A DNA stretch of 64,000 bases. Source: Ulva prolifera (Eukaryota > Chlorophyta > Ulvophyceae > Ulvales > Ulvaceae). Under the pieces are notes generated by a model. The model ran no database searches, was not told the DNA's origin, and saw only the letters and a list, made by a program, of their open reading frames with translations. This document shows, in pieces, positions 1 through 64,000 of this stretch (position 1 is its first letter; each line of letters starts with the position of its first letter). Position numbers and translations under genes: made by a program. The stretch is taken from contig CM041203.1 of NCBI GenBank assembly GCA_023078555.1, forward strand, positions 763,481 through 827,480. The letters are read 5' to 3'.

Positions 1-854
1 ACGGTTTGGGCGCCGCAGCCCACACACAGGCTACTACTTTCGATTGAAGACTCGAAAAGGCACGCACGGATCATCAAGAGCGCATGGCTGCCACCTAAGG
101 ACAACGAGTACATGATCTCAGATTGTGGAGTCACCTCCTCGCTGGATCTTGAGTCACACGTCGCTCGGGGCGATGGCCAGTGTTCACATGATGTTGCCGG
201 CACAGCGTGTTGATCTTGCTTCGTACTGAGCACACTTGAACGCCTGATTGGCATGTGTCTCATGTCCAATGCATGCTCCTGCACATCTGCGCTTAAAGTG
301 TTCTAAGCAGGCTTTTGTCGGCACCCACGCCATTGCACATTTCATCGTTTCTCAGCACGGGTCAAAGTAACATACCGTCGTCAACGGTGGGTGCATGTTT
401 GTGTGTGGGTGTAGAGGTGAGCCTTGAGAAGTATGGATGTGTGGTGTTGGCGGCGGCAGTGTGTCGTTTATGTTCTGTGTGAAGTGACAGCGGTGCCCTG
501 CATGTGCAGGTTTCATGTACTGATCCCGCGCGCAGTTCCCACGCAGCTACCCGCCTCTCCGGCCTGGTCCTTGTAACACCGCAGTAGAACACACGACAAC
601 AGTCAGTTCGGGGTGGTGAAGATGCTTCGATCAACATGTATGTGGCCATGTCCGATTGCTGTCACATATACACACACGATAGGACTCCTCATCAGTGACC
701 GGTGAGGCAACTCTGTGCTCGACACCGTTCACACCCCTGCACACTCACGATTACAGATGAATGGGTACCATGCGCTTACTCATCCACATTCACCGTTCCA
801 CAATAGGCACCGGATCCTTGCTCTTGGCAGCATGCTGGCACAGTTGCAGCCGCG
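1..854. other. Gene-poor left flank
   Basis: No open frame here shows a recognisable domain. Positions 535-580 hold the end of a dispersed repeat finishing in GTCCTTGTAACAC, which recurs near 38.47 kb. The right part, 751-854, is the probable 3' untranslated region of the ribosomal protein S5 gene on the minus strand. Confidence 0.5.
751..755 (-). terminator. Polyadenylation signal TGTAA of the S5 gene
   Basis: TGTAA on the minus strand, about 100 nt past the S5 stop codon. TGTAA is the usual green-algal polyadenylation signal; assigning it to this gene is inference. Confidence 0.35.
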
Positions 855-3411
855 CTACATGTACTCTTTGTGGAACAACTTCCGAGAGACCCGCTCCCGG
901 AGATAAACTCCCTTTGCTTCTGCGACCTCTGCTGCCGTGGGCGTGTTCGCCAGAGCCTGGAAAAGCCCCTTGACGACATTCCGGGTGTTGCGAGAGTTGT
1001 GCGTCTGCAAATGACCGCGGCTCAGTACACCACAAAAGTATGCCCTGCAGGCGCTGCACCGAGTGCTGCTGCCTGCGGCTGATCGAGTCGGGTCGCACCT
1101 TGACCGTGATGTCACGGATGCCGAGCAGCTCGCACGCCTGCATGACGATGGGTGACGCGCTGATGCCAAAGTCGGAGGGCCGCGGGAAGATGGAGATCTT
1201 GGTGCGGATGAACTTGGTCTTGGAGGGGTAGTACACGGTGTGGCCGCGGTACAGCGGGATGTTGATCGCCCCGAGCACCGCAAAGCGGATGGCCTTGAAG
1301 ATGGCATCGTTGACCTCCTTCGCAACGCCGATCCCGTACGCGCCCTTGCCCTGCATGCCGAGCTGCCTGTGCCGGGCGGCTGAACACAAGGCACGCGCGA
1401 TCCACAGATGACGAAAAACAGTAGACGAGCGCTGTGCATGCGAGGCCATCGGCCACACGACTCCCTGGGGCAGCAGACCCATGAATTCCCCGGTGCGTTT
1501 GCGGGGTGGGGAAGTCGCAGCACGTGCACGAGGGCGCGTCTCGGGCGGGCTGACGCTGACTTGGGTCGCCGCGTCAGCTGAGTGCCACTCAAACGGCCAC
1601 CAAACGCCAGGACCGCATGGCATAGTCTCTGGCCTGTGATAGCCACGCTTTCACAAACAACCTTCAGAAACCACAAGAACCCTCAGACTTGCACACATCC
1701 CGATGGCGGACTGAACCGCACGTTGAGGTTGCCGACAATCACCATCGCAGAGAAGCGCGACTTCTTGCCCTGCGGCGTCTGCTTCGTCGTCATCTTCACA
1801 TCCACGACGACCATGTTCCACTCCCCGGACTCCGTCAGGGCCGCGAGCTGCGGCAGCCCCGGCTCCACGACCATCGACGGCACCTCGGGGAGGCCCTCCA
1901 CCTGCATGTCGTCCTGTGCGGTCGCCTCGGCGAGCAGCGAGAGGCGCTCCTTGCGGGTCAGCTTCTTGCCGGAGCCCTTGTGCACGTCGCCGTGCAGGTC
2001 TGCCATCTTCTGGGCGTACTCGTCCAGCTTCGCCTCGTACACGTCCTTCAGCGGCGCACTGCACACGCCGCAGATTTGCTTGGAGGGGAGAGGGTGGGAG
2101 CTAGGGTGGTGCTGCACACAGACGGTGTTGGTGCCTCCTGCTCAGCCGCTCACGGTGATGCCGAGGCAGGGGAGTGGTGGGAGCCTGGCAGCAGTGCCAT
2201 GCGATGTGAGTCTGCATATGTGCGGCAGGCTGCTATAGAGCCAGCGCATCGGTGACTGAAACTTGGTGGCACAGCGGTGACGCGGTCGGCGTTGTGGAGC
2301 GTCAAGTTGGACCAGGGCCGCATGCATGATATGTGGCTGCCTGCCGGACGCAGCCACTGCCATGAGCGATGTGATGCGATTTGAATGGGCTTCAGCAGGG
2401 AGTGGCTCGGTGTGTGTATGTGTGCGGGTTGGTGCAAGAGGGGGCGCTTGCGGCTTGCAGCGTGCAGGGGGAGTGTGCATGCGTGAGCGGCCGCCTGAAC
2501 GCTCGGTATTGGCCGCATGTGCAGTGAGCCCACCCCTGTGCAGGAGAGAGCCGAGCATGGTGACCGCTGCTTCAGATCCGCGCGTGCTAGTGACTTCTAC
2601 CTACCGCATGATGCCCGCCTCTGTTGCGGGAGTGGTGTGTTGGTTTGTTGTCAGACAGGCTGACACGGACGTGGCCAACAGGCACCTCAAGGCACGGCTG
2701 CGGCATCAGGGCGGCTCCAGCTTCCCGCTGTATGATGAAGCTCCAGGTAACGCGAGGTAAGCGATTGTTTTGTTGCCTACGGTACGTTAGATAGATAGTC
2801 GATGCGTTGTGATGCTCTCACAGTGTTACAGGTATCGGCAATTGAGCACGCTGGGGAGCTCATTTTTTTTCCTCTTTCAGGAGGTACATATTGAGCTACT
2901 CTTGCAGGGTACATGTGAAGCAATGGCACTCCGGAATGTGGGTGTATCGTGACCTGAGCAAGACAAGGAGCAGGCACAGGTGTCAGTTCGCGGCGCACTT
3001 GTCTTGCAGCACCCCGTCGGCTGGCAGGCGTGGTGCATCAGTGGACAGACCAGGCCCAGTGGCCTCATCAGGATCATCTGTACCTTCTAGTGCTGCTGCA
3101 CCTTTGCGCCGCACATCTTGTGAGAGCACAAATCTTTCGCCTGGGATCTTGGCGTCAACATCATCTGCGTCGTCATCATCACTACCATCCCCGACGTCCC
3201 TGAACTGCTTCCAATGCTCAGACTCTTCCTCTGAATCATCTTTGTCTGCATCCGTGCTAGAGCCGCTGTCCGATTCGCTACTGGAGGGAGCAAGGACTAC
3301 AACAGCTGTGTGCAGGAACTGCTGCCTGCCACTTGTTGGGGTATTCCAGGCTCTGTATTTGTGCGCCACTGGGTCACCTGTTTCAGCTACAGAATGTGTT
3401 CGTGCCTGCAT
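855..3411 (-). CDS. MRPS5: Mitochondrial small-subunit ribosomal protein uS5m
   Basis: Component of the mitochondrial ribosome small subunit. Four exons on the minus strand, 3411-2999, 2058-1722, 1350-1099 and 1004-855, join in phase to 383 codons. Exons 2-4 give the two S5 parts: the N-terminal RNA-binding region ending SAMVIVGNLN, spliced to GKGAYGIGVAKEV, then a C-terminal fold with GHTVYYPSKTKF and KGLFQALANTP. This matches human MRPS5 more closely than bacterial S5. Donors are GTGCGC, GTGCGG and GTGCGA. Exon 1 encodes an acidic, Ser/Asp-rich extension (SESDSGSSTDADKDD) joined only by a phase-compatible splice; it carries no clear mitochondrial presequence, so the ATG at 3411 is tentative. 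Exons 2-4 are secure. Confidence 0.85.
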
Positions 3412-5957
3412 GTAGCCCAAAGTGCGATTCAGGGGAGCGGAGGAAACAGCTGGGCACCCAGAAGGTGGTGCGGCCTGGCCTGCTTGGAATCCTGGCTTAT
3501 CAAGCACGCTGTTGTGCCACCACTGCACAGTGTACGCACATATCACTTGTGTCTAGGGCATCGTACCGCTATATGGCGCACGAGCCCCTCTCCGCGGCCT
3601 CCTGAAGTGCTGCCCCAGGTGGTGTGCAAGGCCCGAACGAGTGACCGCGCGATTTGCTTTCTCATCCAGACTAACCAAGTGCCTAAATTGACATGGTACC
3701 TATGACAAATTGCAGCTATGCCTTCATGATCTCTATCATACCACCCTCGACAGCTCCTGTGATGGCCGCGCCAACGTCAACGTGCTGACCTGACGCGGAC
3801 TCTATGACTCACAGAACACCAGCAGCAGGTATGTATGATACACTTACGTTGCTGCACATGACCGTTTGAGCCTGCTGCCGGAGAATTCGGCGTCGCCTTT
3901 GCTTGTCCACGCTGTATCTCCAGCGCGCTCCGAGGCAGTGCCCACCGGTGCAATCACTTCACTGTACAAACTAGATCTCCCCGGAACTGCGGAGCTGTGC
4001 GGCTGCAAATCATATCATCCACCCACAACTTATGGACATGCACAAGCTCCAACGATCGCCTGCTTCTCGTCTGCTGCAGCGAGGCGAATCTGCGTTTGCA
4101 TTCCTTCTCAGACACTGCATCGGACTGCATCGGGCTGGACAACGTTCCAATCCAGCAGCTCTAATTCCACGCATATGTTGAGTGCCGTGGCAACGTTGTA
4201 TCACGCAGTATCTCTTGCTGTCCTGCTACACTACAGGCATGGTGCCGTCCAGCTATAGCGATCGTCACTCGACATGCCCTCTGGCCATGCCGATCAGTTC
4301 CCCTCCAACCAATGATAGCTCCGTGTACCAAAGTGGCTCAGCGCAGCTCAAGGTGGGTTCAGTTGTCCATGCATTCACTCTCAGCGCAGATTGTGGCCTT
4401 GTCAGGCCACGCGGCTGTGATTGCATTGCATCGAAGGGCTTCACATTGCGAGAAGAAGGCATGGTGTAGGATGTGGCCGTTGAGGCAGTGTCCAGTGATT
4501 ATCTGTTCGTACACTAGCTTGCGAAGTAGATCTGCTGGGAGTGCAGGCACCGCCTTGCGAGTTGATGACTAGCTGCACTGGTCATAACAGCGGCAAAAGT
4601 GATGCCTCAGCACTGGGACTGCCTGTATCTTCTGGGAGTGTGCCTGCTTCAAGGAGCCGAAGGCTTCCAGCCAGAATTCAAGATTGTATTCAAGATGATT
4701 TAGCAGCCCCACCAGCACCAAAGAAAACAGCACGTGCCCCCGCACGGAAAAACAAGAAGGCAGCAGCCAATGCACTGAAACCGTGTACCCCTGCACAGGC
4801 TGGGAAAGAGGAAATGGCACATGCAAGGGCCATGGTCAGTGGTTCCTGTTCCAGATTGCAGCCATTAAGGCAACCCCCGACGACAGGTATGATCGTTTAC
4901 GTGTGATGAATAGCTGACTGCGCAGATGCGATCACATGATGTTCAGTGAGGCAATTGTGGCCTTGGCGAGACTTGCTGGTTGCTGCGCTCCATTGGCAGA
5001 CAATCATACATGAGGTTGCAACACTGTGACAAGGCTGATCAGGCATCTTGATCAGGCATCTTGCGCACGGCCAGCCAGTGTCCATGACAAGGCTTTCTCT
5101 GGGACATTCCTTATTCGCATGTCGCCATGCAGACGCAACATGTGCCTCTGACTGTGACAGTGACTCGGACGATGAACCTGGGACCTTATGGAAGTCTGCA
5201 AAAGCATATGTGTGTCTCCCATGCATACCCCGTGTCCTGTTGCACACAGCACATTTCCCACGGCTCAAGTTCCAGTGATGTTTCTCTGTGTCACATCATC
5301 TAGGGTATAACTGAAGGTGGACTGAATAACAACGGCATCAATGTGAGGTCTACTTGAATATCTCCAGTCCTGCAACACTGTATACGACTGACACAGCGGC
5401 CTCTGGCTCAGCCTGATGTGCATTCCAGGCATCGCCCACGACTGTCGTGCTGGTGCAGAACGTCAAGCGGCACAGAGCAGAGGTCGATAGCCGGTTGGCA
5501 GTACCAGGAGTGAACGATGCCCCGTCACTAGAGCTGGGGCAGTGGCGCAAGCAATGCAGCTGCATCACCGGCTTTGGCCTGTACCAGCGCACAGGCGCCA
5601 GTCGCAGCGGAGGGGGCAAGCGAAAAGCCAGCAAGCCACAGCTCGAACACCTCAAGCAGCGAATCTCCATCAGCACCCAGATCCAGGTGTGGCTCTCGAG
5701 CTTGGAGGCACCACACCGCAAATGCCGTACTCACCTCAAAACACCAACACGGTGCCCTGTAGCACATACCTTTCTGCCACGCAGTCATCACGTTGCAGCA
5801 CGTGTTGTGCATGCAGCTTGCACAATGCTCCCTGGCTCCGTCAGTGTGGCACATTTGCATTAGCAGGCAGCTCAGTATCGAAGGGATCTCCATGCAGCAG
5901 CGTCCGGGCAGGCATGGCTCGCGAGCTTGTGTCAACGTTGTGGGTGTCTGCATGCAG
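3412..5957. other. Region between S5 and the SET exons, mostly unassigned
   Basis: Short overlapping frames on both strands and one basic ORF (4541-4906). The + strand frame near 5574-5748 is Ser-rich and would join the SET exon in phase through a GTACTC donor at 5749, but nothing in it is recognisable. Regulatory sequence of the SET gene may lie here. Confidence 0.3.
4541..4906 (+). CDS. Lys/Ala-rich ORF, possible upstream exon of the SET gene
   Basis: A 121-codon open frame, basic and Lys/Ala/Pro-rich (APARKNKKAAANALKP). It lies upstream of and in the same orientation as the SET-domain exons, and such tracts are common in the N-terminal parts of histone methyltransferases. No splice link was established and no domain is visible. 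It could be chance or another gene. Confidence 0.25.
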   Translation: MQAPPCELMTSCTGHNSGKSDASALGLPVSSGSVPASRSRRLPARIQDCIQDDLAAPPAPKKTARAPARKNKKAAANALKPCTPAQAGKEEMAHARAMVSGSCSRLQPLRQPPTTGMIVYV

Positions 5958-6630
5958 GCGGCTGCTGCAAAGCAGGATCGCTTTGTAGTGCGACCTTCAC
6001 ACATCGCGGGTATCGGAGTATATGCTGTAGAGGACATTCCTGCAAAGGAGGTGCTTATGGAGTACTCTGGTGCGGCCTGTGCTGATCTGAGTGTGTCAAC
6101 TGAGCTTACCATCTGGTTCCCCTACCGCAAAGGCTGCTGTTGTTGGCACATGTGTCGTTTCACCTGTTGTGTGGGTGTAGGGGTTTTGACGAGGCGTGTG
6201 CATGCGGACCGGCTGGAGGATATGTACGAGCGGATGAAATGCGACCATTACCTGTTTTCAATTGATCAATCTGAATACATTGTGGATGCCACTCAGAGTG
6301 GTGGCACCTGCCGATTTGTGAACCATTCCTGCGGGTGCGCCAACTTGCCTGTATCCACAAGCTGGGATGTGAAATTTGTGAATATGCACAAATTTCAGAT
6401 ATCTCGTGAAGCACCAGCTGGCTCCGTTTTTGTGACGTATGCAAGCAATGTGCAGGCCAAACAGCGAGGTCCGCACGGTTTCTGTCGACGGGGTCCGAAG
6501 AATCCTGCTGTGCAGCCTGCAAGAGATCAGAGCAGGCGAAGAGCTGTGTTATGACTATCGGCTGGCCGCTGACCCAGATAAAGCCATTAGATGTGCGTGT
6601 GGCAGCAAGAAGTGCAGAGGATGGCTATGA
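5958..6630 (+). CDS. SET-domain protein lysine methyltransferase, SET1/MLL-like (C-terminal exons)
   Basis: Probable nuclear histone lysine methyltransferase using S-adenosylmethionine. Three exons, 5958-6069, 6181-6334 and 6456-6630, join with phases 1 and 2. The seen 147 codons hold a full SET domain: HIAGIGVYAVEDI, EYSGG, YLFSIDQSEYIVDAT, the cofactor-binding RFVNHSCGPNS, and GEELCYDYRL with the catalytic tyrosine. It closes with a post-SET zinc motif CACGSKKC and ends two residues after RGWL. Gene order of the motifs and the terminal post-SET cysteines resemble the COMPASS-type SET1/MLL group that methylates histone H3 Lys4; substrate is inferred. Donors are GTGCGG and GTGCGC. The N-terminal exons are not resolved. 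Confidence 0.85.
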
Positions 6631-6833
6631 TCCTGCTCTGTGGAACTTTCAGTAAGGCACCCGGGCGTCGCCATGTGCCGGTAATCCTGAATGATCGTGT
6701 TACACTTTGCTGTTGTGGGAGCTCCACGAGGTTTCTGCCAAGCTTCTTCATCACACAATGTGTTCTTCTCAATGGTTCTAGTGCTTTTGAGTAGTGTGCT
6801 TCCAGAGCAAGATGCAGGGCATTTCCTGTCGCA

Positions 6834-8556
6834 CTATGATCTCTTGTCTACTGCCCGGCTCAACTGGGACATGAGGAGTGCATTGACCTGAACTGATGCA
6901 CATGTCAGCATCGACGCGTCTTCCTCCTGTTCACTTGATGTGTTGACCTGCACTTTGTCAGTCACATTGCATGCCAATTCATCCGCGGAGTCCTGTGCCA
7001 AGGTGACGGAGCTTTCTTTTGCATCCATGTTCACATTGTGCAGACAATCTGAACTGCCTGGCCCCCAAGTCCACCCCGCATACTGCAAGCCAAGTCCACC
7101 TCTGTCCATGAGAGAACTTTTTTCCCGCCCCTTGTCCACATCACCCTTGTTCGTCCCACTGCGATCTCCTGTGCCCAAACATCGTCGAGTCGCCTCTGAA
7201 CTCCAAGGACCAATGCATGCATCAGTCAGCCCAACACATGGGACTCCAGCGCTGGTGCCTGGGCGTAGGACCTCCTGGTTGCCTTCGCAGCCCATCAAGC
7301 GGCTTCTCATGTTCGGAACAGTGGAAGGCCGTTTATTCACAGTGGCAGCAGCCGCCGCTGTCGGAGGCAGAGGTGAGTTTGTTGCAGTCCACCGATCACA
7401 AGGCGCCACTGCAGCCAGAGGGTCCACAGGCAAGAGCTCTGCAAACGCGCTGCGGAGATGTGGTCCCGATGCCTGCCGTGCCACTGGCCATTGCATTCGC
7501 TCCGCGTTTGTGGATGTGCCCTTGGTGAGGTCAGGATCGGGCTGGGCAATGCGATCTCTTGCAGCCGTGGTTGCGCGTTGACCTGATGTTGGCTGGGTAT
7601 CGAGGTACTGTTGCAGGTGGCGGGAGCGAGCTGAAGCAGAAAGAGCTACGCGTACGTGCGAAACATTGTCTGTGCTAGCACGCCTGATGGATCCAGGCGG
7701 TATGGTGGAGTCACTGATACCTGCATGCGCTGTTTTCCGCGGGAAGGGGCCTGAGGCGGCGGCTTGTAATGAGCTGGATTCACAAGTCGTTGAGTCAACT
7801 GCACCAGCTCCAGCGTGCAGCTGTCGTGGGGACGGTTCTGCCAGATATGTGTATGAAGGTACAAGAGGGATTGCTGGGGTGGCCTTTTTCTGCTTTACTT
7901 GTGTAGGTAGGCAGTCTGGTGCTTGCAAGTGTGGGCTCCTACTTGTGGATGAGCGCCGAGTAGGTGCCCTGTGTAGGGGCTCCTGTCTGAAGCTGGTCGT
8001 GAGGGTACAGGAATCATTCTGGGGCTTGCGCAGTGCTGTTGAAGTTGATGGAGGAGGACTTTTTACGGCAGGCTGGCGTGTACTGTGCTGGTTTGCCCAT
8101 ACAGGCAAGGGGGTCATGTGATTGCGATAGGGGCTATGAAACGGAAGGTGGCAGCTGCCCGGAATGTTCCTGAAACTTTGGCAGTGGGTCAGCATCTCAA
8201 AGGGAGCTCCTCGTCAGCTCGACGATATGCTTTGGACCGATTGTTGATATAACGGCGCAAAGAAGGAGAACTGACCTGCTTGGATGTCCTGGCAGACACA
8301 AGCTCTGAGCTTTCACGACAGCGATTGCCATGGGCTGCATAGCATTTCCAGGCTCTACTGACGATTGTGACCTGGCTTGCGGTGGAGGCCGAAGCGTGCG
8401 ATACGAAGCTTGAATGATTGCGCGATGGGTAGACATCAGTGCTCCGGAGGCTGACAAGCCGGATCCATGAGCGCTGCCTTGCTTGAGTCCAGAGATTTTC
8501 TGTTCGTGGGATCGACTTGGTATGTTCACTAGTCGAGATTGGCTTTTATCATACAT
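6834..8556 (-). CDS. Hypothetical Ser/Thr/Pro-rich protein
   Basis: Not recognised. An ATG at 8556 opens a frame to about 8268, where a GTCAGT donor could splice to an AG near 8171 and continue through a 450-codon open frame to 6834. Composition is Ser, Thr, Ala, Pro and Arg with no predicted domain, suggesting a disordered protein. A further minus frame at 8808-9071 reads like coding sequence and may be an upstream exon. If so, this gene and eIF4E (start 9240) are divergently transcribed from under 200 bp. The unbroken length in a moderate-GC region supports coding, but the opposite strand also has long frames. Confidence 0.45.
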
Positions 8557-9239
8557 GGCTGCTGTATTGCTACCATTCTGACCGTGCCAAAGGCAACGAG
8601 TTTGGTTGACATGAGTCGAAGCTGACGAAGTTCTGCTGCGGCGAAGGTGCTACCCAGCTCATCTGGTAGATCGTTCAATCAAAAGCAAGGGCTGGCTGAC
8701 CTGGCGCATGTTCCTGAATCACTGTCAGTGTTCTGTCTGCATCACGGCTGTGACCACATTATGAATACGTCGTCGACACATAAGCTTGGTCTCCCGCATA
8801 CAGCATTCTACGAAGTTGCGAACGACAGCGTCTTGGTGCCGGTCTTGGTATGTGCATGCCGAAGTTTGACAGTTGGTCCCCATGCCACACAAGATCGTCG
8901 TGACTCCGGAAACACATGAGCCAAGAAACTTGATGATAGAGCATTGACGATGTCAGAATTGGTTTTGTTGTCTTCGTGCTTTGCTGATACAAATTCTGGA
9001 CTGCACCTGGACAGTAGATTCGCAATGTTTGACTGTGCCAAGACGCAGTTTTGATCGATCACGCTATTCACGCTATAGCTTCCTTATCTCCCTTCTTGCT
9101 GGCGTCATAAGATAGACGAATCAGTCCGTCCTGTGGCCGGAGTGCCTGCCAACCGTAAGTGTCTTGGCCTCTGGGCATCGTCTAGCTGCGGCAATTCACA
9201 GCCATTATACGTTATTCGAAGTAGGCTTGGCTTGAGTGC

Positions 9240-11216
9240 ATGACATCTCAAGAGGTGCACAAGCTGCCACGGCGGTGGTGCCTCAAGTACAGCGACAGCG
9301 AAACAAACGCAGACAGGAAGCAACAGGGGCGCAAATGGACGGAGCACAAAAAATTATGCTCCTTCGATACTGTGGAAGGCTTTTGGAGGTGTGGTGCCTA
9401 AATCAAATGGTGTCACGCCCACCTCGATCTGTTTCCTGTCCCCAACTGGGCCCAAAATGGACACCGTCACATGGCAATTCGGTGCCAAACGCGGAGACAC
9501 ACCAGCTTCACCACTGTCCCGGTAAATGTAAGGTATTGCATTTGTGGACGAATGCGATAACGCAAAGCGGTTCTTCGTTTCAAGTGCAGCAGTGTGGTGT
9601 TTGCAGAGCTCTTTCCGCAAGCCTCAGATGCTTTGTCGTATCTATTCCCGAAAGCCTTGCGACTAAATCCCAAACACACGCCCCTAACCAGCATAGACTG
9701 TACCCGTGTAATGGTGCCCTTGCCCAGCGTCAGTGTGCTACTGCAGCGCAATGCCAAACATGCTTCAATTTCATGTCGTCCACTCAGCATGTCACATTGA
9801 CCCTGTGGCCATATGGATGCCTGTGACATGGATTACACCAGCTTGAGCATAGATGCACGCCAACCTTCAAGAATCTCATTTCTGCCTGGCTCACGATTGG
9901 TCATGGAGGCTCCATGCTAAGTTATGTATGTTACGCGCAGCCTGCCATGTTGCAACATTCCAAAACAAGCTATGAAGCACTACATTCGTAAAACACACGT
10001 AATGCCTGCACTGTGCAAAGGGTTTCTCACGATTCTGCTCGGATTTCTGTGCCATATGTCCTTGATGCCCATGTAGGCTCTTTTCCAACTTAGTGGACGT
10101 GTCCAAGCTCGAAGGAAAGCGGGACTTCATGTTGTTTGAGGATGGGATTGAGCCTGACTGGGACGACCCTGGAAATGAACATGGGGGCCTGTGGCTTGCA
10201 CACAGCAGCGATATGGCCCTCAACACCGTCGCAGAAGATGGCAACATGGTCACTCTTCACACTATCTGGCTTGACACAGTGCGCTGTCATCCACACAGGC
10301 CTCCCAGGGGCGAACATATCTCCCATGCAGCTGGCATGGTGCGTGATGGCACAGCAGGTCAGCATGTCGGGTCAGCGTTATCACAGAAGCAGCGGTGATC
10401 TCGCATGCGCTGCCCGTACGTAATAAGATCTCGCCAGCTGTGACATAGGCATGTTACAGCGCAGTGGCTCGAGCAGAGGCCACCAGATGCTGTAGATCTC
10501 GGTCCAGCATTATATAAGAGCCGTCGTGCAGCGCTGCATATTGAGAGCATATGCTTTGCGCTCCTACAGAGCGCATGTCGATGATTCGTGCTCTGCTGCG
10601 GCGACGGCAGCACTTCATCAACTCAGTACCACAGTGCTGGTGTTATGCTAGTCCGTATCAGTGCATTCAGGCAACGGTCTGATTACATGCTGTGCTCACG
10701 TGCCGTTCTTTGCAGCCTCTCCCTCTGATCTTGGGGCAGAATCGCATCATTGCTGATGGGTGAGTGTAGCTGCTCGCCGTGCGGTGGCTCTCTGATCAGC
10801 ATCTAGATGCAGTGCCTTGACACCAGCGTGGGCTGAGTTGCGCCAGTCTTGGCAGAAGATGCCGCCGTGCATGTGCACATGGTGTTTCACAATACCGTCA
10901 TGGCACATGGAGATGGATGCTGATGGGTGCGGGCCTCTGTTTGCAGGTGATGCGGGCCATTGGGGAGCAGTTCCCCCAGAGCAACAATGTAGTGGGGGTC
11001 GCATTGAACATTCGCAAGAATGGCTCACGGCTGGCCTTGTGGACACGCACCACGAAGAGCGATGCGGTAGAGAAGACGCTGGGGCGAGACTTCAAGGCCG
11101 TGGTGCGGGTGCCGTCCAGCAAGTCGGTCGGGTACTCATCGCATGACGACAGCAAAGTCGCAACAGCAAACGGGAAGATGTACTGGAGTTCTTTCCGGGG
11201 GGCGATGAGGGTATAG
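9240..11216 (+). CDS. eIF4E: Translation initiation factor eIF4E
   Basis: Binds the mRNA 5' cap and recruits eIF4G in cytoplasmic translation initiation. Exons 9240-9388, 10077-10278 and 10947-11216 join to 206 residues (typical eIF4E about 215). Seen: RRWCLKY, then GRKW, SFDTVEGFWRLF, FEDGIEPDWDD, HTIWLDT, GEQFPQSNNVVGVALNIR and RLALWTR. The two cap-stacking tryptophans fall at about W33 and W78; W49 and W149 match human W73 and W166. The glutamate after the second stacking tryptophan is aspartate, and the position equivalent to human W46 is lysine. The N-terminal tail is only a dozen residues. Donors are GTGTGG and GTGCGC; acceptors ATGTAG and TTGCAG. Introns are 688 and 668 bp. Confidence 0.93.
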
Positions 11217-11923
11217 GCTCAGAAACGGGTGTGTGGCTGTCAGGGGAGCAATGGCACTGCAGCCATGACTCCATCGGCACAACACTCTAAATGTTGCACC
11301 TCTGGTGTGAGTGGGCCTCGATACAAACTTGGCCAATTTGTTCGGAAGCCATTTGCCTTTCTATCCCTGCTCAAATGAGCTCAATGCATTGAATAGATGA
11401 TGAAGGCCCCGCCAGGGCAAAGTTATGCACGGCTCTGGTTGTGTGGGTGTTGAAGAGCTAGTGGCGCTCGCAATGCGGCAAGGGCAGAATGTCAAGGTAC
11501 TGGCCCTCGTCATGTGTAGCACTGGGCTGGGCTTGCACCATGTGTGGCGTCGAGCAAGCCGGTCTCACTCAGATGCGCGGGATCTCCTTCGGTCACGAGT
11601 TCACACCGCGCGCATGTGTGCACCGGTCTGGCAACTTACTTCAGTCGCTCACAGCTGCGCACATCCACGCGCTGACATCAATGCACGAACATAGCTATCA
11701 TGTCCGGGCATTCGCTTGCGACGTCCCGCATCTTAGATTATCAGAAACCCTGGCATGAACATCGTCTTGTGTAAGCGCAGAATTGTTTCCTTAGACTCCG
11801 CGACCACAGCAAGTCAACGCAAGTGCTAGAAAGCGCCGCATCATATTGAGTTTAAGCGCAATTTATTACTGCATTTTGATTGATTGTTTGCACTCACACA
11901 ACCAAGGCTGACTGTATCATCTC
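11217..11923. other. Intergenic, no gene seen
   Basis: Between the eIF4E stop and the next + strand ATG at 11924. Only short frames with no recognisable content; presumably the eIF4E 3' end and the promoter of the next gene. Confidence 0.5.
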
Positions 11924-14900
11924 ATGGCGGGAGGCGTGTACATTCCTGACGACGGGCTTGGCTATGCCCGGGAAACGAATGAAGGGACAGGTACCAGTCG
12001 AAACCGCAGGGAACTTTCACAGCTCTTCAAAAAGTCGCTCCAAATCGAGAGTCGTTCAAAGACGCAGCCAGCCGCAGATGATACGATGCGCCTCATGCAA
12101 GTTGACGACATAGACGCTCCACCTTTACCCAACGATGCGAATGGTGCCAAACCGAGCACAAGTAATGGATACTGGCAGTCGTTCGTCGAGAATGCTAGAA
12201 AGAAATCTTGGTATAGATTTTCGCCTTCGGCCGCAGGTGTGATCGCTGTGAGACGCTTATAATACCGTACCATGGTACACTAGGGCCAGAGGCGTGCGAT
12301 ATTGGATCACAGGTGGAGCGCTCAGTGTGGGGCAATGCACAAATCCGCTATCGTTTACTGCGTTGCGCTGCTCATGGTGAATCAGGGACGTGCTGGGCTC
12401 CATCTCCAAGTACACTGCTTCCCATTATGCAGGTGCGGAAGGGCAGGCCGATGGCATTGATTCGGAACAGGTCAAGCAGAAGGACAAGGTCCAATTCTTG
12501 TCTCGAAGGAATGCACGGAACTCTAACAGTACCATGCAGAATGTATTGAAGCGGAAGATATATGTCAGCAGCAACCGTGCGGAGGAGCTCAGGCAGTTGC
12601 AGCAGCAAGCAGAAACGGCAGGCAGAGGAGAACTGGAGCATGCATCCCTAGATCAGTCAATGTCTAAGTCAGATGCTGTGCCACCTTCAGAGCCACAGTC
12701 ATCGGAGACTGGCACGGGTCGAGTGCCGGTGCTCCTCATCGGTTTCACTGACGCTCAGGTGTGATGTCATAGCCAGTTCATGTGCAATGTGGGCAAGATC
12801 AGATAGTTTCGATCCAGGTGCTGATCGTATCGTGCATCGGTGCACAACACCAGATGTTCACAGGCCACCGCAGCTGCAGGTTGAGCACATTCAGGAAGAC
12901 CTGAGTGACAGATACTGCTTCCGAGCAGAGACTTTCATAGAACGCGACTGGGTGGCGCTCATGAAGACCTCTTCAGCAAAATTCGATGTGGCAGACCCTT
13001 TGCAGCCGCCTGAGAAGTCCAGCAAGAAATCAAAGTCGAAGGGCAGGCCTCCTCAGGTCCGAGTCCAGAATCATGCTTGGGCGTGACAATGTCGCCGTTC
13101 CTGCACAGCCGTTGTCATAGCCAGGCCTGCGCCCATGTGGGGTACTGATATGCAGATCGTCGCTATCCGGTTCGCAGAGTCCGAAGTCACAGAGTTCCAG
13201 AGGTGCTGCATAGCCACACAGTTCATGGCGTCTCGCATCGTGGCGCCAGTGGTGGACGCAGAAGCAGAATGCCGTCCGGAGGTGCACGAGGCTCTGGCCA
13301 CATTCATGCAGGAAACTTGGCCTGTGCACAGCAATGTTGAGAGCTTCTGCCAAGTGCGTGACTTGGCCATCTCTGGGATCTACAGCTGCTCTGCATCGTC
13401 ACCGCTGCTCTGCTGGGGGAGGCATGGAGCGCTGCAGGCACTGTCTGCCTGTCGTCGTCATGAACAGTGTGAGCACATTCAGACCAAAGGCAGAGGTGGA
13501 CGCAACAAGCGCGCAAGCATCTGTGTTACATGAGTGTCAGACTGCATGCACATGGGGAATACGTGCTTATCGTTCTCTCTCACTCTGGCATTTATGACAG
13601 CTCGACTCTTGCTGCTTGCAGTTCTGCAAGAATGATGTTCCAGGACTGATCAGTCTCAGGCAGGTCATCCAGGACGACATTCGTGGCAGAATACAACATC
13701 TAGGCAAAGTCAACTACCTCTGGCATGGCGCCAAGCGGGTCCCCGTGTCTTTTGTTCCCTTCGGTGCGCCTCCTCTCCCTCATTCAATGCAGCTCCAGCC
13801 TCGGCCTCGAAGCCTTACACCTTCTCACCGCACATCTGTGCATGCATGCACCACAGCTATGATTTGTGTGGTCCTACATGCAGGAGTTTCGGCTGTGAAC
13901 TTCCTGGGCCTATCCCGCCTAGTTGCCAAGATCCTCCTCAGAGTGGGCATGCTGAAAGACTCCGAGACGAAAAAGGCGGGTCTCCTGCTTGCAGGACAGT
14001 CCTACGCCAAAGTTTTCATTCTAGACAATCTGGGTACGGCTCAGAAGCACCGCATGCGCTGCAGCCCGATGGCCATATCACATACCAGCGCCCATCATAT
14101 CTGTCGACGAAGCCATCCTGCCTGCCTGCCTGCAATCGTTAACTCCCTAGCACCTTCAAGGTGCACCCGCCTGGCAACAGGCGGATGTCGCACATATTCT
14201 CACATATGTGCCATTGATGCGAGATGCTGCCACTGTTGAGAGTCGATGCCGCGGCCTCAGTGGTAGCCCACCCGGCGGTAATCAGCAAGGCATCATCGAC
14301 CTGCTGCAGGGGACCTCTACCAGCTGACAGCGGCCGGAGCGGTCGTCGCGAGTCTGTCGTCCGCCCTCATGATGGGGGAGGGCCTCGCGGTCGCGGTCGG
14401 GGCCCTCTCGTTCTCGGACTTTGCGCTGCTCGGGTCCGCCAGCATCGTGACTGGCGCCGTCGCGGCCATCGGGGCCGCCCTCACACGCCCCGAGATGGTC
14501 GAGTCCCTGTGCTTGCTCACCGCAACCCTGCAGACGCTCTGGTGCGTCTTCCCGCAGACGCGGCGGCGGGACGTGTCGGAGCCTGCCAAGGAGGTGCGCT
14601 CCCAGCCGTCCCTGTGCCTTTGCTGCAGCTGCCGTGTTCTGAGAACCCATCTGCAGGGATATTTGACTGTGTGGTGTTGGAGGCACCTCGCAGTGGTCTT
14701 CGTTTCCGTCCTTGGCGACGCAGGCGTAATGGCATTGGCACCGTCGCTGCTCAATTCATCCGCTGAAGTGCGCCTGCGCTATGCGGCATGTTCGCAAATG
14801 CATCACCTGCTGTGTCTGGAAAGCTGGAAACGCTGGACTGGGATCTCTTGCTATTTTCTGCCTCGCTGCAAGCAATCGTGATCCGCGATTGCGGGGGCAC

Positions 14901-15204
14901 GGTGCATGCTGGCTGCTGTCTGATGAGCAACCTGGTGCAGATGACTCCAGAGCAGAAGGCGACGGCTGAGCGGCTTGCTCAGTTGACCATGATGCCATCG
15001 AACGGCGCAGTGAACGTTGCAAGCTCGGCCTCTGCTCCATGCCTGGTTCAAGAACTATGTAAAGCTGACATGGACAACACACTGCAGCTGCTGCTGGACG
15101 AGGAGCAGTTTCTGGATGCTCCTGAATGTAGTGGGCCCGCCAAGTCGGCAGCCGCCCCAGACCCCGCCAAGGCGGAGCACAGTCTATCCCAGAGAAGCCT
15201 TTAG
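11924..15204 (+). CDS. Unassigned eight-exon gene with an Ala-rich hydrophobic C-terminal half
   Basis: I do not recognise this protein. Exons 11924-12236, 12433-12722, 12880-13056, 13156-13353, 13622-13727, 13884-14033, 14310-14593 and 14941-15204 join in phase to 593 codons from an ATG. The first third is polar (MAGGVYIPDDGLGY start; KRKIYVSSNRAEELRQLQQQ helix). The middle has RCCIATQFMASRIVAPVV and VIQDDIRGRIQHLGKVNYLW. The sixth and seventh exons give AVNFLGLSRLVAKILL and a run of Ala/Ser/Gly-rich segments (SFSDFALLGSASIVTGAV) that could be membrane helices or a buried helical repeat. Donors include GTGTGA, GTGCCG, GTGCGT, GTACGG and GTGCGC; the exon 5 donor would be GC (GCGCC). Exon 5/6 is the least certain joint. 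Confidence 0.7.
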
Positions 15205-15398
15205 TGTGGTGTATGCTTCAGGGACAATACGTACTACACGTGGACGCGTGTATGCTTCAGGGACAGTTGCCCCGTGTTTCCAGCAGCTTCTTTCTGAGGC
15301 AACCACTGCGGTTTCTCTGGCGTAGCCATGGTAGCCGCTCATGAGCTCTCCTGCTCATCTCCAGCCAGTGCAGCGCTCTGTGCTTACATATGCTGTAT

Positions 15399-15403
15399 TT
15401 ACA
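15399..15403 (-). terminator. Polyadenylation signal TGTAA of the thioesterase gene
   Basis: TGTAA on the minus strand about 45 nt past the thioesterase stop; a second TGTAA lies at 15384-15388. The region between the two convergent genes (15205-15445) holds no other feature. Confidence 0.45.
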
Positions 15404-15445
15404 AGTACTGTCGAATACTCAACTGGCCGTGGCCATGTGAGGTGC

Positions 15446-17731
15446 TCACACCCACGTCGTTCTCGCCCTAATCAGCTCTGTACATTCATCATCCTCACAC
15501 TTTGTGATCACCGTCAGGAACTGCCGGGGGTTCTGCTCGGTGCCGAGCCCCGCGTACAGGCTCGCTTCATCCAGCTCCTCCGTGCTAACCAGAATCTCGT
15601 CACCTGCATGCACCCTGCCTCACCAACCGCACCGCTCGCCCCCATGGCACGCAGCGTATTCCATCCCTCACAGAATACAATGTTCAAGCGTACGCCGAGC
15701 GGATCACTCCACCGGCAACGTGCGCCATAGGCAACCGCCCGTGATCCTCCTGCACCACGTACAACACCCAGGTTTCACCTACACACTCGCGCAACTCTGG
15801 GCGCACCTGCAACCCCCTCTGCCTTATAATCCACCTCATATTGCACCAGGATGCGCGTGCTGAGCAGCTCGTCCGGGATCGAGTCGAGGATCCAAGTGAG
15901 GTACGCCGCGTTGTTGAGGTGCTTGTTCATGTCCATGTACACCGGCGACGCGGTGCGCCGCGTGGTTACCGCGTCGCCGCCGCCGTCCGGCAGCTTCAGC
16001 CGCGTCTCCTCCGCGGCGATGCTGTGCTGCGGGGGGTCCGGCATGAGGGCCTCGTACGCCTCCCGGGCCTCCTTCGGCATGCGCCCGATGCGGCGGGTCT
16101 TGTAGTTGAACATCACCCACGACGATGTCGCGCAGCCGATCTGCTTGCCGGTGGCGACGTCTGTCAGCAGCCAGTCTCGCCGTGCCCCAACCCGCCCCTC
16201 CGACTGGAAGTATGTCTCCACACGGATGATGTCGCCCCTGCAGGCGGCTGTGATGTGTGCGCAGAGGCTACCTTCTTCGAGGAGCTGCCAATTTGACAGC
16301 TTCCCTGGGGCACGCACAGGCATGCAGTGGCGGTGGGAGGATATCAATTGCACATGTGCCCATGACTGAGACCCTGTGGGACCGCCGTCAGGCTCGACTG
16401 GGTGATGAGCTTGGAGCGGTTGTGGCAGACGCATTGCCACCGTACAGTGTGCTTGCCTGTGACGTGCTCTTATCTGTTAGGGATTCCCATCTTCTGATGT
16501 TCCAGGTACCCCATGCGCTCACGCTCTGCGGGCGCATGTATGTGCAGGCACGACCGGCATTCACAGCTGAGACAGCACCACCAGCCCACCAAAGACGCTA
16601 AAATTGATGAGCCTATGTATGTGAGGGTGCATGACAGAGGGCGTTGGGTAAAGCAGGTGCTGCTGCCCTTTGTGGGTCCCGGTTGCATGTAGTGGCTCGA
16701 AGTGCACTCTGCTCGTGAGGGTGTGTGTGTGTTGCCGCAGAGATGACAAATGCGGCCTAATTCTGCAGGTCTGACTGCAGACTAGCAACTTGCTGTGAGC
16801 GAAGGCCATATACGTGGCAGATCATGTTGGGAAAAGGGGGGGAGGGGGGGAAGAAGAGGGGGCATACCAGCGGGGGTACTGCTGCATGCGTATTTGCATA
16901 CGGGTGAGGACAAAGATCAAGTCGAGCTTTGCCAGCTCGGGATCTGCGGCGTAAAACTTCTCACTTCTACCCCGTAGAGAGACTATATGATTGCTGGCTG
17001 CCTCCTGCATGACGTGGTGGATTGTGACAGCACCGTGTGGTGTGCCAAAGCACGGGTTCCACAAGGGGGGGGGGGGGGGGGGGGGGGCGTGGCTGCCTTG
17101 ACAGGGCATGCAATCATGAATCATCCGGGTGCAATTGCATACGCGAGCTGCTACTCTGATGTGGAGGGTAGAATTGGACTCACCGCGGACATGGTCTCTA
17201 CGGTCGAAGACGGGGGTGATGAATTGATTCAGATGGGGGGGGGGGGGGGGGGTGGGGGCAACAAGCGCCCAACGAAACGCAATCGGCACCACCGGCAGGT
17301 CCTACCAGGCACAAGAAAGATCACGACCAGTCCACTATGAAGCTAAATGTCAGTCTGGTATGAAGCTACATCCGTCGATGCCAGACATGTGTTTTGTTGA
17401 ACGCCCTGAACTCCAGTAGGTCCGACCCCGCTGCAAACAGCGCAGACCAGATGGCGCCGTACAGACGAAAGTCTCAACAGAATATATTTCGCACTTGGAG
17501 CAGATTCGATACGGTGACGATGTCACTCTGCTGGTTCGGTCCCACTTCATGTGACCGTATTCGAACTTCTTCCACCAAACGTCTGCCGTTATTCTGCAGC
17601 CTAGGCGTAGGCACGTCCTCCCAGTCATATCCACCTACTTGTGCGAGTGCATGTGGTGTTAATAAGTTGCGTGCACCATGCAGCCTAAACAGGCCGGGAC
17701 GGCACCGAATCTGCAAGCCATTCAATGCCAT
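15446..17731 (-). CDS. FAT: Plastid acyl-ACP thioesterase (FatA/FatB family)
   Basis: Hydrolyses acyl-acyl carrier protein in the plastid to free fatty acid for export. Exons 17731-17495, 17004-16868, 16237-15807 and 15603-15446 join to 320 residues. Conserved stretches: RIRSHEVGPNQQSDIVTVSN, EAASNHIV, LDLIFVLTRMQIRMQQYPRW, GDIIRVETYFQSEGRVGARR, SSWVMFNYKTRRIGRMP, then the catalytic-type DMNKHLNN and WILDSIPDELLS, ending ELIRARTTWV. The first 45 or so residues look like a plastid transit peptide. The usual family Cys after the second hot-dog (Glu-Cys) is Gly here (KAEGVAG), at an exon junction. Donors GTGCGA, GTATGC, GTGCGC. Intron 1 carries long G runs. It diverges from the Lys-rich gene across 297 bp. 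Confidence 0.93.
17065..17252 (+). repeat. Two long oligo-G tracts inside a thioesterase intron
   Basis: G23 at 17065-17087 and G18 at 17235-17252, the latter followed by T and five more G. On the transcribed (minus) strand they are oligo-C, so they may serve as pyrimidine-rich intron sequence. A third G-rich patch at 16836-16860 lies in the next intron. Confidence 0.9.
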
Positions 17732-18028
17732 GATGTGCACGACTGGCCCAAGCGATCGCTTGCCAGCTGCTCTGAGCTGTGCATCATAAACCTGCTGTAA
17801 GGCATATTAGCCTGTGCTCCCCAGGTTGCAGGTCGCAAGTTACACGCACAGCTCTGCAGTAATAATGCATGACAACTAGGAACGTATGGTGAACTGCCAC
17901 AAAGCAGACGTTCGCAGCTGCAATAACACAAACGAACGTAGCATTGTGATGATTTATCAAGATTAGCCGATTCTTCGCAAACTGGTCATGGCCGTTTCCC
18001 TTGGCTGAAGCAACCGTCGCAAGAGAGC

Positions 18029-19645
18029 ATGACTCTCTCGGAGTCGTCGGACGACATTCCTTTGGCCCAGCGACCGGGTGAGATCTCAAATCAGTGTAAG
18101 AGGGGCCGCCTTCGAGTCGTGCATGGCTGTACACGGACAGCGGCTTTGAATTTTGTTGTGGACAAAGCCAGTGTGGCATGTGCGTAGTTGCGATCCAACG
18201 TCACGCCCTGACGAACTTAAAGTTTGATGAGCTCTGCAGGCCTGCCGAGTCCCGTTTTGCAGCGCAAGCCGGCCTCATCGCCTGTTGTCAAGGTATGTTG
18301 CGATGCCTCCAGGAGCTTGCATGAAACCTGTGGCCTGTTCACGTCGCATTGGTTTTCAACGAGTCCACTGTGACGATATTCGTGGTATTACTGGACCATG
18401 TGCAGCCAGGAGCCTCGCAAATCGCGTCTAGCTGTACACCCGCCAACGGGGGAACTAGGAAGTCAAGCGCGACCGTGCCGGCGGAGGAGAAGGAACCTGC
18501 ACCCGAGGGAGGCACCCAAGCATCCGTCAAAGCTGCCCGTAAAAGTAATACGCTACCCCAGTCCAAGGGTAAGCCATCCAAGGGCGCGGCCACAGGCAGG
18601 GCAAGTGAACGATCAGGTGATAGTCTCGATGTGAAGAAACAGACACAGCCCACCTCAACCACGGAAAAGCCGGTGCCGAAGGTACCGGCTCCAGCGAAAA
18701 ATGCGGCAAAATCAGGTACATCCGGTGCTATCTCGGAAAAAACAAAGCGTGAGAGGCCACAGTATGACATGCCAGGGCAAACGCAGCCAACACCGGATGC
18801 CGCAGAGCCTCTCGCCAAATTTTACTTGTCACTGATGCAGCAGCGAACTGACAGTGAAATAGCTCCGAAATGGTGCGAAGCTCAACTGTCTCCAGACTTC
18901 AGAGAGGACTACAAGCGTGCTCGACAGGATTGCATGCGCCACTTGCAGGTGTGTGCAACGTGGATTGTTGCCTAGAGAAGAAGCCGAAGCATGGCTTCAA
19001 AAGAACGGAAAGAGCACTGGGAAAGCTGCCAAGAAGGATACAGCTGCACCAAAGCGAGCAGCAACAAACCAGGCTAGCACCGCCAAAGCCAAGCAGCGTC
19101 GAAAGCAAAGCGAGGCATTCGCCGGCGATACGTCCGGTGATGATGGCGACGACTATCGAGAAGCTGATGCAAAGCCTTCCAAGAAGGCCAAGACTACGGC
19201 ACCTGCCCAGCCCAACAAGAAGAGAGCTGTCAAGCCTAAAGCAGCTGCCAGACAGCCCAAGGTCGCAGCAAAAAAGCAGGTATCGCAGGCCAGCGATGAT
19301 GATGACAGTGATGATGAACCATTAGAAGAGAAGAAACCGGCGGCAAAGGCACCAACAGCCAAAGTGTCAGCGGCAAAGGCACCAGCAGCAAAGGCGCCAG
19401 CAGCGAAAGCATCAGCTGCAAAGGCACCAGCTGCAAAGGTACCAGCTGCGAAAGCAGCACCAGCAAAGGCACCAGCAGCAAAGACGCCTTCCAGACCCAA
19501 ACCCCCGCCAGTATCATCAGACTCTCCTACACCAGTAACTGCCGCAAAAGATGCCAGGCCCAAGCCCAAGCCCCCGCCAGTGCCATCAGATTCCGATTCA
19601 TCCGATGCCCCACTAGCCCAAAAAAAACAAAAAGCTCGCGCGTGA
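18029..19645 (+). CDS. Lys/Ala-rich nuclear-type protein with a short conserved globular motif
   Basis: Function unknown; composition suggests a chromatin or nucleic-acid associated protein. Exons 18029-18077, 18240-18292, 18406-18872 and 18949-19645 join to 421 residues. The N-terminus is MTLSESSDDIPLAQRPG and the C-terminus ends SDSSDAPLAQKKQKARA, so an acidic S/D-PLAQ motif is at both ends. Between them, AKFYLSLMQQRTDSEIAPKW splices (GTGCGA donor, phase 2) to CVQRGLLPREEAEAWLQK, the only folded-looking part. The last third repeats Ala-Pro-Ala-Ala-Lys units (KAPAAKAPAAKASAAKA) like a histone H1 tail, then Pro-rich. The KFYxSLxxQ...KWC...GLL pattern resembles a motif I associate with algal proteins of unknown role; that is recollection, not a search result. 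Confidence 0.85.
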
Positions 19646-19710
19646 ACATTCACTTGCATCAAATCGAATGGCGAATGCACGTTGGTTGCATCGTATTTTT
19701 CTCACGTGAA

Positions 19711-19715
19711 TGTAA
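19711..19715 (+). terminator. Polyadenylation signal TGTAA of the Lys-rich gene
   Basis: TGTAA 66 nt past the stop codon, on the sense strand. Confidence 0.4.
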
Positions 19716-19904
19716 CATTTCTGCATGACAACTGGAACTGCTTCTCATGGCATGATAGCATAAATTCCACACATGTGGGGGTCTTTGTTGCTCCAATGAA
19801 GCACACACCACAAATCTGAAAGCTACGACGAGTTGTACCACCATGCTGAAACAGCAAACCGGGTGTGTCAGGTTTTGGGTTCACAGCGTGACACCTCTAC
19901 AGTG

Positions 19905-19909
19905 TTACA
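19905..19909 (-). terminator. Polyadenylation signal TGTAA of the PurA gene
   Basis: TGTAA 28 nt past the PurA stop on its sense strand. The two convergent genes leave only 290 bp between stops. Confidence 0.45.
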
Positions 19910-19936
19910 AGTGGCCTTCCACGACATATCCCACTT

Positions 19937-21349
19937 TCAAGCGGGCTTTTCGATGAGAGCATCCCGCCCTGGTCCTACCCCGATCCATGTGCACGGAACA
20001 CCGCACAACTCTTCTACTCGCTGACAATACGCCTGTGCCTGCTCCGGCAGATCCTCCCACTTCCGGCACTCCGTGATGTCTTTGTTCCAGCCGGGAAGCG
20101 TCTCATACTCGACTGTCAGCTCCTCCAGCGAGCCGATGTCCGGCGGAACCGATGACGTGAGCTCCTCTCCCGCAGGCATGATGTACTTCACACCGATGGG
20201 GATCTCGTCGAGGTCTGACAGCACATCGAGCTTGGTGAGGTTGAGGTGCGTGAGGCCGTTGATGCGCACGACGTAGCGCAGCGCCACCATGTCCAGCCAG
20301 CCGATGCGGCGCGGCCGGCCTGTGGTCGTGCCGTACTCCCCGCCCGCTTGCCGCAGCTCCTCCGCGAGTTCATTGAACACCTCGGTCGGGTACGGGCCGG
20401 CGCCGACGCGGGTGGAGTACGCTTTCGCGACGCCGATGACGGCTTGGATGCGGTTGGGGGGGAGGCCGAGGCCAGAGATGACGCCGCCGATGGAGGGGTT
20501 GCTGGAGGTGACGAAGGGGTAGGTGCCGAAGTCGACGTCGAGCATGGTGGCGTTGGCGCCCTCCACGAGGATCCGCTTGCCATCGTCGAGGGCTTCATGC
20601 ACATACGCAACGGAGTCGGTGATCATGGGGGCGATCTCTGCAGCGAGCTTGCTGTACTTGGAGACCTCGTCGTTGATGCTGTATGATTCAAGGTCTGGGA
20701 AGCGGGAGGAGGCATCTTTGAGGAGGGTCTTGAGCTTCTCCTCGAAGGCCACTGGGTCCTTGAGGTCACAGACCCGCAGGCCGTTGCGAGTGGCTTTGGA
20801 GGCGTAGGCCGGGCCGATGCCCCGTTTGGTGGTGCCAATCTTCTTGCCCTGCAACTCCTCCTCACGCAGGCCGTCAATCTCCTTGTGCAGGTCGAAGAGG
20901 AGATGTGCGCGGTCTGAGATTAGTAGACGGCTACGAACATCAACGCCACGCTCTGTCAGCTTGTCCATCTCGTTGACGAGGCTGGGCAAATGCACAACGA
21001 CACCGTTGCCGATAACGCTCTTGGCCCCCTGGTTGAGAATCCCAGATGGAACAAGGTGCAGGGCGTATTTGTTGCCTTCTGAGTCATAGATAGTGTGCCC
21101 TGCATTTGCCCCCCCCTGAGCTCTGGCCACGACATCGTACTGCTGCGCCAAGACATCGACCAGCTTCCCCTTGCCCTCGTCACCCCACTGTGTCCCCAAG
21201 ACCACCGTTACGTCTGGGTTGAACTTCGTAGATCTACATTGTACACATCTGGTGCTAAATTTCTGAACGAATTGTCGGTTTGATGGGGGGTGCAGCCCAG
21301 GCCGTAGCCTTGGCGACGCTGCCGTGGATTTGCAATGCAGGATCGTCAT
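19937..21349 (-). CDS. purA: Adenylosuccinate synthetase
   Basis: Catalyses IMP + Asp + GTP to adenylosuccinate, the first committed step to AMP. Single intronless frame of 470 codons from the ATG at 21349; the open frame extends further but without an upstream ATG. Seen: the GTP/IMP loop [96 protein letters not shown] and [12 protein letters not shown]. The first 45 or so residues ([18 protein letters not shown]) precede the conserved core and are Ser/Arg-rich, as in organelle-targeted plant enzymes; plastid and possibly mitochondrial location is inferred. Being the only clearly intron-free long gene here, it may be a retro-copied or naturally intron-poor locus. Confidence 0.95.
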
Positions 21350-21860
21350 AGCTAGCAGCAGCAAGAATTCTGGCTGACTCGAGCTCGGACACGCATTTTT
21401 CCCCAATCACTCTTGTGCTCCGCGCAGGGCCCATGTGAGCGATTGATTGGGATCGGCTGCTGACACCATACCCCAACGCCACATTCGCACGTCACAGCCT
21501 CATGAGGCCTCACCGCAAAGCGCCTTCATTCACATCCGCGAGAACATACACCAAAGCTTTAGACGCCTACTTCGCTCCGAGAGCTTTCAGAATCAGCGCC
21601 ATCACCTGGAAGTGTATCCCTCACGACGATAATCCGCTCTGCGCATCGGCCGCAGCCCTCGGCTGGTGCATCCTGCGCCGGCACCCAGACGGCCGTTCGT
21701 GGCTGCGGCACTGTTGGCGCGTGGGAATGGTGACCAGGGGTAACCAAGTCTGACCAGATAAGCAGATAGACGGTTCTGCCACCGATTCTCCCTGTGCACA
21801 CTATGTCCCTGTCAGAGCGTGCATGCTGCCGGGCCTGATTCACACTACGGCTGGAAGTTG

Positions 21861-21935
21861 GTATGTATGTATGTTGTTACAAAGGACAGAGGCCGGGAAC
21901 GGAGCCGTTTCTTGAAATCCACTCACTCATTCACA
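21861..21935 (-). repeat. Second LINE 3' end
   Basis: On the minus strand: a segment matching the LINE 3' untranslated end (GTGAGTGGATTT, AACGGCTC, CCCGGCC, CTGTCCTTTGTAAC) followed by a short CATA tail. It resembles the 3' end just past the main LINE ORF with scattered differences, so it belongs to another, more deeply 5'-truncated copy. Confidence 0.65.
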
Positions 21936-21989
21936 ATTTCCGTGCACGCCCACTATGGGCAAATGCACTGCACATGAGAAACTACAAAA

Positions 21990-22030
21990 GCGTTTTCACG
22001 ATCAGAGAAACTCTCTGATCGTGAAAACGC
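21990..22030. repeat. Perfect 19-bp inverted repeat with 3-nt loop
   Basis: Left arm gcgttttcacgatcagaga (21990-22008), loop aac, right arm 22012-22030 its exact reverse complement. Lies between the two LINE 3' ends, outside any gene. Could be a stem-loop in LINE-derived RNA, a small mobile-element relic, or a DNA cruciform. Confidence 0.9.
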
Positions 22031-22159
22031 AGGCATCCACCTTCACAAGGAAGCAGCTAGTCATCAACCACGCAGCCCATCGTCGCATGAACGTCAAAGC
22101 CGTTGCAGCAGACAGCGCTTGCTTACAGCCAGCAGGAAACCATCTCCCCACGCAGCACC

Positions 22160-24987
22160 ATAGCTCAGATGTAGTTAGAAAGGACAGTGGCCGGGCAGCG
22201 AGCCGTTGCTAGGAATTCACACGCAAATCCACTCACGTAGTCATGGCACTAGGCCGGGTACGAGCATGTACCACAGCCCGGCCGGTGATGCCAGCCAAAG
22301 ACTGAAGCCCCGCACGGAGCACAAGAGCATTCCCCTTGCACAACGCCACACTCAACCGACGCAGAGCATTCGTCACAAACAAAGCACGGTTCACCTTACC
22401 ACACCGAGACGCAACCTCCGCCAGCCGATTCAAGTGATTCATGGCAGGCTGTCCCAAGCGACCATGCGTCTCATGCGATAACGGCACAAAACTATACGCA
22501 TCAGGGTCGTACAAATGATAAGCAGTGCGTTTCTGCACGTCCCGCGTCTCCGCAGCACCCCCGTCCTCCCGGGCCGCACGGCCGCAATAGGAATCAGCAC
22601 AGGGGTTCACAACCGACACATCTCCTATGCACAAAGCGTCACCCGGCGGCATAAACATGATGTCCCCAAGTTTCTCCAGGGCCACCGCCCTGAACACCCG
22701 CTCCAGCGCCGTCGCCTGCGCGGCAGCGGCCTGCTCCCCGGGCCCCGCTGGATCCTGGGCACCCGGCGCCGCTGCCGTCGCCAGGGCCGCAGCCTGCGCT
22801 GCGTCCGGCGCGTGGCGCCCCATCTGGGCGCTGTGTCCGACATCGGCGTCGGCGGCCGGAGCAGTCGCAAGTGCCGGCGCCGCGTCCGCACGCGCGACCG
22901 GCGGCGGCGGCGGGGCTGCAGGCATCGGCTCCGCGGGCAAGGTCGCCCCGCGCGAAGGGCCCGCGATCTGGGAGGCGGGCTGGGGCAGAGCAGGGGGCGG
23001 ACACGGCGGGCCAGCATGGATCTGCCTCGAGCGAACGAACGGCGCTGTGCGCGGGATGCGCGTGGATGCCACACATGCGTGGGACCCGATCTCGCGCCAT
23101 TGTTTTTTAACGATATTGTGGCGCGAAGTCCAGGTCCCCGCATTGTGTGTGCAATTCATCGCGTGGTCGAGATCATGCGGCTGTATGAATGTGCCACATC
23201 CGCAGCGCGAGCCGACTGCATTGGGAGGGGCTGGAAACATGCCCAGGAGATACCTGATGCACAGCATGAACTCAATGTCAGTCATCAGCAGCGCCTGGGA
23301 GAGCGGCAGGGTGCTCAACCAAAGGGTGGCTGCACGGCAAGCACAGCTGCAAAGCCGTGCCAAGTTGCATGCACCCTCGAGCGTGGCGACGTCATGGCTG
23401 GCAAGCAGAGCCGCCCGGCGGCGCAGGGCAACCACCTTGGTGATACGCTGCTGCATACCAGGTAACACCTTGGCGATGGTGTCGCCGCTCGCCGGCCCGG
23501 GCAGCTCCGGATGGAGCTGCTGAGCGACGTTGAGGGCCTGCCAGGTTTCCTGCAAGTGTTGCCCGTGCGGCCCCCGGAACGGCTGCATGCACTCAGGGCC
23601 TCCTGCGAATGCCTTGTGGCTCACCGCAGCTGCAGCGTACGCTCCGTCCGCGACCTCCGGCGGCGTGGACATGACGCCCAGGCCACCGAGGCGCGCTGGA
23701 AGGACGGCTTGTGTGGCCGCAGGGGGGTCGTCCCGCGGGACGCACATGATTTCATTCACCGCAGCCAGGACAGACGCCTCCGTCCAGCGCGTGTGATCGG
23801 AAATGTGCGCCCACGGCACCGCCCTGGTGTAGTGCAGCATACGGCGTTGGCAGGACATTGTGAGCACCAAGAACTGGTCTTGCGCTTTCAAGGGCAAGCG
23901 CATCATCTTCTCGATGGTGGCGCACACCTTGTCGGCCGTCGCTTCCGCGTGCGCCGTCTCAAACGCCGGGGTGCCAATGGGCGTGCCGGTGATGACGGTG
24001 CCCTCCGTGGCATGCGTTATGCCGAGCGTGGCTGCGACGGCTCCCGCATGCTGGGGGTCGCGCGAATAGGCCGTGCACTTGTGCAGCTGGGGCTCCAGCC
24101 CGAGGGGCTCTGCTGCTGAGACCAGCGCACGGAATGCGGCGGCGGCGTCCACGCTCTGCCCGGCGATGGTGCAGTCGTCATGATACGCCATGAGGGCGGC
24201 CGTGACCTCCCTCTCGGGTGGCTGGTGCTGGGCCTGCACTGCCTGGAGGGGGCCCTGGAGGGCCAGGCCGAAGAGCAGCGGGCTGATGGGGTCGCCTTGA
24301 CGCACGCCGCGCTGCGATGTGATCGCAGCGGTGACGGGCGGTGCGCCGTCGATGTAGAGATTTGCGGGGAACCTGTAAAGCATGGTGGCGAAGGGCAGCA
24401 GCGCAGGCTTGTGAGACGCAACGTCCTCCAAGATGGCTGCACGGGACATCATGTTGAATGCATTCTTCCAGTCCAGCTGCACAAGCACGACATCGTTCCA
24501 CGCTTGCAGCACGGCGCGCGCAGCGTGGCCCAGGTTCTGCGCGCCCCCTGGCACCCCGACCCCCACCTGCAGCGGCGCGAGGGAGGTACCTAGGCCACTG
24601 CACAGGGTCATGGCGCACAGGCTTACCAGGCGCTGCCACGTCTCTGCAATGGCGATAGGGCGGACGCCTCCCTGTGGCTTCTGCTGCGGGAGGAGGCGGC
24701 AGTCCAGCAAGCGCGGGAGGTGTGGCAGCCGGCCGGCGAGGGCCGCGTTCATGAAGCGGTGACTCTCCGTGAATGCGGCCGTGGAGGCCGTGCCGGCAGC
24801 CCGGATGTGCTCATACGTCCACCCTGACAGGCCTGGGCCGCTGCCCTTCGGCAGCTTGTCGAGCAAGGCGCGGAGCATCGCCTCGTCGATTTGCAGCTGG
24901 GGCGCGGGCTCAGCGGGCTGCGTGTCGGGGGGCAGCGCTTCTGTGGGATGCAGTCATAGCTCAGGTGTATGTAGTTACAAAGGACAG
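22160..24987 (-). mobile_element. 5'-truncated LINE (non-LTR retrotransposon) with flanking direct repeats
   Basis: Body from about 24955 to 22188 on the minus strand, flanked by similar sequences at 24956-24987 and 22160-22187 (both atagctcag, then gtagtta-aaaggacag). These can be read as a target-site duplication of about 30 bp or, because the same motif ends the element, as insertion next to another copy. The 5' end is truncated just before the reverse transcriptase; the 3' region after the ORF is about 50 bp and ends near CTGTCCTTT-TAAC. The unbroken ORF suggests a recent insertion. Confidence 0.75.
22233..24878 (-). CDS. LINE reverse transcriptase with C-terminal restriction-like endonuclease
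   Basis: 881 codons with no interruption. The N-terminus enters directly at the fingers (LPKGSGPGLSGWTYEHIR). Reverse transcriptase motifs follow in order: RPIAIAETWQRLVSLC, VLVQLDWKNAFNMMSR, GVRQGDPISPLLFGLALQ and the active site MAYHDDCTIAG (YHDD, an uncommon form of the usual F/Y-A-D-D). A zinc-finger-like CGCGTFIQPHDLDHAMNC comes next, then an Ala/Pro-rich linker, then a restriction-like endonuclease region (GDVSVVNP, ETRDVQKRTAYH, ETHGRLGQPAMNHLNRLA). This order is typical of LINEs that nick the target with a C-terminal endonuclease. Any N-terminal DNA-binding domain is lost through truncation. Confidence 0.9.
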   Translation of the reverse strand: MLRALLDKLPKGSGPGLSGWTYEHIRAAGTASTAAFTESHRFMNAALAGRLPHLPRLLDCRLLPQQKPQGGVRPIAIAETWQRLVSLCAMTLCSGLGTSLAPLQVGVGVPGGAQNLGHAARAVLQAWNDVVLVQLDWKNAFNMMSRAAILEDVASHKPALLPFATMLYRFPANLYIDGAPPVTAAITSQRGVRQGDPISPLLFGLALQGPLQAVQAQHQPPEREVTAALMAYHDDCTIAGQSVDAAAAFRALVSAAEPLGLEPQLHKCTAYSRDPQHAGAVAATLGITHATEGTVITGTPIGTPAFETAHAEATADKVCATIEKMMRLPLKAQDQFLVLTMSCQRRMLHYTRAVPWAHISDHTRWTEASVLAAVNEIMCVPRDDPPAATQAVLPARLGGLGVMSTPPEVADGAYAAAAVSHKAFAGGPECMQPFRGPHGQHLQETWQALNVAQQLHPELPGPASGDTIAKVLPGMQQRITKVVALRRRAALLASHDVATLEGACNLARLCSCACRAATLWLSTLPLSQALLMTDIEFMLCIRYLLGMFPAPPNAVGSRCGCGTFIQPHDLDHAMNCTHNAGTWTSRHNIVKKQWREIGSHACVASTRIPRTAPFVRSRQIHAGPPCPPPALPQPASQIAGPSRGATLPAEPMPAAPPPPPVARADAAPALATAPAADADVGHSAQMGRHAPDAAQAAALATAAAPGAQDPAGPGEQAAAAQATALERVFRAVALEKLGDIMFMPPGDALCIGDVSVVNPCADSYCGRAAREDGGAAETRDVQKRTAYHLYDPDAYSFVPLSHETHGRLGQPAMNHLNRLAEVASRCGKVNRALFVTNALRRLSVALCKGNALVLRAGLQSLAGITGRAVVHARTRPSAMTT

Positions 24988-25427
24988 AGAAGGACAGACA
25001 GGTGTATGTATGTATGTTTGTGTGCATAATGGTATCTGCATTATCTCGTTGATCTCAAAGGAGGATTCTTGGATACAGGCGGACTGGTTCAGCACACAAG
25101 CCCCAGTGTGAACGATCGTCTGTGCTTGTTCTGCACGAGAGCCATAAACTCGTTCATCTGACCGCTATGCTCTGAGTTCAAGTGACACATGTGAATGATG
25201 GCCCTGCTATATGTCTTCACTTTTTCATACATCACACAGGTGACTCAGGTCCCTGACACCCTAAAGTATCTCGACCGTGGTCAGCTCGTGCCACGGAAAA
25301 CGATCATCACATCTGGCAGTCTCAACAAACGAAACCAGCTGGACATGCAAAAGCGCCCAGGCAGGTTCTGATGGACAGCCTTTTCTGGTATTGTGCACCA
25401 TGCAGGCAATGAATGTATAGTCGAACA
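24988..25427. other. No gene seen
   Basis: Starts with a GTATGTATGTATGT stretch, which on the minus strand is a LINE-type CATA tail, then unique sequence without a supportable frame. Confidence 0.45.
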
Positions 25428-26051
25428 TCACATGCCTGTGGGGAATGGAGCATCATCTCTCAGCGCTCGTAGTGTGTCCAGTGTCCCCATGGCTGCTATC
25501 TGCGATTTGCCAGGCGTCTCTGCTTTGACGTCCCCTGACTGCGGCCAGCTCATCGAAGACGACAGCCATGGCTGGTACATGTGCCATGACTCGTCCACCT
25601 GTGCGGCTGCAGGCGGGCCCATCGGCGAGCTGGTGGGGCGGTCCAGGCTCCTATGGAGTCCAGTCTTGCCAGGCGTTGCGGCCCCAGCACCTGCGTTCTG
25701 TGGCGAATGCAAGAACGCCCGGGCTGTGTGTGGCGTTGACGCAAATGAGCTGCTTGCGCCCATGCCGCTGCCTTCTGCAACATTTGCGGGCTGTGCAGGC
25801 GGAAAGTTCTGCTCGTCCAGCCCTGCATAGTCCATCGCTGCCATCGTGTCATGCAGGCCCGGATTGTGTACGTACAACAGTTGTACCTGGCTGCCACCAA
25901 CTTTGGCGCACACCTGCCAGAGTACCTTGTGCAATGTGAACCCGGCTGGATACAAGGAAGCTAGCAGGCAACACTTTTTCTTCAGCCCGACGCCAAATAC
26001 ATGCACTCCTGTGAAGCTGCGTGTTGCGGCTCTGTCAAACAAATGCATCAT
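25428..26051 (-). CDS. Hypothetical protein, 207 residues
   Basis: Not recognised. One open frame from an ATG at 26051. The first 75 residues look folded (MMHLFDRAATRSFTGVHVFG, LLASLYPAGFTLHKVLWQVC, VQLLYVHNPGLHDTMAAMDY). The rest is low-complexity Ser/Pro/Ala with TPGKTGLHRS and TPGKSQIAAM, possible phosphorylation sites. Possible donors inside (GTACTCTGGC, GTGTGCGCC) mean the true exon structure may differ. The other strand has comparable frames of poorer composition. Confidence 0.45.
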   Translation of the reverse strand: MMHLFDRAATRSFTGVHVFGVGLKKKCCLLASLYPAGFTLHKVLWQVCAKVGGSQVQLLYVHNPGLHDTMAAMDYAGLDEQNFPPAQPANVAEGSGMGASSSFASTPHTARAFLHSPQNAGAGAATPGKTGLHRSLDRPTSSPMGPPAAAQVDESWHMYQPWLSSSMSWPQSGDVKAETPGKSQIAAMGTLDTLRALRDDAPFPTGM

Positions 26052-27613
26052 CCAGGCAAGCCCGCTGTGCTACAGTCATGATTCACTGTCAGGCAGCAGT
26101 GGCTTGGCGATGCTACGTCTTGCAGGAACCTGTACAACATGGACTTGCCCGAGTGCCGCCTCATGAGCTTGCGCTGAAGGACATGAGGCCGTTATGGCAT
26201 CGTGAAGCTGCGATGCGGCGCCAGCCCAGTGCTGATGACGACTCTGCACCTCGTTTCCGGCTTCCAGACGTTGTTGAGGAAGAGTGGCACATTTCGGGCT
26301 GGCTGGTCTCCAAGGTTACCTTTCGAGAACTTGAGCCTCAGTCAAGGGTTTGCCTGATGTGACTGTTTGACGTGCGTCAGAGAGCCTTGCACATGATTGA
26401 GAGCTGGTCAGACTCTGTGTAGCATCGAAGCAAATCAGCGGCAAGGGGATCTATGCCTGCGCCATGGCATTGACTACAGACGACAATGCCAATCCACACT
26501 GGAACATTGCCAGCCAGTATAGGCTCATATCATATGCTTGCTTGTGGCAGGACTTGCCGGGATGGTGTGGCCCACCACTGCCACCTTGTCCTGATCAGGC
26601 CGGCAAGAGGCACATGTGAATTGATACCCACTGAGAAGTGCCCAGGTACTACAACCATGTTGAGAACGGCTCATGCGAAAACTGCAGACGTGGTGGCTGA
26701 CTGCGATTTATCCAGCTTCTCCTGTGTTTGCCCAGGCTGCCGCCTGCATCATGCCGCATGCACATGCTCTATGGGGAAGAGGTGCTGCTACGACCGCAGT
26801 ATGAGGCATCCACCCGAGAAATGTAGATGTTACATCAAATCTGGCCTCTCCACCATCTCACATTCCGCGGCGTGTGAGCGACTCGTTTACTCAGCCAGGA
26901 TCAACCTTGGCCGCTGAAGAAAACATCGAGGCGGGGTAACTGCCGTCGCATGTACATATCTCTGAGGCAGCGCCCTTGCTGAAGGCGATCTTCAGCAAAG
27001 GCCAACCGGAAAGTCCAAACATCAGGACTGACACATCAAAAGAGCATGCATCTTGTGGATGAAGGGAGTTAATCACATGAAGGATATATCAGGAAGCAGT
27101 TCAAACGTCAAGAAGAGAGCACTTGCACAGGCAGGCGTCGTGAGACCTCGGCTCGACAGATCCTTGCACATATTTGAGACCTTTCACAAGCTGCAGGTTC
27201 GACGCTGTTGCCCTTTGCCGATGCTAAGAGACAATACTCATGCTGCGAAGCCGTTTGCCACAGCAAACATAAGAGAAATGGCCGTTGTTGGCATATAGGA
27301 GATAGGCCCACCGATGATTCCGCTCACGCCGTATTACGCGTCATTGCGCTGGCCGTCACCACAGACACGGGCGAGAATCCCTGGCGGGGCCAGCCAACAT
27401 GCAGGTAGAGCGCCCAGCAGGGAGAAAATTCCGATGCGGCTCCTTTGCGAATGATTCCATCAATCTTGGATGTCATACGCGGCACCAGTGTTCCGCAAGT
27501 GTGATAGTTTGTACGTCATGGCTTGATCGCCCAGATCGCACGAGTTGCACGCCTTGCTGCACCCGAGGCGCTATGACAGGGAAGCCTGCAAGATGACATG
27601 AAGTTTCGAGATC
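26052..27613 (+). other. Weak exon-like frames upstream of NAA50
   Basis: A frame at 26127-26362 (after a TTGCAG acceptor) has a coding-like stretch (FRLPDVVEEEWHISGWLVSK) and a Cys-rich frame covers 26720-26917, but no joint or domain could be established. The rest shows nothing. Confidence 0.3.
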
Positions 27614-28348
27614 ATGTCCGGGAGCAAGGAGGTGATCACCTTTGAAGGGATCCAGGCAAGTTCAATCGAACTGCTGAAGGATCTGAATTCCATCATCTTC
27701 CCTATCAAGTACAAGGTAGTAATATGATCGTTTATCAATTCATGGGACGCCTTGGGCCCTGTTGGAGAGACCGTACCTCCTTGCCCATGTCGCTGATGCG
27801 GCTTAAACCAGACCAACAGTATCTCACGAGGATTCCTTGAGACAGGCAGAGTTGGCCCATGCAGGACAATCTGTATAGAGACGTCCTCACATGTGGGGAC
27901 GTCACACAACTTGCTATGACCAACGGCAAGTGCATAGGCGCAATTGCTTGCCGCCTGCAGATGCTGTCGGACGGATCTGCCAAGCTGTACATACTGACTC
28001 TTGGGGTACTTGAGGCCTACCGTAACAAGGGTATTGGTGCGAGCCCGTCTTCTTTGCATTCGGGTGCAGCTGATGCGATTCGAAACGCCTGACACAGTCC
28101 CATGGCATTCAGGTTCGGAGTTGTTGAAGCGCAGTATGATGGTCTGCTCCTGTGATGAAGTCATCAAACACGCAGAGCTGCACGTTCACACCATCAATGC
28201 TGGGGCGATACGATTTTATAAGCAACATGGCTTTTCCAGTGTGAAAATCCTGCGTGGATACTACTCCAAGCTGACTCCTGGGGATGCAGTCTTGCTACGA
28301 AAGGATATTGAACATGTTCAGGAGACTGAAGAGGTGGCACAAGTGTAA
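27614..28348 (+). CDS. NAA50: N-alpha-acetyltransferase 50 (NatE catalytic subunit)
   Basis: GNAT-fold enzyme that acetylates protein N-termini using acetyl-CoA, working with the NatA complex on ribosomes and in sister-chromatid cohesion in animals. Exons 27614-27715, 27865-28036 and 28113-28348 join to 169 residues, exactly the human length. Seen: GIQASSIELLKDLNSIIFP, then YKDNLYRDVLTCGDV, CIGAIACRLQ, KLYILTLGVLEAYRNKGIG (the acetyl-CoA loop RxxGxG completed across an intron as GIGSELLKR), HAELHVHTINAGAIRFYKQH and the GFSSVKILRGYYSKLTPGDA end. Donors are GTAGTA and GTGCGA; the second intron is only 76 bp. The stop overlaps a TGTAA. Confidence 0.94.
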
Positions 28349-28756
28349 ACAAAAAGCAATCACGTAGCGACTCTCGAGAATTTCTCGAAACAGACATCAG
28401 GGAGTGTTATCAGCATTCTGTTTGCAATCCTACATTCCACACGATCAGCGATTCACTGCAAGCGGGACTCCGGAAGGCTTCCTCCTTCAGATAAGTAGAT
28501 GCACACAGATCACAGATGTTCAACATGCTGCAAGTGTATTGATGCAACGGAGACAGACAGAAACATCGTCCATCTCCGCTGGGGTGCAAGGCAGCACCTC
28601 ATAGCTTCCATATCCACAATACGTCAAAACTATCATTCTCCCTTCCAGTACAGGTCCAAAAAGGTCCCACCACAACCATGCTAAAATGTACATCGCACAT
28701 GCGCTTGATGCCAAGGACACCAAACAGTGTCCAAGATCAGGCTCATGCATAGGAGT
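28349..28756. other. Convergent intergenic region
   Basis: Between the NAA50 stop (+) and the SNF2-like stop (-). Nothing recognisable; two 3' ends are expected here. Confidence 0.5.
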
Positions 28757-31700
28757 CTAATGCAGTGCCTTGGCCGCGCCTGTGAAGGAGGGATGGTGCC
28801 GGAGCACCTCGGCCCGTACAGCTGCGGAAAGCATGTCCGAGCACGAGGCGTCCGATCCGTCGCCGCCACCACACGAAGACGCGCGAGAAGACCCACTCCG
28901 CACGCTGCCCTTGCTCTGCCGTTGCTGCTGCAGCTCCGCAACGCTCTCATCCATGGACCCCTGCGTCACGAGGCGGCAGAATGTGGTCATCGTCGCCTTG
29001 CCGACTTTCAGGCAGCACGCCTCCACTGCTTTCTCAGCCTGCACAATAGCCACGGCCGTCAGCTGATGCAACATTTAGCCTGCCGCACTGGCAACCACTG
29101 CAACAAATGCCAGCTGGCGCATCATGGTGCAAGCACACGGGGTGCGTGCGAGATGGTGGTGCAGGCCTTCCAGACGAGTCGGCCGCAGTGTAGGTGCAGG
29201 AGCGCATCCGCGAAACAGCACCAAAACTACAGCGCAATCAAAGGAACAGGGCGAGAGCATGAGGGAGGCGCACAGCTCGGTTGATGCCGCTATCATAGAA
29301 AATGCAGAGGTCCGCCTTGGATAGATCGAGACTCGGCAGCTGCAGCGCAGCCTGGTGCTGCAGCAACACCACCGTCGCTGCGCCGGCTGCAAAGTCCGCC
29401 GCGGCTCGCTCGGCGGCCTCGGGAGACGACTCGGTGTCTATCTGCACGAAGCTGACGCCGCGGGGCCCCAGCAGTGCCGCGCAGATGTCCAGCACGGCCG
29501 GGAACGATGACGAGATGACCGCCGGCCCGGCCGTTTGCAGCATGTGCATCATTGAGCCGCTCTTGGACGCCTGCTCGATAACGGACGACTGCACAGCACA
29601 CAGCACTCAGTCCAGCACCGCTTGCCCCCAGTCCGACACAAGCGTTCAACCACCGTGTAGATGTCAACAGGCTGTGCATCTCAACGCCCACATGTCAACG
29701 TCCCATTGCAAGATGCGACAGTGGAAACAACACGTTGGAGTACATATGCACGCAATCACACGCAGCAACGCAGGGCCGAGCGAGACAGACCAGTGGCTCT
29801 GGGGGAGGCGCACCGGCAGCTTGAGGTGGCTGAGGTTGGGCATCTTGCAGCAGAGCTTGTGTGCTGTGATGTCTGGCAGCGCGTCCAGGCTATCCAGGTC
29901 ATCCGGAGCACGCAGCACGTCTGCGAACGCAGCACGCGGCACGCTGCCACACGCCGTTTGAATCTCGTGCCGCGAGTCGGAGTAGTGCGACGTGCCCAGG
30001 AGTGGGTGCTGTGCGATCCGATACAGCGAAGTGAAGGCCTCGAGGAGCTTGTCGTGACCGGTGCGTTGCTTGCCTTCCGCCGTGTCTGACCTGCACCGCT
30101 ACCCCCGCGTCAGCATCGCAACAGCATGCACAGATCGAGACGTCTCCGCAGCCATAGTTGTTGGAGAACAGGCTGACATGGAACAGTTATCGGCACAACA
30201 TTTTAGACACGGGCAATGGATGCTGCATTACACCGTCACAAGACAAGGATCCTCGTTAGACGTAACAGATGTGCCGTGCTGAGGCAACAGGAGCAACACT
30301 GCTTAGTTCGCTGCACACATGTAAATCGACACAGGTACCACACAGGGCGGGAGAATGGAGAAGCTAGGGGGAGACACATCCGCTGGTGCATGATGGTGGG
30401 GGGACAGGCAGAGAGGCACAGAGGCTGCTGGGGGCGCACTTGGGGACAGCTGCAGAGCAGCAGGAGGGGACGGGCCGGGCCTCGAAGAGCTGCTGTGCGT
30501 GCTGTGCAGCGTGCTCGCGGTACACACGCGCGTGCGCCTCCGGCATGCAGCTGGATCGCTGCACGTACTGCTTGGGCGCCCACTGGTGGACGACTGCGTC
30601 GGCGGTGAGCTGCAGCAGGTACGGCGCCAACGCCTCCCGCATGCGCTTGCCCTCATGCTGCATGCACTGCCGCCAGTCAGGCACTGACATCGAGCCAGCA
30701 CCAAATGTACACACTAGCAGCCCGTGCCGGACTCGAGCGTCCGTCACAAACACAAAATCAAGCGCAAGCAATCGCAACCCTGCAACAATGCAAACAAGCT
30801 GCCATCGAGTAGCATGTGTGCTCACGGATCGGCTCGTACGTTGCTTCAATAAACTAACATCTCGCAACGAGCCCAGGAATGCAAGTACATGCCTTGATAT
30901 CAAATGTGCCGCCCAGCTACTCATGTTTGGCCCCACATGGGTGTTCAACGCGCACACATCTCGGCCACAGAGCATAGGCGCACGGCATACCTGTTCAGCT
31001 GCCGGGGAGGCGCAGGTGGCGAGCGTCAGCATGTTGCCCTGCCGGCAGTCCATCAGCTGCGGCTGCACCACCTCTAAAAGGTTACGCAGCAGCTGCGAGT
31101 CCATGGCGTCAGGGCCGTCGCATTCGAGCGCGATCCGCTGGTGGGCACCAGTCAGCACGCGCCGCCACACACGGAACTGCGCACGAGGGATGCTCCCGCA
31201 GCCCTCGGTGATTGCCAGCAGCCACGGCACCCGCTGCAGCAGGTCCACTGTGTCTTCTGACACCGCAGTCGCGGTTGAGACGAGCAGCACGTCACACGGC
31301 GGCGTCGCGCCGGCCGGGTCGACGGACTCGAGCCGCGCAGCAAAAGCCTCCACTTCTGCGCGCACGGGCTGCGACGAGCCGCAGTCCTCCAGTGTCGCAG
31401 TGTGCAAGGCCGGCGCCCAGCGTCGGAGCACAGAGCGCCAGCGAGCGAGGTGGTGGAGAGGCGCTACAATGACGGCGACGGCGTGGGGGAGGATGCGTTT
31501 GCGGTTGACAGTTGGGAGGGGCTTGCGGTTGCTACGCTGCATCAGCCCACACCACACAGCGGTCTGCAGGCAAAGCAAGCCACGTGAGCGCTCAAACGAC
31601 ACCTCAGAACACGCACACGGGTGCCAAACATTGCCCAGCCAGGGTACACTTCTGGAATCTCGCAGCCCTCCACGCCCGGAACAGGCATGGATAATCGAGC

Positions 31701-32540
31701 GTAACACATCAACAGAATACATTTTCTCAGCAAGATCTCCAAGATCACAGCTCAAACAAGGTGTTGCCCCTGCTTGGCTGTATTGCCCTGAACTGTGTTT
31801 ACCTACATGCACAGCACTTGCGCTGGGGAAGATGGAGGGGAGCGTACGATGGTGCGAGCGCCGAGACCGCGGTCCATGGAGAGGATGCAGCCGCGCGCAC
31901 TGTGCTGGATGAGGCACGCCATGAATCCCACAGCGGCGACCTGGTACGGCTTCAGGGTAGTGCAGTGTTGCCCCAGCATGCGCACGACGGCCTGCAGGCT
32001 CAGCCCGCCGAACGAGCACTGGAGTTCTGATGGGTTCTCCAGCCTCACAGAGCTCATACCGTCCCTGAAGTACCACAAACCAGACATTAGCTCACACGTG
32101 TTGCCTGCGGCGCCGTGCGGGAGATGATGCATGCATGCTGGCCATTTGCAGGGGGCATGGCAGGAAGGACAAGATGACATGAATTCGCCGCTTGTGAAGG
32201 TTGTGCTGGCAAAGAGACACAAAGTTGGGCTGCAGGGTTCTGTGCGTGGCTGCAGTGAGCTGCAGGCCGACGAGAGTGATACACAGGCCGAAAGGACTGC
32301 ACACCTGTCCTTGCAAATGCATTTGCTGAAGATCTGGCGCAGGTGGTCGCTCTGGCGCTTGCATTCCCCGAGCAGCACGTCATTGCCAATGAGGCTGTCC
32401 TCCAGCAGCTCCAGACCATCCTCTGTGTCGGAGCAGTCCGTCTCCCGCAGCACCGCCGCACTGTGCTGCCCAGCTAGGTCTCCAAAGCTGGCGACGCGTT
32501 CACAGCGCAGCCACTTGTGTGCACTGATGGCCCCTCGCAG
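28757..32540 (-). CDS. SNF2-family chromatin-remodeller-like protein with degenerate ATPase motifs
   Basis: Exons 32540-32305, 32064-31848, 31536-30984, 30683-30476, 30090-29814, 29588-29274 and 29038-28757 join in phase to 696 codons. Both helicase lobes are recognisable: TLKPYQVAAVGFMACLI then CILSMDRGLGARTI (motif I), VIVAPLHHLARWRSVLRRWA (Ia), LAITEGCGSIPRAQFRVWR (motif II region), MREALAPYLLQL, RIAQHPLLGTSHY, and a second lobe FVQIDTESSPEAAERA, ADLCIFYDSGINRA, CCLKVGK and FCRLVTQGSMDES. The catalytic residues are missing: GKT is GART, DEAH is TEGC, and the motif VI arginines are absent. Donors are GTGTGC, GTACGC, GTGCGC (three times) and one inferred GC donor. Likely nuclear; probably a non-catalytic scaffold, by inference. 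Confidence 0.82.
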
Positions 32541-32873
32541 CTGCACAGCAGTAGCGTTGTGAGAGCAGGGTTGTGTGTGGGGGTGTGGGGCATGAGTGCA
32601 CGGCGACCGTGCATTTGCAGTCATACCTGGAGTACAACGTGGCAGCGAGTCGCACACTGGAACCGAGTGGCTCGCCACACTGGTACAGATCAGAATGTGC
32701 ATTGGCGACGAAATGGCTCAGATGTCATAGCGCCCTGACCATTGTGGAACACGATGCAGAATCGGATCCGCTGATGATCAACGGAACCTGACTGTGTAAA
32801 CAGCACTGAGGTCATGCAGCAAAACCGACGCAGTGCGAATCAGCTGAGAAATGCCCCTGAGAAATACCCGTTT

Positions 32874-33593
32874 CTAGTGTACAATTCGAAGCATGTGCGA
32901 GCAGCATGCCTGTAGAAGAGTGACATCATCTGTGTCATCCCCGTGCAGGTGCAGCGGCCGTGGCCGTTTCATGTTGGCGGGCTGGGCACATCTCTCGTGG
33001 CCGTGGGCCGGCAAGCCATCTAAGTGCTGCAGCACAGCAGAGTTGGCGGGACCCTCCTCGTCTGTGGCAACAGCAGCACCCTCGCTGTGCATGGGTGCAG
33101 ATGCGCAGCCGGACGCCTGCCTTGCAGCAGGCATCTCGACTGCACTTGTGTCTGGGGCTGCCAGGGGTAGGCCGAAGACAGGCAAGCACGGATTAGTCCC
33201 GTGGAGACTGCTCTGGCGGAAGCTTTCAGGTGCCCTGTGGCTGGTGTTCATGGAGGTGTGGAAGATGGATGCTTGGGGGTTTCGCTGGTGTGCTGAAACA
33301 GCAGGCTCGGGCTGGGTTTTGGATGATAAAATGGGGAGGGAAAAAGGTGGCCATTTGCGCTTCCCCGAGGGCTGCGAATGGAACGGGCTGCTGGACATAT
33401 TGTCGTCCATCGCTGCGGTCGAGTGCTGTGCAGCTGTGGAGTGATGTGCAGAGGCTCGAGATGCCCAGACCGGACGGCTGTAGGTAGACTGCCTCGACGA
33501 GAATTCAGACTCCCCGGTCTGGTTGAATTGATCGTTCTCGTCCTGTGCGCTCCAATGTTCGATCTCCTGCATTGCTGCTTCCTCCTGCAGCAC
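32874..33593 (-). CDS. Probable N-terminal exon of the SNF2-like gene
   Basis: A long minus frame opening after a CTGCAG acceptor, with in-frame ATGs (MQEIEHWSAQ, MDDNMSSSPFHSQPSGKRK). Ser/Gln/Pro-rich with basic KRKW and KRPRP patches that resemble nuclear signals. It lies just upstream of the SNF2-like exons in the same orientation and a GTCACT donor near its end would be in phase with the exon at 32540. The joint is inferred; it could be a separate gene. Confidence 0.4.
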   Translation of the reverse strand: MLQEEAAMQEIEHWSAQDENDQFNQTGESEFSSRQSTYSRPVWASRASAHHSTAAQHSTAAMDDNMSSSPFHSQPSGKRKWPPFSLPILSSKTQPEPAVSAHQRNPQASIFHTSMNTSHRAPESFRQSSLHGTNPCLPVFGLPLAAPDTSAVEMPAARQASGCASAPMHSEGAAVATDEEGPANSAVLQHLDGLPAHGHERCAQPANMKRPRPLHLHGDDTDDVTLLQACCSHMLRIVH

Positions 33594-33659
33594 GGGCGAC
33601 AGGACTGAGAAAGTACAGATGTGGAGATTGGCGGATATGCATATTGGGATCATCTGCAC

Positions 33660-35095
33660 GAGATCAATTGAACATCATCAATTAGAAGCACGTATGGCAA
33701 GCATCGACGAAGCCCTGCGGTCGTCGGTGACCACTCCTGTATGCTTATGGACCTAGGCGTGGTCAAGCTGTTTCACACTGCGCCAAGGCAAACACAAGCG
33801 TGATGCACAGACTAGTATAATTGCAGTCTGTACAGCTAATTTGGCATGTTGTGTTCCCTCGTTGGCCCTGCTGTGTCGGCGAGGCTGTGGGGCCCATGAG
33901 CATCGGCAGGATCCACACGCAAGGGTGGTTATGCTGGCAATCAAGCATGCCTCACGTAAGGAAATATCACATTTAGCATTTATGAACGAGGCTGAGGCGC
34001 ATGGCACAGTGGAGTGTCAGCGCTCCGCAGCTCCAGCATGCTGAAAATCGCCGCAGCGAGACGTGCTGGCACGCATCAGTGAGGGCTTACCCGCATTTGA
34101 GTATGCAAAAGCTGGTATTTGGGCATGTGAGTGGAGTCATATTGTCCAACCTTTCGAATGCAGTGCAGGTTGGAACGCACCCGTACGGACCGTTAAACCT
34201 GAAGAAAGCACATTGCTACACTGGCCAAATAATGAGGAACAATTTTGCTAGACACTGTATGATGTTCTATAGCGGACGCTTCACTTGTAGAACATGGGAT
34301 TGCGCAGCGTCTCACCCGGTTTGGAAGCAGAGATGACGGCCGACAATAAGAATCATACGAACGAACACCGAATACAATCATGGACTGGAGGTGCCATTGT
34401 ATGTTGGGGATACAACTGTGCAGTTGGGGAAAGAGATGCCATGCGTTTAGATACTGGATACTGTGTCATATCTCGAGCGTCGAAAATATCCCTATAGATC
34501 CCAGAACGGTCCATCTGCCTGTGATTCAACCCGTGGCCACCAAAATATCCGAATATCGCAACGCGCGCTGTGCACCCAGATGTGGATTTTCAGACGTACA
34601 TCCGGGGACGCCACAGCTTCGCATTACCACCTAGCTGTGGAAGTGACGGCGCACGCTCAGGCCAGATCCATGTCCGATGAATGTGCGCTGTGCCCAACAC
34701 CAGCTCGCCGGCTATGGGGCAGATACTTGTGGTAGGCTCAATGGTATCTCTGCGAGATATGTTCTAGAGTTTACTGATTTGCGAATCTAAGTATCTCGTT
34801 CCAGCCCCATTGAGATACTTGGTCAGCGGAGTGGTGGAGATTTGGGGCACGCCTCCCACTAGAGATTCTGGGCGGATACAGAGGCACCACGGACAAATCT
34901 TCGCCGTCAAGAAGTCACATGTGTACACCGTGCTCTGTTGCACCCACTCGAGACAATTGACTCGACCTCGTGCATGGATACCACAGAGGTCAGATGCCAC
35001 CAACGGAAGCTCGTGTACCGCTACAGCAAAAATGTATTGTCAAGCTGATCATCGCAGAGATCAGGCTGTGCAGTGACATGCTGTGCAGTGACCCC
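33660..35095. other. No gene seen
   Basis: AT-richer sequence with only short frames on both strands. No promoter, RNA gene or repeat could be supported. Confidence 0.45.
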
Positions 35096-35365
35096 GGTCC
35101 AATGGGTTGAGGACGGATTAAAAGCTACCCCCTCCGTTTCAGGAGGTCGTGGGTTCGATTCTGCGTGCGCTTTGGGGAATCGAAACGGCCGCACGTGACC
35201 ACCTCGCTTAGCACAGGAGAAGGCCCTGTGAGTTGCGTACGGTCGTCTGAGGGGGGTTTCCAGGTGGTTTACCCCTTCGGCATATGTGGTCCCGTTAATT
35301 CGGAGTTGTCAATGTCCAATAGGATGCGGCTCAGTAAATTTAGATTTACTTTACTTTACTTTACA
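35096..35365 (+). repeat. tRNA-derived SINE, copy 1
   Basis: About 270 bp. The head contains a box-A-like AATGGGTTGAGG and a clear RNA polymerase III box B, GGTTCGATTCT, at 35152-35162. A unique middle follows (ggtttccaggtggtttaccc), then a tail of four TTTAC units. A close copy lies at 57201-57474 in the opposite orientation, which rules out a single-copy tRNA gene. Confidence 0.85.
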
Positions 35366-35771
35366 TATCGCGCGCCGCCGCTGTTCATGACTCACTAGGT
35401 GTGGCAACGAATCCCAATGCTCATCAGCCACAGCATGCGCTCCAACCAATTGTGCACCAGAATTTGCGATGTGAGGCTCCCACAATCAATGGGTATGTTG
35501 GAGCGTGGTCGTTGAAATGACATCGCGGACTCGTGGTCCCACACTACATTGCATGTGTCCTTGCAACAGTTGTGACACATTACACTGCTGGCACTGTGGC
35601 AACCGCCGTTTCTTCAGTTCGTCTATCTGTGAATGCCTCTAAATGTCCACAACTAGCGTCATCAATACCTACGAATTCTTGGCCGGCGTTGCTAGCTTGT
35701 GTTACACCACCAACCTTCGTGTCCAGCAACTGCCAGCGCTCACGCCAAGCAACACCACTTGCAAACGTGTG

Positions 35772-35936
35772 CTACACATACACGTCGCCTTTGCCGTCGC
35801 GGCGCAGGTACACGTCGCACCAGCGAGTGTTGTTGAAGCGCCATTCAGCCACGCCCGGGGCGTGGTCCTGTATAGTTCCGATCACGCCTGTCCGATGGTG
35901 AAGCTGCCCTGGAGCTTGAGGCATGACGCATTCCAT
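35772..35936 (-). CDS. Short ORF of unknown origin
   Basis: 55 codons from an ATG at 35936. The end (VAEWRFNNTRWCDVYLRRDG) reads like the end of a real protein, and a GTGCGACG donor is embedded in it, so it may instead be an internal exon. Low confidence. Confidence 0.2.
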   Translation of the reverse strand: MECVMPQAPGQLHHRTGVIGTIQDHAPGVAEWRFNNTRWCDVYLRRDGKGDVYV

Positions 35937-36439
35937 CGGCCGCCGGAGCCAGAATCAATTGTGTGAATGCTTGATCCTGGGATTTGCATAAACCTCTACA
36001 ACAAGAGAGTCAGCGGTGAGCAAACGCGGACGTAGAGACTCCAATTGTGCTGACGAAGATGGTGACCAGATTGACCGCCTGCCATACCACAGGACCCCCA
36101 GATCGGGCATCACGCCTCAGCACTCCAAGCGGCGGACAGATGAATCAAATACCCAAAAATCATCATTCATCACACAATGAGCCACGACAATCCCTGAGCA
36201 GGACTCGGCCGGAACAACAATTGGGGGGCGAAGCAGAGGCGCAGCTGTGCTCAAGGGACCGCCGAACGACCGCAAGACGTCCGGCGCAGGCTCCATTGCA
36301 GCCTCACCACACACCTGCACCCCCACGCCACACACAAAGGCCGCGATAAGGCGGGCGCAGGCACCCTGCACCTGAGCTTAGCCAGCCTGCAAGGCCATGG
36401 CCGGATTGCATACACGGCAGCTCACGAAGCACCAGCACC

Positions 36440-36661
36440 ATGGACGGGGAAACCCGGCAGTTCAACAACGCCGTGCCAGGGGCATCTCGCATAATACGCA
36501 GGAGCTCGGTCCGGAGGAGCTTGACTCAGCTAGCAGCTGGCATCGGCGGCGGGTTGACAAGCGGGCAGGGCAGTGCAGCAGCTGCACCGGAGCTCAACAG
36601 CATGGGCGCCCCGTTGGCCGTAATGCAGGCAGTCCACGCCAGCACAGCACAGCAGCGGTGA
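36440..36661 (+). CDS. Short hypothetical ORF
   Basis: 73 codons from an ATG, Ala/Gly/Gln-rich with a basic stretch (SRIIRRSSVRRSLTQL). A following frame (GAANVVFGPRNVRKPKDITT, 36671-36730) could belong with it, but no splice of plausible length joins them. The minus strand has an equally long frame over 36526-36879. Uncertain on either strand. Confidence 0.2.
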   Translation: MDGETRQFNNAVPGASRIIRRSSVRRSLTQLAAGIGGGLTSGQGSAAAAPELNSMGAPLAVMQAVHASTAQQR

Positions 36662-37261
36662 CTACAGGTGTTCAGGGGCGCCGCAAACGTGGTATTCGGC
36701 CCTCGGAATGTGCGGAAACCGAAGGACATCACAACGCATGGGAGCGAGGCAGGCAGGGCCACAAGCTGGTCCCTCCCCTTCCTGCACATGACTGCCTGTC
36801 TCACCGCCCAACTGGTGCACACACATGCAACGTTTCCTGAGACTCCAGACGACGAGTGCTGCCTCAGAGCCACTGGCACACTTGACCAGATCGCCCGATG
36901 ACATGAGGGGGACTAGGCCTGCTGTCGGGGCTATACATAGCTGACAGTCAGATGCCGTGACTGTGACCTGAGTACAAGCGTGAGGAACCTGGAGACATGT
37001 GCAAGGGTCATTGCATAGTAGAACACCGGAGCATGTTGGCGAGGAGTTGTTCGCAAACATGAGGATCAGCACGCTGAACAAACAAATACGGGGCGCAATG
37101 CTGACGGGACAGTGGCATGCCAGGAGACGCATCAATATTGTGCATGTATGGTACGATTGCTCAAGGCGGCATCCGCCCCTCGAGACACTCACACGACAGA
37201 AGCATGGCTCCCTACACACCAAGTCTGCCCTATGGATCTGTGTCTTTTGCTGCGCCGGTGC

Positions 37262-37385
37262 TGGGTTTTTTTTTTTGGGCGTGGTGGGTGTCGCGTGCGT
37301 GGGTGTCTATGTGTTTGCTTCGTTTGTTTGTTTCTTTCGCGGTGCTGCCTGCCTTGCTGCCTTTGTCCTTGTACCACACCAAGTC
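37262..37385 (+). repeat. G/T-rich dispersed repeat, short copy
   Basis: Starts in a T run, then gggcgtggtgggtgtcgcgtg and ends gcggtgctgcctgcc followed by TTTGTCCTTGTACCACAC. The end matches the longer copy ending at about 38488. Confidence 0.65.
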
Positions 37386-37664
37386 TGCCAGAAATGGCTC
37401 AACGAAGGCGTCTCTGTGATGCTGTGATCGGCACGCCTGGCGACTCACTGCACAAACTCTGACGATCATGCGCAGGTGAACATCAGCAGAAGCAGGCATT
37501 GACATTGCTGTCAACAACATGTCACACACTATCAATACGATGTCTGCCGCTAACACGGTCCATCGGAAGCACATGTCAGCTGCTTGCTTCAGGCCATGAT
37601 GGATGGCAGCATAGTATTCGTGGCGAAGAGCGAGGACTCAGGAGAGATTCGGGAATGAAAGCTG

Positions 37665-37836
<172 letters not shown>

Positions 37837-38084
37837 AGGCGCCCCCGCTGCCCCGCTGATGGCGCGTCATGCGGGCAAGGCAGTTTTGACGGGGCTGCCG
37901 GTCCCGTCCGATGACCTCACGCCGCTCACAGGCCACCCGGCCTGAGCGGCCCTGCGCGCCCGCCCGGGCTGCATGGTAGGCAGTCGCCGCTGCGTGTGCG
38001 CTCGTGGCCTCATCCGCTTTGTTGTGATGGCGGCTCGGGCGTGCCGCGCTGCGCTGGTGTCTTCCCCGTGCGCCTGCGTGTGGC

Positions 38085-38488
38085 CCGCCGTTGGGGCGCG
38101 GCCGGGTAGTGTGGGCGGGCTGGGCTGGACTTTGGGGGTTCCGGGTGTGGGTTTGCGGGCGTGCGGGGTGGTGGGCGAGGGTTGGGCTTGGGGGGTTGTG
38201 GTGGGGGAGGCGGGGGCCTCCCCGGGCTGGGGGTTGTTGCGGTCTCGCTGTTTGTTTTGCTGGGCGGCCTTGGCTGCTTGTGCTTCCGGGGCTCGTGCGC
38301 CTGGCTGGTGGGCGGGGTTCGGGTAGGGTGGGCGTGGGCGTGTGTGTGGCTGTGTCCGGCGCGGGTGCTTCCGTTGCGTGGGTGTTTTGGTGTGCGCTTC
38401 GTGTGGCTTGCTGCGTGGTATGCGGTTCCCCTGGTTCTTGCTTGCGGTGCTACCTGCCTCGCTTGCTTTGTCCTTGTAACACACACAC
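38085..38488 (+). repeat. G/T-rich dispersed repeat, long copy
   Basis: About 400 bp with strong G/T bias on the + strand (gtgggcgtgggcgtgtgtgtgg) ending in gcggtgctacctgcctcgc, TTGTCCTTGTAAC and a short CA tail. No coding potential. It is the longest of five related copies (near 0.55, 37.3, 38.3, 50.7 and 57.6 kb). Confidence 0.7.
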
Positions 38489-38565
38489 CAGGCGCTGATT
38501 CAACAGAAAGAGATCTACAGCATGTTGAAGACGCAGCTTAGCTCAGCCATGGTCGAGATCATATA

Positions 38566-41383
38566 TCAGCACTGCTCAACTATTTCCCATCCACTCACTC
38601 CTGTACTGGCCAGCTCTGCAGACGACAGGCTGCCAGACACCATGACAGGGCTGCTGCCAGCGCCAGCTGCGCATGCTTGCTCCGGAGCGGCTTGACTTTC
38701 CTGGCTGATGCCATCAGCAGGTGCTACATCATCATCGCCTAGGTCGCCCGAGACCCTGCCTTGTGGCATGCTACCGATGATGACCCCTCGCTCCCCATCA
38801 GTATCATTTTCTTCAGATCCCCAAGAACAATCACAGTCGTGGTCCTGCACGTCTGGAAGGCTTCCAAGAGACAGCAGCGGGCTCCTCGAGAAGGAACCAG
38901 AGAGCTCTTGTACCTGCAGCACTTGCTACCCTCGAGTCTACACACACAAGGCACATATGGCCACATTGCAGCAAGCAAATCACTGTGCCAGGGGGCGCCA
39001 CAATACTCTTGTTCTCCGCCCTGCCAAAAATGCACAGGCACATCACCACTGTGTAGCCTCCATGCACGCCAGGCCTCGCAACCGCACCCCTCAAGGTTCA
39101 CGGCCTCACGCAGCCTCAAGCAGCTTATCCACTCGCTGACCATCTGGCAGGCCAACCGCTATCCGCATACATCTCAAAAGGCATGGCCAACAGACCCGAA
39201 TCATCCATACACAGGCACGTCACCGAGCGGACCCACACGCTGCCCGCCACAGTCGTCTGAGCACCTATGTGTAGGACTCCGTGAGTGCATCAACCCTGTT
39301 CGCACTCTGCCGCAAGCAAGTCACATCCAGATATGCAACAACTCAACCAAGCAGCGCCATCGATGACAGCGGGAGGGGCACAGCGCAGCCGCAACCACAC
39401 GGTATCGCAGCACCCAATGCACCCTGACACAGCATGCGCAGCGCGGCAGGGCCCCGCACCGCCTCGGCCAGCCGGTCGACGTCCGCGGCAGAGCGGCAAT
39501 AGAAGCCGAGCGCCATCGTCGAGTCGATGGCGGCGATCGGCACGCACTGCACCCCGAGCGGCCGGTGCGTCGCGAGCGCGCCGGGCTCGCTGTCCGTCGC
39601 TTGCATGACATGCGGATCCATGCAGATCAGGCGGTCCCCCTGCAGCCATTGCCAGACCTCAGCCCGCACATGCACCACTCGGCGCCCAGCATTTGCACCT
39701 CTCCCTTGCCAGCACGCTCCTGCGTTGCACATGCTGGCACTACCACCAGGGTATGGGTGGAAATTACAAGGACTAAGATGGCAGATGGACAGCTATAGCT
39801 GTGGCATTGCAGCGGCTGAGGCAATCCTGATGGGCAGTGATCGTCGCAGGGTCAGCCCAGCAGGCGTGTCTCAGCACAAGCATATCAAGGATCTGGTGCG
39901 GGAGGCGGCTGCACCTGGAAGCCCATGAAGTAGTAAGAGTGGCCCGGGCGGCCGCCGACGATGCCGACCGAGTGCGGCCACCGCAGGATTGCCTTGAGCT
40001 GCTGCGTGTACACGCTGTTCAGGCGCTCCACGCCGAGGACGACCGGCACAAGCGCGAGCAGGCCGAGCGGTGCCGCGGCGCCGCCGTTCGTATCCGACTC
40101 CGGCGGGCCACACGTCTGCGGCTCGAGTCCCTGCTTCAACCTGCAGGTGCGCCAGGATGTGCGGATGCGCCTGGCCTGGCAGGTGGCGGGGGCAGAGATG
40201 CCTGGCAGGCTGCGTATATATGTTGTACTATATTCATGGCCTCTGGTGCCTGCCCGCCGCACGAGCAGGCACTGTGTTGTTTGCGCTCATGCACAGGCAT
40301 GCTGTAGCCTACCATGGCTTTGTGGCCATTGCACGCCACGACCCGTAGATATCACGCCGGGTGCAGAATCACATACACAGCAGCGTGTTATGGGGGTGAA
40401 GCTTGAAAAGAATGCAGTGGGCAGTCGTTGTGGCATATGGTCACTGTGAGTTTGAAACTACATCCACACATCTAACGGCTGGAGACATGACGATGGCCAG
40501 GTGCTTGTACAGATGTTGGTGCTGCTGCGGTGCACTGCGTATGTGGCCTGGGGCAGGCCAGCGTTGCCATGCATGTGCCAGACGGGTTCACACCTAGCAG
40601 GGTCGATGCATGGTGCGCCTCCTCCGCTCTCAATGACTGTCACACGCAAGCTATCTGGACATCGTTCGGCGGCGATGTCTGCTACAGTCCGGCAGAGTGC
40701 ATACGGGCCCATCCACCGCCCGGGCACTAGCCCGTATTTGGCTCCAGTGGCACAGATCGAGTGTATTGAAAAACACGGCTCAGCACTGTCATGGAAACGC
40801 GACACCACATGTTGACGTGTTGCGGTTTGCTCGGGTTCTGCTGTGTCAGTGGAGCGGCCCAGCAGATGCATGAGGAGAGCCTGCAGACAGCAAAGCCATC
40901 ATCAAGATCAGGGGGGGCTTGCAGTGGGTGGCGTGCTGTACAGCATGATCCTTGGCTGAACCCACACCTGGGCAAGTAGCATTTGGCAGCTTCGCAACGT
41001 GCACCCCCAGCCAGCATCGCCAGTCAGTTGGTCCTCTCCTGCAGATCCAGGAGTGGAGTTGCCTCACATGTGCAGAGCACAGGTGGCCCTAGCGGCTGCT
41101 TGTATGCTGTGAGGATGCGCACCCAATGGTGAGAATCCGGTGCGATATGAGAACCATAACCTTGCCGACAGGTCTTCTTCGAACTGGGACAAGACCGCAG
41201 TCATGGCATCCTCATCCTGAATGGAGCGAGTGATATTGTCACACGAATGCACTGCAGCGCCTGAAATCCACAGGAAAAGGAACAGGTAGGCACCTGCTCA
41301 TCTTGGCTGTTAGTTTGATCGCCTGTTGTGTCTGGATACATCTTCGCAAGCAAGCAGACAGGCTCGCTGGAAGAAATTGTCAC
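38566..41383 (-). CDS. ATG4: Autophagy cysteine protease ATG4
   Basis: Cytosolic protease that processes and delipidates ATG8. Exons 41383-41294, 41216-41123, 41038-40968, 40880-40594, 40140-39915 and 39639-39423 join in phase. Seen: SSEPVCLLAKMYPD, LSARLWFSYRTGFSPLG, then GDAGWGCTLRSCQMLLAQAL with the catalytic Cys, SIHSICATGAKYGLVPGRWM, ALVPVVLGVERLNSVYTQQL, PHSVGIVGGRPGHSYYFMGF, RLICMDPHVMQ with the catalytic Asp and His, and STMALGFYCRSAADVDRLAE. A last exon ending at 38566 is acidic and finishes GVSGWEIVEQC, whose WEIV fits an ATG8-interacting motif like the C-terminal FEIL of human ATG4B. The join to that last exon and the 5' start are unresolved. Donors include GTGCGC, GTGTGG, GTGTGA and GTGCAG. 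Confidence 0.92.
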
Positions 41384-42325
41384 CTGCAGACTGACACGAT
41401 GCAGGCAACTTCACTCGAGATGCCGGGCTCCCGATGAAAGAGCTATGTTGAACGCACCTTGCTGATTCTAGATATACCGAGTGCGGTGGAAAGTGTATTG
41501 CAAGTATACCGGTACGCTTCGTGAAAGCTCAACAATGTGCGTTCGCTGAGGCTCAGCTTGGTGCCGTTGCTGCATGGTGCGCTCTCGCTTGTCTCAGTCA
41601 CTACTTCTCTCATCATGAGTCTATATTGTTTCGTACGGGCGACTTATCGGACAGGCATCGATCATCAGTGGCCGTCACAACGCGCGCCCATCCTTGGTGC
41701 ATCAGACCTTGGGATCGTGGACACCGCAAAGAGTGCTTCTACGCACAGACACTCGATTATAGCTGAGCAGTGCTAGGAAGGAAAATCTTCAAAAGGTTCT
41801 GCTTTCGAGCTATATCACCTCGACAGGTGAGCTTAATTCCGAGTGGGTGATCGCCAGTCGGATGAGGTTTTCAAGATAAATACACGAAAAGAATCACATA
41901 ACATCTTGCCACATCATCTACGAGGTCTGTGCATCCTGTCCACATGACCTTGGCGTTGATGTATGCAAGAACACGCCTCACCTAATGACTCAGCCGTGTG
42001 TCTGGGGGCTCCTTCCGGGCCCTGCAGGGAACCTCCGTCACAAGCAGCTGCAGATAAATGTCCTGTGACATATACTGAAGGCCAAGCTGACTGAATTTCT
42101 TACCACACAGCCTTATGCCGGTCCATGTGGGCTTGCAGTGCGTGCGTGAGATCCCGAGTGCCGACTCTGCGTCTGCCAAACACGTGTAGGATTCCCTGAC
42201 TCCAATCACTAGCCTTCTGGAAACACCTCGCGTCCAAATTAGCGAGTGATCTAACCTCTTAGGTGCACCGAAGCGGAGGCATCGCTGACAGCCCATTTGT
42301 CACCGCGTGTTTTCAGCAGTCCATC
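41384..42325. other. Divergent region between ATG4 and VPS28
   Basis: A minus-strand frame ends at a donor-like GTGCGTTC (41450-41457) in phase with the ATG4 exon at 41383 and may contain its first coding exon. Nothing else recognisable. Confidence 0.35.
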
Positions 42326-43712
42326 ATGGCTGCAGCTAATCTGCTATATGACAGCCATGTGGAACGAAGGTTTGTTGAGGACTGCGCGAGTGTGCCACTG
42401 TCCATTGTGTATACCTATGAAGCTGATTTGGTCGCATCTGTCCATCAACAGCCTGCAGAGCACATGCCAGCAGGTTCCCGGCGCCTTGCAGATCTGTTTG
42501 GGTTACTTAAGGCGATGGAGCTACTTGAAACGGCGTGGATACGGGACAATGTGGACGCGGACGATTACCAACGACTGTGCCAGCGTCTAATTTCGCAGAA
42601 GCGCCTACTCTTCGACGGAGAGTTCAAGGCTAAGGTATCTTCAGCCAAAATATTGCAGCTGTGCTCTTGTATCTGCGCTGGTGTCTCGTATTATGCTCCC
42701 ATGCGATCTTCAGTGAAGTGGAGCCGTGTGCAGATTGGGGACCTGCGTTCATTTGCCAAGGAATACGACATGCACGTCAACAGGGCTATACGCAGGTACG
42801 ATAGAGGAGTTCCAGAAACCATGGAGAGTCTTTCCTCCAAGGGCCAGGATGGCGCTACACTCATAAATGTCACCCAAGACATCCTTGAGTTCAAGGATGC
42901 CATCTTCATGGAGATAACAGATGTTGATATAGTGCGATTCTCCCAGACTTGATGATTCCATGAGGCCTCTCGAAGTGGTACCCACCGCTCTGTTATTGTC
43001 CTCCTTGCGGATGAGCTGTGCATGTGTCTGTCGAGACTGAGAGCAGGCTGTCCGCAAGATGCCGCAGATGTCCTGCCGTGCCAACACGAAAACCACCCTC
43101 TCTTCATCCGCAGTGATCCGACAGCAGTACAGATATCCGTCTGCGGAGTGTACTCATCCACCCGCTGATCGCATGTTCTTTTCTCGAAGTGGACAGCGAG
43201 CGGGCTCGACCATGTCTACATCCGCCAGCTTGCAAAGCAAGTCGCTATTTGTGCCAAGCGCCACCACCCCACCATGCTATGGTATTACTGTTGCATATAG
43301 GTATCTGCGGTATATACATCCGTCCGCTGGCAAGTGCCGGCGCCAAGACAGCGGGCGTCGCTGAGCTGAGCTGACTGCAGCTGTGCGATGACGCGGACGG
43401 ACGAACTCATGCGCAGCATGAGCAGCGCTATAGCGACCGCGCTGATGAAGACACTTTACCACGGTGCAAACACGATTGAGTCTTAACACAAATTGTTGCC
43501 TGCAGATTATTCCCAGTTTGAACAAGATCGTGCAAGGCTTGCGGGGAGTGTCGGGAATCAAGCCCAATACTCCGCAGCTTGAAAAGTTATTGAGCTGGCT
43601 GGGAAGGCTTCAAAATAGACCGGTACACGAGAAACTGACGAAAGACGAAGCGCGAGAGCTCGGTTTCGACGCCCAATCCATGTTGGACTGCTTGAAGTCT
43701 ACTGTCTCGTAA
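42326..43712 (+). CDS. VPS28: ESCRT-I subunit VPS28
   Basis: Part of the ESCRT-I complex that sorts ubiquitinated cargo into multivesicular endosomes. Exons 42326-42634, 42734-42931 and 43506-43712 join to 237 residues (human 221). N-terminal core: LYDSHVERRFVEDCA, RRLADLFGLLKAMELLETAW, DDYQRLCQRLISQKRLLFD, then LRSFAKEYDMHVNRAIRRYD. The C-terminal four-helix domain that binds ESCRT-II is IIPSLNKIVQGLRGV to KLLSWLGRLQNRPV and FDAQSMLDCLKSTVS. About 20 residues between FVEDCA and HMPAGSRR have no counterpart in the family and are flanked by GTGTGC and TGCAG in matching phase, so a 62-bp in-frame intron is possible. Donors otherwise GTATCT and GTGCGA. TGTAA lies at 43802. Confidence 0.9.
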
Positions 43713-44432
43713 TTTCGAAGACTGTCTGATGGTAATCTAGGCTAGGGACAAGCAGGCAAACACTGCATGTGACTGAGAAACAGTTTATTCATTGAGGCCT
43801 GTGTAAGCGCGGCCGGGTGAGAGCCGACCTGACGTGCGAATCGGCAGCTCGCACCATGTGAGTAGAGTGTGCGAACGGTGCGAGTGGCCACAGTGGCGTT
43901 CATCATGCCGCTACTGCCGATCCGCAATGTTGTGAACAGCGTGTACACAATCGCCGTCCATGCGGTAGGCGACACCATTCATCAAACTCGTACCTGCTGC
44001 ACTACAATCAAACGCGTGGATGCTCCACACACATATTGCAAGCGCCATATATGCCTTGCCGTGCACATTGCCGCAATCGTGGTATGACACCGACACAACG
44101 CGCATGGCAAGTTAACACTCCTATTTTAGTTTGTTAGATGCGTCCACTGAGTCCACTGCATCCGCATGGTTTCAGCTGAGCACGTTAGTGTTGAGGTCAG
44201 GTCTGTGCCAATCACAACATGGCCGCAGCAAGTATCGATACACAGCTCCATTCGCTCATACAGAGCTTGCAGGAGCCCCTCACATCGCGGATTCAGGTGC
44301 TGGAGAGTCAGGCGCGAAGCTACGAGCGTATGTGAGCCCCCAACCACCATTTTCCCTGTGCCTACGCAATGATGGACCTCGTCGGTGATAAAAGGCAGCC
44401 TCACAAGCTATGTCACTGTTCACAGGTTGCGA
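43713..44432. other. Intergenic, no gene seen
   Basis: Contains a TGTAA at 43802-43806 for VPS28 and the likely promoter of NAD kinase. A CACAG just before the chosen kinase ATG could be an acceptor, so a further 5' exon may lie here. Confidence 0.4.
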
Positions 44433-47400
44433 ATGGAACGTCGGCGTAGTCGTGCACTACGAGAGAAACTCAAACGAGTTACCTTCCCAAGTCAGCGCTG
44501 CAAGCGACCATGCACGGACACTGAGAGCCGGGCATCTGACTTCGCTGCTGTACAGATGGCCTTAATACTTCTGATTGTGTCATATCATCCTGCGTTGCAA
44601 GGTGCGGCCTTGCGATGCCAGATCGCCGGCCAATTGTGATTCTGCACCAAGTGGCTGACCGCAGGTGTACATCGGTGAAAGTCCAACGCACATCCGCTAG
44701 ACGGTGGCTGCAGATACGCTGCTATCGCGGGAAGACTGGCCTTCCGATGACAAGGCTTTCACGTTGACAGCCCACCGAGAAGCAGATGTTGGCTCCACGG
44801 CTGCTGCGGCGGTTGCTTCAACTCTCTCCCAGGCGTGGCATCGCAGCGCCGAGAAGTCCGGAGGTGACGACGATGTCTCATCAGACGGCAGCAGCACGTC
44901 CATACAACCATACTTGTCTCCCAGACAAGCATTCCAAATCATGGTCCGGCTGGGAACCAAGAAGAGCGTCCACACGCTGTCAGATCCCTCAGTAAGACAT
45001 CATGTCCGTAGACTCACAGCAGTGCAAGTGCGGTATCCCCACATTTGCTCTGCACCTCCTGCATGAACTCTGCTTGCTCATGCCGCATGCGCTGCTGCGA
45101 CGGTGCATGTGCACCCAAGATGTCTCGACAGGTACACAACCACATCTGCATACACGCCAGATCGCGGCGTCCACCCTCCAGGCCCTAATCCCCCCGCTGT
45201 AGCACATCACCTTCACCATCAAGCGCTCATTTCCTCTGGTCCGCCTCTAGAATTCCACCTGCAGGATCATCCATGTGTCCCTCAAAGCCCTAGTCCGGCA
45301 AACTATGCAGGCACACAGGACCCGTCGTAAGCTCAGGCAGATTCCCACATTTGCAGGGGCCACACCAAGAAACAGAGAAGAATGGTGCTGCCAATCCTGT
45401 GCACCCAGCATCTCTCTCAACAGGGCAGAACAAGGTCTTGGGGCAGTCACCGCATGCGCAGAGCTACCTGCTGCCGTCACCAGCCAGCACGGTCAGCGTG
45501 GAGACAAACACAATCTCGGCACTGTACAACCTGAACGCCGTGACCGATGGTGCCACTGGCCCACTGGACAGCGACCCACCGTCTACGCGGGGCAAAGCCT
45601 CGAGCGGTGCACATGATGAGCTGGACGCGGTGCTCATGGCACACACCAGCTCCCACATCCGCCTGCGCTGGCTCGCTGGTCGCCCCCCAAACAACATCAT
45701 GGTGTGCATGCCAGCCCCCTTACATCTTCCAGCCTCGGCGCACTCAACGTGCCGCTCGTGCCGTGCGCGAACATGCATTGGACACCGAGGCAGTGTGGAA
45801 GTGTGTGTGCCAGTCGTCCGGCTGACGGCCTGATCAACTGCCAGCAGCCTCAATTTGCATGATCCGCATGACCTTTTCTTTCCGGGATGATGGATGTTGA
45901 CAGTCTCGTGCGCAGCGTCACGCTCTCGCCATGATCTCGATTTGGTTGCGATTTAGCCTGTGCTGTTGATTGTCAGCGCTGCCCTCTGCAGGCGCCGTTC
46001 ACACTGATGTGTTGTACACTCATGCCAATCGCTGCATGATCTGCTTTCCTGTGGCACCTGCAGATGGTCCACGGACCGTGTCCGTCAGGTTCCGTGTGTG
46101 CACCCGCGGGAGCGGAGGGGCGGTCCGGCAGCCCCCAGGGCCCCTCACCACCGGCCCGCGCTTGCAGATCGTGTGCAAGCCGACGGCGTCCGTCATGAGT
46201 GCGTTTGCGAGCACCGTCATCAAGGCGCTGGAGCTCAACATGACGATCATCCTCGAGCCGAAGCTCTTTGCGCTCATGCTGAAGCAGCTGCGCCGCGCGC
46301 TCGAGGAGTCCAGCATCGTCGAGGCCGAAGAGGGTGACTACGCGCACCCGCATGCGCTTGACCCCGCCGCCGCCTTTGAGTGCGAGCTGGACGGCGTGGA
46401 CGAGTGCGCAACGCCGCGCGGCGGCCGCGGCGGCAAGCCGACAGGGCGGCCAAACCTGCAGCGGCACAGCGCGGGCGCGCGGCTGATCTCGAGCCGCGTG
46501 ATGGGGGGCTCCATGCCGGTGAAGCTGAGTCAGCTGCAGGTGGCGCAGGAGTTTGAGTCGGACCCGTCGGCGATGATCACGGCGCGGGGGCGGCTCGGCG
46601 CGAAGCTGACGGTCACGGAGGAGGCGCTGGACATGGCGGAGGCGCTGAAGGACGCGTTCATGCAGCAGATGCATGGGCTGCAGGGCGCGCTGGACTCGGT
46701 GATCGTGGCGGGCGGGGACCTCCCGGTCGCGACGGAGGACCTCGTGACGGTGCGGCCTGCGCTCGCAGCTGGCGTGCGAAGTTTTCTTGCTGCAGCTCTG
46801 AGCTCATCAGAGCTGCACTGAAAGGGTCCTTCGCGTGTTGAAAGCTGTTAAGCGGTCACTGTCAATGCATGATCGGGTCTCGTGTGCGCAGCAGCTGCGC
46901 TCTGTCGTGCAAGCTCGTGCAGGCTGGGCCCATGGGGTATCCGGCAGGTGCTGTCGCGTCTTGCACTTCAGTGCTTTCCGGTCTCAGACTGCTTCATGAC
47001 CTGCACAGCAGCTGATACTGAGGCTGCTGCGGCTGTGTGCAGGTGGAGCGGCAGGGGGACATGGCGGCGTGCCTGCGCGGCCGCGTCGCAACGTGGCAGC
47101 CGCCGTGCGGCATGGATGCGGACGACTGCACTGAGTGTCCGCGCTCCGTCGCCACGGCGGTTGACTTTGTCGCGACGCTTGGCGGCGACGGCACGCTGCT
47201 GTGGGCGTGCAAGACGATGGGCACCGAGCCGGTGCCGCCGATCGTGCCGTTTGCGATGGGCTCCCTCGGCTTCATGACCCCGTTTAGCTCCGCATCGCTT
47301 CCACATGTCATGGAGGTGCGCAACCACTGCCCCTCAGACCCACTTCGCCGCCGGGCAGTGTCCGCTCATGTGCGGGGGAGTAAGGTTGTAAATTGTACAT

Positions 47401-48124
47401 TGCGCAATGCCGGGTCCCGCGACGGTGAACAATCGTAGCGCTGCTGCGTAGTTCACATGCATGCATGTCATGCATGCCAACCTCATACGTCCCATGCATG
47501 CAGGCGGTCGCCGCCGGCGACGTCCGCATCCTGCTGCGCCACCGCCTCGAGTGCACGGTGCTGCGCCACGCGGCGCCTGCGAGGCGGCGCGGCGCGCCCT
47601 CGCCACTCGCGCCCGGCCACGAGTCCCACCTCGTGCTCAATGACGTCTCCATCCACCGTGGCTCACTGCCGTACCTCACCAACCTCGAGGTCTACTGCGA
47701 CGACACGTTTGTCACCAACGTGCAAGGCGACGGCCTGCTGCTCGCGACCCCGACCGGCTCGACCGCGTACTCCCTCGCCGCTGGCGGCTCGATGGTGCAC
47801 CCGTCTTGCGAGAGCATCATCTTCACGCCGATCTGCCCGCACAGCCTGTCGTTCCGGCCGCTCGTGTTCCCGGACCACGTGCAGCTGCGCGTGCAGGTGC
47901 CCCTCGGCGTGCGCACGACAGAGCTGCGCTGCTCGTTCGACGGCTCGCACCACATCGTGCTGTACCCCGGGGACGCGCTTGTTGTGCAGCTGTCGAAGCA
48001 CCCCGTGCCGACGGTGTGTGACGTCGGCGTGTCGCACGACTGGTTCCGCAGCGTGCGGGACGGGCTGTACTGGAACCTGCGCGCGATGCAGGGCGGGCAG
48101 GAGGGGGACAAGGCGGCGGGGTAG
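44433..48124 (+). CDS. NADK: NAD kinase with long N-terminal extension
   Basis: Phosphorylates NAD to NADP with ATP. Exons 44433-44601, 44714-44991, 45357-45701, 46168-46749, 47043-47315 and 47504-48124 join to 755 codons. The catalytic part is plain: HIRLRWLAGRPPNNIM spliced to IVCKPTASVM, FVATLGGDGTLLWACKTMG (GGDG nucleotide site), PFAMGSLGFMTPF, HLVLNDVSIHRG, NVQGDGLLLATPTGSTAYSL, and ICPHSLSFRPLVFPD near the C-terminus. It ends in DWFRSVRDGLYWNLRAMQ as in animal and plant enzymes. The first 260 or so residues are Ser/Ala-rich without a domain, and a second low-complexity insert follows the first beta-strand. Donors are GTGCGG (twice), GTAAGA, GTGTGC and GTGCGC. Exons 1-2 and the ATG at 44433 are less sure. 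Confidence 0.92.
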
Positions 48125-49851
48125 CCCGCAGCATGCACGGCGTGCTGTGCCGGGGCGTGTGCGCGATGCGGATGGGGCAGGAGGGCGGCGCGCGAACGGT
48201 GCGTGCGCTGGAAGAGCGTGGTAGTGCTTGTTTTCACGGCTTTTGCCAGCTTGGTGAGATTTTGATGATGGAGGCATGGTGTAGGGCGGAACCCCGCAGA
48301 TGTGATGTTGCCGGCAGCCGACAGCTTGGGTGGTAAGTCATGCAGACGGGGCGGCTGTGCGGTGTAGCATTTGAGATGTGTGGGCTGAGCTGCTGCTGTG
48401 GCTGCCCGGAGCCGGACGGCCGCAGCAGGGGCGGAAGCCTGGTGATGCGGCATGAGGTGTTCAGTAGTTGATGTAGAATGATGGCAGTGCGGCCCTCACA
48501 AAGAGTAGTGTGCATACTGTGACTGATGTGTTGGTAGAATCTCAGATGGTGTGGCAGGCAGCGGACGCTGTGACGCGTTGGCCTGCAGCTGGGCAGGTTG
48601 TACGCGGAGTAGGTGCCTTACATGAGGGCTGCAGGTTGAGGGTTTGACCCCTATCATTTGAGAAGTGTACAGTAGAGCTGCATGCTAGGCAGGGAGCGCA
48701 ATTTGGTGCTATGATGGCCACTGCTATTTGAGGTTAAGGCTGTATGGGGACGAGGTTATTGTCAGGTCGCTGACCCGGTGCCCACCCACAGCGGCATGTC
48801 CTCGTGACAGTGGCTGCCTTGTGCCTCAGTAGTCCACTGCGGCACACTGCGCCTCGAAGGCTGACACTGATCTCACAAACAGTCTGTGTGTGACATTGCT
48901 GTAGGTATGTCTTTGTGATCCCCTGATGGCGTGTGCTTGGGATTGTAATTTTTCGCCCACATGTGGTGTGTACAGTTCATGGAGCCTACAGGCTGGGCCA
49001 GGGCGCCGAGGAGGTGTGCATGGGGGCGCGTGACATGCCGCAGCACCACGATCGACTTGAGCTCGCTGCTGCTGAGCCACGAGGGCCAAGCACCAGCAAT
49101 CAAGGCACAGAACAGATGAGCTCCTGGCCCATCAAGGATGATGTGGCAGTGGGACGTCCCTGAATACGGCGAGGGCCCTCAGCTTTCCCACTCCGCATGC
49201 TAGTGCCCCTGTGGACATGGTGTACTGGCTGCCTCTGCTGTGATCCCACACAGCGAATTACCACTCAACTCCCACCAGCGCTCACTACAGCCTGGTGGGC
49301 AAGCCAACTGCCGACGTGGGCACAGGCAGCGCGAAGAGCGAGGTGCTACGAGGTGGTGAGCCTGCAGTTTCTCATCTCTGACTGGCATACCACTGGCTGA
49401 CAGGCCTGGTGGTTGGCTTGTGCGGTCTGTCTCGAGATGGTGCCAGTGGTGTGCTGAACGAGTGGATTTGGGGAGACGTTCGCATCGCTGATTACGGTGG
49501 CACAAGCCATGCTTGCAGGTCCTGCTGAATACGCCCATCGCCGCAGTGTGCATTCAGTGAACCCCAGGCATATCGGCCGATCTTCTGGTCAGCCACTGCC
49601 TAGGTTGAGCGGACACTGCTGATTCAGCAGCCACAGGCACACATGCAACAAGCCTGTGCAAGGCCATCTGCTGTGCCAATACACATGGCCGAACCATCAC
49701 AGCGCATTCGAGCGTACAGACACCATGCGCACAAGCGCTTTTGCCTCCGAATACTCTAGCCAGCTTCGCCGGGCTGCAAAGCATATGCCTGCCCACACCG
49801 CAACATTGCAGCTGAGCGATGCCAGACTTTAACACACATCTGGATGGAGCT
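48125..49851. other. Gene-poor region
   Basis: The first 300 bp are the NAD kinase 3' region. The rest holds frames on both strands without recognisable content. A GGGTTTGACCC at about 48647 looks like a box B but has no cloverleaf around it. Confidence 0.4.
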
Positions 49852-50418
49852 CTACACAGGCTGGAGCTTCCATTGCTCCCATGTCTGTACCTCCCAGTCT
49901 TGAAGGTTCGCCTGCTGATCGACGTACGCGCCATCACCCCCGGGGTGCGCGCGCAACAGCTGCCCATGGTGGGAAAGCAACCCGAACCAGCCTGTTCTCG
50001 CCGGAACCAGGCGCCAGTGCTCCTCTGAGGTCAGCCTGTTGTGAAGATCCACGCGGGCGCCGGCACCGCCGCTGCGACCCCGCAGCATCAGCCCATGTGA
50101 TGAGGCCAAGGCGACCTTATCTCCCCCGACATGCGTGAGTGCCCACACCTCCCAGCTATCTCGCTTCGGCGCCAGATTGACGACGGCGTTGGCGCATCCG
50201 CGCAGCCAGGTGCCATGCCGGGACAGCAAGCCATACTTTCTTGGTGGCAGAGGCACGGCCGGGGGGAGGGTGTTCGGGCGTTCCAGCCTGACAGTGAAGG
50301 TGAGCTTGACGGGCTGGCGTGCTGGAGGCGCGAGCTCTGCATCGACATGCATGACGGTGAGCCACGGGGACACGATGGTCACGCCCGGACAGGTGAATCT
50401 GTGGAGGTACGCCTGCAT
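49852..50418 (-). CDS. Fascin-like beta-trefoil protein
   Basis: 188 residues from an ATG at 50418. Three repeats with the pattern GLLSxHGxxLR: KYGLLSRHGTWLRG, KVALASSHGLMLRG and WFGLLSHHGQLLRAHPGG, separated by segments with conserved Trp (RDSWEVWAL, EEHWRLVPA, QDWEVQTWEQW). This spacing fits one beta-trefoil of the fascin / actin cross-linking type. The N-terminal 65 residues (PGVTIVSPWLTVMHVDAEL) look like a separate beta-rich segment, and a CTCCACAG acceptor 14-21 nt inside the ORF suggests that an upstream exon may replace the first residues. Actin binding is not proven by the fold; plant relatives are often of unknown role. Confidence 0.6.
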   Translation of the reverse strand: MQAYLHRFTCPGVTIVSPWLTVMHVDAELAPPARQPVKLTFTVRLERPNTLPPAVPLPPRKYGLLSRHGTWLRGCANAVVNLAPKRDSWEVWALTHVGGDKVALASSHGLMLRGRSGGAGARVDLHNRLTSEEHWRLVPARTGWFGLLSHHGQLLRAHPGGDGAYVDQQANLQDWEVQTWEQWKLQPV

Positions 50419-50595
50419 GCATTTGGACGGGGTTGGGGCTCAGGCGTAGTCTCCTGCACAGCTCAGGCGGCGCACACCTGTGACCGCAGTGGTCGTTCTC
50501 AGATCCGTGGTTGTGAAGATTTGGCAGGTACCAGCAACTGGGGGAGCAATGCCATGTACTGGGAGAGCGCTTACTCTAGGCATGGGGCTGCGGCT

Positions 50596-50815
50596 CTGCG
50601 GCGGCTGTGTGTTTCGAGGATGAAGGTGGGGAGGCGGGCAGCACCGCGAAAGCAGCAAGTAGGTCAATAGCACAACCAGCAACGCACCCGCGCCACCGCG
50701 CCCGGAACGCCAACGCTACGTACGTAAAACCCACAACACCACCAACAAACGACACGCACTCCCAGACCGCCACACATCCACACCTACACCCACACACCGG
50801 CGGCCGTGTGATGCC
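50596..50815 (-). repeat. G/T-rich dispersed repeat, diverged copy
   Basis: On the minus strand the region is G/T-rich (gtgtgggtgtaggtgtgg) and ends gcggtgctgcccgcctc, then ATCCTCGAAACACACAG, which matches the GTCCTTGTAACACACAC end of the 38.3-kb copy with several changes. Older than that copy. Confidence 0.5.
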
Positions 50816-51096
50816 AGAATGAGCAGGGTTTGTTTTGTTGAGGCATGTGCACAATTGCACATGCAGCAGCTCAAGTTTACCAACATCTGAGCTGTTCATA
50901 TATGTCTGGCCGTGGATACATACGCCGTGATGACGGCCAAGACACTGTAGCTGATAGGATTGTACAAAACACTGAATGTCAGTGTTGTAAGGAGTGTGAT
51001 GTGAGCTTGTCTACGTTGGCACTAGTCCAACCTGGTCACTGGGACTAGGTTGCGTTCCACGGACTACAAACGGCTGCGATAAATTTACCGAAAGTT

Positions 51097-51543
51097 TCAT
51101 GATGAGAGTGTCACCTTCACGTGAGAGTCCTTGCCCACAGTCAGTGCTGTGTTGAGCTTCTCTTTCGTAGATAAGGCCTCCTGCTGTCTGTTCACTACGC
51201 TTGCGGTGAGCTCCTGGCAAAGCCAAGCGGCATCCACGTCCACGTCGGTGAATATGATTGTCTGCGAGGGTGATCGATTGTTGGGACGCTCACCACCCAA
51301 CTTGTCGAGCACAGCCTCGCAGAGTTCGTCTCGACGTACATCGCGCCCATACACCACCTCGCGCTCAATCCTCTGTTCAGAAGCGTCGCAGTGCCTATTG
51401 TCCACGTCGAAGAGTAAAACACTTTCTATCACACCCTCCAACGTGACATCTCTAGGCGTACAGGAACACATGGCGAAGACGCAAGTGTCATACAGTGCGC
51501 AATCTTGAAGTTTGCAGCTATGCCCATTGACTCGTGGTATCAT
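51097..51543 (-). CDS. ORF with a possible helicase second-lobe fragment
   Basis: 148 codons from an ATG. The central part (EREVVYGRDVRRDELCEAVL, SQTIIFTDVDVDAAWLCQEL) resembles the first strand and helix of a DEAD-type helicase C-terminal lobe, where QTIIFTxTxxxAxxL is usual. No other helicase motif is visible nearby, so it is either an exon of a gene not resolved here, a relic, or chance. A CGCCTAG acceptor at the start of the better part suggests an exon. Confidence 0.3.
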   Translation of the reverse strand: MIPRVNGHSCKLQDCALYDTCVFAMCSCTPRDVTLEGVIESVLLFDVDNRHCDASEQRIEREVVYGRDVRRDELCEAVLDKLGGERPNNRSPSQTIIFTDVDVDAAWLCQELTASVVNRQQEALSTKEKLNTALTVGKDSHVKVTLSS

Positions 51544-52442
51544 AAATATGGAGGATAATGGTGTCTATGTGCCACACCATAGTGCTCGCCTAGATTGTGT
51601 GTGGACGCCTCAGTGTTGTCTCCCGGCTCGGCAACCAAGCTACGGTAATTGTCTCCCAAGCGGCTGCAGCAAGAGCATGACCCTGCCAGGCATCAGTTCC
51701 ACCCACGAGCATCGTGCACACTTGTTCTGAGTCCATGGCCATCGCTATGCTGCTTCAGCCATTTAAGGCGGCACATCAGCATCTAGATCTGCTTGGGCTG
51801 GCCGTCAGCAGATATGCGCATGAGGGTGGCATGCTGCATGACTGCTTCCCGCAAGATGTGTGCTTTGGGCGCTACAGTCCGGTAGGCGTCTGGTCAGCAA
51901 ACACGTGTGATTTTCTGCACAGGCACTGGAGAGCTCACTAGAGGCTGGCACCATCTGTGCATGGCCACAGCTGCTTTCGGGGCTAGCCCTGAAATACAAG
52001 GCGCTGCCCAACAAGCCATCAATGGCAGATCAGACGATGGCAGCAATCTCGCGTCTCTGTTACTGCAAATTGCAAATTTTCATCTCTCTGGTGGGGACTA
52101 CATCTCAAGCCAGGAGATGCACGGCAGCACAGTGCGCCATATGAAGCCCTATTCTGGTGAACGCCCCAGATTGCTATGGCAACGTGACTGCCACCTCAGC
52201 CACTGGCTGGTGGTCCTGGTTGTCCAGAGTCGTCAACATCCAATGCAAAGCTGGCTTGGAGATGTCAATATCCGATACATTTGGCTCCGCAACCTCGGAG
52301 TTGCTGCACTATACTGTACATGGCACGGCAGCTTCTGCTGCTCTCACACATCAGTGTTGGGTTGCAGGCACTCAACACACCCATCAACCCCCGTGCTCTG
52401 GAACAACTCACCCAGGCCAACATCCGCCGCCAGCTGCAGTCA
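51544..52442. other. No gene seen
   Basis: Downstream flank of the first receptor kinase gene. Long + strand frames here have no recognisable content. Confidence 0.4.
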
Positions 52443-52604
52443 TGCGATGCGCATCACTCCTGGCCCTGCGTCGTGCTGGCGAGCACCCTGTCGCACGCAT
52501 CCACAAACTCCTGTACAGAGAGGTGCGATGCGCATCACTCCTGGCCCTGCGTCGTGCTGGCGAGCACCCTGTCGCACGCATCCACAAACTCCTGTACAGA
52601 GAGG
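52443..52604. repeat. 81-bp exact tandem duplication at the receptor kinase 1 3' end
   Basis: Two identical 81-bp units, 52443-52523 and 52524-52604. The right unit encodes the last residues of kinase 1 (FVDACDRVLASTTQGQE) and its stop; the left unit repeats this downstream of the stop. The second kinase gene lacks the duplication. Confidence 0.95.
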
Positions 52605-55584
52605 CGGTGCGCTGGTTCGCGCTGCAGCAGCCCCAGCGTCGCACGCTTCAGAGGCCCCAGCCTCGCGAGCAGTGGTCCCGCCTGTGAGGGGTCCTCCCAT
52701 GGCAGGCATTTGCCCGTGTCACCCGCAATCTGCGCCATCACCTGCACGCGCACCGGGCACATCCACAGCATGCCTCACAAAGCACGCCGCACGCCTCACG
52801 GTCTGCGCGCGAGTTGCTCTGCATACGGAAGCCCTGCAGCTGTGCATTGATCTATGCGCGCACACCGTATGCATTCCGATCGTGTCTGCACGGTCTGTGC
52901 TGATCTTCAGAACTCTACCTGGGGGGTGCGGGTCCTTCGGCTGACTCGCATGAGGTCCCTGTCAGCAAGTGGCCGACGCCGCTGACTCTTACACACACAC
53001 CATGTGCACATGCCATTCCCACATCTGCCAAGCAGCTGTGCCGGCCCTGCCGCACAATGCAGCCCAGGTGCAGGGACAACAATGAGGTCTTTGAGTCTGT
53101 GGGGGTCACAATTTTGTTAATTAAATTAATTAGGCGGCAAGCGCACCTCAGCTTTGCCGTGCGACATTGTCACCATGCTGCGTCCCCCAAACAGCTCCAG
53201 CACCATCACGCCGAGCGCCCATGCATCCAGCGCGGCGGTGGCCACAATCTCCTGCGCGCCCTCGCGGGCCGCCTGGATCACCTCCGGGGCCGCGTACCCG
53301 AGGCTGTACAGCAGGCGCGCGGGGCTGCCGATGCGCGCCGCGCAGCCAAAGTCGATCAGCGTCCACCGGTTCTCGCGCGTGAGCCACATGGTGTTGCTCG
53401 GCTTCAGGTCCCGGTGGGCGAAACCCGCCTCGTGGAGCTTGGCGATGCAGCCAGCAACCTGCAGCACCACCTGCAGGCAAGCACGTTTTGGTATTATTCT
53501 GTTGGGAGTGGAACACCGATCTGAGAACTGGACTCCGAAATTCAGGTAAGGGGCAGGTGCGTGGAAGGCGCACCGAGTATGCCTGTGCGCGGTCGGGCTT
53601 GCTGCGGGCGCAGAAGATGTCCAGAGACTCCCCCTTCTCCATGATGATGCATGGCGGCAGAGGGTGTCCATGGGGGTCACGCAGGTCCCCGTCAGAATTG
53701 TCATGCATGGCGTACAGTTCCGGCATAAACTGCTTCAGCGGCGAATCTTGCAGGTACAGCCCCGCCTCCGCGTCACACGTCTCCTTAGACACGTAGCACT
53801 TGATGGCCACCTCCAGGCCGTTCACCTGATCTCGTGCGATTTGAACGATTGCCTGCCCTGCAACACCACGGCCTCGCATGCAGGATCACGCATGCCACCT
53901 TGGTGTACGTTCTACGGTGCGAGGGAGTGCCCCAACGGCACGTGTGTCGGCCCAGATCATGGCCGAATCTTGGAACTCAAGGGGGCGTACCGCCCTGGAA
54001 GCGCTGGAAGGCGCCGTCTCCAAGTAGCTGATACTTGCCCAGGAACGGCATGCCATCGCCGTGCAGGTTGAGCTGGTGGTGCATGTAGACCATGGCCTTC
54101 TCGGTGCCCGCCTTCTGCCCTGGCGGCGCTTGCGGGAGCATCGTCGCAAAGCCGAAGGTGCCGTTGGTGTGCGTGCTGCAGGCCGTCCAGCTCGTCATCG
54201 TCGTGGCAGACTGTATGTTTGCCGAGTGGTGGTTGCGGAGCGACTCCGGGGGGAGCGCTCCTACAATGGAGCTGGAGGCGGGCTTTGGCGGGGCGGAGAA
54301 CATGCGGGAGGCCAAAGCTTCCTGCACAACATACGTTCACCTGCTTTGCACCATACGCCGCAACATACGCAGGACGGTAACGTGCTGAAGATGCAGAGTT
54401 ACTGCGCCCGCAGCTTGGCACACGAGCGACGCCAAATCTGAATCCTTGAACAGCTCGGCATGTGCCAGTCGCACGGTCAGGGCAGGGTTGCCGCCCCCTG
54501 TTCTCAATGCGGGACGGACTCACATGTACATGCTTGAGTAGGGCCTGAGTGCCCGTGCCATACTGTGAAAGTCCAGTGATAAGACCGCTCTACCACTGGA
54601 CTTTCACAAAAGCTGGGTCCTCTGAGATTGAGGGGTCTTATCACTGGACTTTCACACATACGCTGGGACCATCTCGGAACCTCGACACTCTCAGCTACAC
54701 CACGAATGTGGCGATGGCGCGTGCACACCGCGGCCACCTGCGCAGTGCAGCATGCGCTGGAAGTTGCAGCCGCGCGCCTTTGAACTGCTTTCCTCCACGT
54801 CGCCCCGCTGCCTCTGTGAGCGACGTCGGTGTCGCCACCACGCCCACAGCGCCACAGTGAGCAGCAGCAGCAGCGCCGCCGTAATCCCGACGGCGATGCC
54901 GGCGATCGCACCGTCGCCGATTCCGCTGGATGTGTCCGATTCCCGGCAGCCTCCGTCTTTGCATCGCTGCCCGGCCGGGCATGGCACCTCAGCGCTGCAG
55001 CCAAGCTCTCCAGCATCGGCCGCATCGGCGGGGAGGATCGGAACTGTTGTGCCATTTAGAGGCGGTGGCGCGGCTGCAGGGGTGATGGCCTGCTGTGGGG
55101 GATTCGAGGCCGCGGAGCCTAGATTCCCTGCTGGGGTCGGGGCACGAGTGGAAGGGACGAGGGTTGGCGCTGGGGCCTCGGTGGGTGGTGTGCTCGATGG
55201 CGTGCCGCCTCTGCAGGTGGTGACCGCGAAGCATTCGCTCCCGGGGTTGCAGTCAGAGTTCTTGCCGCTGGGGCATGCATCTGCGCTGCCACAGGCCGCC
55301 GCGTCTGTGTAGTCTTCCCCGCAGAATGCGTTGGAGATCACGCGATCATCGGCGGCGCAGGATTCCACCGCAAAGCAACTCTGCAGCCCCGCGCATTCCG
55401 CATCCTCCGCGCCCGGGCATTCGTCTTCACACTTCCGTGAGTCGTTGTAGTCGTCTCCGCACCAGTTGCCGGCCTGTGCGGCCACAATGCTGGTGAGAGA
55501 TGTGGCAAGAAGGAGTTGAACCACCACTGCCTGGTATGCTGGGGCACGCCTGGGCGCGGGCGTGCCAGCAACGGTTTGCACCAT
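52535..55584 (-). CDS. Receptor-like protein kinase 1 with WCG cysteine-rich ectodomain
   Basis: Predicted plasma-membrane receptor kinase. Exons 55584-54778, 54321-53991, 53857-53574, 53470-53147 and 52741-52535 join to 650 residues. Residues 1-36 form a signal peptide (VVVQLLLATSLTSIVAAQA). Two Cys-rich repeats follow (GNWCGDDYNDSRKCEDECPG, AFCGEDYTDAAACGSADACP), a Pro/Thr-rich stalk, a short LGCSAEVPCPAGQRCKDGGC, a membrane span near 227-250 and basic RHRRRSQRQR. The kinase starts at QGGGQAIVQIARDQVNGLEV with VAIK, then AHRDLKPSNTMWL, LIDFGCAAR and GYAAPEVIQ, all catalytic residues present. The first donor is GC (GCGCGC) where the second gene has GT. Ligand and kinase class are unknown. 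Tandem duplicate of the gene at 58162. Confidence 0.92.
54565..54655. repeat. Short element with perfect 22-bp terminal inverted repeats
   Basis: Arms at 54565-54586 and 54634-54655 are exact reverse complements (gtgaaagtccagtgataag... at the left). A third copy of the outer half (ccactggactttcac) sits at 54593-54607. Lies in the first intron of receptor kinase 1 and is absent from the same intron of the second gene. Looks like a miniature inverted-repeat element; no clear target duplication. Confidence 0.8.
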
Positions 55585-55659
55585 CGAGAGCCAGCGGTTC
55601 AGAAGCGTCTGAGTTATGGCGACCCTTGTAAAGTTGCTCCTGCACGTGGCTGCTTGTAC

Positions 55660-55960
55660 AACTATGTAGCTGGCTGTTCTGTGGCGTCACTGCACGTATG
55701 ACGGAATCGACGCGTCGACCGGCGAGAACAGGTACCAGCTGGAGTTAAACGCTTCTCCAATGCGCTCACAACTCGATATCGATGCGCAAATCCAGCAATC
55801 ACTAGTAACCCCGGCCTGGCGAGGACCTGCTGCTGTTCAGGTGAAAGACGGCCGGATTCACCGGCGTATACGTGTTCAGAGTGTGTTCAGGTCAAGAGCT
55901 GGACTCGCGTTAGAGTCTAACTCAGATCTGTACCCGCGCAGCTGAAATATTCCCAGCAAG
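55660..55960 (-). promoter_or_regulatory. Upstream block of receptor kinase 1 conserved in its duplicate
   Basis: Several short stretches (tctgtggcgtcactgcac, ccggcgagaacaggtacca, gagctggactcgcgt, cagatctgt) recur in the same order upstream of receptor kinase 2 at 62270-62560. They mark how far the duplication extends and may include promoter elements; no TATA box is evident. Confidence 0.45.
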
Positions 55961-57200
55961 CTCCTCTGCTGCTGCTGCTGCATAGATGTAACTGCATGCC
56001 TCTGGTCTGGCCGCAGACTCTCGGAATCGAGATTGCAAGGCTTGCGCACCGCGGTACCTCTGCCACATGCTACTCTCGAATGTCCTGCCTTTGTCAACAC
56101 CTGCGGCGAAGCGTGAGAGAGACGTCGTTTGTGGAGCTGGCATTTCCGCAGTGCACGGGCTGGATTCGACGCAAGACAGTGCCCGAGCCAACCTCGATGG
56201 CGACGACAATGTCAATGCGCGCCATGCGCAAGCGTGAGACCTTCTCGGCGAAGGTACCACCGTGCATATGAAAGTGTCGAGTATTTATTACACGGGCAAA
56301 GTCCGAGAGGCAGGCACCATCCTCGAGCATGCACTTCCTTACCGCAGGGAGCTGCATTCGCGGTGTCCGGATGTCGCCGTGCCAAGCTGTACAAGCGCAG
56401 AGTGGTGGACCTCGGAGTTTTCGTATGTATACACATTATACATCTTCGCAGAGCTCTTGGAAATCAACTTGGACTGTGAATTGCGCACAGGCGCTGTTAT
56501 GTGTACAAACACGGTACTGGTGTATATACAGCCAGTACCTGCACGGACCTATTGTGCTCCTATGATGCATTAAGTAGTTCCGTGGTAGCTTTCGCGGTCA
56601 GTTCCGGATGTGCTGCGAATTGCAAGCAGGTAGCAGAGATCCACCAAGTGTCTACCGGTGCACGTTCGTTGTACAGTCCCCTTGCAGGAGTGCGCTACAG
56701 CACTGCAGCCACCTGCTCGCCATCGGCAGTGAAGCACGTGCTCAAACGGCTGCTCGTGATGCTACGGCAAGAGAGCTGCAGCCTTCAGGGATTCACCGGG
56801 AAACGGCTGCAAGGTTGGCCAACAGGCTTGCATGTGTACGCTGATTGTGGCCAAGTGAAGTCTCGGTGAAAGATCACTTTTCTCACCGGGCTGCGCCCGA
56901 TGTTTTTCCACAAACACAAGAAAAGGGGGACCCGGTCGTGTGCTGAATATCTTGGGGGAGAGGGGGGTACTAATACTTTCATGCCCGCAAGTTTGGGAAG
57001 CCGTCACAAGCACCATCATGCATGTTCAATGCAGCATTACAGCTCCTACATCTTGAAGCCAGAACCCCCCTGCTCATGTTGTACCTGGCAGCAGCTGGAC
57101 AGGGCCACGCCTGCATGCTGTGTGTTTGGCATGCATGTGTGGATGTGTGCATGTTTGTGGCAGTGAATTTGTGCATGTGTGCGGGAGTAGGCAAATGGAG
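55961..57200. other. Spacer between the kinase pair, left part
   Basis: A minus frame at 56094-56357 (HMHGGTFAEKVSRLRMARID) reads somewhat like coding sequence but ends without a domain. Nothing else supportable. Confidence 0.35.
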
Positions 57201-57474
57201 TGTAAAATAAAGAAAATCTGAATTTACTGAGCCGTACCCGATTGGACATTGACAACTTCGAATTAACGGGTCCACATATGCCGAAGGGGTAAACCACCTG
57301 GAAACCCCCCTCAGACGACCGTGCGCAACTCACAGGGCCTCCTCCTGCGCTAAGCGAGGTGGTCACGTACGGCCGTTTCGATTCCCCAAAGCGCACGCAG
57401 AATCGAACCCACGACCTCCTGAAACGGAGGAAGTAGCTTTTAATCTAATTTAACCGGCCTTAACCCATTGGACC
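57201..57474 (-). repeat. tRNA-derived SINE, copy 2
   Basis: Inverted relative to copy 1 and about 90% alike by eye. Same head with box B GGTTCGATTCT, same middle, and a degenerate TTTCTTTATTTTAC tail in place of regular TTTAC units. The A-box region has an extra gttaaattag. Confidence 0.85.
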
Positions 57475-57529
57475 CAGTGTTGTGCTCAGTGTTGTGCTCA
57501 TGTCGTGTCGGTGAGGTGCTGTGTCTAGG

Positions 57530-57640
57530 CTCTGTTCTGCTGCGTGGAGTGGTGGCGGCACGGGTACACGGTATTCCTCTTCCCTGGCTTTGCATGTTCC
57601 CTGCGGTGCTAGCTGCCTCTCCGACTCTTTCCTGGTAGCA
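57530..57640 (+). repeat. G/T-rich dispersed repeat, diverged 3' fragment
   Basis: Contains ctgctgcgtgga, cctgcggtgctagctgcc and TTTCCTGGTAGCA, aligned with ttgctgcgtgg, gcggtgctacctgcc and TGTCCTTGTAACA of the 38.3-kb copy. Confidence 0.4.
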
Positions 57641-58161
57641 ATGAGCAAAACGCGCACCCCCTGGTCCGGCGAGACCGGGACCACATGCCCTGCATCATCA
57701 TGCAGTCCCTGATCACACAGAAGCACAGGCCTCCACTTCCAACCAACCTCAAAATCACCTCGCGGCAATGTCACAGACAGCAAGTGCATCGCGCTCGGCA
57801 CAAGCACCCCCTTGGGGTTGTGCCAGCTCACACTCGTGAATCCTCCCGGCTAGTCGACATACCACACAGCCGCCGAGTCCATGTGCCCTCACGGCTTCAC
57901 AGCAAACGACACATCGGGAGGCCGCATGATCAGTCTCGTCCTTCCAGAATCGGCTCTTGCTTCCTGCTCTCCGCCGCCTCCGCTGTCGCACCCATTGCCC
58001 GCGCAAGAGCACCACTGCTTGCCGGCTCTCACCACATCCAAAACACGAGCACGGCATCCCCGCATTCTGGGTCCACTTCAATGTTGACGGCGCCGACGGT
58101 GACACCAGCCAGTGCAAAAAGTTCCCGGAATGGTATACATGCAACAGAAACCCGGCAGGGC
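57641..58161. other. 3' flank of receptor kinase 2
   Basis: Two overlapping minus frames (57460-57831 and 57755-58165) are open but show no recognisable domain. They may be untranslated sequence of the kinase gene. Confidence 0.35.
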
Positions 58162-61100
58162 TCACCCCGGGCCCTGCTCCGTGCTGGCGAGCACCCTATC
58201 GCACGCATGCACAAAATCCTGTACAAGGAGGCGGTTCGCGGGGTCGCGCTGCAGCAGCCCCAGCGTCGCTCGCTTCAGACGCCCCAGCGTCGCGAGCAGC
58301 GGGCCCGCCTGCTCGGCGTCCTCCCACGGCAGTGCCTTGCCCACGTCGCCCGCAATCTGCGCCATCACCTGCACGCGCACCGCCCACATATACAGCATGC
58401 ATTACACGGCATGCGGTTGTTGTGCAATGCAGTCGCGCGTTGACCCATACGCGCACGCCGTTTGTGTTTTGGTCGTGTCTGCGCTGTCTATGCCTTTGTT
58501 CAAAACTCAACCTGTGGGTGCGGGTCCATCGACTTGCATCAGTGCTCCGCCAGTCGGTGGCCGACCCACTTGCGTCTGCCACCATGTGTACATGCCACGT
58601 GTACATCTCATGCCGGCTCTGCCACACACAGCAGCCCAGTAGCACCACAGTGATCTTTGTCATGTTATGGGGGTGGCAGCCAGGCGGCAAGCGCACCTCA
58701 GCTTTGCCGTACGACATCATCAGCATTCTGCGGCGCCCGAACAGCTCCAGCACCATCACGCCGAGCGCCCATGCATCCAGCGCGGCGGTGGCCACAATCT
58801 CCTGCGCGCCCTCGCGGGCCGCCTGGATCACCTCTGGGGCCGCGTACCCGAGGCTGTACAGCAGGGGCGCTGTGCTGCCGATGCGCGCCGCGCAGCCAAA
58901 GTCGATCAGCGTCCACCGGTTCTCGCGCGTGAGCCACATGGTGTTGCTGGGCTTGAGGTCCCGGTGGGCGAAGCCGGCCTCGTGGAGCTTGGCGATGCAG
59001 CCAGCGACCTGCAGCACCACCTGCAGGCACAGGGGCTGGTGTCATTCTGCCGGGAACAGAAGCTGCCTCTGAAAAGTATCCTCAGACATTTGGACGTGCC
59101 AATTATCTACTAGTGTTTCAGGGGGCCCTGTGGACCAGCACAGACGCAGACGGCGGGCAGGTATGGGTTTTCATGCGAGCGCAACGCTCCTCAGACTGCG
59201 TGGATTTCATGCATGCATGCACACCATGCATGTTGCGGTCCTGTGGAACTAGAATGGCAGAGGGGGGCTGCGCAGCGGTGTGCAACCCTCTCCATGCCCA
59301 AATGAGTTATCCCTCCCTAGCCTCATGGTTCACACACCAGGTCAGGCATACTGCATGAAAATTGCACCATGCTGGCAACAATCGTATGCATGGAGGCCAT
59401 CCATAGGTCGGGCCGGGAGGGGGCCGCAGCCACCTCCTCTGCAGCTCGGGTGCTGGATTGAGGCATCCAATCTGCAGAGCCGCATGCATGGTGTGCTTTC
59501 TCGCCGCTCGTGGCAACCGTGCGGGTGCCCCGTCAATGCTGCAGCAAAGACACAGGAAAGACACGCAGACATTGCGCCAAGGCCATGGCGGGGTGCGCCA
59601 ATTGGAGCCTTCAGGTCGAAGTTGGAGGTCCGAGGTGAGAGGAAGGAGCACGGAAGCCACACCGAGTACGCCTGTGCGGGGACCGGCCTGCTGCGGGCGC
59701 AGAAGATGTCCAGAGACTCGCCCTTCTCCATGATGATATATGGCGGCAGCGGGTGGCCATGGGGGTCAAGCTGGTCCTTGTCAGCATTGCCGTGCATGGC
59801 ATGCAATTTCGGCATGAATTGCTTCAGCGGCGATTCATGAATGTACAGCCTCGCCTCCGCGTCATATATCTCCTTCGACACGTAGCACTTAATTGCCACC
59901 TCCAGGCCGTTCAACTGGTTTCGTGCGATTTGGACGATCGCCTGCCCTGCAACACCACGGCTTGAGCGTCAGCACCACGCATGCCATAGCGGCGCATGAT
60001 CTGTGGTGCGAGGGAGTGCACAGACGGCAGCTGTGGGGTTGTGGGATGACCATGCGTGCGCGTGTGAGCCAAGAGATTAAACCGTGGCAGCGGCCTTCAC
60101 ACACTTGGCGCGTCGGGGGGAGGGTCACATGCAGGGGACGGGGAAAGGGGTGGCATGCATGCTTCTCATATGCATGAAAGAGAGCCCGGAGATCGGGTGC
60201 GCATGGGCAGACAGCAGCATCTGCGTGTGTCGGGTGGCATGGGCAACCAGCAACTTGAGGCACGCACAGGAACCCCCCCCCCCCTTGGCGGTTCCATGCC
60301 ACCTGCTGTGTAATCAAAGGTGATACCAGCGCACTATGGGAGCCGACCGGAATGGTAGCGGCACACACACAGGCACCGTGCCACACGCCGCCGGCACGTA
60401 AACGATTTCCTGGAGTACACAAAGTTGCTCCTCCGGCACATGTGCGTCATGGCGTATAGCGTCATTCAAGTGCAGCATAGGCGTGTCGGAGCCCCCGGCG
60501 GATGCGCACCGCCCTGGAAGCGCTGGAGAGGCCCCTCTCCAAGCAGCTGGTACGTGCCCAGGAACGGCTTGCCCTCACTGTGCAGGTTGAGCTGGTAGTG
60601 TATGAAGTCCATGGCTTCGCCGGGGCCCGCCTTCTGCCCTGGCGGTATGCGCTGGGACATCGTCGCAAAGCTGAAGGTGCCGTTGGTGTTTGCGGTGCTG
60701 GCGGTCGAGGTTGTCCCCGTTGCGACAGACTGTACGTTTGCGGAGTGGCCGCTGCGATGCACTTCCGTCGGGGGTGCTGTCGCCCCTGCTCCCGCAGTCG
60801 CGCTGGAGGTGGGCTTTGGTGGCATGGAGGATGTGCGGGTCGTTGCCGCTTCCTGTACAACACATGTCCACCATATGCTGCATCATGGGAGGGGGAAGCT
60901 CACGTGCCCGAAACGCAGACTGCCCACCAGCGCATCTGCATACCACTGACACCGAATCTGATTGCACTGTCTGGGCCCAAGATGGTCCCTTAGAGTTTGA
61001 AATTTGGCGCAGGCATAATGCAAGGGCACAACAGGGCCGCGGCCGCACGACCTCACATGGCTCAAGCAGTGCCAACGCTATTCTCGTGGCAGGAAACCGT

Positions 61101-62215
61101 ACGTGTATCTACTTTAACTTGATGATAGATCATGAAACATGGCGTCAGTGCCTGTGCAACGGACTGCGACTGTCATTAAATCCCCGAGCTGCACCCCGGC
61201 CGAGGCGTCTTGGCGTGTGCGCACAGTGGCCACCAGTGCAGCGCGGCGTGTGCGCACAGTGGCCACCAGTGCAGCGCAGCGTGTGCCGGGCGTTGTGGCC
61301 GCGCACCTTTGAGGCGCCGAGCACCACATCTTCCCCCTGCCTCTGTGTGTGACGTCGGTGTCGCTGCCAGGCCCACAGCGCAACGGCAAGCAGCAACAGC
61401 GCGGCCACGGCCCCGACGGCAGTGCCAGCGATTACGCCGGCGCCGATGCCGTCGGGCTCGCCCCGGCAGCCTCCGCCTTCGCATCGCTGTCCGGCCGGAC
61501 ACGGCATCTCAGCGCTGCAGCCAAGCGCTCCCACATTGGGGGGGAGGGTAGGGGTCGCTGTGCCAGCTGGAGGCAGCGGCGGGGCTGGTGCGGCGGGGGC
61601 TGGTGCGGCGGGGGCCTGCCGTGGTGATTGGGATGCTGGGGACTCTGCAACCCCTGTTGGGGCTGGGGCGCGAGAAGAAGTGGCTGGGGCAAGCGGCGCC
61701 GGTCTGGGTGCTGGGACCTCCGCCGGTGGTGAGTTTGACTGCATGTCTGTCTGGGCTGGCGACATCGGCGCGGGCGTGGGTGCTGCCTGCGTGGGGTCCG
61801 CAGGGAGGGGGGCCGGGCCGGCCGGAGGTCGTGGTCTGCAGGTGGTGACCGCGAAGCATTGGCTGCCGGGGTTGCATTCCGCGATCCTGCCGCTGGGGCA
61901 TGCAGCTGCGCTGTCACAGGCCGCCGCTTCGGTGTAGTCCTCCCCACAAAAGGCGTTGGGCAGCACCGGGTCATCGGCGGCGCAGGATTCCACTGCGAAG
62001 CAGCTCCGCGGGCCCATGCATTCTGTGCCAATGCACGGCTCTGTGCACTTTCGGGAATCCTCGTAGTCATCTCCGCACCAGTTCCCGGCCTGTGCGGCCG
62101 CATTGCGCGCGTGTGACGCGGCTAGCAGGAGTCGAACCAGCACCCCCGCTGCGGCGCATGTTGGTGAAGGCTTGGGTGTGGGTCTGCCGTCTGCGGCGTG
62201 CATGCGCCGCGCCAT
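58162..62215 (-). CDS. Receptor-like protein kinase 2 with WCG cysteine-rich ectodomain
   Basis: Paralogue of the gene at 52535 with the same five-exon structure: 62215-61307, 60852-60510, 59946-59663, 59020-58697 and 58368-58162, giving 688 residues. Last three exons are identical in length to those of gene 1 (284, 324, 207 nt). Start ATG at 62215 (MARRMHAADGRPTPK) leads a signal peptide; then GNWCGDDYEDSRKCTEPCIG, AFCGEDYTEAAACDSAAACP, a longer Pro/Ala-rich stalk, LGCSAEMPCPAGQRCEGGGC, a membrane span near 260-283 and RHRRHTQRQ. The kinase has QGGGQAIVQIARNQLNGLEV, VAIK, AHRDLKPSNTMWL, LIDFGCAAR and GYAAPEVIQ. Donors are GTGCGC three times and GTGTGG. Kinase exons diverge less than the stalk. 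Introns 3 and 4 are far longer than in gene 1. Confidence 0.93.
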
Positions 62216-62269
62216 CGAGAGTCGGCGTTGATGGAGCGTCACAGGCCTAATTTGAAGTCACTCTTGAAA

Positions 62270-62560
62270 GAATGGCATGTAATTGCTTGCTCTGTGGCGT
62301 CGCTGCACCGAGGGCGCAGGGAATATGCGTCAGGTGGCCGGCGAGAAAAGGTACCAATCAGACGTACCAGCTGAGCGCCACGTAAACGCCTTCCTGGCAC
62401 GCTCACACACCACAAATTCCGCTGACTGGTGACGTTTGCAGGGCTGGTCACGACCTGCTTCCGGTCAGGTGCCGAAGGCTTCAAACATCGCCGTTGGCCA
62501 GTTCAGACGGAGCTGGACTCGCGTCCGCGGACGGTAACGCAGATCTGTCCGGGCACGTGC
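62270..62560 (-). promoter_or_regulatory. Upstream block of receptor kinase 2 conserved in its duplicate
   Basis: Counterpart of 55660-55960: tctgtggcgtcgctgcac, ccggcgagaaaaggtacca, gagctggactcgcgt and cagatctgt recur in order. See that entry. Confidence 0.45.
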
Positions 62561-62999
62561 ACAGCTATATACAGAACATGTCGAGGCTGGCTGCCTCTGA
62601 TGTTGCTGCGTGAATCCATATGCATACGCCTGACTCTGGCGCAGATTCGCAGCTGCCAGGTACGCTACGTACCGTACGTACATGCACCGCGATATCGATG
62701 CTGCGCGAGCGACCTCCTTATCGAGACCCCCCGCGGATGGGTCACAGCGTCATGCTTCGTACTTGGCGAACCGAGCATGACGGTGTCTCCGTCGGGGCCC
62801 CATGGGGGCGCCTTTGCCATGGCTGCAATCACAAGCAAGTAGTACGTTGCTCATAGCGGATGTGACGTTGCATAGTTGACAAAATGAAGGCTGTGTTGCC
62901 GTGCTATTTGCAGCGGCATGTGCTGTCTCATCTTCCAGGCTGCGAGGGGGTCAACCACTCCCGCTACATGGTGGGCCCACCTACGGCGCGCAAGATCGA

Positions 63000-63225
63000 C
63001 TGCGATTTTGGCCGCTTGGGGAAGACTTTGGCTATTGTCTATGTTGAATGGGGATTCGTAGTGTGTCATCTCACTCGGGTGGGGAAAATGGCCCATGATC
63101 GTCCATATGGCTCGTCTGGTTGGGGAAAATCGGCCTTTCGCGACGCTGGCTCCCCAACCGGCCCAGACGCTCAGTCGCCTCCCCAAACCTCCCCAAACTT
63201 TCGCAGGCGTCCCCAAACGCTTTTA
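63000..63225. repeat. Degenerate TTGGGGAA / TCCCCAA repeats in both orientations
   Basis: Forward units cttggggaag, ggtggggaaaat and gttggggaaaatc are followed by inverted units gctccccaacc, cctccccaaac (twice) and gtccccaaacg. The arms could pair into an imperfect stem. Confidence 0.6.
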
Positions 63226-63922
63226 AAATGAGCTCTTTAAAGCTCTTGTTGGTGATCGCAAAGCTGTATGTGCATTTTTTTCGTTGGTGAGGCTTCATGA
63301 AGCTGTATACGGCTGAGATTCCTGGAGGCTGGCCACACAGTGACGCACGCTATGCAATTTGAGTCGTATTACTCCCTCTAATAATGCTGGATAGGTCTGA
63401 ATCTCTGGATATCCGGCAAGGGCGTCCTACCTGCGATCTGTGTGTAGCATGGGATAGTGGCTCAAACTGAATTATACACGAGATATCAAAGCTTCACTGC
63501 CTGATCGTGATTGATCGTCACTCTCGTAGAACGTTTGATATCGGCATGGGGCGCATGAGTATCTTGATACCTGTGACAGGCCTGACAGGCCCTTGTGATG
63601 GAGCATGATCCGGAGCTTTGCAGTCCACCTGCTAGGTGTGTACTTCTCAACAAAGACGTCAGCGTAGGTATGCTTAGGTCATCTTTTGCGTAGTGTCACT
63701 GGAGACGTGTTGAGTTACTCTGGCCTGCTGTGATCATGCCTCGCCATTGTACACTAATGAATCATTTCAATAGAGCGGCGGATGCTGGATACACGGTGGA
63801 TACATCATTGATGCGCATTTGCGGTATCATTAGAGTGACATGCTGTGAAATAAGGTGTAGATGTGACGGTGCATTACAAAACATGGGCATTCCCCATTGC
63901 ACATAAAATTGAGGCAGGGTCC

Positions 63923-63964
63923 TTCAACACGCAATATTCAACACGCAATATTCAACACGCAATA
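63923..63964 (+). repeat. Three tandem 14-bp units
   Basis: TTCAACACGCAATA repeated three times exactly. Minisatellite-like; no gene nearby. Confidence 0.95.
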
Positions 63965-64000
63965 TGCTGCCAATCAATGCTGACATGTCGCCTGACCAGT

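Follow-up and report, generated by a model that had tools for sequence, protein, structure and literature searches.

The minus strand of the 64,000-nucleotide stretch of the Ulva prolifera genome analysed here (the window) carries a gene that appears to descend from the Fun30/SMARCAD1/ETL1 line of SNF2 proteins and to encode a pseudo-ATPase that would bind chromatin, or serve there as an adaptor, without using ATP; we give this reading a probability of about 0.6. Seven core exons (32523-28757) with GT-AG splice sites and matching phases were joined into an open SNF2-type protein that contains no internal stop and ends in a TAG codon at 28757. Splice sites, phases and frame agree in this with the initial annotation, which had proposed seven exons in phase with an intact reading frame. 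The same annotation had placed the gene's upper limit at 32540. Because a likely small exon and a possible N-terminal exon lie farther upstream (Table 1), this limit is not the end of the gene, which probably starts beyond it. The modelled core comprises 729 residues when the tentative small exon is included. The candidate N-terminal exon is of low complexity, includes two basic runs (GKRKWPP and KRPRP) and has a GC3 of 0.647 over a 232-codon frame, which is weaker than that of the core; the position of its downstream splice junction is uncertain. Although the exon itself is uncertain, it was scanned against Pfam and gave no match, CUE domain(s) included. Three donor sites are available for exon 6 (29814, 29787 or 29760), and the choice among them alters only the linker preceding lobe 2.

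Table 1. Exons, motifs and subfamily segment of the SNF2-type gene, in window positions.
Feature	Position	Strand	Basis or remark
Possible N-terminal coding exon, MQEIEHW...	32940..33572	-	Open frame; tentative
Possible small exon E2a	32627..32679	-	Donor CAG/GTATGA, phase fits E2; splice sites and phase only; tentative
Exon E2, before lobe 1 (SAM-key position in Fun30 proteins)	32305..32523	-	GT-AG and phase
Exon E3, start of lobe 1 (LKPYQVAAVGFM) to degenerate motif I	31848..32064	-	Splicing and alignment
Motif I, GLGART	31851..31868	-	One inserted residue; Arg at the Walker A Lys position
Exon E4, 191 codons, remainder of lobe 1, motifs Ia to III	30991..31563	-	
Motif II, TEGC for DEGH	31198..31209	-	Alignment
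Motif III, ECDGPDAM for TGTPxQN	31102..31125	-	Alignment
Exon E5, inter-lobe stretch	30440..30666	-	
Exon E6, IAQHPLL and Fun30-type insert	29787..30090	-	Donor ambiguous
Fun30-subfamily segment, DITAHKLCCKMPNLSHLKL (fft3: DIELHNLCCKFPSINSFQL)	29817..29873	-	Alignment to fft3
Exon E7, lobe 2, motif IV and degenerate motif V	29274..29588	-	
Motif V, LQHQAALQLPSLDL for LLSTKAGGLGINL	29322..29363	-	Alignment
Exon E8, motif VI region, C-terminal tail, stop codon TAG	28757..29038	-	
Motif VI, AVEACCLKVGK for QAEDRCHRVGQ	28997..29029	-	Both conserved arginines replaced (Cys, Lys)

The 3' end of the gene is adjoined by plus-strand pieces at 27646-28348, which we take to resemble an N-acetyltransferase of the NAA50 type; a Pfam scan of the piece at 27998-28348 (+) gave no match. 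Elsewhere in the window we identified adenylosuccinate synthetase in a single open frame (19940-21406, -), a part of an acyl-ACP thioesterase, consistent with a plastid (15778-16476, -), and the C-terminal part of an NAD kinase (47429-48121, +). A piece of a protein kinase was seen among the frames at 53129-53734, 53980-54336 and 60469-60882 (all -), and two open frames that resemble each other, at 54 kb and 60.5 kb, appear by eye to be copies of one gene.

An ATP-dependent SNF2 remodeller is marked by intact motifs I, II, III, V and VI, and all five are degenerate in this gene by comparison with SMARCAD1 and with SNF2 genes elsewhere in the genome. The readings GLGART, TEGC and CCLKVGK that the initial annotation gave for motifs I, II and VI were found as stated, as were the structural strings that it had quoted (YQVAAVGFM, VAPLHHLARW, IAQHPLL and FCRLVTQGS); its statement that every visible ATPase motif is degenerate holds and extends to motifs III and V, which it had not listed. 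Motif I lies in the context MDRGLGARTIT, as against DEMGLGKTIQ. Motif II still has its glutamate, and motif I its GLG and T, so the motifs are aptly called degenerate but not absent. Motifs II, III, V and VI each lie within one exon. Other splice sites might in principle restore GKT and DEAH, an outcome that the initial annotation had set against its own reading. In the three minus-strand frames of positions 28500-34000, no contiguous GKT or DExH was found, nor any contiguous match to GK[TS], DE[AGS][HQ], TG[TS]P or R[IVLM]GQ; the sole match to any of seven patterns was AGGVG at 30640, out of the gene's frame. Because these frames lack any contiguous canonical motif, alternative splicing is unlikely to restore the motor.

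The loss is selective: catalytic columns are at the level of alignment noise, and structural columns are above it. The gene keeps 9/31 conserved catalytic columns (mean of shuffled alignments 0.309, with 32 of 60 shuffles as high), whereas the 19 of 24 SNF2 loci that gave rows in this comparison retain 77-100% of those catalytic columns that they span, a range to be read with the fact that these loci also helped to define the columns. Other conserved columns are kept in 30/54 cases, against a mean of 0.292 and a maximum of 0.48 in 60 shuffles, and hydrophobic-core columns keep their class in 63/82 (mean 0.522 and maximum 0.653, likewise in 60 shuffles). For the hydrophobic columns, the shuffled-alignment control of 0.522 was used instead of the raw base rate of 0.276, which overstates the signal. 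The reversed protein scored lower than the real one, with 39/67 hydrophobic columns and 14/46 identities.

Coding signal was evaluated with codon scores trained on 16 of the 24 SNF2 loci. GC3 in the exons is 0.80, and the overall GC of the introns is 0.54-0.61. In frame, the gene has a synonymous score of +0.24, as opposed to -0.22 to -0.26 in the introns; one antisense frame is also slightly positive (+0.07). The codon bias of the gene is coding-like; 12 of the 16 other SNF2 loci score higher and four lower. The exons contain no stop in 711 codons, compared with a mean of 13.5 and a minimum of 4 in 500 dinucleotide shuffles, a result that overstates the case because openness partly guided the choice of exons. 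The claim of a pseudo-ATPase with a maintained frame thus survives on the selective loss, the codon bias and the lack of contiguous motifs; judged from sequence, a constrained pseudo-ATPase is the most likely reading and a plain pseudogene is unlikely.

By predicted fold and descent, the protein appears to be a member of the SNF2 family. The initial annotation had recognized both helicase lobes, and profile searches bore this out for lobe 1, where the SNF2-related domain (PF00176) scored 36.7 bits in a rough join of the exons and 38.5 bits (cut-off 24.9), but not for lobe 2, where Helicase_C (PF00271) reached only 12.1 bits in the rough join, under its cut-off of 23.5, and was not listed at E 0.01. 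In comparisons with PDB sequences, lobe 2 aligns lengthwise to fft3 and SMARCAD1. The rough join yielded 46 PDB matches to E 0.01 (best E 2.3e-12), the top five of which are fft3 (three chains), SMARCAD1 and FUN30. Exons 5-6 lack catalytic motifs; searched by themselves, they gave 18 matches, with fft3 (three chains, best E 4.9e-4) and FUN30 (0.018) in the top four places and SMARCAD1 missing from the 18. Similarity to PDB sequences thereby favours Fun30 over CHD.

As a diagnostic of the subfamily, we used a segment between HPLL and lobe 2 that we defined ourselves from the fft3 and SMARCAD1 alignments. The fft3 version of this insert finds the gene at E 2.8e-6, the SMARCAD1 version only at 0.35. 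A tree of 15 rows, with catalytic columns removed and 12 of the 24 SNF2 loci entered (at least 150 aligned columns), groups the protein with fft3 and SMARCAD1 with a support of 77/71, not starred, in a set where letter make-up was flagged for all three. Its end branch is very long (4.41; the median is 1.19), and the sequence most identical to it in the set belongs to another subfamily (L023; 25% over 194 columns). The SAM-key region of a Fun30-type chain gave no match in the gene by sequence comparison, made without a domain profile; in Fun30 proteins this domain sits before lobe 1 (PMC10355287). Similarity thus gives good support to descent from the Fun30/SMARCAD1/ETL1 line, and the tree gives moderate support; the initial annotation had not named a subfamily.

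The genome assembly (88.9 Mb, 44 contigs) contains 61 exon-wise matches to PF00176, which we grouped into 24 places; the gene described here is not among them. Several of these places have intact motifs. A genome search with the predicted protein recovered the gene itself, in seven stretches, and a single further place at E 0.087, which looks by eye like ISWI (L016, also L020). A recent duplicate of an active gene was rejected, as that was the best other match in the genome. All 24 matches to lobe 2 of fft3 fall inside the 24 SNF2 places, and neither the fft3 nor the SMARCAD1 insert found anything under E 0.87 in them. One locus, L035, was considered as a canonical Fun30 and rejected by eye, its signature being SWR1-like; the insert probes had no match there. 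The searches turned up no active Fun30-type gene in the 24 other SNF2 places, and an intron inside the insert segment or an assembly gap could conceal one. A search with exon E4 found no relatives in viral contigs or genome contigs. Two more SNF2-type genes lie on the same contig (C8) at 645-649 kb (L040) and 690-693 kb (L021), so that with the gene in the window (792-796 kb) three of the 25 places in 89 Mb, by our grouping, fall within about 150 kb; L040 and L021 show no Fun30 segment by the insert probes. A survey of plant SNF2 genes reports only DRD1, ALC1 and Ino80 as missing in its two green algae (PMC3842944).

An intact protein frame combined with lost ATP-using parts suggests that the protein is probably a non-motor binder on chromatin. 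Its two lobes would still fold, and the two-lobed body may still bind DNA, nucleosomes or partner proteins, while ATP hydrolysis and nucleosome movement would be lost in the predicted protein. An ancestral part in recruitment, for silencing or repair, could then be kept without the motor. The ETL1-type protein of Arabidopsis is CHR19. Chromatin silencing is a fair guess for the retained role by analogy, because CHR19 contributes to silencing with SUVR2 and CHR27/28 (PMC4260354). More tentatively, and with less confidence than in the reading as a whole, we suggest that the organism may have exchanged its only Fun30/SMARCAD1-type remodeller for a version, maintained by selection, that works without ATP; functions would then have been separated in nature. 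If so, the retained surfaces would reveal which work of Fun30 in silencing or repair needs no motor.

The main rival reading is that the gene functions through an N- or C-terminal part and that its SNF2 lobes, only weakly constrained, are a relic it could do without. MOM1, which silences with its SNF2 remnant deleted, is the precedent (PMC2507757). The very long branch and the Helicase_C score below the Pfam cut-off agree with such a relic, which we nevertheless regard as doubtful: retention in the hydrophobic core and in the conserved columns outside the catalytic set exceeds alignment noise, and the lobes form most of the modelled core, next to a candidate N-terminus without a recognized domain. 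A decaying pseudogene whose frame is open by chance would account for the single copy, the change in all catalytic motifs and, again, the long branch. Neutral sequence this diverged would be expected to have neither an open frame nor a GC3 signal nor preserved structural columns, and the gene has all three, even when the count of stops is discounted for the way the exons were chosen; we consider decay very unlikely.

Two further alternatives concern the motor itself. The protein could be a non-catalytic partner that anchors, activates or inhibits an active SNF2 ATPase of another subfamily, candidates for which are present among the 24 other places, several of them with intact motifs. CHR19 of Arabidopsis copurifies with SUVR2, which itself copurifies with CHR27 and CHR28 (PMC4260354). 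Fun30-type remodellers, on the other hand, appear to act as single subunits (PMC10355287), and the sequence gives no pointer to a partner, which makes this arrangement improbable. As the initial annotation proposed, the protein may scaffold an active remodeller or be its dominant partner; the genome searches and the insert probes of the 24 SNF2 loci found no active Fun30-type paralogue for it to partner. Finally, ATPase activity might persist through non-canonical residues, given the glutamate retained in TEGC and the GLG and T in GLGART. This is scarcely credible, as motifs III, V and VI are lost as well, including both conserved arginines of motif VI, and the K603R change alone abolishes nucleosome sliding by yeast Fun30 (PMC10355287).

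Published work holds that no function of the Fun30 subfamily can do without the ATPase domain (PMC10355287). A lineage in which the gene is kept after the loss of every catalytic motif, with no active copy found in the genome, would provide a natural test of that view, and would make the Fun30 line a second, independent SNF2 branch, besides CHD3/MOM1, to drop the motor while keeping the protein. The initial annotation knew of no described family with this pattern. In general this does not stand, as MOM1 and At5g44800, a CHD3-like protein with mutated motor residues, have been described (PMC2507757); for the Fun30/SMARCAD1 lineage, searches of the open-licence literature yielded no described pseudo-ATPase. 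What is new here is the subfamily, together with the lack of an active copy among the places searched; loss of the motor was already known in CHD3/MOM1.

The gene resembles Fun30, fft3, SMARCAD1 and ETL1 in its best sequence matches, in the order of both lobes and in the segment between HPLL and lobe 2. It differs from them in having no intact motif I, II, III, V or VI and, from the proteins as described, in giving no SAM-key or CUE match, with the qualification that no SAM-key profile was used and the N-terminal exon is uncertain. With MOM1 and At5g44800 it shares an SNF2 domain with a partial or mutated motor, and MOM1 itself retains a silencing function (PMC2507757). Those two proteins are of CHD3 descent, whereas the U. 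prolifera gene appears to be of Fun30 descent. In Arabidopsis MOM1, only the motifs of lobe 2 are kept and the protein works through CMM2, reported as missing from Chlamydomonas (PMC2507757); in U. prolifera, both lobes remain. The closest experimental parallel in motif I is Fun30-K603R, a laboratory Walker A mutant with the same Lys to Arg change, which is catalytically inactive and does not rescue silencing (PMC10355287). That single engineered change costs Fun30 its silencing, whereas in the U. prolifera gene all motifs have been changed naturally and the gene has apparently been retained.
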